The position numbers and the translations under genes are program-made. 41,659 bases of DNA from a candidate division KSB1 bacterium (GTDB taxonomy: Bacteria; Zhuqueibacterota; JdFR-76; DREG01): positions 1 to 41,659 of the forward strand of contig JADFJB010000023.1 of the NCBI GenBank assembly GCA_022566355.1, given 5' to 3'. Every line of letters begins with the position of its first letter. The stretch's first letter is position 1. The notes below the pieces were generated by a model that was given only the letters and a program-made list of their open reading frames with translations, made no database searches and was not told the DNA's origin. Shown in pieces: positions 1 to 41,659 of this stretch.

Positions 1-565
1 GCATGGCGTTTTCGATGGGCTTGACCATCTCCTGATAACGGTCCAGATGATAGAAGAGTTGCGCTTTCAGCATGAACGGTTCGGCTGACGGGTTCGTTTC
101 GAGAATGAACCACTTGTCCAGGGTTATCAGTGCCTCAGAATATTTCTCTTCCATGGTCAACAATTGCGCGACTGTGAAAGTTGTCTGCTTGGCCATCTGC
201 AGTTCGAGGCTTGGGATCCGGAGCAATTTCTCGTAGGTCGAGATCGCTTCCCTGAACTGATCCATGTTGTAGTGAATGAAACCAATGTAGTTCAGTACGT
301 TGGCCTGTTCGTATTCCGTGAGTTTGTCGGGGTTGTAGAGACGGTTGAGTAATTGCAGCGCGCCGCGATCGTTGTCATCTTCCAACATTTCCTGGGCTTT
401 CGTAATACGGTCATAGACTTCCTTGCTGACCGCCTGAGCTTGCCTGGTCTTGGTTTTGTCGTCTTTACTGGCGCGGCCGCTTTGCGCTGACGCATCGCCA
501 AAAGCCAATGTCCCGACAAGCACCACCAGGCACAGCTTTAGTAAGATTCCACGATGAATTTTCAT
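1..565 (-). CDS. TPR protein of TonB system, partial (C-terminus outside window)
   Basis: An ATG at 563-565 on the minus strand opens a frame that runs off the window start, giving 188 codons. It begins with a signal peptide (MKIHRGILLKLCLVVLVGTL..., probable cleavage after the DASAQ segment), then a charged stretch and TPR-like helices such as LNYIGFIHYNMDQFREAIST. It is the last visible gene of the exbB-exbD-exbD-tonB run and lies 66 bases after tonB. Gammaproteobacterial TonB2-type operons commonly end with a periplasmic TPR protein (TtpA-like), and this fits that position and GC content. A role in TonB-driven outer-membrane transport is inferred from that context. Base composition is GC-rich like tonB and unlike the genes beyond 2.4 kb. 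Confidence 0.8.
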   Translation of the reverse strand, partial: MKIHRGILLKLCLVVLVGTLAFGDASAQSGRASKDDKTKTRQAQAVSKEVYDRITKAQEMLEDDNDRGALQLLNRLYNPDKLTEYEQANVLNYIGFIHYNMDQFREAISTYEKLLRIPSLELQMAKQTTFTVAQLLTMEEKYSEALITLDKWFILETNPSAEPFMLKAQLFYHLDRYQEMVKPIENAM

Positions 566-631
566 ATCAAAAAGTATCCTTCTGGATAATTTCCCGCCAG
601 AGGTATTCGACTATTCTCAGTCTTACTATCG

Positions 632-1237
632 TCAGTCTTCAAGTATGAAGGTGATACGCGTCTTGACGCCGACCACTTCCACCGGAATGCCGTCGACAAC
701 ACGTGGTTTATACTTGAATTTCAGTACAGCGCGCGTCGCGGCGCGTTCAAACAGGCTGCTGGTTGACTGCAATACAATCGGATCTTTTACAGTTCCCGCC
801 GCGGTTACGGTAAAGGACATGTCGACAAAACCTTCCAACTCTCGTGTCAACGCTCGCGTCGGGTATACCGGCGCCACGCGCACGATTGGCAGATAATCGC
901 CCTCGGCGATATTCATGCCGCCTGGCCCACCGATATTGGTATCAGCGGATACTTGTGGCGGCCTAATATTAATGGTCGGCGCATTGGGGTCGATGTTATC
1001 AAAATCCTGCGGCGGCGTTTCCGGCGGGGTCTCGGGCGGCTTCGGCGGTTTCTCCGGCGTGAAATCAGCAGTATTCAGGTTTTCATTACGTTTGACGCGC
1101 ACGAATTCAAGCTTGTGCCGTTCGCGCGGGTCGGTCAGTGCCTGCTTACCCGATGCAATGAGCAATTGCATGACGAACAGCAAGCTCAGCGTTACAACCA
1201 TGCCTATCAAGATTGAAAATGCATAGCGGCTTTTCAT
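632..1237 (-). CDS. tonB: TonB family energy transducer
   Basis: 201 residues. One N-terminal membrane helix (about residues 7-29) is followed by a periplasmic spacer with a Pro-rich run (TPEKPPKPPETPPETPP, about 60-76). A C-terminal TonB domain follows from about residue 112, with the VAPVYPTRALTRELEGFVDM segment and the closing RAVLKFKYKPRVVDGIPVEV segment typical of the family. TonB spans the periplasm and passes proton-motive energy from ExbB/ExbD to outer-membrane receptors. The short Pro-rich spacer and the GDYLPIVRVAP...KYKPRVVDG signature resemble gammaproteobacterial TonB2 proteins rather than FCB TonBs (inference from remembered family sequences). It sits 47 bases downstream of the second exbD, in one transcription direction. 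Confidence 0.93.
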   Translation of the reverse strand: MKSRYAFSILIGMVVTLSLLFVMQLLIASGKQALTDPRERHKLEFVRVKRNENLNTADFTPEKPPKPPETPPETPPQDFDNIDPNAPTINIRPPQVSADTNIGGPGGMNIAEGDYLPIVRVAPVYPTRALTRELEGFVDMSFTVTAAGTVKDPIVLQSTSSLFERAATRAVLKFKYKPRVVDGIPVEVVGVKTRITFILED

Positions 1238-1284
1238 GGGCTTATTCTCCTTAGCGGTTTCAGCCGCCTCGTCTCCGTTAGTCG

Positions 1285-1695
1285 CTAGTTGTTGTCGGAA
1301 GCAATCGCAACGTTTTTAACGCCGGCGGCTTTTGCAGCTTCCAGGACGATGACCAGCATCTCATGCGTCGAGTCTTTGTCTGCCTGAATAACGATGGACC
1401 CTTTCGGGTTTTCGGAATGCAGACGCTCGATGACGCCGCGTACGGCGCGAGGCTCCCGTTCTTTACGGTCAATCCAAATCTCATCAGTACTACTGATCGC
1501 GATCAGTATGGAGGCATCTTCCTGAAACTCAGCTGTAACAGTGTCCGGGCGATCGACCTGGATACCCGCCTCCTTGATAAAGGTTGCTGTCACGATAAAG
1601 AAAATGAGCATGATGAACACGACATCAAGCATCGGTGTCAGGTTGATCTCCTCACCTTCATCTTCCTGCCCCATCGAACCATGGTGTTTTCGCAT
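1285..1695 (-). CDS. exbD: ExbD biopolymer transport protein (second copy)
   Basis: The longest frame opens at 1761, but the ATG at 1693-1695 is preferred: it gives 136 residues starting MRKHHGSMGQEDEGEEINLT, matching the neighbouring ExbD start residue for residue, and has an AGGACG-type ribosome site just upstream. The single helix carries the LTPMLDVVF motif with the conserved proton-path Asp at residue 24. The rest is the periplasmic ExbD domain (VIQADKDSTHEMLVIVLEAA). ExbD partners ExbB in the inner-membrane proton channel that drives TonB. Two tandem exbD genes suggest an ExbD heterodimer, which is inference. Only 25 bases separate it from the upstream exbD. Confidence 0.92.
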   Translation of the reverse strand: MRKHHGSMGQEDEGEEINLTPMLDVVFIMLIFFIVTATFIKEAGIQVDRPDTVTAEFQEDASILIAISSTDEIWIDRKEREPRAVRGVIERLHSENPKGSIVIQADKDSTHEMLVIVLEAAKAAGVKNVAIASDNN

Positions 1696-1720
1696 TACAT
1701 TCGTCCTATTGAGGTCCCGC

Positions 1721-2131
1721 TCAACGTTGATCCGCGATGGATATGTTGTAGACGCCAGCACTCCGGCTAGCGTCCATTATCGTCACGAGCATCTTATTGG
1801 TCGATTTCTTATGTGGCATGATCACGACCGACCCCTGCGGGTTCTCAGCATGCAGCCGTTGAATATTGGCACGCACCGCACGTGGGTCGATCAAACGACG
1901 ATCGATCCAGATCTCGTCGTTGGCGCGAATCTGCACAAGAATATTGGCGTCTTCCGGCTTGGTCTCAGTTACCGGAGCATCAGGGCGATTGACGTCGATT
2001 CCTGATTCCTTAATGAAAGATGCCGTTACGATAAAGAAGATCAGCATGATAAATACGACGTCGAGCATCGGCGTGAGGTTGATTTCTTCGCCCTCATCGG
2101 CCTGTCCCATCGAAAGATCAGTCTTACGCAT
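1721..2131 (-). CDS. exbD: ExbD biopolymer transport protein (first copy)
   Basis: 136 residues, start MRKTDLSMGQADEGEEINLT, one transmembrane helix with LTPMLDVVFIMLIFFIVTA and Asp24 in the proton path. The periplasmic domain includes NDEIWIDRRLIDPRAVRANI and the typical closing VTIMDASRSAGVYNISIA. It starts 10 bases after the exbB stop. It closely resembles the second ExbD in length and N-terminus, so the pair probably arose by tandem duplication. The wording of the motifs (FIKESGIDVNRPDA, RLHAENPQGSVVI) is close to gammaproteobacterial TonB2-type ExbDs as I remember them. Confidence 0.93.
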   Translation of the reverse strand: MRKTDLSMGQADEGEEINLTPMLDVVFIMLIFFIVTASFIKESGIDVNRPDAPVTETKPEDANILVQIRANDEIWIDRRLIDPRAVRANIQRLHAENPQGSVVIMPHKKSTNKMLVTIMDASRSAGVYNISIADQR

Positions 2132-2141
2132 GCATTAGTCC

Positions 2142-2732
2142 TTAGTGATCCATGGTGAGCGAGTCTTCCAGAAACTCCACTTCACGAGCCGCACGGCGGC
2201 TTATCAACGTTACCAATAGAACACCGGAAAGTGCTCCTACCATCCCCGCCATGGTCGGCACAGTTGCCTGGGATACGCCGGCGGCCATAGCGCGAACGTT
2301 GCCTGAACCTGAAACAGCCATGACCTGAAACACGCTGATCATTCCTGTTACCGTTCCCAAAAATCCGAGCAGGGGAGCGACAGCGGCAACAGTTCCCAGG
2401 GCGCTAAGATATTTTTCCAGGTGATAAATTTCCGATCTGGCGGCGTTTTCTAACGCTTCTTTGATCTCCTCATAAGATCTGTCATATTTTTCCAAAACTG
2501 CTTTTGTCAAAGAGGCAATTGGTCCTGGAGTTTGTTTGCAAGTCTTTAAGGCATCATCAAGTTTTCCACGCATGAGGAGGTTTTGGATTTGTAAAACAAA
2601 TGTTCTGGCGTTGAGTTTAATTTTTCTGAGAGTGATAAGCCGTTCGATAAATATTGCCAATGCTGCTAAAGAACAAAGGGAAATGAGAATCATAATCCAA
2701 CCGCCACGTGCTGCTATTTCAAAAAGAGTCAT
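2142..2732 (-). CDS. exbB: ExbB/TolQ/MotA proton channel protein, apparent hybrid
   Basis: 196 residues with three predicted helices (about 13-30, 112-133, 155-177), the ExbB topology. A clear GGAGG ribosome site precedes the ATG at 2730-2732. The N-terminal part (to about residue 115) reads like FCB-type ExbB. From the LLGFLGTVTGMI motif (residues 121-132) onward it reads like gammaproteobacterial ExbB2: SGSGNVRAMAAGVSQATVPT and MAGMVGALSGV, closing with REVEFLEDSLTMDH. The DNA composition switches at the same place (57% GC over 2161-2340, 41% over 2401-2580, hand counted). The family builds the inner-membrane pentamer around ExbD. Whether this hybrid is real or an assembly junction is open. 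Confidence 0.85.
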   Translation of the reverse strand: MTLFEIAARGGWIMILISLCSLAALAIFIERLITLRKIKLNARTFVLQIQNLLMRGKLDDALKTCKQTPGPIASLTKAVLEKYDRSYEEIKEALENAARSEIYHLEKYLSALGTVAAVAPLLGFLGTVTGMISVFQVMAVSGSGNVRAMAAGVSQATVPTMAGMVGALSGVLLVTLISRRAAREVEFLEDSLTMDH

Positions 2733-2817
2733 AAATTGCCTCCAAGTAAGGTGCTGTTATTTAACAAAATTCCAGCTGAATGCCAAATGATCGTTTTTCT
2801 GAGTTTCTTTAATGCGC

Positions 2818-4572
2818 TCAAAAAATGACTTTCAATCCTGAAAATATTTGAATACCATTCTCCGGGTAATTTTGCCAGATTTCGTATTTTTGATCAAGGA
2901 TATTTGTACTCAATATATAGAGTTCGAATTTATCCTTTTTGTAGTTAATCTTGGCATTCAATCGCAAAAAACTTTTACCGAGTAGCGGTTGTGAAAGGTT
3001 AAAAACTCGCGAACTTAAATAGTCCCCGGTAACTGAAGCAATGACATTGGTATATAAACGATATTCAAATTCGATCGGGAATTTAACGTCTTCCAGGTAT
3101 GGAATTTTTCTCTCGGCAGGAACCACCGGTAATGTATTACCAAAATCATCAATACTTGAGCCTGAAATCAAGATAGTGGATCGAAATCTGTACGGGGCAA
3201 GATTCCCATAACTAAACTCAAGCTTAAAAAATGACAGATGAGCTTTTGGAAAAGTCCGAATTCGAAAAAGTGTAAACAGGTCGTTATTGTCAGGTACCAT
3301 CCAGACTTGCAGATTTTCAATGTCCTGGTAGTTGTAGGATAAAGAAAGTGAAGATAGCGGATTCATTTGCCATTGCAAACCAACCCCGGCTGATGATTTG
3401 ATGTCTTCGATAGGAGAATCAGTAAGTTGCAGATCCGAAGCCGGATTAATCTCCAGCAATTGTTGGCGAGTGGTTAAGCGCCAAAACGACTTATAGAATC
3501 CTGAAAATTTTACTTTTGAACTGGCATTCCAGCTAAATTCAAAAACAGGATTAAAACGATTGTCTGAAATACCCAAGCTATCTAAATCATAAAACTGGTA
3601 ATCCAGACCTGCTCTTATGAAACCGTTTTGGTTGATTTGCCTGGCAACATTTAGGTTAAGGTTGGAAATTGAATTTATATAGCCTAAATTTGGAATGCCG
3701 ATGATTCGATTTATATTTGCTTCAATTTTGTTGGTATAAGTTTTAGCCTGAAAACTTATTTCCATATTCTTCCAAATCCGGATCAGTTTTGCGGAGAGCT
3801 CGCGATTTTTTTCCCGGTTATTGATTCGAGAAAGAGAATCTGGAAGCTGATCGATATCACTTTCAATCGGAGATTTTACTTGTGACAACCGTAATTCATA
3901 TTGTGTGGACTCATTAATGGCACCATTGTAGCCAACTCTAAATTGTGATTGATTCCATTCCCTTTTATGATCCACGGAACTAGCCCATAAACCATAATCA
4001 AAAGAGTGAAAACTACCTCCCGCATAGATCTTATTGCGAAAATCGAATTCGTAGGCGGCTGAAAAAGTGATCATCCAGTTTTCGAATTGACTGTTCTGAT
4101 ATTGACCGTCGCTTTTTTCGAACATTCCTTCAATGTTGAAACTGGTTTTTTTGAACTGCTGCCAATGATTTGCAGAAAGGTATGGGGAGTTGTAGGTTCC
4201 ATAGCGAAGTTCAACCTGGGTGCTACGATTTAAATTAGTAATAACCTGGTCTGGAATTTGGTCTTCATCGATTGAGTTTGGTTCGCTTTTTTGTTCACGA
4301 TTAATGTCAAGATTTAGAGGTAAGATTGCATTCGATTCCAGTTCAGTCCTTTTAGTAGATGGCACCCGAATGCTTCTATCTTTGCCGAAAATTAAAACCT
4401 CGGGTATTTCCAATCGATTCTGGTGTTGTTTTGTAGAATCAATTTCGGTTGATCTTGGCGGCTTAATGGGTTTAGGCTTGGGGATCTTCTTTTCTTGAAA
4501 AGCAAAACCATATTCAATGAAAAATAAACCAAACACCACAAGAAGAGGAAAAACTTTCGTTTTATTCAGCAT
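2818..4572 (-). CDS. Outer-membrane beta-barrel protein, TonB-receptor-like, no plug domain seen
   Basis: 584 residues. A signal peptide (MLNKTKVFPLLVVFGLFFIE...GFAF) is followed by a Lys/Pro-rich stretch (KKIPKPKPIKPPR, about 28-40). From about residue 120 there are alternating amphipathic strands with long polar loops, ending in NGIQIFSGLKVIF with a C-terminal Phe, the usual outer-membrane barrel signature. I do not see a recognisable TonB plug domain, so receptor function is inferred from the downstream exbB/exbD/tonB genes. Its ATG lies one base after the stop of the upstream TPR gene, so translation is probably coupled. An 85-base gap separates it from exbB. It could instead be a porin-like partner of the TPR protein. 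Confidence 0.75.
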   Translation of the reverse strand: MLNKTKVFPLLVVFGLFFIEYGFAFQEKKIPKPKPIKPPRSTEIDSTKQHQNRLEIPEVLIFGKDRSIRVPSTKRTELESNAILPLNLDINREQKSEPNSIDEDQIPDQVITNLNRSTQVELRYGTYNSPYLSANHWQQFKKTSFNIEGMFEKSDGQYQNSQFENWMITFSAAYEFDFRNKIYAGGSFHSFDYGLWASSVDHKREWNQSQFRVGYNGAINESTQYELRLSQVKSPIESDIDQLPDSLSRINNREKNRELSAKLIRIWKNMEISFQAKTYTNKIEANINRIIGIPNLGYINSISNLNLNVARQINQNGFIRAGLDYQFYDLDSLGISDNRFNPVFEFSWNASSKVKFSGFYKSFWRLTTRQQLLEINPASDLQLTDSPIEDIKSSAGVGLQWQMNPLSSLSLSYNYQDIENLQVWMVPDNNDLFTLFRIRTFPKAHLSFFKLEFSYGNLAPYRFRSTILISGSSIDDFGNTLPVVPAERKIPYLEDVKFPIEFEYRLYTNVIASVTGDYLSSRVFNLSQPLLGKSFLRLNAKINYKKDKFELYILSTNILDQKYEIWQNYPENGIQIFSGLKVIF

Positions 4573-4573
4573 A

Positions 4574-7500
4574 TTATTTATTTCCCGTAATTAATTCAAT
4601 ATGATCTCGAGCAAGAATAGCAAATTGTGTATCAGGAAAGTTTTGCAGGAGTGATCTGAATAATTTGATGGCTTCTGTTTTTTGATTCGCTTTCTCGTAG
4701 GATAGTCCAGCCCCATACACGCTTTGAACAACCCAATATGGATATTGTTGGAATAAATATTTCACCTTAAGGTAATTTAAACCGGCTTCCTGGAAATTCT
4801 CCCGGTTGTAAGCCAACTCACCTTTGAGGAATTGAGCTTCTGCGGCCAATTCATCATTGCGATTGTTTAATACTTCATCCACGTAAGTAATGCCATCTAT
4901 GTAGCTGTTTCGAGCCATGGCAACTCTGGCCAGCCCCAATTTTGCAAAGTCAGAATATTGCTCGGCCGGACTTTTAGATAGCATGGACCGATAGTGGTTC
5001 TCAGCCTGGAGTACTTGGTCTAAATTCAGAAGATTTTGACCAATTCTATAATCTGCATTTGGAGCAAAATTGGAATCCGGAAATTTTGAAAGAAGTTGAT
5101 TACAGTAGTTAATACTTTGCCTGAAATTCTGGCCCTCAAAAGTTATTTTAGCCAACTCGTTCAAAGCAATTGCGCTGGAAGAGGACAAAGGATATTCGCT
5201 AACCTGGCGTAGAAGAGCGCCCTCAACTTCTTGCTTATTACTAGATTTGCGATAAATCTCCGCTATCCAGTACCAGGAATTTGACGCTTGTTCTGAATCC
5301 GGATAATCCCGCATTATTTTTCTATAGGTGTCTATTGACTCTGTGAACTGGTTTAAATTAACAAACAATTCAGCCTTCCTCTTTAAGAATTCAGGCGCGG
5401 ACCCGGTTTCTTTAAGGAGGTTCATATAATGATCCACTACTTTGACAGCTTCTTTCGAATCGCCTTTTTGGATCATAGACCATTGGATACCACTGATTGC
5501 ATCCGGAAGTAAAGGACTTTTGGGATGTTTTTGCAGAAGAGCTTCATAAGACTGAATGGCCAATTCATAATTGCCGGCATTATAGTAGCAATCACCGATA
5601 GTATATAAAGCGTCATCGACAAATTCGCTTTCGGGGTACAGGTTTGATAATTTCCGAAATGCCAGCACGGCACGGTCGTAATCACCAAGCTGAAAATAAC
5701 TTCTACCTATCATCATCTGGGATTGTGGGGCACGGTCAGAATCCGGGTAATTAAGTATTAATTGGTTGAACTCGGTGATAGCCCGTGAGATTTTGCCTTG
5801 CTTGAAATAAGATTGTCCAATTTGGAGTTGAGCCTGTGCTTGATCGGTTACAGGAAGATATTCTAACGAAGAACGGTAAGAAGTAATAGCTTTTTCGTAG
5901 GCTTTCGAATTGAATAAAGCATCTCCTTTGCGAAAATTCAATTCCGCAAGCAGCCCTTTATCTTTGGATATTGTTATGCCTAGATCGAACTGTGCAACAG
6001 ATTCTCTAAAATCTTGTTCCTTCAATGAGATCCATCCCAGGCTGTAATAGGCGTCATCCACTAAATCCGATTTTGGAAAAGATTGAATAAGCCTTTGATA
6101 TTCCCTCTGCGCTTCCTGAAGTTTATGCAATTTTAGTTTGGATTCAGCCAGCCAAAATATGCCTTGATCGATAAACCGATTCTTAGAATTATTGAGTACG
6201 AATCGTTGCAAAATTTCTTCTGCTTCGGTGAATTCGTTCATATGAAATCGGCACCAACCAAGACGAAACGTAGCCTCCACCGCAATTGGGTTAAGCGGAT
6301 GTTGCTCTATGATTTGCTGATAAATACGTGCTGCTGTTTCAGTTTGATTCTGCGCAACTGCAATTTCACCAAGCATGAACAGGGAGTTCGCTCGCATTTT
6401 GGAGTTTTGATCCAAACTACTCAAAGCTTCAAAGATCCTTTGGGCTTCCGGGTAGTTTTTCTCATCAAACTCAAGAATTCCCATTTCATATTTTGCTTGT
6501 GTTGCGGTTGAATCCATTGGAAACTTAGTAACCAGGGTTGTAAATGTTTCTTTTGCTTTTGACCTATCTGATATCTTTAAAAATGATCTGGCAATTTGTA
6601 AATAACTTTTACTGGCGAGTTCATTTTCGGAGTAATTTGTAACCAAAAATTCAAAAGCGGCAATGGCTCTTAGCCAATTTTCTTGTTTAAAATAAGTCCA
6701 GCCCAAACCATAGTAGCTTCGTTCTACCCAGGCGCCATCTTTAAAATCGCGGGCCACTTTTTGGTACGATGTTACAGATTCATCGAGATGAGATAAGTGA
6801 TATTGTGATTCCGCAATAAAAAATTGAGCTTCAGAAGCCCGGTTGTTTTTAGGATATTTTCCCAAAGCTTGGTTCAAATAGTTTCCGGATTGGATAAACA
6901 AATTGGTTTTAAATGCAGAGAATCCCATATGAAATGAAATTTCTTCGGCCAGTTCACTTTCGGGAAAGTCATCCAATAATTTTTGGTAAACTTGAAAAGC
7001 TTTTTCTATTTCATCGTTCTGTTCGTAGAGCCAACCTATTGAGTAAAAAGCGAAATCCATATATAAGCTGTTAGGGTGGTACTGTATTAGGTTCGAAAAG
7101 GATTTTAACGCATCTTGCTTATTATTAAGTTTCAGGTAGCTTTCTCCCTGCCAGTAATAGGCTTGATCCATAAATTCCGAACTCGGAAATTGATTGGTGA
7201 AATTGTCGAATGTTTCCAAAGCCTCATTGAATTTATCGCTGCGAAATTGAGCTTCCCCCAATCGAAATAAAGCCCTTTCTTTAAATACTTTAATTGGCGC
7301 CCTGAACATAAATTGATTAAAAACTGTAATCGAATTTTTATAATCACCAATTTGGAAGAGTGATTCACCCAACATATAGGTGACTTCAGATCGATGGATG
7401 GATGAAGGATATTTGCGAAGATAACGTTCAAATTGTTCCTTTGCTACAGGATAAAGGCCGTCGTCAAATAAAGCTTTTGCAAATGAAAATTCTTTTTCAA

Positions 7501-7606
7501 TTTGCTTCGATTGTGAAGTTTGAATAGTTTGGGAAAACCCTGGTGTAGGATTGAAAATGAATAAATAAATTAAAACTAGAATCGAATATTTTAACATCTT
7601 ACCCAT
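4574..7606 (-). CDS. Giant periplasmic tetratricopeptide-repeat protein
   Basis: 1010 residues: signal peptide (MLKYSILVLIYLFIFNPTPGFSQ after the first three residues), then more than twenty 34-37-residue TPR/YbgF-like helix pairs. The recurring pattern is F-x-x-G-x-x-x-Y-x-x-A followed by 'YPxSxxxxxA' (for example YLRKYPSSIHRSEVTYMLGE and KHPKSPLLPDAISGIQWSM). AAGG lies six bases before the first ATG, which supports that start. It is the first gene of the minus-strand envelope operon and abuts the barrel protein. TPR arrays of this kind act as protein scaffolds in the periplasm or at the outer membrane. A role in assembling or gating the barrel encoded next is inference from the tight coupling. 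Confidence 0.85.
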   Translation of the reverse strand: MGKMLKYSILVLIYLFIFNPTPGFSQTIQTSQSKQIEKEFSFAKALFDDGLYPVAKEQFERYLRKYPSSIHRSEVTYMLGESLFQIGDYKNSITVFNQFMFRAPIKVFKERALFRLGEAQFRSDKFNEALETFDNFTNQFPSSEFMDQAYYWQGESYLKLNNKQDALKSFSNLIQYHPNSLYMDFAFYSIGWLYEQNDEIEKAFQVYQKLLDDFPESELAEEISFHMGFSAFKTNLFIQSGNYLNQALGKYPKNNRASEAQFFIAESQYHLSHLDESVTSYQKVARDFKDGAWVERSYYGLGWTYFKQENWLRAIAAFEFLVTNYSENELASKSYLQIARSFLKISDRSKAKETFTTLVTKFPMDSTATQAKYEMGILEFDEKNYPEAQRIFEALSSLDQNSKMRANSLFMLGEIAVAQNQTETAARIYQQIIEQHPLNPIAVEATFRLGWCRFHMNEFTEAEEILQRFVLNNSKNRFIDQGIFWLAESKLKLHKLQEAQREYQRLIQSFPKSDLVDDAYYSLGWISLKEQDFRESVAQFDLGITISKDKGLLAELNFRKGDALFNSKAYEKAITSYRSSLEYLPVTDQAQAQLQIGQSYFKQGKISRAITEFNQLILNYPDSDRAPQSQMMIGRSYFQLGDYDRAVLAFRKLSNLYPESEFVDDALYTIGDCYYNAGNYELAIQSYEALLQKHPKSPLLPDAISGIQWSMIQKGDSKEAVKVVDHYMNLLKETGSAPEFLKRKAELFVNLNQFTESIDTYRKIMRDYPDSEQASNSWYWIAEIYRKSSNKQEVEGALLRQVSEYPLSSSSAIALNELAKITFEGQNFRQSINYCNQLLSKFPDSNFAPNADYRIGQNLLNLDQVLQAENHYRSMLSKSPAEQYSDFAKLGLARVAMARNSYIDGITYVDEVLNNRNDELAAEAQFLKGELAYNRENFQEAGLNYLKVKYLFQQYPYWVVQSVYGAGLSYEKANQKTEAIKLFRSLLQNFPDTQFAILARDHIELITGNK

Positions 7607-7816
7607 GGGGTACCTTTTCTGGAATATTCTTCGATCACTTAATGTATGGCAACGAGTTGCATTAGATCTAAAACATCATATTATTGGGACGTAGATTCAA
7701 GGTAATGAGTTTAAATTAATTTTGCTAAGGTTATCGAATTTAATTAACGCCATAATTCTTTGCAAGTTTCAGATATGGTTGAAATTAAAATTGTAAAGAA
7801 CTAATGTAAATTTCTA

Positions 7817-9481
7817 ATGAAACGATTGCTAAAAATATTTGTGATAATTTGCGTTTGTCAATCGAATAATTGTGCTAACCAGGGAATGCCTCCGGGTGGT
7901 CCGGAGGATAAAACTCCACCGGAGATCATTCATACGATTCCGGATATAAATTCCACAAATGTGCCCAGAACGACGGAGGTCGAATTTGAATTCTCTGAAA
8001 ACATTCAAGATAATTCACTCAAAAGTCTAATTTTTATTTCCCCTAATCCCGGGAAAGGTTTTACGATAAAGGCTAAAGGGAACAAAATCAATCTAGAATT
8101 TACAGATTCACTGATTGCAAATGTGACTTATTCCATTACTCTGGGTACCGGTATTAAAGATTTGCGGGGAAACAAATTAAAGGAATCTTACACACTTGGA
8201 TTTGCGACCGGGGATCGGTTGGACGAAAAGCAAATCTCAGGCCAGGTGTTTGCCGACAAACCAACTGAAGTGACGGTTTGGGCTTATTTTTATTCGGATG
8301 GAGAAGCGGTTAATCCGGGAAAGGACCAGCCAATTTATGTAACACAATGTGATAATGAAGGAAAATTTAAGTTGTCTAATCTTGCATCAAGGCATTACAG
8401 GCTTTTTGCAGTTCGTGATCAAGATAAAAATTTATTATATAATTTAGGTCGAGAACAAATTGGTGTAACTTCATCCGATGTGGATTTAACAGGTAAAGAA
8501 ACTCATATTCAAAATAGATTATTTCGAATGATGGAGGAAGACTCCAGTCATTTAAAAATTCTAAGTTTGGATCAATTGGATCGAAGAAAAATCCGAGTTC
8601 GGTTTTCAAAACCGATATTGCTCGAGCCGGAAATCTCCAATTCCATAATACTATATAATCATCTTGGCGATAGTATTGTGGTTATGAATGCTTACCCGAG
8701 TTCAGACACAAAAGATATTTGGTCGATAACCACACCACCAAGAGACACTGTGAACTTTCAGTTAGGTTTTAAGAACTTGCGGGATTTGTATGGAAGATCG
8801 ATTCAAGATACTGTGAACACCAATTTTAATTCCGTATCCAATCCGGATACAACGAAACCGATTTTGTTATCAGTCACTCCGCCGGACAGCAGTCAGTTGG
8901 TCTTTCCAAATCAACCTTTTATTTTTACTTTTTCCGAAACTATGGCTGCAATAAACGATACGTTATTTACCGTTTCTGAGGATTCTCTGAATCCTTTTAC
9001 AACAAATTGGAAGTATCCCCATCAATTGGAAATATTACCGGAAATTTCATGGGAAGGCAATAAATGGATTCAATTCCAGCTGAATGAAATAAAATTTAGA
9101 GATTCCGCTGGAAATGTGTTGGAAATAGAGAAGACCCATTACTCATGGAAAATATTAAACCCTGATACATTGAGTTCCATTTCGGGCAGCATTAGTGATC
9201 AGGATAGTCTTGGCCAGAGTCGTTTTTATCTTCAGTTGGAAAAAGTAGGCGCCGGAAGAGATGAGAAATCTGTTGTTCATATTGACTCGACGTTTTATTT
9301 ATTTAATGATATATTACCCGGAAAATATATTTTGAGTGGATATCGCGATGCAGATAAAAATGGGATTTATTCATTGGGTTCAACTTTTCCGTTTGTTCTA
9401 TCGGAGAGATTTTTTGTAGCACAAGATACAATATTGGTCAGGGCTAAATGGCCTAACGAAGGGAATAATTACACTTTTTAA
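7817..9481 (+). CDS. Ig-like domain surface lipoprotein
   Basis: 554 residues. The start resembles the FCB lipoprotein family with 'C-A-N-Q-G-x-P-x-GGP-x-D-x-x-PP': here CANQGMPPGGPEDKTPPEI, with Cys19 as the likely lipidated residue. The preceding SNN is a poor lipobox, so processing is uncertain. Residues about 30-130 match a bacterial Ig-like (SbsA-type) domain: 'PPEI--TIPDINSTNVPRTTEVEFEFSENI'. A second such unit begins near residue 345 (TKPILLSVTPPDSSQLVF). Carboxypeptidase-regulatory-like folds (ISGQVF..., SISGSISDQ) follow each Ig unit. It is divergent from the TPR operon across 210 bases. The exact function is unknown; an outer-leaflet location is likely. Confidence 0.75.
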   Translation: MKRLLKIFVIICVCQSNNCANQGMPPGGPEDKTPPEIIHTIPDINSTNVPRTTEVEFEFSENIQDNSLKSLIFISPNPGKGFTIKAKGNKINLEFTDSLIANVTYSITLGTGIKDLRGNKLKESYTLGFATGDRLDEKQISGQVFADKPTEVTVWAYFYSDGEAVNPGKDQPIYVTQCDNEGKFKLSNLASRHYRLFAVRDQDKNLLYNLGREQIGVTSSDVDLTGKETHIQNRLFRMMEEDSSHLKILSLDQLDRRKIRVRFSKPILLEPEISNSIILYNHLGDSIVVMNAYPSSDTKDIWSITTPPRDTVNFQLGFKNLRDLYGRSIQDTVNTNFNSVSNPDTTKPILLSVTPPDSSQLVFPNQPFIFTFSETMAAINDTLFTVSEDSLNPFTTNWKYPHQLEILPEISWEGNKWIQFQLNEIKFRDSAGNVLEIEKTHYSWKILNPDTLSSISGSISDQDSLGQSRFYLQLEKVGAGRDEKSVVHIDSTFYLFNDILPGKYILSGYRDADKNGIYSLGSTFPFVLSERFFVAQDTILVRAKWPNEGNNYTF

Positions 9482-9595
9482 CCTTAGACATTTTCAAATT
9501 TATATTAAATTTTAAGCACTCTTATATTCTAGAATGGATTTATCCAATAAATAATCCGATTAAATAGTATAAATACGAAACTATCGAGGTATTAT

Positions 9596-10399
9596 ATGTT
9601 ATTTAGTTCAACTTCAAGCCTGAAATTTAACGATCGCAACTTGATTCCAGCAATTATACAGGATCATGAGAATGGCAAGGTACTCATGCATGTATACATG
9701 AACAGAGATGCGGTCAAACGTTCAAGGAAATCCGGCGAGCTATGGATTTATCATAGAAAAAAGAAGAAAACATGGAAAAAAGGCAATGATTCCGGCCGGA
9801 CTTTCAAGGTGGTCGATATGTTCCTTCATCATGATCGCAACATATTGTTGGTCTCCGGAGTACCAAATGGTCCGGCTTGCCACACAGGCAGCGAAACTTG
9901 TTTTTATCATTCATATAAGAATGATCCGAGTGGCTTACCGGATGATTCTATTTCGAATGATGGTGAAATAGACAATATTAAGAAAATATTTCGGGAAGAT
10001 AACCTGGTATCTGAGGTAGAAATTGTGGGGGCATCCGAGAGTATTGTCGATCAATCTGAAAAACTAACTATTGAAGACTTCAAAAAAAACAAGCCGTCCG
10101 AAGCCGAATATGAAAAAAAGGATGACGAACTGACGGTAAAGAAATTGTATCAAAGCATTCCAAAGGATAGTGATTCCGGCAAGGAAACAAACTCCGGTGG
10201 ATCTATTTCAGAGGAGATTGCCCAGAAGATTGGTCAAGATTCTATGCAATTAGCAATATGTACAGCACATGGTGATAAAGATGCGATTGTTCAAAAAAGT
10301 GCAGAAATTGTCTACCAGATCATTAAACTAAATGCAATAAACCAGGTAAACCTAATTTCCTTTGAAGATAACTTAAAAGCTGTTTTTGATGAAGATTAA
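9596..10399 (+). CDS. HisIE-like protein with degenerate active sites
   Basis: 267 residues, against about 200 for a normal HisIE. Residues 11-105 align with phosphoribosyl-AMP cyclohydrolase (NLIPAIIQDHENGKVLMHVY, KKGNDSGRT, GPACHTGSETCFYH). The metal motif normally D-C-D-x-D reads H78-H79-D80-R81-N82, so two Mg ligands and one Zn Cys are changed; Cys95 and Cys102 remain. A charged linker (about 110-180) leads to a HisE-like helical domain (about 183-262). There the family's 'KVGEE-x-x-E' reads KIGQDSMQ and 'EASDLMYH' reads KSAEIVYQ, so all catalytic acidic residues appear altered. No other his genes are in the window. It may be a pseudoenzyme, a repurposed nucleotide-binding protein, or a decaying paralogue. 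Confidence 0.75.
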   Translation: MLFSSTSSLKFNDRNLIPAIIQDHENGKVLMHVYMNRDAVKRSRKSGELWIYHRKKKKTWKKGNDSGRTFKVVDMFLHHDRNILLVSGVPNGPACHTGSETCFYHSYKNDPSGLPDDSISNDGEIDNIKKIFREDNLVSEVEIVGASESIVDQSEKLTIEDFKKNKPSEAEYEKKDDELTVKKLYQSIPKDSDSGKETNSGGSISEEIAQKIGQDSMQLAICTAHGDKDAIVQKSAEIVYQIIKLNAINQVNLISFEDNLKAVFDED

Positions 10400-10424
10400 A
10401 CGACTGGAAGCTAGGATTGAAAAT

Positions 10425-10453
10425 AAAAAAGCGCTTTTTAAAGCGCTTTTTTT
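10425..10453. terminator. Bidirectional Rho-independent terminator
   Basis: A-rich arm plus GCGC at 10425-10437 pairs with AAAGCGCTTTTTT at 10440-10452, with an A-run on one side and a T-run on the other, so it can stop transcription both ways. It lies between the convergent HisIE-like gene (ends 10399) and the S41 protease gene (ends 10466). Confidence 0.85.
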
Positions 10454-10465
10454 GTGACCAATTTT

Positions 10466-12082
10466 TTAATTTTTGTTGTTGAGGGACGACATAGACAGTA
10501 ATTGACTAGCATCCTTAAAATGTTTTGAAGCTTCCTGCAAGACAGTATCTCTAATAAGATTAACATAAAATTGACCTTCTTCGCCCCATAAACGATAGGC
10601 AATTTCTCTTTTCAACAAGAATTGAAAATCCATGGTATTGTCTTCAAAATTGCTTAACTCCGTACCGTATCCTTTATCGATCACAAATTCACCAAACGTT
10701 TTAATCGATTCTTCAGAAATCTCAAATTCGTTGGCAAATTGTCTGGCAGTCATAGCTTTAATTTTCGGATATTGTGAAAGGATCTGTTCGCTGAAAGTAT
10801 AAATATACCTTTCGGAATTCCAGGCGACTTTTATCACAAAATCAGATGTTGAATTTTCTTTATTCTCAAGCCATTGATCAGGGGTGATCCCTCCACCGCC
10901 TCGAACCTCTCTCCCGGAAAATGTTTTAAATTTCGGTAAACTAGCATAGTTAATTTCTCTTAAGCTATCATTGTAGACTTCGCGGTAGTAGTCTTCAATG
11001 GACTTATCATTATAATCTCTCTGGATTAATCGACCGCTTGGAGTGTAATAACGAGCAGTGGTAATTAAAAGAACAGAGCCATCCTGAAACGGATACTGTG
11101 TCTGCACCAGTCCTTTGCCAAAACTTGTAGTTCCCATTATCAGTCCACGATCCCAATCCTGAATCGCCCCGGCAACAATTTCAGACGCAGATGCACTTCC
11201 CTGGTCAATAAGAACGATTAGAGGAATCATTCGATGCTTGGTATTCGAACTCGAATGATATTCCCTGTGAGATTGAGGGGTTTTCCCTTGTGTATAGACG
11301 ATCATTTTCTTACTTGGGAGAAATTTTTCGGAAACTTCTACTGCCATTTGCAGATAGCCGCCGCTGTTCCCTCGTAGATCCAGAACAAGTTTTTGTAAAT
11401 TCTCTGATTCGAGTTTGTCGAGGGCTTCTTCTAGTTCTTCCGAGGTAGTCGCAGAAAAACGGCTGATACGAATATATCCAATTCCATCTTCAAGAAAGAG
11501 AGAATTTGGTACACTATCCACATGTATCGATTCACGAACGATTGTAAATTCTTTTGGTTTATCCCAACTTTTACGTTCGATAGTGACATTAACGGTGGTA
11601 CCGGATTTCCCCATTAATAATTTCGGCACAGCGTCTTGCTTTATTCCTACTGCTGATTGAGAATTAATTTTGATGATACGATCCCCTGGCCGAAATCCTA
11701 AGCGATAAGAGGGTCCTCCTTCAATGATAGACATAATCGTAATTTTGTCATTTATGATATCGAATCGAATTCCGATTCCTGAGTAGCCTTCATATTGTTG
11801 GCTCCATTTTTTTACCTGGTCAGAAGTCATATAATTTGTGTGAGGATCCAAATCCTTTAACATTCCGCTTATTGCATTATTGATAAGATTATCAATATCA
11901 ACGTCGTCAACATAAACTCTTTGGATGGTTTGCATGACAGCATTAAAAACTTTCATCTTTACATAGATATTGTCAACGATAGGAGCTAGCCAATTGCTGT
12001 AGACAAAACTTATTGAAATCGTCGAGATGAAAATTACCGAGAGAACTGGGATGGTTATTTTTTTACGTATTCTACTGATCAT
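10466..12082 (-). CDS. ctpA: C-terminal processing peptidase, S41 family
   Basis: 538 residues. One N-terminal hydrophobic segment (about 8-28) serves as anchor or signal. It is followed by the S41 N-terminal helices with the 'LDPHTNYM' motif (78-85), a PDZ domain (about 97-170, GIGIRF...GFRPGDRIIKIN) and the protease core. Catalytic Ser298 lies in DQGSASASEIVAGAIQD and Lys323 in SFGKGLVQTQYP, 25 residues apart as in Prc/CtpA. These enzymes trim C-termini of periplasmic proteins. A C-terminal extension of about 150 residues follows the core. It precedes nothing in a tight operon: the diguanylate cyclase gene ends 54 bases upstream, so co-transcription is possible. Confidence 0.93.
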   Translation of the reverse strand: MISRIRKKITIPVLSVIFISTISISFVYSNWLAPIVDNIYVKMKVFNAVMQTIQRVYVDDVDIDNLINNAISGMLKDLDPHTNYMTSDQVKKWSQQYEGYSGIGIRFDIINDKITIMSIIEGGPSYRLGFRPGDRIIKINSQSAVGIKQDAVPKLLMGKSGTTVNVTIERKSWDKPKEFTIVRESIHVDSVPNSLFLEDGIGYIRISRFSATTSEELEEALDKLESENLQKLVLDLRGNSGGYLQMAVEVSEKFLPSKKMIVYTQGKTPQSHREYHSSSNTKHRMIPLIVLIDQGSASASEIVAGAIQDWDRGLIMGTTSFGKGLVQTQYPFQDGSVLLITTARYYTPSGRLIQRDYNDKSIEDYYREVYNDSLREINYASLPKFKTFSGREVRGGGGITPDQWLENKENSTSDFVIKVAWNSERYIYTFSEQILSQYPKIKAMTARQFANEFEISEESIKTFGEFVIDKGYGTELSNFEDNTMDFQFLLKREIAYRLWGEEGQFYVNLIRDTVLQEASKHFKDASQLLSMSSLNNKN

Positions 12083-12135
12083 TTTTACTCCTTAAAGATT
12101 TTCATAATGTATTACATTTACATCGGTTGAACTTA

Positions 12136-13515
12136 TTAGTTCCGCATTACTTCCGCAACTTTTTCAGGATTTAATATTTTTTTAGAGTTATTTGAGTATA
12201 AGGTGAATTGATTTCTTCCTTGGTTCTTAGCCTTGTATAATGCTTTATCTGCACGAACAATTAGTTCTTTGATCATATTTGCATCCCTGGGATAGGTTGC
12301 TGCACCAATACTGATCGTCAATTTTCCTTTAGGTTGGACTTCCTCTTTGTAGAAGGGGAAATCTTGTATTCTTTTCATCAACCTTTTACAAAAGGCTTCG
12401 GCGCCATTTTGATCTTCTTCAGGTAAAATTATACAAAATTCTTCACCGCCATAACGAGCTGCAACATCAGTATCACGTATGCAAGATTTAAGTATTTTTG
12501 CTATTTGCTTAAGAATTTTATCTCCGGCCGGATGACCCAAGGTGTCGTTATAATTTTTAAAATGATCAACATCCATTATAACCAGGGAAACGGGTCTATT
12601 GGTTCTTTGTGATCGAAATACTTCATCTCGCAATCGAATTCTAAAATAACGATAGTTATGTAATGTTGTTAAATCGTCAGTTATTGAACTTTCTTTTACT
12701 TTTTCGTAAAGTCGCGAATTGGCGATAGCAACAGATACGATGTTAGTAATAAGTGTAACCATTTCTATATCGGTTTGGTTATAGGGCTTACCGTTGATTT
12801 TCATACCGAGAATTAAAAGCCCAATCAATTTACGAGAATGGAACAAAGGTGTAATTACTTCGGCATCAACAGATCTGAATTTGTTAATTTCTTTTAATGA
12901 TGTTAACTCATCGGCGATAATGACCGGGCATCGTTTCTGAAACAGCTCTTTAACTAACGTATCTTTTGTGTCGAATATTAAATCTTCAAGTTCCGATTCG
13001 TGAACTCCTTTGGCTTTTACGAGTTCAAGTTTTGTTGAGCTTTTATCTTTATGCAAATATAGAATTGTGTTCTTAATACGGAGTTGTCCAATTAGTGTAT
13101 TCAGGTAAGAGTTAACTAAATTATCCATATCCAAAATGGATGTTAAATCCAGGCTAATCTGAAAGAGGTTATGAAAATCGTAAATTCGACGTTTTAACTC
13201 CCTATTAACAACCCGAAGTTCACTTGCAGTGGAATCAATTTCTTGTCGATATTTTTTAGTACGCGCTGAAACACCTGTTGCCGTAAGCTCATCCGTTAAA
13301 AGAAGGAGCCTCGCACTAATTACTCGACTCGCAGTAATTGAACAAGCAAGTAGTACAATTGCGGTGATTAATATTTTAGCATAAAGTGAAATGTCGATTT
13401 TGAGAGAAATAAATATTCCAGCGAAAACAGAAACCAAAACAAGAATTAGAATAATGTAAACTGTTTTGTAATCGATAAATTTTGCATTTTCCACGCTATG
13501 GATTCCTTGAACCAT
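12136..13515 (-). CDS. Membrane-anchored GAF-GGDEF diguanylate cyclase
   Basis: 459 residues. Two membrane helices (about 17-37 and 46-62), a coiled linker (about 85-112), a GAF-like sensor domain (about 115-268), then a GGDEF domain (about 275-440). The active-site motif is GGEEF at 356-360, with MDVDHFKNYND giving the metal-binding Asp. An RxxD product-inhibition site (R347-D-T-D350) lies five residues before it, so feedback control by c-di-GMP is expected. It makes c-di-GMP from two GTP. No phosphodiesterase or PilZ partner is visible nearby. Confidence 0.92.
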   Translation of the reverse strand: MVQGIHSVENAKFIDYKTVYIILILVLVSVFAGIFISLKIDISLYAKILITAIVLLACSITASRVISARLLLLTDELTATGVSARTKKYRQEIDSTASELRVVNRELKRRIYDFHNLFQISLDLTSILDMDNLVNSYLNTLIGQLRIKNTILYLHKDKSSTKLELVKAKGVHESELEDLIFDTKDTLVKELFQKRCPVIIADELTSLKEINKFRSVDAEVITPLFHSRKLIGLLILGMKINGKPYNQTDIEMVTLITNIVSVAIANSRLYEKVKESSITDDLTTLHNYRYFRIRLRDEVFRSQRTNRPVSLVIMDVDHFKNYNDTLGHPAGDKILKQIAKILKSCIRDTDVAARYGGEEFCIILPEEDQNGAEAFCKRLMKRIQDFPFYKEEVQPKGKLTISIGAATYPRDANMIKELIVRADKALYKAKNQGRNQFTLYSNNSKKILNPEKVAEVMRN

Positions 13516-13745
13516 TAAACGCTTTGCTGGATAAATAACACAAACATAGAACTTACTTATATTAGTAAAAAATATATACTTACAGTATCAAAAAAGTCAA
13601 GAAACGTAAATTTCTGTTAAACTACTATAATTTTTAGTCCAAAACCATAAATAAGAAATAATTCACGAATTGATAAGGTTGTTAAAATATATCTTAAAGA
13701 ATTACTTTTAAGTTAGTGACACAATATGATTATTAGACAATTGGC

Positions 13746-13773
13746 TTGACAACCCAATTAATTGTAATAAATT
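13746..13773 (+). promoter_or_regulatory. Candidate promoter for the protease-barrel cassette
   Basis: A perfect TTGACA at 13746-13751 is followed after 16 bases by TAAATT at 13768-13773. A start site about seven bases later would coincide with the ATG at 13780. Either the mRNA is nearly leaderless or the true start is the in-frame ATG at 13810. Neither ATG has a clear ribosome site. Confidence 0.35.
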
Positions 13774-13779
13774 GAAACA

Positions 13780-16700
13780 ATGCCAATACTTACAAATCGG
13801 TTCATTGCTATGAATTGTATACCTATAAATTTTAATCAGTTAAAGTTTTTTTTCTTTTCTGTTTTAATTCTAATTTCATTCTTTCCTCACTCCTCAAAGG
13901 CCCAATATTTCTTTGGGAGAAATAAAGTCAATTATAATCAATTTGATTGGCGTGTTATGCAAACCGAGCATTTCGATATTTACTTCTATCCTGAAATGCA
14001 AGAACTTGCTGCACTTGGAGCAGATTATGCTGAAGAAGCGTATAAAATACTCCAGGCCAAATTTGACCATGCGATAAATGTAAAAATACCCCTGATTTTC
14101 TACAGTTCTCATTTTCATTTTCAAGAAACCAATGTAATACCTAATCTAATCCCTGAGGGAGTAGGCGGTTTTTTTGAATTCATAAAAGGCCGGGTTGTTA
14201 TTCCGGCAAATGGTTCATTGTATGGATTTCGCCATGTAATTCATCACGAACTTGTTCATGTTTTTTCACGAAGTAAAATAAAACGTATACTGAAAGATAA
14301 TCGAAAGCTGGATTGGACAGGCTTGCCACTTTGGTTTACCGAAGGTCTTGCCGAATATTGGTCGATTGGCTGGGATTCTCAAACTGAAATGTTTATTCGC
14401 GATGCAATCATAAATAATTACTTCTTTCCATTGCAAAATCTCTACCAGATCAGAGGTAGTTTTCTTATGTACAAAGAGGGTCAAGCTTTTTTTCGATTTA
14501 TATCTGAGAGATATGGCGAAAATAAAATTATCCAATTATTCGAGAATTATTGGAAAATAAACAGATTTAGTAAAGTTGTAGAAGCAACTCTTGGCGTTGA
14601 TTTCAAGCAATTAGATGAAGAATGGGTTTATTCGTTAAAGAAAAAATATTATCCGATTTTAGCAGAAAACGATCTCCCAGGTAAAGTTACAAAGGAAATT
14701 ACAAAGAATGGGATAAATACAAAGCCTGCGTTTTTTCGACTAAATTCAAAACCTTACGTTGCCTTTTATGCAAATCGCTCAGGATATTCCAATGTTTATC
14801 AAAAGGCATTGGAAGGAGAAAATCCAAAAGATTTTGAAGCACAAGTATTAGTTGAGGGAGAAAGAACTTCCGAATTCGAATCTTTCCATCTCCTGGGAAG
14901 CAAATTGGATGTATCAAACGATGGGAAACTGGCATTTATAGCCAAAAGTGGGGAGGCAGATGCTATTTATATTTACGATTTGGAAGCAAAGGAAATTTTA
15001 GATAAGCTTCAGTTTGATAATTTAATTTATCTTTCTTCACCAGCCTTTTCTCCCGAAGGAGATCGTATAGTATTTTCAGCAATAGATTTTTCGGGTAAGA
15101 ATGATTTATATACCACGACTCTAAGCGATAAAAGTCTAAACAGGCTCACAAATGACTTTTATGACGATAAAGATCCAAGTTGGGATCCTTCAAACGGCTC
15201 CATCGTGTTTAGTTCGGATCGGACCGATTATGGGATGCAAGGCGCCTATAATATTTTTAAAATGGATTTATCAACCTACTTGATTGAGCATATCACCTAT
15301 GGCAATTATCAGGATTCATCTCCGGTCTGGTCACCTGATAGTAAATATCTTGCCTTCACTTCAAACAGGGATGATGCATTTAACATATGGTTAATTAAAC
15401 CTGGAATCAGGTACAAAAGAATGCCCACTCAAATTGCCGGAATTGATAATCCTGATTTTTCCAGTAGTATAGAACTTACCGAAACCGAGAGATATTTTAC
15501 TACACTTAAAAACGGGCCTGTAGCTACTAATATTGTCGAACCTGTGCAGTTGAAAAAGGTAACTCATTTTGTGACAGGTGCTTTTGATCCGGAGTGGACA
15601 GATGAAGGCAATTTGATTTTTACAGCATTCGAGAAACATAGTTTTCAATTAAGACAACTAGATAATTTAAAAGAGCTTTTTGATCGCGAAAGTGAAGCTG
15701 AACTGGACCTGATTGTTCATAAAGGAAATTTTTGGTTAAAAGATCACCGAAACAAAAAAATTGCCAAGGGTAATCTAAAATACAAAAAAAGATTTACATT
15801 GGATGTTGCACAAAGTTTTGTCGTCCAGGATCCTACATTTGGCAATTATGGCGGCGCCCAGCTTTCTATGAGTGATATTTTGGGGAATCATCAATATCAC
15901 TTTTTGGTTTATAACGATGCCAGACAACGAAGTGAATTTATAAAGAGTTTCAATGTTGCGGTCACAAAGATAGATTTATCACGAAGGCTTAACCTGTCTT
16001 ACGGAGTTTATCATTTAGCCGGAAACTTTTTCAATCCTGAAGATCAATTTTTCTATGAAAGAAGATATGGCGGATTTTTTAAGGTGAGTTACCCAATCTC
16101 TGTGTTCAATCGCATTGAGACTTCCTTGAATGTGAGAGAATCCGAAAAAGAACGGTTTGGATTAGGTCAAATCAGAAAAGCCTTATTGGTCTCAAATTTT
16201 ATTTCTTATGTAAAGGACAATACTTTATGGGGGAGAACTGGTCCTGTGGATGGCTCTAGGTTCAATTTAACTATAGGCAGTACGATAGATGTCCAGCGCT
16301 CTAACGTGAATTTCTATACAGCTATTGCGGACTATCGAAAGTATTTTAGACTCGGCCAGCGAGTTACGCTTGCTTCCCGAACTTTGGGTAGCTTTAATGT
16401 TGGTAAAGAGGCTCTCAAGTTTTTTATGGGTGGAAGTTGGGATATGCGTGGATACCAACGTTGGAGCATTTGGGGTGAAAACCTTGTCTTATTTAGCCAG
16501 GAGTTACGCTTTCCACTATTGGATGCACTGGCAATTAGATTCCCTTTTGGTGGTATTGGTTTTAACACAATTCGCGGAGCCTTGTTTCTGGATAACGGTA
16601 ATGCATGGAATGGATCTTTCGATAGGTTACTCGGGAGTTATGGAATTGGCGCACGTATGAATTTTATTGGATTTTTGGTGTTTCGTCTTGACTATGGTAA

Positions 16701-16794
16701 AAAATTCTACACCGAATTTAATGGATTTTTTCCTCAGAAAATTGTTCGGGAACCAGGCACTTTTACTCAATTCTTCTTTGGATTCGATTTCTAA
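13780..16794 (+). CDS. Zinc metalloprotease / beta-propeller / outer-membrane barrel fusion
   Basis: 1004 residues. A signal peptide ends near SSKAQ. The N-terminal peptidase-MA-like domain carries HELVH (His156-Glu157-His160) and a third ligand Glu188 or Glu192 in LPLWFTEGLAEYWS, the gluzincin arrangement. Residues about 300-560 hold TolB/PD40-type propeller repeats (FSPEGDRIVFSAIDFSGKND, DPSNGSIVFSSDRTDYG, VWSPDSKYLAFTSNRDD). From about residue 670 the sequence is beta-barrel-like, resembling the Omp85/BamA surface-antigen domain, and ends in Phe (FFFGFDF). I read it as an outer-membrane protein that carries its own periplasmic or surface protease and propeller. The next gene overlaps its stop by one base. 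Substrate unknown. Confidence 0.85.
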   Translation: MPILTNRFIAMNCIPINFNQLKFFFFSVLILISFFPHSSKAQYFFGRNKVNYNQFDWRVMQTEHFDIYFYPEMQELAALGADYAEEAYKILQAKFDHAINVKIPLIFYSSHFHFQETNVIPNLIPEGVGGFFEFIKGRVVIPANGSLYGFRHVIHHELVHVFSRSKIKRILKDNRKLDWTGLPLWFTEGLAEYWSIGWDSQTEMFIRDAIINNYFFPLQNLYQIRGSFLMYKEGQAFFRFISERYGENKIIQLFENYWKINRFSKVVEATLGVDFKQLDEEWVYSLKKKYYPILAENDLPGKVTKEITKNGINTKPAFFRLNSKPYVAFYANRSGYSNVYQKALEGENPKDFEAQVLVEGERTSEFESFHLLGSKLDVSNDGKLAFIAKSGEADAIYIYDLEAKEILDKLQFDNLIYLSSPAFSPEGDRIVFSAIDFSGKNDLYTTTLSDKSLNRLTNDFYDDKDPSWDPSNGSIVFSSDRTDYGMQGAYNIFKMDLSTYLIEHITYGNYQDSSPVWSPDSKYLAFTSNRDDAFNIWLIKPGIRYKRMPTQIAGIDNPDFSSSIELTETERYFTTLKNGPVATNIVEPVQLKKVTHFVTGAFDPEWTDEGNLIFTAFEKHSFQLRQLDNLKELFDRESEAELDLIVHKGNFWLKDHRNKKIAKGNLKYKKRFTLDVAQSFVVQDPTFGNYGGAQLSMSDILGNHQYHFLVYNDARQRSEFIKSFNVAVTKIDLSRRLNLSYGVYHLAGNFFNPEDQFFYERRYGGFFKVSYPISVFNRIETSLNVRESEKERFGLGQIRKALLVSNFISYVKDNTLWGRTGPVDGSRFNLTIGSTIDVQRSNVNFYTAIADYRKYFRLGQRVTLASRTLGSFNVGKEALKFFMGGSWDMRGYQRWSIWGENLVLFSQELRFPLLDALAIRFPFGGIGFNTIRGALFLDNGNAWNGSFDRLLGSYGIGARMNFIGFLVFRLDYGKKFYTEFNGFFPQKIVREPGTFTQFFFGFDF

Positions 16795-17948
16795 TGCCTT
16801 CTTTGAATCTCTGTTTTAAATTTGTTTTGTTCTTATGCGTTTCAATTTTTATATCATGCCAGGGATACCTTGTACCTCCATCAGTAGATTATCGTAATCT
16901 TGCAAAAACAGCTCAAGAAAAGCCCTTGAATAATAATAATAATTTATTCTATCCTGAATTTGAAATCAAGCTGCCATTAGAGTTATTGCATAAATTCGAT
17001 GTTTCATCTGCACCAAAACAGAAACTAATGCGAGTGGAGCATATTTTATTCGTTCCTACAAAAAACGGGAGGCTCGAGGCTTATGATTTGAAGACTGCCA
17101 AACGAATCGGTAAAATGAAAATAACCGGGGGTGTTCATGCAAATATTCTACCATTGGATGAAAATCTATTGATTTCTTTGGAGTTCGGGGAAAAGAGCTT
17201 ATATGCTTATGATCCCTATCAAAAGCAGAAATTATGGACTGCAGAATTAGGATCTATTAAAGCAATCCCAGTAATTTTTGATGAATGGATATTTGTGGCT
17301 TCTTTATATCGAGGAATTTTTTGTATTAATAAATCAAATGGCGAAATTCTCTGGAAAACCGACCTGAAGTCCCAATTACATGCTAATCCATTAGTTATAA
17401 ATGAAATGCTAATTCTAGGGACAGAATCGGGTGAGTTGGTTGCTCTGTCAACTGATGACGGACAAATTAAATGGAATGTGGATTTCTTAAGTCCGATTCT
17501 TACCTCGCCAATTTTAGCAAATAAAAATATTATTGTTTGCACGACCGACGGAACTGTTGTAGCGCTTACTTTTGATGGCGAAATTGTTTGGCAACGAAAA
17601 TTCGGTTTGGAATTTCGAAGAACACCTTCAGCATCGGATACGAAGTTAATCACAGCAGGACAAGATGGAATTATCAGGGCTTTGGATTTGAAGTCGGGAA
17701 GTCTATTATGGCAATATGAAACTCGTGTGGTGATAGGAACCTCTCCTTTGATCACATCTAGCCATGTTATTTTTGGCACTTTAGATAAGAGGCTGATTTT
17801 CTTATCTCTTGAAACTGGTGAAGAAGAATGGCAAGTTGAATTGTTTGGAAGAGTACGAACTGATCCGATGATCTACGATAACGGCCTAATTATTGGTTCG
17901 GAGAATAAGTTTATTTATGTTTTTAAATCAAGCGAAAACAACGATTAA
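16794..17948 (+). CDS. PQQ-type beta-propeller lipoprotein, BamB-like
   Basis: 384 residues. The lipoprotein signal ends in SIFISC (Cys22 lipidated). Seven to eight repeats follow of the 'G-x-L-x-A-x-D-x-x-(S/T)-G-x-x-x-W' type, for example LVALSTDDGQIKWNVD, IRALDLKSGSLLWQYE and LIFLSLETGEEEWQVE. The start codon overlaps the upstream stop (TAATG), so translation is coupled to the protease-barrel protein. BamB is the propeller lipoprotein of the outer-membrane assembly machine; here the coupling suggests a dedicated helper of the upstream barrel rather than general BamB (inference). It lacks PQQ-dehydrogenase active-site features. Confidence 0.82.
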   Translation: MPSLNLCFKFVLFLCVSIFISCQGYLVPPSVDYRNLAKTAQEKPLNNNNNLFYPEFEIKLPLELLHKFDVSSAPKQKLMRVEHILFVPTKNGRLEAYDLKTAKRIGKMKITGGVHANILPLDENLLISLEFGEKSLYAYDPYQKQKLWTAELGSIKAIPVIFDEWIFVASLYRGIFCINKSNGEILWKTDLKSQLHANPLVINEMLILGTESGELVALSTDDGQIKWNVDFLSPILTSPILANKNIIVCTTDGTVVALTFDGEIVWQRKFGLEFRRTPSASDTKLITAGQDGIIRALDLKSGSLLWQYETRVVIGTSPLITSSHVIFGTLDKRLIFLSLETGEEEWQVELFGRVRTDPMIYDNGLIIGSENKFIYVFKSSENND

Positions 17949-17967
17949 CAGGAACTTAAATTAAGTT

Positions 17968-18828
17968 TTGAATAGGTTTTTGAAATCATTCCTACTGTTA
18001 TTCATCATTTTTTTAATTGGGAATTTTGCCTTATTGAGTCGAAGTTCACAAGCACAATCAAATAGTCTTTTGATAATTGATCCTGAACAGGATGTTTTAA
18101 ATTTTGGTTGGATCAAAATAGAATCAAATTATCAAATCCAACGAATATGGTTAGATTCTCTTGAGGTTGCTGTAGTTGGTCGAAATATTTATAAATTGCC
18201 AACCGGCAAACATCAAATATTGGCTATGCCTGCATATTTTGAAAGTTGGATGTTGAGAGAATTTGAAACGGAGATTGAAGTCGCAAAAGGCGACACTTTG
18301 GTTTTACTGGTTTCATTCCCTGAATTTAAAATGATTAATTCGGACCCGTTTGGAGCCTTTGTTATTTTAAACGGGTCTATCCGTGGAGAAACTCCAATTT
18401 TGATATCTCTAGCCGACTTGAAACAATATTCTCTTACATTGCAAAAACAAGGCTTCCGGGATACTACCTTATATGATTTGGATGCAGGGGTGGGTTCGAT
18501 ATTGATACCACTGGCTCGCGATGAACTGAGTATTCAACAACACCTAAAATTGACTAATATTCAATATCACAAGAAGAGGAAAGATCGGAAAGTTGCGTTA
18601 TTGACATTCGGATTATCTCTAGTGTCAGGGGTAACAGCGATACTTTTAAAACAAGAGGCAGATAACAATTTTAATCGCTATCGAAAAGCAGGAAATTCGG
18701 AGGATATTAAATATCTGTTTGATCAAGCAAAAAAATACGATCGTCTTGCTGCAGGTGCATATATCTTTTTTGAAATAAATTTCGTAACTTCAGCTTATTT
18801 CTTATTTCGATCTATCTTGAGGGAATAA
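17968..18828 (+). CDS. PEGA-domain membrane protein
   Basis: 286 residues from a TTG start at 17968, or 282 from the TTG at 17980; AGGAAC upstream is rather far. A signal peptide (residues 1-30, ending SQAQ) is followed by two beta-rich parts. The second (about 112-175: SDPFGAFVILNGSIRGETP ... LTLQKQGFRDTTL) is a PEGA domain, a surface-layer or glycan-associated fold. Two C-terminal helices (ALLTFGLSLVSGVTAILL and AYIFFEINFVTSAYFLF) anchor it. It follows the BamB-like gene by 19 bases, so the three genes 13780-18828 probably form one envelope operon. Biological role unknown. Confidence 0.75.
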   Translation: MNRFLKSFLLLFIIFLIGNFALLSRSSQAQSNSLLIIDPEQDVLNFGWIKIESNYQIQRIWLDSLEVAVVGRNIYKLPTGKHQILAMPAYFESWMLREFETEIEVAKGDTLVLLVSFPEFKMINSDPFGAFVILNGSIRGETPILISLADLKQYSLTLQKQGFRDTTLYDLDAGVGSILIPLARDELSIQQHLKLTNIQYHKKRKDRKVALLTFGLSLVSGVTAILLKQEADNNFNRYRKAGNSEDIKYLFDQAKKYDRLAAGAYIFFEINFVTSAYFLFRSILRE

Positions 18829-18955
18829 TTTACATTATTTTAGAGCAATCTAAAATCAGCTTCTGATTTCTTCAAAAAACCTTGTCTTCTCCTAAAGTTT
18901 TTCTAAATTACTAGGTATGCATAAACCATAAAACTTTTAGTACTTGGAGTTAACA

Positions 18956-19924
18956 TTGCCCAAAAAGATTGCCTACTTTAGTCATCCGGATTTTGCCAAA
19001 CACAAAGCTCAGTTCCAACATCCGGAACGTCCGGATCGATTAGTAAGTATTCAAAATTACTTAAACGAGTCAGATGTTTTTGGTCGATTAGAAAAATATG
19101 GCTTTGAGTCTGCAGATGAGACCCATATAGCTTTTACCCATTCTTCAGATTATGTCGAGATGATACGTGAACAATGTTTATCTAACGCCACAGTTCTAGA
19201 TAATGATACGTATATCAACCGGGATTCTTTTTCAGTGGCAAAGCTAGCAGTGGGTGCATGCTTAGCCGCAGGTGCTCTTGTTGCAAAAAACGAAATTGAC
19301 AAAGCATTCTGCTGTGTCCGTCCTCCGGGCCATCATGCGGAGAAAGAAAAAGCAATGGGGTTTTGTTTATTTAACAATGTGGCTGTTCTTGCCCATTATT
19401 TACAGAATCACTATAAATATAAACGTATAGCAATTATTGATTGGGATGTACATCACGGAAATGGTACCCAACATATCTTTTATGAGGATAATTCAGTATT
19501 ATATTTTTCAGTTCATCAATATCCGCTTTATCCGGGAACCGGGAGCCATGATGAAATTGGGAAAATGTCAGGAACAGGTTTTACAATAAATGCACCTTTA
19601 CTTGCAGGCTCGGGAGATGAAGAATTTGCCAAGGCAATCAAAGATATTTGTTTGCCTGCACTCAATCAATTTAAACCCGAATTTATCCTTATTTCAGCTG
19701 GCTTTGACGCCCATCAAAATGATCCTTTGGCCCAGTGCGAAATGACGTCGAAAGGGTTTAATCATCTGACAAAATTACTTGTTAAAGCCGCAGATCAATT
19801 TTGCGAAGGTAAAATGATTTCAGTCCTGGAAGGAGGATATGATTTACAATCAATTTCAGAATCGGTTTACCAACATATCCTTGGTTTGTGTGAGATTACA
19901 GATCATAAAGAAAAAAGTAAATAA
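18956..19924 (+). CDS. Histone-deacetylase-like zinc amidohydrolase (class II/AcuC-like)
   Basis: 322 residues from the TTG at 18956, which has GGAG six bases upstream; the frame is open from a TTG at 18944 but that would put the GGAG inside the gene. Family motifs in order: HPERPDRL, VRPPGHHAEKEKAMGFCLFN with the tandem His pair, AIIDWDVHHGNGTQ with the zinc-binding Asp and His, and SAGFDAHQNDPL with the second zinc Asp. All catalytic residues appear present. Bacterial members remove acetyl groups from proteins, polyamines or small molecules; the substrate here is not shown. A sirtuin-type deacylase is encoded 3.5 kb downstream. Confidence 0.92.
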   Translation: MPKKIAYFSHPDFAKHKAQFQHPERPDRLVSIQNYLNESDVFGRLEKYGFESADETHIAFTHSSDYVEMIREQCLSNATVLDNDTYINRDSFSVAKLAVGACLAAGALVAKNEIDKAFCCVRPPGHHAEKEKAMGFCLFNNVAVLAHYLQNHYKYKRIAIIDWDVHHGNGTQHIFYEDNSVLYFSVHQYPLYPGTGSHDEIGKMSGTGFTINAPLLAGSGDEEFAKAIKDICLPALNQFKPEFILISAGFDAHQNDPLAQCEMTSKGFNHLTKLLVKAADQFCEGKMISVLEGGYDLQSISESVYQHILGLCEITDHKEKSK

Positions 19925-19968
19925 ATTTGAATATAATGGATTCCAAATATTAGCTCGAGAAGATATCG

Positions 19969-20631
19969 ATGATGGCTAAAAGAGGCCAATTCAAAAACCT
20001 TAGATGTAACATGGTTTCAAAGCAATTGAAATCACGAGGGATTAATGATCAAAAAATTCTCGATGTTTTCAAAAAGGTTCCCCGGCATCTTTTTGTGAAC
20101 CAAGACGATAGAGACAAAGCTTATGAGGATTCTCCACTCCCGATTGGATATGACCAAACAATTTCACAACCGTATATTGTTGCTTATATGACGAACCATC
20201 TGAATCTCTCCAAAACGGATTATGTCCTGGAAATCGGGACCGGATCGGGGTATCAAACGGCGGTTCTTGCAGAATTAGCCGGACAAGTTTTTTCAATTGA
20301 AATTATTCCGGAATTGGCAAACTTTGCAAAGCAGAATTTAGATAAACTAAACTATTGGAATATTCAAGTAAAACTAGGTGATGGATATAATGGCTGGCAG
20401 AAAAATGCTCCGTTTGATGCAATTATCTTAACCGCCGCGCCTGCACAAAATATCCCTCAACCCCTTTTAGATCAATTAAAAGATTATGGAAAGTTAATAG
20501 CTCCATTAGGTCAAGATCATCAAGAATTGTTATTTATTAGGAAAATTGGTGATCAGTTTGAGCGTAGACGACTTTTGTCTGTTCGGTTTGTACCGATGGT
20601 AGGAATTACCCAAGACATATCGAAAGAATAA
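19969..20631 (+). CDS. pcm: Protein-L-isoaspartate O-methyltransferase
   Basis: 220 residues. It uses S-adenosylmethionine to methylate isoaspartyl residues in damaged proteins. The family active-site segment YEDSPLPIGYDQTISQPYIV is intact, with the SAM motif I as VLEIGTGSGYQTAVLAELAG, and PFDAIILTAAPAQNIPQPLL further on. Two ATGs lie side by side (19969 and 19972); either could be used. It is 44 bases after the deacetylase gene and probably part of the same transcript. Confidence 0.95.
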   Translation: MMAKRGQFKNLRCNMVSKQLKSRGINDQKILDVFKKVPRHLFVNQDDRDKAYEDSPLPIGYDQTISQPYIVAYMTNHLNLSKTDYVLEIGTGSGYQTAVLAELAGQVFSIEIIPELANFAKQNLDKLNYWNIQVKLGDGYNGWQKNAPFDAIILTAAPAQNIPQPLLDQLKDYGKLIAPLGQDHQELLFIRKIGDQFERRRLLSVRFVPMVGITQDISKE

Positions 20632-20648
20632 GAATACGCAACATGAAA

Positions 20649-20675
20649 AATATCTTTTCGTATCTTTTCGTATCT
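20649..20675 (+). repeat. Short tandem repeat, 10-base unit
   Basis: The unit TATCTTTTCG occurs twice in full (20651-20660, 20661-20670) with a partial third copy, in the 77-base gap between pcm and the PspC gene. No function is evident. Confidence 0.6.
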
Positions 20676-20708
20676 GGGTTTCAATAATTAAATTTAAGGA
20701 GATTTGGT

Positions 20709-21440
20709 GTGCCAAATAAAGAAAACCCTGGTGAAATAAAAGAAGTAAAACGATTCTACCGGTCGCAAAAGAATAAAGTTTTTGGTGGGGTTTGTGGTGG
20801 AATTGCTGAGTATTTCGAAATAGATGTCGCCATCGTTCGTATTTTAGCAGTTTTGCTTGCATTGTTCAATGGTATTGGCTTAATCATCTATTTGGTTGCT
20901 CTTTTTGTGGCTCCTTTAAATCCTTCACAAGAAGAATATGCTAAAAGCGATCAATCCGCTGCTAAAAATCAGACATTATGGCTCATCATCGGTGGATTAT
21001 TAATTTTATGCGGAATAGCATACTTGTTTGACAATTTTAGTATTTTCCCTTATGGCTGGTATAATATGTATCATTGGAATATTGACTGGGATCTTACATG
21101 GCCTATCATCTTAGTAGCTGCTGGAGTATTTTATATCATTTACGTATCAAAGAATAAAAAATCTGAGGATGTTAAAACAACAAAGGAGGCAAAAGTGGAA
21201 ACCAATGGAAAAAAATTAAAAAGATCATTGGTAGATAGAAAATTGGCCGGTGTGTGCGGAGGACTGGCTGATTATTTTAATTTAGATCCTACTATTGTCC
21301 GGGTATTGTATGGTGTTGTAACAATTTTGACGAGTATTATTTTCGGAATTATCGTTTATATTATTATGGCGATCGTCGTTCCTGAAGAAGAATTGCAAAC
21401 CGCAGAGCCCTCTGCGAATAAAGGCGGAGAGAAAAAATGA
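20709..21440 (+). CDS. Double PspC-domain membrane protein
   Basis: 243 residues from a GTG start at 20709 with AAGGAG seven bases upstream. It has two PspC domains, residues about 15-75 (RFYRSQKNKVFGGVCGGIAE) and about 172-232 (LVDRKLAGVCGGLADYFNLD). They flank two central hydrophobic segments (LWLIIGGLLILCGIAYLF and WPIILVAAGVFYIIYV). PspC proteins are inner-membrane factors of envelope-stress responses. No PspA or PspF is seen here. It overlaps the following gene by four bases (ATGA). Confidence 0.88.
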   Translation: MPNKENPGEIKEVKRFYRSQKNKVFGGVCGGIAEYFEIDVAIVRILAVLLALFNGIGLIIYLVALFVAPLNPSQEEYAKSDQSAAKNQTLWLIIGGLLILCGIAYLFDNFSIFPYGWYNMYHWNIDWDLTWPIILVAAGVFYIIYVSKNKKSEDVKTTKEAKVETNGKKLKRSLVDRKLAGVCGGLADYFNLDPTIVRVLYGVVTILTSIIFGIIVYIIMAIVVPEEELQTAEPSANKGGEKK

Positions 21441-21964
21441 GCAACGAGAAAAGATCAATTCTTCCTGGCTTAATTTTGGTAGTTATTGGTTGTATCATTT
21501 TATTTAATAAGTTTGATTTATTTGATTTTAGATTTAGGGATATTTTCCCATATTTACTTTTGTTTTTAGGATTTTGGTTTCTTTACAGACTCATAGGCCA
21601 GGGGCACCGATCCGCAGCTTTTCCTGCGACTTTATTCGTGCTATTCGGAGCTTTCTTGATTATAAGCAGGCATTCTTATTATTTTTGGAGATTCTATGAT
21701 TTCGGTGATTTTTGGCCTATTGTTTTAGTTATTATCGGGCTGGCTTTTTTAGTACAGTTTTTAGTTAAACCAAAAGATTGGGGTTTGTTAATTCCTTCTT
21801 TTATCTTACTTTTTATTGGTTCGTTATTTTTTGCTAACAACATGGGATGGCTCTACATCTATGATCTGGAATATTATATTCAGCTTTACTGGCCTGTTAT
21901 TTTGATCTTTATTGGAGCAAGTTTGGTGCTTTCTAATTTGAGAAGGAAAGTTAGTTCCGGTTAA
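21437..21964 (+). CDS. LiaF/DUF5668-type multi-pass membrane protein
   Basis: 175 residues made almost wholly of membrane helices, with three repeats of the pattern 'W-P-(I/V)-(I/V)-L-(V/I)-x-I-G' (FWPIVLVIIGLAFL, YWPVILIFIGASLVL) and the N-terminal ILPGLILVVIGCIILFNKFD. This is the transmembrane module found in LiaF-like stress sensors, without the C-terminal LiaF domain. The start overlaps the PspC gene stop, so the two are made together and probably act together at the inner membrane. Confidence 0.8.
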   Translation: MSNEKRSILPGLILVVIGCIILFNKFDLFDFRFRDIFPYLLLFLGFWFLYRLIGQGHRSAAFPATLFVLFGAFLIISRHSYYFWRFYDFGDFWPIVLVIIGLAFLVQFLVKPKDWGLLIPSFILLFIGSLFFANNMGWLYIYDLEYYIQLYWPVILIFIGASLVLSNLRRKVSSG

Positions 21965-22117
21965 TACTAGTGCCAGATGTTGAAATGAAAATACAGGGGA
22001 TAAATAGCTAGATTTCCGAAAAATCTCGTCATTAATTATCTTCAATTCTACCTAGTTTTTATTTTTAGATTTCAATACTAAAATTCCTATTGCGATAATA
22101 CGAGAATGTATTACTTT

Positions 22118-22157
22118 TAACGAGTCTAAATAGTTTTCAATACTAGACAACTCGTTA
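22118..22157. repeat. Inverted repeat in the intergenic region 21965-22255
   Basis: TAACGAGT at 22118-22125 is matched by ACTCGTTA at 22150-22157 around a 24-base spacer that holds a further short TCTA/TAGA pairing. It lacks a T-run, so it is not a standard terminator; it could be a regulator site about 100 bases before the thioredoxin-like gene. I see nothing else in this 290-base gap. Confidence 0.4.
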
Positions 22158-22255
22158 AGACTTATCGGTTTAAAAAAATAGTATAAGAAAGTAGAATTAA
22201 CGACTGACTGCATTGCATTAGATTAGAACTTAGTAGATATGAGGTAGAAAAGTAA

Positions 22256-22702
22256 TTGATCATTGAAAAAAATTACAAAGGTGAAAGAGTTTTGGTTGGG
22301 CAAGCAACCGTTGAAGCAATCCTTGCTAATTTCCAGGATTTTAAAGAGAATTTTGATAGCTATCTTGTGAATTCCAAGTTTTTGAATGAGAAAATATATT
22401 TTGATGAGGATATTGAAATATTAACGGTGTTGGGGACATGGTGTAAGGATAGTAGCCGTGAAGTAGCACGGTTTATGAAGATTATCCAAGCCATTGATAA
22501 CTATAAATGCAAACTAAGATTTTATGGTTTACATCGAAATAAAAAAGACAAAGAAGGATTAGCCATGTTATACAATATTCGTTACTTGCCCACATTTGTA
22601 ATTTTGAAAAATGGTAAAGAGCTTGGTCGAATTGTTGAAAAGCCTACAAAATTGATAGAAGAAGATCTATTTGATATTTTGAATGCTGCAAATTCAAAAT
22701 AA
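22256..22702 (+). CDS. Thioredoxin-like protein with CxxS site
   Basis: 148 residues from a TTG start at 22256, GAGG about a turn upstream. The thioredoxin fold segment reads ILTVLGTWCKDSSREVARFM, then RYLPTFVILKNGKELGRIVE with the cis-Pro. The redox motif, usually CxxC, is C63-K-D-S66, so only one cysteine is present. This resembles a family of cytosolic thioredoxin-like proteins of FCB bacteria with WCxDS. Disulfide exchange by two cysteines is not possible; monothiol or structural roles are more likely. No signal peptide. Confidence 0.78.
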   Translation: MIIEKNYKGERVLVGQATVEAILANFQDFKENFDSYLVNSKFLNEKIYFDEDIEILTVLGTWCKDSSREVARFMKIIQAIDNYKCKLRFYGLHRNKKDKEGLAMLYNIRYLPTFVILKNGKELGRIVEKPTKLIEEDLFDILNAANSK

Positions 22703-22722
22703 TATTTTATTCAAAACATAAC

Positions 22723-23394
22723 ATGATATTTATTATTTCTTACATTGTCTGTTATTATTTCACGAAAATATGTTTTGCAGGGGAGAGTTATGGACTCGAA
22801 AATTATCCTAAAAAAGGACCTTTCATAATAGCCATTAACCACAACAGCAGTTTTGATATTTCTTCAATGGCTATTGGTGTACGATTTATAGCACATGGAA
22901 TGGGCAAAAAAGAGCTTTTCGAAGTGCCATTTCTGCGATGGTGGCTGAAAAAAATTAATGTCCATCCGATCATCCGGCATGCCTCAGATAAGGAAGGTTT
23001 TGACAAAATAATTAATATCTTAAAAAATGGCGGCAAGGTCATTATCGCACCTGAAGGGACTCGTAAATGGAAGAATGGAATCGCACCAAGACCAAAAACT
23101 GGGATGGTACGACTTGCACAAACAGTCAATTGTCCAATTGTGCCCCTGGGAATTTCTGGAACTAGAAATATTTTACCTCCAGGTGCATTGTTACCGCGAT
23201 GGAGTAAAATCGTAGTGCGCGTAGGCACCCCGATTTATTTAGACTCTGTTGAAGTTATTCCCCAGAATTATGAAATACTATTACAGCAAGCATATGAAGT
23301 TATGGATAGATTATATGAATTATTGCCAAGTTGGTCTCGACCTGAAAAAAGAGAATTACCACTTAATAGGGTACCGGAGAAATTGGCCAATTAA
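22723..23394 (+). CDS. plsC: 1-acyl-sn-glycerol-3-phosphate acyltransferase family protein
   Basis: 223 residues. PlsC motifs in order: NHNSSFD (the H-x4-D catalytic pair), a substrate block near FLRWWLKKINVHPIIR, APEGTRKWKNGI (EGTR) and CPIVPLGISGT. One N-terminal hydrophobic segment anchors it to the inner membrane. The enzyme adds a second acyl chain to lysophosphatidate, making phosphatidic acid. cdsA, which uses that product, lies 4.9 kb downstream on the same strand. It begins 20 bases after the thioredoxin-like gene. Confidence 0.9.
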   Translation: MIFIISYIVCYYFTKICFAGESYGLENYPKKGPFIIAINHNSSFDISSMAIGVRFIAHGMGKKELFEVPFLRWWLKKINVHPIIRHASDKEGFDKIINILKNGGKVIIAPEGTRKWKNGIAPRPKTGMVRLAQTVNCPIVPLGISGTRNILPPGALLPRWSKIVVRVGTPIYLDSVEVIPQNYEILLQQAYEVMDRLYELLPSWSRPEKRELPLNRVPEKLAN

Positions 23395-23417
23395 CATACA
23401 AAATGATGGAGAATTAA

Positions 23418-24170
23418 ATTCATAGAATTACAGAAACCTTTAAGGTTTCGGAAAAGTTAAAGAAAAAGTTATTTGATGCAAATCACGTAGCGGTTCTTAC
23501 CGGTGCGGGAATATCCGCCGAAAGCGGTGTACCTACCTTTCGCGGTGAGGATGGTTTATGGAACAAGTTTAAACCGGAAGAGCTGGCTAATTTTGATGCG
23601 TTTATTAGAAATCCGGATCTAGTGTGGGAGTGGTACCAGTACCGGCGGCATTTAATCAATGAAGTAACTCCTAATCCCGGTCACCTTGCATTAGTTGAAA
23701 TGGAAAAACATTATGCGGAGTTTACCTTAATAACACAAAATGTTGATGGATTACATCAAAAAGCAGGAAGTCAAAATATTCATGAATTGCATGGCAATAT
23801 TTTGAGAAACCTTTGTATAAAGTGCAACACTTTTTATTCGGAGATAAATAATTTATCTGATAACAAAGCGCCAATTTGCCAATGCGGTGGATTAATCCGG
23901 CCCGATGTTGTGTGGTTTGGTGAATTTTTATCAGAAACTATTCTTGAAGCTGCCAATAAGGCAGCCAGTTTATGTGATTTATTTTTATCAATTGGCACAT
24001 CTGCTTTGGTTTATCCTGCAGCTTCCTTACCGGAAGTTGCAAGGTATCATGGCGTATTTGTAGTTGAAATTAATCCAACACCTACTCCGGTTTCAAAAAT
24101 TGCCGATGAGGTAATTGCAGAGAACTCTGGAATAGTTTTGCCGGAACTATTGAAATATATGAAGAATTAA
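23418..24170 (+). CDS. cobB: Sirtuin (NAD-dependent protein deacylase, class III-like), non-standard start
   Basis: The first ATG/GTG/TTG in frame is GTG at 23622, but that removes the NAD-binding motif. The frame upstream is open to a TAA at 23415 and encodes LTGAGISAESGVPTFRGEDG (numbered 27-46 from 23418), a core sirtuin signature. An ATT at 23418 has GGAG six bases before it, so an ATT start is proposed, giving 250 residues. Alternatively, in-frame ATGs at 23403/23406 are cut off by that single TAA. Catalytic His125 lies in HELHGN, zinc cysteines are C133, C136, C154 and C156, and the Tyr73-x-Tyr-Arg76 pair in WEWYQYRR suggests desuccinylase/demalonylase activity, as in SIRT5. Confidence 0.85.
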   Translation: MHRITETFKVSEKLKKKLFDANHVAVLTGAGISAESGVPTFRGEDGLWNKFKPEELANFDAFIRNPDLVWEWYQYRRHLINEVTPNPGHLALVEMEKHYAEFTLITQNVDGLHQKAGSQNIHELHGNILRNLCIKCNTFYSEINNLSDNKAPICQCGGLIRPDVVWFGEFLSETILEAANKAASLCDLFLSIGTSALVYPAASLPEVARYHGVFVVEINPTPTPVSKIADEVIAENSGIVLPELLKYMKN

Positions 24171-24176
24171 ACCGGA

Positions 24177-26579
24177 ATGGTTTTTATGAAATTAAAAATT
24201 TCTTTTTCATTTCCTAATAGGGATTTTAAAGTTGGATTTCTGAGTACATTACTCTCTCTAATGCTAATAATGGGTTGTGGCGCTTATTTTAACACCTATT
24301 ACAATGCAAAGAAATTTTTTAATCAGGCAGAAAAAAAACGGATTGAGCGAGAGAAAAGTGCACAAGTTTCGGGAAATCAGAACAGAAGGTTGAATAGGTC
24401 TAAGATCCCGGAGTATGAAAGAGCGATTGAAAAGGGATCTAAAGTTTTACAATTTCATGCTAAAAGTAAATACGTGGATGATGCGCTTTTTTTAATCGGA
24501 CGATCCTTTTATCATACCTACGAATATCTTAAAGCCCGTCGTAAGTTCGATGAGTTAATTACAATTTTTCCGGAAGGTAAACTTGCTTCCAAATCAAAAT
24601 TATGGTTGGGAAAAACCCTCATTGAGCTTAAAGAATACGAAACTGCATTAACCGTTCTGAATGAATTGGTTTCTCAAAAAGTTGATAAAAATATTTCTGG
24701 TGAAGCACGGTTTTTACTTGGTGAGTTATATTTCAATAAAGAAGATTATCCTGCTGCAATAAAAGAATTTACAGACACAATTGATAAAGTCAGTAAAAAA
24801 TCTGACAAAGTCACAGCGCTGTCTAAAGCAAGTGAAGCATACATAAAGCTTCTAGATTACAACAAGGCTGCCCAAGTTTTACGTCGTGCATTGGACTTAA
24901 AACCGGAGTTGGAACAGAAGTATTTAGTCGAGTTGACCTATGCAAAAATATTGCGGCAACTTAAGGAATACGATCAAACATTATTGGTTTTTGATGCAAT
25001 GACCAAAGGAGCGCTTACCCGGAATGAAATGGCCAATGTCAGGCTTGAAATAGCGAACACATACATCGAAAGAGAAGAATGGGACAAAGCTAAGATTACT
25101 CTTGAGGAAATAGTTGTGGATTTTCCAAAATCAGAATTTGCCGTCAGCGCACTTTTTGAACTTGGTAAAATGTTTATCAAGAAGGACAATGATTTACAAC
25201 AGGCAAAGGTTTATTTCGAAGCGGCTAAGAAAAAAAATAAACGAAATGCTGTAACTGATAGTGTTAAGTTATGGCTGAAAAATGTCACCGAGTGGGATCA
25301 GATTAAGTTTGAAATTGAAATTTTGGAAACTGCTTATTATTCATTTGATTTTACAAATACTGATACGATAGGTGAATACATTGTAAATGAACAGGATGAA
25401 TCGGATGAATTTGCATTACAAAAGGCCCTTGCACAAAACCAGGCGCAAGTGAATTCAGACTCGATAAAACAGGATGCCAGTAATGATTCAACGAAGTCTT
25501 CGGAGATGGAGGATTTTTTGTCCCAGGAAATTTTATCAAGAATGGATGAAAAAGAAAAAATCAATCAACTGAAAAAGGATGATAAAAATATTAACGTTGT
25601 AGAGGGTAGTAAAAAACAAGCGCCAAATACGAATATTGTTAAAAAGAAGAAAGTATCAGTTCCAAAGAATTTTAATCAACTTGAAAATAAATTAATATCA
25701 ACCCATAACAAATTGGCAGAACTGTTTCTTTTTCAATTCGATCAGCCGGATTCTGCTTTAGGCCATTATGAATTCTTATCGATTAACTTTGATGATAATC
25801 AACAAGCGCCTCATTGGTTATTCATGCGTTCATCGTTGCAACAGAGAAAAGGGGCTAAAGATCTTGCCAATTCCCTATTCCAAACTATCATAGATAAATA
25901 TCCTAATACAAAGTATTCAGATGAAGCCAGCAAGATTCTTGGAAAAGAAGTACCAGAGAAAAAGTTGGATGTAGTTGAATTACTTTTTACCCAGGCTGAA
26001 GACCAATTATTCAAAATGAATGATGTGGATTCTTCCTTAAAGTTATATTACCGCATATCGGAAGATTACAAAGAATCTGAATTCGCCCCTAAGGCGGTTT
26101 ATGCTATTGCATGGATTAATGAATGGAAACTGTCTAATAATGATAAAGCATTGGAAATTTACGAGCAGTTGATAGAACGTTATCCGGATTCTGAGCTGAC
26201 TAAGCAAGTTAAAATTAAACTTAATGCATTAAAAATAGCTAAAAAAGAAGAAGAAAGAAAACGTAAAGAAGCCGCTGAGCAAATAGCTTCGGAATCTGCA
26301 GAAGAAGACACAACCAATTTAAAAATTGAGGGAATTGATTCGGAATCTACTGAAGAGGACACAACCAATTTAAAAATTGAAGAAATTGATTCGGAATCAA
26401 AAAAGATAGAAGAATTAGATGATATAGATCCAAGAATAAAAAAAACACGCTTTAAAAATAAAAACGAGGCTGAAAAAAATCCAAAAATAGAAACCGATCC
26501 ACGAAAAAAGAACTTAAAGAAAAAAGACGATAAAAAATCCAATCCGAAAAAGAAGGTTCAGCCGGAGCAACTTCTTTGA
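24177..26579 (+). CDS. Large TPR lipoprotein with charged, low-complexity tail
   Basis: 800 residues; ATG at 24177, with another at 24186 that may be the real start. The lipoprotein signal ends in LMLIMGC, followed by GAYFNTYYNAKKFFNQAEKK, a start seen in outer-membrane TPR lipoproteins of FCB bacteria (faintly like gliding/secretion lipoprotein SprE/PorW, weak). TPR units fill about residues 70-350 and again about 500-700, split by a Gln/Ser/Asp-rich linker. The last 100 residues are Lys/Glu-rich with a duplicated segment. Its TGA overlaps the pyrK TTG start, so it is co-translated with pyrimidine genes that have no obvious link to it. Confidence 0.82.
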   Translation: MVFMKLKISFSFPNRDFKVGFLSTLLSLMLIMGCGAYFNTYYNAKKFFNQAEKKRIEREKSAQVSGNQNRRLNRSKIPEYERAIEKGSKVLQFHAKSKYVDDALFLIGRSFYHTYEYLKARRKFDELITIFPEGKLASKSKLWLGKTLIELKEYETALTVLNELVSQKVDKNISGEARFLLGELYFNKEDYPAAIKEFTDTIDKVSKKSDKVTALSKASEAYIKLLDYNKAAQVLRRALDLKPELEQKYLVELTYAKILRQLKEYDQTLLVFDAMTKGALTRNEMANVRLEIANTYIEREEWDKAKITLEEIVVDFPKSEFAVSALFELGKMFIKKDNDLQQAKVYFEAAKKKNKRNAVTDSVKLWLKNVTEWDQIKFEIEILETAYYSFDFTNTDTIGEYIVNEQDESDEFALQKALAQNQAQVNSDSIKQDASNDSTKSSEMEDFLSQEILSRMDEKEKINQLKKDDKNINVVEGSKKQAPNTNIVKKKKVSVPKNFNQLENKLISTHNKLAELFLFQFDQPDSALGHYEFLSINFDDNQQAPHWLFMRSSLQQRKGAKDLANSLFQTIIDKYPNTKYSDEASKILGKEVPEKKLDVVELLFTQAEDQLFKMNDVDSSLKLYYRISEDYKESEFAPKAVYAIAWINEWKLSNNDKALEIYEQLIERYPDSELTKQVKIKLNALKIAKKEEERKRKEAAEQIASESAEEDTTNLKIEGIDSESTEEDTTNLKIEEIDSESKKIEELDDIDPRIKKTRFKNKNEAEKNPKIETDPRKKNLKKKDDKKSNPKKKVQPEQLL
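26289..26390 (+). repeat. 51-base tandem duplication inside the TPR lipoprotein gene
   Basis: Two copies (26289-26339 and 26340-26390) differ at few positions and encode SE-x-x-EEDTTNLKIE-x-IDS twice, with the start of a third copy after. Length is a multiple of three, so the frame is kept. This implies recent slippage or recombination in the disordered tail. Confidence 0.85.
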
Positions 26580-27370
26580 GTAAAAATTATGTCTATCATT
26601 CGGAATTAATTGAAAAAGAATGGCTTAACGATTCTTATTTTACTCTTCGTTTTTTTTGTCCGGAAATTGCACAAATTTGTCTACCCGGACAATTTGTTAA
26701 CCTAAAAATGTCAGATTTGTACGACCCCCTCCTAAGACGGCCAATGAGCATTTACAAATGCAACCGTCAAGAGGGATGGATCGAATTTTTGCTAAAAGTG
26801 GTAGGGAAGGGCACTTTGGGATTCTCGACTGTAAAAAAAGGAGAATTTTTTGGTTTATTTGGTCCTTTAGGGAATGGATTTAATAGCAATGAAATTCAAA
26901 GCGCTATTCTTATTGGGGGTGGAATTGGAATTGCACCATTAGTGTTTTTGGCTGAGGAGCTGGCTGGAAATGGCATCTCCATAAACTTCATCCAGGGTTT
27001 TCGTTCAAAAAATGAATACTGTTGTGGAGATGAAATTATGCCCTTTGTGAACCAACTGTTAATTTCAACTGATGATGGCAGCTTTGGTATTCAAGGTGAT
27101 GTTGCGCAAGTGCTAAATAAATTGATCGCCGAAAATAGTAGTCTTAAAAATTCGACATTATTGGCTTGCGGACCCAATCAAATGATGGAATCTATCGAAA
27201 AAATTTGCTTATCTCAAAATATAAAAGCCCAGTTTTCTGTCGAAACACACATGGCATGCGGCTTCGGAGTTTGTGTCGGTTGTCCCATGCCAAAATCCGA
27301 CGGATCCGGCTATTATTTGTCATGTATCGACGGTCCTGTTTTTAATTTGGGTGAAATAAAGTTTGAGTAA
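26576..27370 (+). CDS. pyrK: Dihydroorotate dehydrogenase electron-transfer subunit
   Basis: 264 residues from a TTG start overlapping the upstream stop by four bases. It has an FAD-binding ferredoxin-reductase fold (LLRRPMSIYKC), the NAD-binding GGGIGIAPLVFLAEELAG, and a [2Fe-2S] site near the C-terminus (C228, C233, C236, C250, in MACGFGVCVGCPMP...YYLSC). PyrK passes electrons from dihydroorotate, through PyrD, to NAD+. It overlaps pyrD by eight bases; the two form the class 1B heterotetramer. Confidence 0.95.
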   Translation: MSKNYVYHSELIEKEWLNDSYFTLRFFCPEIAQICLPGQFVNLKMSDLYDPLLRRPMSIYKCNRQEGWIEFLLKVVGKGTLGFSTVKKGEFFGLFGPLGNGFNSNEIQSAILIGGGIGIAPLVFLAEELAGNGISINFIQGFRSKNEYCCGDEIMPFVNQLLISTDDGSFGIQGDVAQVLNKLIAENSSLKNSTLLACGPNQMMESIEKICLSQNIKAQFSVETHMACGFGVCVGCPMPKSDGSGYYLSCIDGPVFNLGEIKFE

Positions 27371-28271
27371 ATTGACTGTTAAACTGGGGCCATTAGAATT
27401 AGAAAATCCAATTTTAACCGCTTCAGGGACTTTTGGTTACGGAAAAGAATTTGCAGAATTTATCAATCTTGACAGACTAGGAGGAATCGTTACAAAATCT
27501 CTTACTCCCAATCCTCGCCCCGGAAATCCACCTCATCGTGTGGTAGAAGTTACAGGAGCCATGCTCAATTCAATTGGTTTGGCCAACGTTGGCGTAGATT
27601 TATTTATTCAGGATAAAATGCCATTTCTCCAAACCTTGGAATGCAAGGTTATCGTCAATATTGCAGGTGAGAGCCTTGATGAATACTTAATTGTCCTCAC
27701 AAAATTAGAAACTGTTAATAATGGAATTGATGCATATGAAATAAATCTGTCATGTCCAAACGTAAAGGAAGGTGGTAGGACTTTTGGCAAAGATCCCAGA
27801 CAAGTACATCGAATTACGTCGGCATTACGGGAATTGACGAATAAACCGCTGATTATCAAATTGACTCCGGAAGTATCAGATATCGGTGAATTGGGGCTTG
27901 CAGCGCAAGAAGGTGGAGCGGACATCATTTCTGCAATAAACACGTTTATCGGGATGGCAATTAACACAAAAAAAAGAAAAGCGGTTTTGGGAACCATAAC
28001 CGGTGGATTCTCTGGACCAGCACTAAAGCCGTTAGCTCTAGCAAAGGTCTATGCCCTTAGCCAGGTCGTTTCAATACCCATCATAGGAATCGGAGGTATT
28101 TTTACAGTAACCGACGTCGTTGAATTTCTATTGGCGGGGGCCTCTGCGGTTCAAATAGGGACCGCAAATTATATTGAGCCGAAAATCAGCGAAAAACTGG
28201 TTGATGATCTACATCAGTATTGCGAAGAAAACAAATTAGAATCTATCACGGAATTAATCGGAACCCTCTAA
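27363..28271 (+). CDS. pyrD: Dihydroorotate dehydrogenase, catalytic subunit (class 1B)
   Basis: 302 residues, TTG start within pyrK. It is an FMN TIM barrel: NPILTASGTFGYG, KSLTPNPRPGNPPHRV, catalytic Cys131 in EINLSCPNVKEGG, KPLIIKLTPEVSDI, and PIIGIGGIFTVTDVVEFLLAGASA near the FMN phosphate. A Cys as catalytic base, in place of Ser, marks class 1, and the pyrK partner makes it class 1B. It oxidises dihydroorotate to orotate in UMP synthesis. No other pyr genes are in the window. Confidence 0.96.
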   Translation: MSKLTVKLGPLELENPILTASGTFGYGKEFAEFINLDRLGGIVTKSLTPNPRPGNPPHRVVEVTGAMLNSIGLANVGVDLFIQDKMPFLQTLECKVIVNIAGESLDEYLIVLTKLETVNNGIDAYEINLSCPNVKEGGRTFGKDPRQVHRITSALRELTNKPLIIKLTPEVSDIGELGLAAQEGGADIISAINTFIGMAINTKKRKAVLGTITGGFSGPALKPLALAKVYALSQVVSIPIIGIGGIFTVTDVVEFLLAGASAVQIGTANYIEPKISEKLVDDLHQYCEENKLESITELIGTL

Positions 28272-28283
28272 AAGAAAATCAAA

Positions 28284-29120
28284 ATGGCATTTGCACAGCT
28301 TAAATCTCGAGTCCTCGTTACAATTGTCGGGGCGCCTATTGTTTTGTGTTGTGTATATTTTGGAAACTGGCCTTTCCTTATATTCATTGCGGCGATATTT
28401 GTCCTATCGTTAAGGGAATTCTTTGAGCTATCTAAAAATAAGGGTGTCGTTCCCAATTTATTAATTTCTATTATAGCCGGTTTGCTACTTTTATATGACA
28501 TGTATTTTTCTCGCGGCGAATATTTTATACCTATCATCAGTGTTTATCTGGTTCTCATCAGCATTTTACAATTATGGGAAACCAGGGGGTCGCAGATTCA
28601 AAATCTCTCCGTTAATTTTTTTGCTGTCGGATATTTAGGAATGCTGCTAAGTTTTTTTGTTGGGATCCGCCAATTACCCCTTGATTTGAATATTGACTAT
28701 AACCAGGGCGGAATTTGGGCTATTACTATATTGGCGATTTTTTGGATTGGGGATACGATAGCTTATTTTGTAGGAAGCAGCATAGGAAAACATAAATTGG
28801 CGACAAGAGTCAGCCCAAAAAAAACAATCGAGGGTGCGATTGCAGGATTTATCTCCATGCTTATGGTGGCGTATTTATCCAAAATGTTATTTTTACCGGA
28901 ATGGAGTTGGTTAGATGCTACTGTCATCGGTGTAATTTGCGGAACTGTTGGACAAATGAGTGATTTGGTCGAATCGTTATTTAAACGGGATGCTGGTGTA
29001 AAAGACACCTCGAATATCCTGCCAGGACATGGTGGTATATTCGATCGCTTTGATGTCCTTTTTCTTGTCTCACCCCTCATTTTCTTTTATTTAAAATACT
29101 TTTCCTCGGTAAGCCATTGA
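28284..29120 (+). CDS. cdsA: Phosphatidate cytidylyltransferase
   Basis: 278 residues with about seven to eight membrane helices. The family signature lies near the C-terminus: SLFKRDAGVKD followed by NILPGHGGIFDRFDVLF. It makes CDP-diacylglycerol from phosphatidic acid and CTP at the inner membrane. It starts 12 bases after pyrD and probably ends this long plus-strand transcription unit; the next DNA is a pseudogene. PlsC upstream supplies its substrate. Confidence 0.95.
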   Translation: MAFAQLKSRVLVTIVGAPIVLCCVYFGNWPFLIFIAAIFVLSLREFFELSKNKGVVPNLLISIIAGLLLLYDMYFSRGEYFIPIISVYLVLISILQLWETRGSQIQNLSVNFFAVGYLGMLLSFFVGIRQLPLDLNIDYNQGGIWAITILAIFWIGDTIAYFVGSSIGKHKLATRVSPKKTIEGAIAGFISMLMVAYLSKMLFLPEWSWLDATVIGVICGTVGQMSDLVESLFKRDAGVKDTSNILPGHGGIFDRFDVLFLVSPLIFFYLKYFSSVSH

Positions 29121-29153
29121 TAAAAAAATTGCTCGGATGGTTCATAGCATACA

Positions 29154-29544
29154 GGAAGTGTTGCCGTGGGAGTGGGATATGCTTCCGAAGAAGTGCTCTC
29201 TACGAAATTAGGAACTTATATAGCTGGTTGCGATCGGAATTCATAATATCACCGAAGGACTGGCTGTTACCATCCACTTGAGCAAGTATCAAGAAATGTT
29301 TATAGCTACTTTTTTCACAAGCTTACCACAGCCAATGGCAGCTATTCCTGCTGGGATTGCTTCCTGGTTTTTTCAAACCGCTCATGACCGTTTTGATGGG
29401 GTTTGCAGCAGGAGTTATGATTTTCTTGATTTTACTGGAGCTTATTCCCTATGCATTGGATTTTGAAAAGCCGGTAAAAATAGCCAGGGCATTTACCGTA
29501 GGTTTTGCTTGATGTTCTTTATCCAGGTGATGTTGCAATACCTG
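29154..29544 (+). pseudogene. ZIP-family metal transporter remnant (ZupT-like), frameshifted
   Basis: Three reading frames in turn give pieces of one protein. GSVAVGVGYASEEVLSTKLG (from 29154) ends in a stop at a junction. Then GIHNITEGLAVTI and SLPQPMAAIPAGIASWFF carry the ZIP helix motif HNxxEG. Then KPLMTVLMGFAAGVMIFLIL and LLELIPYALDF, and finally LMFFIQVMLQYL. At least three frameshifts are needed, and the first part of the gene is missing. It abuts the downstream minus-strand gene. ZIP proteins import zinc or other divalent metals; this copy cannot be functional as read. Confidence 0.85.
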
Positions 29545-29549
29545 AAATT

Positions 29550-29921
29550 TCAACCCGGGAATGGTTCTAATTCTTCCGGGTTTTCTTTCCTGTTCTCCTT
29601 TGCCATACTGTCAACCTCAGCGCTGACTTTGTCGAGAAATTCCAGAAATCTATCCGGATTCGTCTGATAATAAGAAAGAATTAGTTCGTATTTTTCTAGG
29701 GTAATTTTATTTTTTTTGAGCAATGGAATAAATCTTGAGGTATAATCTTCTTCTCTTGGGTAGAGCGTTTTTATGATCATTATTTCAGCATAAAGCTTCA
29801 CAAACGATTCCTCATCGACAGGAAGTCCAATTTCAGGGTCTTGACTTTTTTGACAATGGATTAGATTAACGGATAGAAAAACTAAGAATAAAAATATTAA
29901 TTTTGTTTTATAATTTGACAT
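29550..29921 (-). CDS. Small DUF4296-like lipoprotein
   Basis: 123 residues. A signal peptide ends at LIHC (Cys23, His at -1 is unusual). The mature part is helical: FVKLYAEIMIIKTLYPREED, then ITLEKYELILSYYQTNPDRF and LEFLDKVSAEVDSMA. The 'F-x-x-x-Y-A-E-I-x-I-I' start and 'F-x-x-S/L-x-x-Y-Y-x-x-N-P-x-x-F' middle resemble DUF4296, small lipoproteins of FCB bacteria with no known function. It stands alone on the minus strand between a pseudogene and the cold-shock gene leader. Confidence 0.7.
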   Translation of the reverse strand: MSNYKTKLIFLFLVFLSVNLIHCQKSQDPEIGLPVDEESFVKLYAEIMIIKTLYPREEDYTSRFIPLLKKNKITLEKYELILSYYQTNPDRFLEFLDKVSAEVDSMAKENRKENPEELEPFPG

Positions 29922-30315
29922 AATCTTTGAAAAGTTAGTTTATATTATAAATTCAATTTGACTTAAATTAAGGTAAGCTTTTGCGAAAAACCAATCAATC
30001 TTAACCCTTGGATTGTGAATATTTCAGAGAACCTAGAACATAACAATAATTAAATATTTCAGTTGTTGAATTTTATTGAAATTAATAGTTGCTTTTTTAT
30101 TGAATTAAATATAAGTTAAGCGCCTAAGTAATATGTACACCTGTTTTATGCTTTTATATGTTCAAATCTAATAATGCCCTTTTAATAAGCTTCACATATA
30201 GAATATAATCAAAATTCATATATATTGGTAAATGGCAAATCTGATGGATCATGGGATGTAAAAGTTGTAGACTTAGTTGTACAAGTCAAAATAAATTAAT
30301 GTAAGGATTTAGTAT
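29922..30315 (+). other. AT-rich intergenic leader before the cold-shock gene
   Basis: Very AT-rich with stops in all frames. It should contain divergent promoters for the lipoprotein (minus) and cspA (plus), but I find no convincing -35/-10 pair. A long 5' leader would be normal for a cold-shock mRNA. A tiny frame, 30251-30304 (MGCKSCRLSCTSQNKLM), ends 11 bases before the cspA start. Confidence 0.5.
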
Positions 30316-30516
30316 ATGGAAACAGGAACAGTAAAATGGTTCAATAGCTCTAAGGGTTATGGATTCATCAATCGAGAAGAGGGCGAAGACGTATTTGTCC
30401 ATTTTAATGCCATCGTAAGTGAGGGTTATAAATCATTGGAAGAGGGAGACAAAGTCCAGTTTGATGTCGAACGTGGACCTAAAGGCTTACAAGCAACTAA
30501 CGTTTCAAAAGTATAG
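30316..30516 (+). CDS. cspA: Cold-shock protein, CspA family
   Basis: 66 residues, one cold-shock domain: [20 protein letters not shown] (RNP1 KGYGFI) and EDVFVHF (RNP2). It binds single-stranded RNA/DNA and prevents RNA structure formation. An AAGGA ribosome site is present ten bases before the ATG, and a terminator lies 21 bases after the stop, so it is a single-gene unit. Confidence 0.97.
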
Positions 30517-30536
30517 TTAAAAGAATTTCTTTTATA

Positions 30537-30575
30537 CCCCCTGGTTGGATATCAGCCAGGGGTTTTATTATTTGG
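30537..30575 (+). terminator. Rho-independent terminator of cspA
   Basis: CCCCTGG at 30538-30544 pairs with CCAGGGG at 30556-30562, followed by TTTTATTATTT. Confidence 0.88.
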
Positions 30576-31549
30576 ATCAATGCTTCCTTCTGATAATTCT
30601 GCAAAGTGGGAATACCCGGGGTTATGTATACCCTCAATATTATAATTCCTTCCACACAATGAGATTGATGATTTAAAGCCTATGTCGTATTCAGTTAGTA
30701 AATAAAAAGTTATACCATAACCTCGACATGAAGAGGTTGTGTAAAAATGCAATATCATCACAAAAGCACAATAACGTTCAACTTTTTGTCTCATTAATAT
30801 AGGCAGAGAGGGTCATGATATTGGAATTATCCTGAAGCTAAAAAAAGTAGAGGAGATTGTCCAAACTACAAAGATGAATGTTATTTGATTCTAGTTATTT
30901 GAAGGCACCCTTATTTACTTCCTGACTTATTTTTATTTTCCCGAACAATCCCCGAAAAACCTCAGATCGACAGATGTGTTTAATCCAATATAAAATATAC
31001 TCGCATTTTTTGTTGCTTATCACATCAACAAGTCGGCACATTAGCAATCCCTTTTCGTAACAACCACACAAATAATTCCGATCCCGAGAAACGTTGAGGG
31101 GATGAATATATCCGAGAGTATTTTTTCTCATCAGTGAAAAGCAGATAGTGAATATTTTGCGGCAATACATAAAATATTATAACTCAAACGCCACATTAAG
31201 GGATAGCTTAGAGGATTCATTGGGTTACAAATCCCAGAGTAATGGGATAGTTAAAAGAATTTCTATTTTGGGTGGTTTATGCAACCATTGTATAAGGGAT
31301 GCGGCGTGATGGATAGAATTTATCCCCTCATCGGATCCACTTGATTACAAAGTTCCTTGCAACTTTTTACTAATGGGCAATAACTGATTTAGTCATATAA
31401 TATAATGATAAAAATATAAAAAGTTTACTTTCGCGCGCTGCTAGATTAACTTTTTTTCATCAGTAATACCTTTAATATATTTAGGACCATTAGAAACTAT
31501 AATCTCTACAAAAAAATTAAAAATTATTTTGATTAAGTTAAATATGGCA
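30576..31549. other. Gene-poor stretch between cspA and the rhamnose cluster
   Basis: About 1 kb with no frame I can match to a family. Open frames on the minus strand at 30552-30794 (80 codons), 30895-31170 (91 codons) and 31441-31713 (90 codons) are rich in Cys, Phe and Ile and have no clear ribosome site. An 18-base copy of the cspA 3' end lies at 31247-31264. The stretch may be decayed DNA left by rearrangement. Confidence 0.55.
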
Positions 31550-31584
31550 ATGAAAATGAGCCTCTCAAGGCTGCTCATTTTCAT
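31550..31584. repeat. 12-base inverted repeat upstream of the rhamnose cluster
   Basis: ATGAAAATGAGC (31550-31561) and GCTCATTTTCAT (31573-31584) are perfect inverted copies with an 11-base spacer that can form AGCCT/AGGCT as an alternative stem. No T-run follows. It lies about 40 bases before a candidate -35 box, so an operator or activator site is possible; it could also be an old terminator. Confidence 0.55.
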
Positions 31585-31626
31585 CTTGCACTCAACCTGT
31601 AAGTAATTGTAAATATTTAAAAACAA

Positions 31627-31655
31627 TAGAAAAAAGTATTTCCTTTGATTATAAT
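31627..31655 (+). promoter_or_regulatory. Candidate promoter of the rhamnose cluster
   Basis: A perfect TATAAT at 31650-31655 is preceded, at 17 bases, by TAGAAA (31627-31632; four of six matches to TTGACA). It lies 31 bases before the ATG of the regulator remnant. Confidence 0.4.
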
Positions 31656-31686
31656 TCATAAAGCAAGAAAATAGATTCATGAGACG

Positions 31687-31947
31687 TTGACCATGATACT
31701 GAATGAACGTCAAGATACCTATATGATGGAAGTGGATATTAAAAAAGCCATTATTAAACGTTCCAAAGAATTAATTGCTGTTGTTGACGGCAGTAAATTT
31801 AGTCAGGTCGGCCTGGCATCCTTTGCCTTTCCAGAAAGAATTAATCCCATCGTTACCGATGTGAGTACAACCAGGGAAGCAGTAAAAGCTTTCCGGAAAA
31901 AAGGCATTGAAGTTTTAATTTCCCAAACACAAAGCCGGCAAGATTAA
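31687..31947 (+). pseudogene. DeoR-family regulator, C-terminal fragment only
   Basis: 86 residues. IKKAIIKRSKELIAVVDGSK, FSQVGLASFAFPERINPIV and [20 protein letters not shown] match the last third of the DeoR sensor domain, whose sugar-phosphate site and helix-turn-helix should precede it over about 170 residues. Those parts are absent, and the DNA upstream is AT-rich without a matching frame. The fragment cannot bind DNA by itself. It stops two bases before the isomerase ATG, the position where a rhamnose-pathway regulator often sits. It may still be translated as a short protein, but loss of the 5' end seems likelier. Confidence 0.75.
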
Positions 31948-31949
31948 TT

Positions 31950-33170
31950 ATGGAAACTTCGGACAATTACCGCTATTTGCAAGAAGACCTTGCGAAAAGT
32001 GGATTAGACATTGAAATTATAAAGAGCAAACTGAAAGCTCAGCTAATCGAAACCCCGAGCTGGGGATACGGAAACAGCGGCACCCGGTTCAAGACTTTCG
32101 CCTGGCCTGGAGCCGCACGAAATATCTATGAAAAAATAGTTGATGCGGCATACGTGCACAAGCTCACTGGAATAGCGCCCTCAATTGCCCTTCATATTCC
32201 ATGGGATAAAACGGATGACTGGCAGTTCCTGGGTAAATTTGCCAGGGAAAAGGGATTAAACATCGGGGCGATCAATCCCAATGTGTTTCAAGATGACCAA
32301 TACAAGCTGGGGTCACTGTGCAGTCCTTTTGCCAAGTCGCGTGAACATGCCGTTGCCCACATGGTGGAATGCTGCGACATCATGAAAGCAACCGGCAGTG
32401 ATATTTTAAGCATCTGGCTGGCGGATGGGACCAACTATGCCGGGCAAGATGACCTTTCCCTTCGTAAAGAGCGACTGGAAGAAGGGCTGCGAACCATCTA
32501 TGCAAACCTGCCCACAAATAGCCGCATGCTCATTGAATATAAATTTTTTGAACCGGCGTTCTACCATAGCGATCTTGCCGACTGGGGTATGGCCTATGTG
32601 ATGGCCTGTAAATGCGGTAAGCAAGCAGAAGTCCTTGTCGATACCGGTCATCATGCCCAGGGCACCAATATTGGCCATATTGTTGCCTTTTTATTGAGCG
32701 AAGGGAAACTAGGTGGTTTTCATTTCAACGCCCGGAAATATGCTGACGACGATCTTATTGTGGGCACACAGAATCCTTACGAGCTCTTTGACATATTTAC
32801 ACAATTGGTTGTCAATGAACAGCGTGCGGCAAGCATAGCCTACATGATCGATCAAAGCCACAATATTGAACCAAAACTGGAAGCGATGATTTACAGTATT
32901 ATGAACTGCCAACAGGCATACGCCAAAGCGCTCATTGTCAATTACACTGCCTTGCGTGCTGCTCAGGAATCTGGCGATGTTCTGGGTGCCCATCGCTTAC
33001 ATACAGAAGCTTTTGAAACGGATGTGCGCCCCCTGTTAGCTCAGGTAAGAATAGAGATGGGATTGCATCCCGATCCGATTGAGGCTTATCGCATGGATGA
33101 TTATGAAGACAAAATTACTCGAGAACGCGGTACGGAAACTGGCAGCGGTGGGTATCCGACAGACCGCTAA
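31950..33170 (+). CDS. rhaI: L-rhamnose isomerase, catabolic (RhaI type)
   Basis: 406 residues, a xylose-isomerase-like TIM barrel of the RhaI type, not the E. coli RhaA type. Landmarks: [20 protein letters not shown] near the start, [15 protein letters not shown], metal ligands in [15 protein letters not shown] and [14 protein letters not shown], and [20 protein letters not shown]. It converts L-rhamnose to L-rhamnulose using divalent metal ions. It starts right after the regulator fragment and is followed by rhaB after 107 bases. GC is about 49% in a 60-base sample set from this cluster, well above that of the 24-29 kb genes. Confidence 0.92.
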
Positions 33171-33191
33171 CGTCATATCTTTGTTTCGGAC

Positions 33192-33208
33192 CACTCACTC
33201 ACTCACTC
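33192..33208 (+). repeat. CACT microsatellite between rhaI and rhaB
   Basis: Four tandem copies of a CACT unit, 22 bases after the rhaI stop. The gap from 33171 to 33277 has no other feature I can name. Confidence 0.7.
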
Positions 33209-33277
33209 AAGTTTCTTGAAAGTTACAAATGTTAAATCACTAAATTCCGTTTCCAAAACACACTGAAATAACACACA

Positions 33278-34723
33278 TTGAAAGCAATTTCTGTTCTAGG
33301 TATAGACCTTGGCGCTAAGTCTGGTCGGGTGATGGCTGTTCATTTAAACGATAATGGACTGGAACTCTCCTCGGTGCATCGTTTTTTAAACCGCCCGATT
33401 ATGATCCGCAATACTTTGCATTGGAATATTTTACAGCTCTGGCAGGATATCCAGGACGGCATTGATAAAGCAAAAGACCTGTCCTCCGCCAGCATCGGGG
33501 TAGACACGTGGGGTGTAGATTTTGCTCTTCTGGACAATCACGATCAGCTGTTGGGTATTCCAGTGCATTACCGCGATCATCGCACCGATGGCATAATGGA
33601 AAAAGCCTTCCGGAAGGTATCCCGGGAAGAAATTTTCCAACAAACGGGTATTCAGTTCATGCCTATCAATACCATTTATCAGTTGTATAGCATGGTCTTG
33701 AATGGATCAGCGTCACTTCGGCTTGCTCACACCTTTCTTACCATACCGGATTTGTTGAATTTTTGGCTAACGGGTGTAAAAACCTGTGAATTTACCAATG
33801 CCACCACCACCCAGCTATATAATCCGACAGTTGGTAACTGGGCAAAACCCGTCCTTGACAAGTTGGCCATATCTGAAACGATTTTCCCATCCATTACATT
33901 GCCGGGCACTCGACTCGGTAAATATCATGGTATACCCGTAATTGCCCCGGCCTGTCATGATACTGGTAGCGCGGTCGCTGCCATTCCGGCTAAAAATCCG
34001 GATTATGCTTATATCAGCAGTGGTACCTGGAGCCTTGTGGGTATCGAAATCGAAAACCCGATTATCAGTCCAGAAGCACTTGAGGCGAACTTGACCAATG
34101 AGGGTGGTGTAGAAAATACGTTTCGGTTGTTAAAAAATGTAATGGGATTGTGGATTTTCCAACAATGTCGCAATACTTTTACAAAAAAAGGTAAGTTACT
34201 AAGTTATCAACAACTTATGGCTTTAGCAAGCCAGGCGCTGCCATTACAACATTTCATCAACCCCAATGACCTGATGTTTTTACCACCCGGGGATCACCCT
34301 CAACTCATTCAGAGCTTCTGCAAGGAAACCGGGCAGTCGATTCCCGAAAACGAAGGAGCCATTATCCGCTGCGTTCTGGAAAGCCTGGCATTCTCCTATA
34401 GGAAGGTTTTAACGGATATACTGCAGATATCCGGACGTGAAGTAAACATCATTCACATTGTAGGGGGAGGATCAAAAAACGTACTGCTCTGCCAGATGAC
34501 CGCTAATGTCACGCATTTGCCGGTGGTTGCCGGGCCCGATGAAGCAACAGTGCTTGGCAATGCCTTGACGCAACTCATTGCGTTGGGTGAAATTAGTAAC
34601 ATTCATGAAGCGCGACAGTTGATTGCAAAAATGGGCGTTTTGAAGCATTACTTTAGTCATGACCATGACCAATGGGATAAGGCCTATGAGAGGTTTTTAA
34701 AAATTATTGCCAAACATAAGTAA
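33278..34723 (+). CDS. rhaB: Rhamnulokinase (FGGY family)
   Basis: 481 residues from a TTG start at 33278. FGGY motifs: GIDLGAKSGRVMAV (phosphate 1), SIGVDTWGVDFALLD, CHDTGSAVAAIPAKNPDYAY, YISSGTWSLVGIE, NVMGLWIFQQCR and HIVGGGSKNVLLCQMTANV. The YISSGTWSL and NVMGLW blocks are characteristic of RhaB. It phosphorylates L-rhamnulose at O1, using ATP. Its product is the substrate of the next gene, whose start lies 80 bases after the stop. Confidence 0.94.
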   Translation: MKAISVLGIDLGAKSGRVMAVHLNDNGLELSSVHRFLNRPIMIRNTLHWNILQLWQDIQDGIDKAKDLSSASIGVDTWGVDFALLDNHDQLLGIPVHYRDHRTDGIMEKAFRKVSREEIFQQTGIQFMPINTIYQLYSMVLNGSASLRLAHTFLTIPDLLNFWLTGVKTCEFTNATTTQLYNPTVGNWAKPVLDKLAISETIFPSITLPGTRLGKYHGIPVIAPACHDTGSAVAAIPAKNPDYAYISSGTWSLVGIEIENPIISPEALEANLTNEGGVENTFRLLKNVMGLWIFQQCRNTFTKKGKLLSYQQLMALASQALPLQHFINPNDLMFLPPGDHPQLIQSFCKETGQSIPENEGAIIRCVLESLAFSYRKVLTDILQISGREVNIIHIVGGGSKNVLLCQMTANVTHLPVVAGPDEATVLGNALTQLIALGEISNIHEARQLIAKMGVLKHYFSHDHDQWDKAYERFLKIIAKHK

Positions 34724-34803
34724 ATTAAAAGCCAAGTCGGAAAAAAGTGAAGCAATGTTGTTTGGGATCAAATGTGACTTATCTATACAATTTGGAGTGT
34801 GAA

Positions 34804-36999
34804 ATGTCAAACTTTAATAGAAACGATTTCCAACATGTGAATTACGCCTGGGATGACTCCCGGGTAGAGGCGCTAGATGCGGTTGAACATCTGGTTTATC
34901 GCTCAAACATTCTGGGCGACGACCTGCGAATTACCAATACTTGTGGCGGTAACACCTCATCAAAAATTTCCATGAAAGATCCTCTTACCGGTGAAGAGAT
35001 CGAAGTGTTATGGGTAAAGGGTTCCGGGGGAGATTTACGTACGTCTACCAAGGCGAATTTTGCTTCTCTTTACCTTAGTAAATTAAAGAACCTGAAAAGA
35101 ATCTATGATCAGGCTGCGGTTAAAGGTGTCAAAAGTCCCATTGAGGATCAGATGGTGGCCATTTATCCGCATACGGTTTTCAACCTGAATCCCCGCGCCA
35201 GTTCTATTGATACGCCTTTGCACGCCTTTGTTCCTTTTAAGCATGTCGATCACATGCACCCAAACTCCGTCATTGCCGTTGCCGCCTCCCGTGATGGGAA
35301 GCAATTAACACGGGAAATATACGGCGATGCAGTTGGCTGGATTGACTGGCAGCGTCCTGGCTTTGACCTGGGTATAAAGATCGAAGCGGCGTGTCGAGAG
35401 AATCCGCAACTGAAGGGTTTGGTAATGGGGCAGCACGGCCTGATCAACTGGTCCGATGACCATAAAGAATGCTATGAACTGACCCTGGAACTGATCGAAA
35501 TAGCGGCTCGGTACATCGAAGCCAATGACAGGGGAGAACAGACGTTTGGCGGTCAAAAATACCCTGTATTAAATAGCACAACGAGAGAAGATTTATTATT
35601 CAAATTGTTACCTCGTTTGCGCGGAATGGTGTCACAGGAGCAAAAGTTTATTTCTACGGTCCAATCGGATGATGCCATTTTGCAGTTTGTTAATAGTAAC
35701 GATGCGGAAAGGCTTGCGGAAATTGGTACCTCATGCCCGGATCATTTTTTACGCACAAAAATTAAACCGTTATATATCGACTGGAACCCCGCAACTGAGA
35801 ATGTTGACGAGCTGTTAAAGCAATTCCATACCGGTTTAGTTCGTTATCGGGAAGATTATATTGCATACTATAAAGCCTGCAAGTATCCCGACTCTCCCCT
35901 GATGCGAAATCCCAACCCCACCGTGATACTAATCCCTGGGTTGGGCATGATCACCTGGGGAAAGAACAAAAGTGAGTCACGGGTGACGGCCGAATTTTAC
36001 AATTGCGCCGTGGAAGTCATGCGTGGCGCGGAAGCGATTAGCGAATACGTTGCTTTACCACGACAGGAAGCTTTTGACATCGAATACTGGCTACTCGAAG
36101 AAGCCAAATTGAAACGGATGCCCCCGGCAAAAGAATTTGCGCACGATGTTGTTGTGGTTATCGGGGCCGGAAGTGGTATAGGCAATGCCACCGCGAATTG
36201 CGTTGCCAAATACGGCGCACATGTGGTCTGTGCAGATCTGGATGGTGATGCAGCCGTGCAAACAGCAAAAGAACTCACCGATATTTACGGATTGGGCATT
36301 GGAGTTGCGGGTAGCGGGATTTCCACCTGCGGACCAGCCATTGGTTTATCCGTAGATATCACAAACCGGGAAAGTATCCGGAAACTGTTTAAGGATACGA
36401 TACTTGCTTATGGCGGCATCGATCATGTGATTATCACTGCGGGCATTTTTGTACCACCCTCAAACGAAGGCAGCATACCAGATGAGATGTGGGGTAAAAC
36501 CTTTGACGTCAACGTAATCGGTTGTTATTTCGTTGCCGATGAAGCCCAGAAAATCTGGAATTCACAAAGATTGAAAGGCAGCATGGTAATTACTACCAGC
36601 GTTAATGCCGCCATTTCTAAAGAAGGATCTATTGCCTACGATGTCAGCAAAGCGGCAGCCAACCATCTGGTGCGAGAATTGGCTATTGAAATGGCGCCCA
36701 ATATTCGGGTCAACGGACTTGCGCCGGCAACTGTCCTACATGGTAGCAATATGTTTCCCCGTGATCGTGTTATCAGTTCTTTGGTAAAATATGAAATTCC
36801 ATTTTCAGAAACGGAATCCACTGAAACACTGCGCGACAAGTTGGCCAAATATTATGCTCAACGAACCCTAATTAAATCACCGGTCACAATGGAAGATCAG
36901 GCAGAAGTAGCCTGTCTGTTAATCAGCAATAAATTCAGTAAAACCACCGGTCAGATTATTAGCGTGGATGGGGGCTTGCATGAGGCGTTTTTAAGGTAG
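34804..36999 (+). CDS. rhaD: Rhamnulose-1-phosphate aldolase / lactaldehyde dehydrogenase fusion
   Basis: 731 residues from the ATG at 34804, which has GGAG six bases upstream; the frame extends to a GTG at 34747 but that lacks a ribosome site. The N-terminal half (about 1-430) is a class II aldolase: TCGGNTSSKIS, HVDHMHPNSVIAVAA (zinc His residues) and LVMGQHGLINWSDD. The C-terminal half (about 445-731) is a short-chain dehydrogenase: VIGAGSGIGNATANC (NAD site), TTSVNAAIS and YDVSKAAANH (Tyr-x3-Lys). It splits rhamnulose-1-phosphate into DHAP and L-lactaldehyde and then oxidises the aldehyde, so the pathway ends in one protein. No rhamnose transporter follows. Confidence 0.94.
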   Translation: MSNFNRNDFQHVNYAWDDSRVEALDAVEHLVYRSNILGDDLRITNTCGGNTSSKISMKDPLTGEEIEVLWVKGSGGDLRTSTKANFASLYLSKLKNLKRIYDQAAVKGVKSPIEDQMVAIYPHTVFNLNPRASSIDTPLHAFVPFKHVDHMHPNSVIAVAASRDGKQLTREIYGDAVGWIDWQRPGFDLGIKIEAACRENPQLKGLVMGQHGLINWSDDHKECYELTLELIEIAARYIEANDRGEQTFGGQKYPVLNSTTREDLLFKLLPRLRGMVSQEQKFISTVQSDDAILQFVNSNDAERLAEIGTSCPDHFLRTKIKPLYIDWNPATENVDELLKQFHTGLVRYREDYIAYYKACKYPDSPLMRNPNPTVILIPGLGMITWGKNKSESRVTAEFYNCAVEVMRGAEAISEYVALPRQEAFDIEYWLLEEAKLKRMPPAKEFAHDVVVVIGAGSGIGNATANCVAKYGAHVVCADLDGDAAVQTAKELTDIYGLGIGVAGSGISTCGPAIGLSVDITNRESIRKLFKDTILAYGGIDHVIITAGIFVPPSNEGSIPDEMWGKTFDVNVIGCYFVADEAQKIWNSQRLKGSMVITTSVNAAISKEGSIAYDVSKAAANHLVRELAIEMAPNIRVNGLAPATVLHGSNMFPRDRVISSLVKYEIPFSETESTETLRDKLAKYYAQRTLIKSPVTMEDQAEVACLLISNKFSKTTGQIISVDGGLHEAFLR

Positions 37000-37296
37000 T
37001 AATGTAATGCCAGGATAAAATTTATCCGAAAAATTGCCGGTTTCACTGATCAATTTCCCGAACAGCAAACCTGTACCACAATCTGAAAAATTATCTATCC
37101 ATCCAAATCTCCAAACAAAGTCAAGAAAATCATTGATTTTGAATTTTTCAACTAATACTATCCAATATCGTTTACCCTGTGAGATAAATGCACGATTTCT
37201 TAGAAATAATTGGAACCAAGAGAGAACTTCAACATGATGATAAATTTTCCATCTACATTATCTCACAGGCAAACTATCTGCTGAGGAGAACCGATA

Positions 37297-37398
37297 ATGA
37301 TTGGCAAGACAATTTCACAATATTAGATTTTAGAAAAACTTGGCGAAGGCGGCGTTAGTTAGTGAAGTCTATAAAGCGTATAATAATGAACTAAGATG
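37297..37398 (+). pseudogene. Ser/Thr protein kinase N-terminus remnant
   Basis: ATG at 37297, with GAGGAG upstream, gives MIGKTISQY, a TAG, then ILEKLGEGGV, two more stops, and, one frame over, EVYKAYNNE. Together these are the glycine-rich loop start of the common 'IGKTISHYKILEKLGEGGMG-VYKA' receptor-type kinases of FCB and related bacteria. The rest of the kinase is missing. It ends at the ATG of the next gene. The region 37000-37296 holds a 67-codon frame at 37034-37237 that I do not believe, and nothing else I can name. Confidence 0.75.
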
Positions 37399-37728
37399 AT
37401 TCAACGATTATTTGTATACGGAACCTTGGCGCCAGGAAAGCCGAATGAGCATTTGCTGGAAGAAATCGGTGGTTCCTGGCAAAAAGCCTCGGTGAGGGGA
37501 ACGCTGATTCCAGAGGGTTGGGGCGCAACGTTAGGTTATCCCGCGATAGTGCTTGATAAGTTAGGTGACGAAGTTGATGGCTTTCTGTTCAGTTCGAATA
37601 AACTCTCGACGCAATGGGCGAGCCTCGATGAGTTTGAGGGTGAATGCTATGAGCGGGTCTTAACAACGGCAATACTCAGCGACAAGAGCACGGTAGAGGC
37701 GTACGTATATACACTTAAACGCAAGTAG
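37396..37728 (+). CDS. Gamma-glutamylcyclotransferase-fold protein
   Basis: 110 residues, the usual length of the small AIG2/YtfP-like family. Signature RLFVYGTLAPGKPNEHLL binds the substrate carboxylate; Glu81 in LDEFEGECYERV is the probable catalytic acid. Such enzymes release 5-oxoproline from gamma-glutamyl amines. GC is 53% over 37441-37560 by hand count, far above the neighbours, and the start sits at the end of the kinase remnant without a clear ribosome site. Horizontal arrival is likely (inference). Confidence 0.88.
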   Translation: MIQRLFVYGTLAPGKPNEHLLEEIGGSWQKASVRGTLIPEGWGATLGYPAIVLDKLGDEVDGFLFSSNKLSTQWASLDEFEGECYERVLTTAILSDKSTVEAYVYTLKRK

Positions 37729-37900
37729 CCAGATAATCGCCCTTCATTGGGGGGCTGTTAGTTAAATAAAAACACCCTTCAAAAAACAATTTTTTTCCAA
37801 TCCTTTCTGTATCCACTTTAAAACAACTTGATTTATTGATTATGAATTCTATTTTATTGCTTATCTTCAAACTATTCAATAACTAGGTTAATCCAAATCA

Positions 37901-38914
37901 ATGCCTCTTAATTTCGAGCAATTTCTCACACCCATTCGAAAACTTCATGAGATTATCCGGGATAAAGTCGTTGAATCTTGTGAAGAAAATTCAATGGATG
38001 AATTATCAAAAGTCGCCCGGGAAACCACAGCGGATACGATTTATACAATCGATAAAATCAGTGAAGAGTTAATCATTGATTACCTGGATAAAGAAATCGC
38101 TAAAAGTTTTCCACTCATACTGATTGCGGAAGGACTCCCTGGTGGAAAAATAACTTTACCTGATAGCAGTTCCGAAGAAGAGGCAGTCCTGAGAATCATC
38201 ATAGACCCCATTGATGGCACACGCGGCTTAATGTACCAAAAGAGAAGCGCTTGGATTTTAACCGGGCTTGCTCCAAACAAGGGGAATTCAACCAAACTTT
38301 CGGATATTGAATTTGCAATTCAAACGGAAATTCCAATGATTAAACAGCATTTATCTGATAGGATATGGGCTTTCAAAGGCCGGGAAGCGCATGCTGAACG
38401 GGTTAACCGATTGACCGGAGAAGTTTGTTCTATTAAATTCGCACCTTCAAAGGCACCAACGATTAAACATGGATTTGCAACCATTTCGCGTTTTATTCCT
38501 GGGGCACGGGATATTCTTTCCACTATTGATGAGGAAATAACCAGGAAAGCTTTAGGACCCATCCATAAAGGCAAAGCTCTTTGTTTTGAAGACCAATACA
38601 TCTGCACCGGCGGACAGTTTTATGAATTAATGGCCGGCCATGATCGATTTATTGCAGATTTTCGGCCACTCATAGAACCAATTTTAGCTGACAAGGGATC
38701 AGCTCTCGGATTATGCTGCCATCCATACGATGTTTGTACAGAACTTATTGCACGAGAATTAGGAGTAATCATTACAGACGAAAACGGCAATCAATTAAGC
38801 TCGAATTTAAGTGTAGATGAAAATGTCACCTGGATCGGTTATGCAAACAAGTCTATCCAATCTCAAATTGAACCTCATTTGCGAAATGCTTTTAAAAAAT
38901 ATTTGGGAAAATAA
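37901..38914 (+). CDS. Inositol-monophosphatase-family phosphatase
   Basis: 337 residues, longer than typical IMPases (about 260). Metal-binding motifs are Glu77 in ILIAEGLP and D102-P-I-D105-G-T in RIIIDPIDGTRGLM, with a later Asp in CCHPYDVCTELIARELG, where the family has 'W-D-x-A-A'. The YTIDKISEELIIDYL block matches the family N-terminus. An extra segment (about 125-215) and the PYD variant set it apart from SuhB and CysQ, so the substrate is unclear. It stands alone, 172 bases after the cyclotransferase gene. Confidence 0.82.
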   Translation: MPLNFEQFLTPIRKLHEIIRDKVVESCEENSMDELSKVARETTADTIYTIDKISEELIIDYLDKEIAKSFPLILIAEGLPGGKITLPDSSSEEEAVLRIIIDPIDGTRGLMYQKRSAWILTGLAPNKGNSTKLSDIEFAIQTEIPMIKQHLSDRIWAFKGREAHAERVNRLTGEVCSIKFAPSKAPTIKHGFATISRFIPGARDILSTIDEEITRKALGPIHKGKALCFEDQYICTGGQFYELMAGHDRFIADFRPLIEPILADKGSALGLCCHPYDVCTELIARELGVIITDENGNQLSSNLSVDENVTWIGYANKSIQSQIEPHLRNAFKKYLGK

Positions 38915-39086
38915 ATTAACTTGCATAATTTATAGACACAAGGCACAAAGTATTGAAAAAAAGGAAGAAAATAAATAAAATTTAACTTTTATCATTTTAT
39001 CATTATATTGCGAAACTTCTAGTTTTAAGATTAAGCAATTTATTTTGTGAGTTCCAGTAACCGCAACTTAACTAAAGAGGTAAGCT

Positions 39087-39474
39087 ATGAAATCCTGGCG
39101 CAAAGTTGTCCTTTTTGGTTTTTTGGTTTGGTTGATACCATTCATCGTAGCTATTGCTATATTTTTCATTCATGATTCCAACAGAGCTTTGGTTTGAATC
39201 GATTATGGCTGTCACAGTAACCTGTAGTGCAATGATACTAGGGCTAAACTACATGAAATCCATTCAATCGAATTTTCTCAGGGAAGGGGCGTTGCTTGGA
39301 GTAATTTGGTTTTTGATCAGTATTTTAATTGATGCCCCAATGATGTTGTTTGGCGGGCCCATGTTAATGACATTTGGCGAGTATATGTCGGATATTGGTA
39401 TCACATACCTGATTATACCAGTAGTGACCATGGGAATCGGTATGGCACAATCCAGGGGCTATGAGAATAAATGA
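39087..39474 (+). pseudogene. Four-helix membrane protein gene with one frameshift
   Basis: ATG at 39087, with AGAGG upstream, begins MKSWRKVVLFGFLVWLIPFI and reads to HDSNRAL, then hits TGA at 39195. Dropping one G of the GG at 39191-39192 joins it to FESIMAVTVTCSAMILGLNY in the next frame, which ends at 39474 after three more helices. The joined protein (about 129 residues) matches an uncharacterised four-helix family with 'MKSW-K--LFGF-VWLIPF' and 'LFESIM'. The lesion is a single base, so a sequencing error, recent inactivation or programmed shift are all possible. Confidence 0.8.
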
Positions 39475-39532
39475 TATGATCATCCAAAGTTGAAAGAATA
39501 TACAAACATGCAAATTTAGTTTGTGGGTTTGA

Positions 39533-39658
39533 ATGTTATTGATGACTGCGGGTGAGATTATCGACCGCTGTGAATTTTACCTGGAGTTGGATATTTTGAC
39601 GCCTGAAAAACAGATGGCAATTGATCTTAATATTGTAATAAAGCAACTATTAGGATAG
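39533..39658 (+). CDS. Small open frame, uncertain
   Basis: 41 residues: MLLMTAGEIIDRCEFYLELD ILTPEKQMAIDLNIVIKQLLG. The composition looks protein-like (amphipathic helices), but the ribosome site is weak and I cannot name a family. It lies just after the broken membrane-protein gene and may be a leftover of a longer gene. Confidence 0.25.
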   Translation: MLLMTAGEIIDRCEFYLELDILTPEKQMAIDLNIVIKQLLG

Positions 39659-39751
39659 AATATTGAATAATTAGGAGATTGGAAATCAAAGATCTTACTG
39701 AGAATCGAAATCAAATAAAAAATAATCAAACTTGAATATTCAGACGCAAGG

Positions 39752-39907
39752 CTAAAACCGTAGATTCATCGTTTCAGCAATGGGTTTACCAAGAGACTGG
39801 TTAAATCCTGGATCAAACTTGATCGCCTCGTGAAATTCCTTGAACGCCTTTAACGAAACAACTGGCTGATTGCATCTAGCATAGATTAGTATCGAGACAG
39901 CTAATTT
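39752..39907 (-). pseudogene. C-terminal remnant, TPR-like
   Basis: The minus strand has an open stretch of 51 codons without a start, encoding LAVSILIYARCNQPVVSLKA and then FKEFHEAIKFDPGFNQSLGK before a TAG. The 'A-x-x-x-Y-A-R...ALKAF-x-E-A-I-K-x-D-P-G-F' pattern is that of a last TPR unit. Nothing upstream on that strand continues it. Confidence 0.4.
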
Positions 39908-40076
39908 CTACATCCAAAATCGCAGTTTGCTCTCTGCGACTTCGCGCGAGATTTTGCATTATTGAATTGAATTACTCAAAAACTAATGATTTGAACCATT
40001 CTCGCGTGACTCCTGCAATTGCAATCAAGATGGCTTGAATTTCGCAGAATTCAACCCTCTGAAACGCTCCTTTTCT

Positions 40077-40225
40077 TTAGACTTTATAGGTTGCCCCACA
40101 TGGCTCGAAGATTAGAACGCCCTTGCCATGTGAGGCTATTTCCACTATGTCAATTGGATTTGCTAACCACCAATCAGTCCCCGGAAATCACTCCATCAAT
40201 CACGCCATGTTCCACCTGTCGGCAT
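40077..40225 (-). pseudogene. Unidentified coding remnant
   Basis: Two minus-strand frames give VEHGVIDGVISGD and then, after a shift, WLANPIDIVEIASHGKGVLI FEPCGATYKV before a TAA at 40077. The wording looks like once-conserved protein, but I cannot name the family. Confidence 0.3.
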
Positions 40226-40703
40226 GAAGGAACAGGGATTTGCACAAGCCTACAGCAATCGAACTTAAAGAAGAGATTTATTCGGTACTTCGTGTTTTCG
40301 GGTGCGCCCTCGGATTGTGGATTAATCTAAAACGGCTCCTGCGGAATTGAGATAGTATTGTGTGGGTAAGTGCTTGCATCGGGGAGATGAGTAAGAAGAG
40401 CATGTTGGCGATATTGGAGATGGATAAACCCGGCGGCATCGAACATTTGCCTTTTGAGTGGCAAGAGATACCCGGCGAGATTAGGATGAACAAACAACCA
40501 AAGCCACCTATAGTAAATTACTTGATCCGGTATCCTTGGTTGGTACTCAAGCCGCTTTCCCACGATATTTCGAAATGATAAATCTTAACAGGAAATCTTT
40601 CCATTTGATATTCCAATTTTGGATAATTTAGGGGTTTTACTACGAATTCTATCCCTCTTTCTTATAGCTTTAACCCTGCAAAACGGTTTTAGTCACATTT
40701 ATT
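40226..40703. other. Gene-poor stretch before the Spy-like gene
   Basis: Open frames overlap on both strands (plus 40360-40578, 72 codons; minus 40327-40563, 78 codons), and neither has a ribosome site or a family resemblance. A plus-strand piece near 40258-40347 reads IELKEEIYSVLRVFGCALGL, protein-like but without a start. I treat the stretch as decayed DNA. Confidence 0.45.
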
Positions 40704-40734
40704 TGAAAGTTTTAAAGTCCCTGGTTGTATAATA
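40704..40734 (+). promoter_or_regulatory. Candidate promoter of the Spy-like gene
   Basis: TTGAAA at 40704-40709 and a perfect TATAAT at 40729-40734, 19 bases apart (two more than ideal). The mRNA would carry a leader of about 80 bases with two tiny open frames. Confidence 0.5.
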
Positions 40735-40769
40735 GTTGCGGCCGTTAGAAATGAATGGAGAAAATCTAA

Positions 40770-40817
40770 ATGAGCAAAACAAAAATAGAACCAATCACAC
40801 AAAATGAAAGGACATAA
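40770..40817 (+). CDS. Possible 15-residue leader peptide
   Basis: ATG with GGAG nine bases upstream encodes MSKTKIEPITQNERT and stops two bases before the Spy-like ATG, covering its ribosome site (AAAGGA). A second tiny frame from 40751 overlaps it. Translation could couple to, or regulate, the main gene. Evidence is positional only. Confidence 0.3.
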   Translation: MSKTKIEPITQNERT

Positions 40818-40819
40818 CT

Positions 40820-41338
40820 ATGAAACGCTTAACCATAATCATATTTGGTGTTTGCTTAATTTTTTGTGCGAGTTTAAGCAATGCACAACCGCGGCATCGT
40901 CAAGCGCAACAAGGTGAAATGAAACAAAGGGGAGCACGGCTCATGGAAGGGCTCGATCTTAGCAATGAGCAAAAGGAACAAATCCATCAGCTTCGCATGG
41001 ACAACAAAAAAAAGAGCATCGAGACAAATGCCAAGCTGAAAATAGCCCGAATTGAACTACACGAGCTTGTGGCCGGGGATGAACCGGACCAGAAAAAGGT
41101 TGATGCGAAAATTTCGATGTTAGGCAAATTGCAGGCAGAAAGAATGGCGCAACAAATTAATACCACTCTGGCCATCAAAAAAGTATTGACTCCTGAACAA
41201 CGTGAAAAAGCAAAGGAGTTACGCCATTTCCAGGGAGAAAAAAGGAAACGCGGCGATGCCAGGATGAAGAAAAACCGACAAGGTAGATTCGGAAAACGCC
41301 AGGGAATGCGCGAGTTTCGTGAAGGAGCCGAATTGTAA
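40820..41338 (+). CDS. Spy/CpxP-like periplasmic protein
   Basis: 172 residues with a signal peptide (1-22, ending SNAQ). The mature part is helical and very rich in charge, with two copies of the family motif 'L-(T/S)-x-x-Q': LDLSNEQKEQIHQLR (about 45-60) and LTPEQREKAKELR (about 122-134). Spy-like proteins are ATP-independent periplasmic chaperones or metal-stress sensors. The tail is Arg/Lys/Gly-rich (KKNRQGRFGKRQGMR), unusual for Spy and possibly able to bind polyanions. It has its own promoter and terminator. Confidence 0.85.
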   Translation: MKRLTIIIFGVCLIFCASLSNAQPRHRQAQQGEMKQRGARLMEGLDLSNEQKEQIHQLRMDNKKKSIETNAKLKIARIELHELVAGDEPDQKKVDAKISMLGKLQAERMAQQINTTLAIKKVLTPEQREKAKELRHFQGEKRKRGDARMKKNRQGRFGKRQGMREFREGAEL

Positions 41339-41374
41339 GAAAGGATTCATTGATTTGCTCATAGGTTATTTTTG

Positions 41375-41416
41375 AAATTGCTCCGTTTATTTAAGGTTGA
41401 ACGGAGCAATTTTTTT
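41375..41416 (+). terminator. Strong Rho-independent terminator of the Spy-like gene
   Basis: A perfect 13-base stem, AAATTGCTCCGTT (41375-41387) with AACGGAGCAATTT (41400-41412), runs into a T-run. After it, to the window end, I see only AT-rich DNA and a run of nine C at 41428-41436. Confidence 0.93.
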
Positions 41417-41659
41417 AATGAATATTGCCCCCCCCCTTTTGAAAGGTATTTTTAAATAAAAAATGTAATCATATTAATATCAAATGCCCGGTGCCATTTA
41501 TTGGAATCGAAGGCAATCAAATTTTAATATATTTTTAAAATATAGACGGGGAAATTATTTTAGATAAATTTAACAAACCTTTATGCATTTAACCCATTTC
41601 AAATTTTAAAAAAAGTCTTGCATTTTTAAAACAAACCCCTTAATTGCCTCTTTTATGGT

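Follow-up and report, generated by a model that had tools for sequence, protein, structure and literature searches.

A hybrid exbB reading frame at a contig end of a candidate division KSB1 genome is most probably an assembly chimera

The window analyzed here comprises 41,659 nucleotides, the whole of contig JADFJB010000023.1 (C23) of a candidate division KSB1 bacterium, and carries near its beginning an exbB reading frame whose two ends resemble different groups of bacteria. The question raised by this locus is whether the frame is a hybrid gene that exists in a living organism or whether two genomes were put together by an assembler. A sequence-only reading had offered both options, a real gene conversion and a joining of two genomes at a conserved stretch. 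Our comparisons uphold the latter and not the former, and we place the probability that the hybrid is an assembly chimera at the contig end, with two genomes joined, at about 96%.

Two origins within the exbB reading frame

The reading frame and its parts are listed here by window position. L043 denotes JACZTO010000016.1 (isolate B13T1B5), a MAG contig labelled Proteobacteria and placed near Woeseiaceae by its nearest matches.

2142..2732, reverse strand: apparent hybrid exbB frame, 196 aa, of two origins
2358..2732, reverse strand: 5′ part of exbB from the host (residues 1 to about 125), with 78 to 79% identity to same-family orthologues over residues 1-112
2335..2357, reverse strand: join zone, 23 bases (CTGATCATTCCTGTTACCGTTCC), encoding part of GTVTGMI and identical in L043

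The frame matched the Pfam profile MotA_ExbB (PF01618) at 88.4 bits against a curated cut-off of 22.9, a match that is uninformative on whether the frame is real because both parent genes belong to the MotA-TolQ-ExbB family. ExbB homologues were present in 39 of the 39 nearest genomes searched, with the best two coming from the host's own family. Compared with the exbB products of the same-family loci L007 and L008, identity was 79% and 78% over residues 1-112, 95% and 100% over the middle 19 residues, and 35% and 22% over the last 60 or so. Such a drop is unlike an ordinary gene and indicates that the frame has two origins. Over residues 132-196 the protein matches L043 at 100%, and this part occurs in 73 of 80 Woeseiaceae-type loci; residues 1-112 were absent from all 80 of these loci. 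The change of origin inside the frame, first suggested from the letters of the DNA, is therefore borne out, with residues 1-112 of host type, residues 132-196 those of L043, and the best matches of the two halves, compared separately, differing in lineage. The lineage labels proposed earlier were roughly right, since the foreign side is gammaproteobacterial (Woeseiaceae by record titles) and the 5′ half matches the host's phylum. The switch point, which had been set at about residue 115, does lie inside exbB but slightly later in the protein, as LLGFLG is still of host type and GTVTGMI holds the change.

At the DNA level, the match to L043 ends at 2357 and similarity to host relatives starts at 2336-2337 (G001 and G002) or 2328 (G006), which places the switch at about 2335-2357. 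The host-side relative L009 (G006) has 20 of the 23 join-zone bases in an unbroken run, and, assuming ATGATC or ATGATCAG in the host at 2335-2357, the shared stretch would amount to 21 to 23 bases. The join is in frame, at aligned codons of the motif. A join on shared coding bases is in frame automatically, and homologous recombination would give the same result. Within window positions 2300-7700, the Woeseiaceae MAG has only 58 bases in common with the contig (2300-2357), and among 60 genomes centered on that MAG no match extended past base 2400.

Base composition changes at the same place. The GC values counted by hand in the sequence-only reading proved exact on recount, with 103 of 180 bases (57.2%) over 2161-2340, 34 of 60 over 2341-2400, and 74 of 180 (41.1%) over 2401-2580. 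Over a longer range, GC is 51.9% for 1-2336 versus 38.5% for 2358-7606, and third-position GC is 0.58 to 0.66 in genes below 2336 and 0.35 to 0.36 both in genes above 2358 and on a second host contig, C56, described below. A tetranucleotide comparison, which had also been proposed, placed 1-2350 nearer the L043 flanks (distance 0.240) than the host (0.519), and none of 96 host windows was nearer the L043 flanks than the host. The correlation of tetranucleotide z-scores hardly discriminates at a length of 2.35 kb (0.41 with the host and 0.47 with the gammaproteobacterium).

A Woeseiaceae-type tip on the contig

The region beyond the join contains the following features.

1..2336, reverse strand: most likely foreign tip of Woeseiaceae DNA, with exbB2 (3′ end), exbD in two copies, tonB and a truncated TPR gene; 98.2% to L043 over 1-2357
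1721..2131, reverse strand: Woeseiaceae exbD, first copy; ExbD Pfam match; 99% to L043
1285..1707, reverse strand: Woeseiaceae exbD, second copy; ExbD Pfam match; 96% to L043
632..1237, reverse strand: Woeseiaceae tonB; TonB_C Pfam match; 97% to L043
2..565, reverse strand: Woeseiaceae TPR gene truncated at the contig end; 95% to the first 188 residues of a 451-aa L043 gene

Because the window covers C23 from end to end, the foreign 2.3 kb form a tip beginning at base 1 of the contig. Positions 1-2357 match L043 with 42 differences, and this identity halts abruptly at 2357; from about 2390 on, the two agree at only 11 to 15 of 60 positions. The next best genome for the tip reached 76% identity. 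With the TonB protein (632-1237) as query, a scan of named genomes led to Woeseiaceae and other gammaproteobacterial MAGs, among which L043 stands out. The earlier view that the genes beyond exbB (two exbD, tonB and TPR) are gammaproteobacterial-like is thus confirmed at 95 to 99% to L043. In L043 itself, the exbB gene is complete (175 aa), its N-terminal half differs, and genes of 457 aa (ExbB-like) and 264 aa come before it. The rest of this 16.6-kb locus was not found in the host genome, where the sole other match was weak (270 bases at 65%), and a search of a plasmid collection at near identity gave no match.

Bases 1-2336, or to 2357 for safety, are most likely foreign to this organism. 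The proposal that 1-2400 belongs to another organism thus stands for 1 to about 2340, which is Woeseiaceae DNA, and not beyond, as similarity to the host's relatives already begins at 2328-2337. The outermost bases also differ from the remainder of the tip: positions 1-88 hold 15 of the 42 mismatches to L043, against about one per 85 bases elsewhere, and the contig end may mix strains there.

The remaining half of the host operon

On the other side of the join the genes are those of the host, and their continuation lies on C56.

4574..7606, reverse strand: host TPR protein, 1010 aa, first native operon gene; 57% and 47% to G001 and G002
2818..4572, reverse strand: host 584-aa gene in front of exbB; 50% and 34% to the same-place genes of G001 and G002
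C56, 27172-27303: ExbB piece; 66% identity to G001
C56, 26787-27179: ExbD; 77% identity to G001
C56, 25823-26575: TonB; 57% identity to G001

The 584-aa product gave no Pfam match; it is probably an outer-membrane, TonB-dependent-receptor-like protein. The gene order in G001 is continuous, with an Ig-like protein, TPR protein, outer-membrane protein, exbB, exbD and tonB, and G002 has the same order. When the host genome was queried with the C-terminal part of ExbB, the ExbD and the TonB of G001, all three matched in a row on C56, a contig of 27347 bases whose end falls inside exbB and whose GC in the first kilobase from that end, 37 to 39%, is host-like. An assembly error is expected to leave the host's true exbB 3′ half as a leftover, and the end of C56 carries an exbB 3′ half. 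The first part of the operon on C23 and the last part on C56 together give the operon order of the relatives, with the break within the same gene.

No overlap longer than 9 bases was found between the C56 end and the exbB of the window, so the two contigs are not joinable by overlap; the native exbB gap between them is estimated at 60 to 120 bases. About 60 bases at the tip of C56 (C56:27283-27347, the end of L143) align to no relative's exbB, and the bases beyond them do. These odd bases had no convincing match elsewhere in the host genome, and the C56 tip may itself be misassembled.

Assembly or recombination

The explanation that we favor involves a low-GC host with an ordinary operon (TPR, outer-membrane protein, exbB, exbD and tonB) and a Woeseiaceae gammaproteobacterium, probably in the same sample, with its own exbB2, exbD, exbD, tonB and TPR genes. 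Both exbB genes would code for the nearly invariant LGTVTGMI, where 21 to 23 identical bases are possible. There the assembler would have passed from the 5′ half of the host gene into the 3′ half of the Woeseiaceae gene and continued for 2.3 kb into the Woeseiaceae genome, stranding the host's real exbB 3′ half as the end of C56. The likeliest cause would be a de Bruijn graph join, for which 21 shared bases could suffice. The isolate name of L043 contains T1B5, a site code that also appears in a Challenger Deep sediment study that used SPAdes 3.13 with k = 21 to 127 (PMC8938466). We infer that a comparable assembly yielded the host genome, that it contained both organisms and that a short shared k-mer caused the join. 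The two sides of C23 match two organisms with a sharp boundary, L043 at 98.2% up to 2357 and the host family above about 2336, and the native continuation is found elsewhere in the assembly, on C56, broken at the same place.

A real recombination, in which Woeseiaceae DNA entered in frame at the exbB motif to create a hybrid ExbB followed by foreign exbD, exbD, tonB and TPR genes, would account for the intact open frame, the join at an aligned motif position and the continuity of the foreign tip with the contig in the deposited sequence. It also has the old exbB 3′ half, exbD and tonB left elsewhere as a remnant, and the lack of overlap between C23 and C56, the 60 to 120 missing bases and the odd C56 tip leave it a small probability. 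However, the foreign segment has host DNA on one side only and on the other reaches the end of the contig, the host genome contains nothing more of the L043 locus, and the native 3′ half breaks off within this same gene where C56 ends, which is what a broken path in the assembly would produce. Neither the 39 host relatives, all from other genera, nor the 60 genomes related to the Woeseiaceae MAG showed the hybrid, and 98% identity to one MAG would demand a very recent event between distant phyla. We therefore regard recombination as very improbable, and the new chimeric energy transducer envisaged from sequence alone is unsupported. Were there such a recent transfer, a prospect to which we give little weight, a working hybrid TonB motor would be driving foreign ExbD and TonB.

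That C23 is Woeseiaceae DNA throughout, with the genes above 2400 as the transferred part, is scarcely credible. Contiguity of the contig alone speaks for it, but those genes agree with the host's family both in sequence identity and in arrangement, and at that place the Woeseiaceae MAG and related genomes retain an exbB 5′ half of their own and have no host operon.

Consequences for the genome record and other features of the contig

If the chimera is left in place, the database records of this lineage would gain a spurious hybrid ExbB along with four genes of Woeseiaceae, and the tip could pass for gene transfer. The genome is rated 98.5% complete and 0.21% contaminated, and the chimera is invisible in both figures. 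The remedy is to trim bases 1 to about 2336 (2357 for safety) and to treat C23 and C56 as neighbors across exbB.

Two further features were observed elsewhere on the contig. An island of about 46% GC lies at 31950-36999 in a host contig of about 36%. Its products are an FGGY sugar kinase, a fusion of aldolase-II and short-chain dehydrogenase, and a protein of 406 aa that matched no Pfam family at 1e-8. This gene set resembles deoxy-sugar catabolism, and the tetranucleotide use of the island is nearer the host than the gammaproteobacterium. A 51-base tandem repeat (26281-26398; 2.3 copies, 17 codons) is located inside or near the end of an 800-aa TPR gene at 24177-26579.

Comparison with known systems

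Inter-species chimeric contigs in MAGs, whose joins fall on short sequences common to two genomes, show the same double origin, sharp identity step, join at a conserved motif, foreign contig end and native continuation at another end. Nothing essential differs here, although an in-frame join that mimics a hybrid protein is unusual. The Woeseiaceae exbB2-exbD-exbD-tonB-TPR cluster, which we take to be of TonB2 type, has the same gene order as the tip, and its L043 version and window 1-2357 share 98.2% identity; the L043 exbB is complete, at 175 aa with its own N-terminal half, whereas the window has the 3′ part only. The host-family operon is matched in order and identity by 2358-7606 over its first three genes. 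The relatives have a full-length exbB (207 to 210 aa) with a single exbD and a tonB of 264 to 265 aa behind it; in this genome the corresponding part is found on C56.
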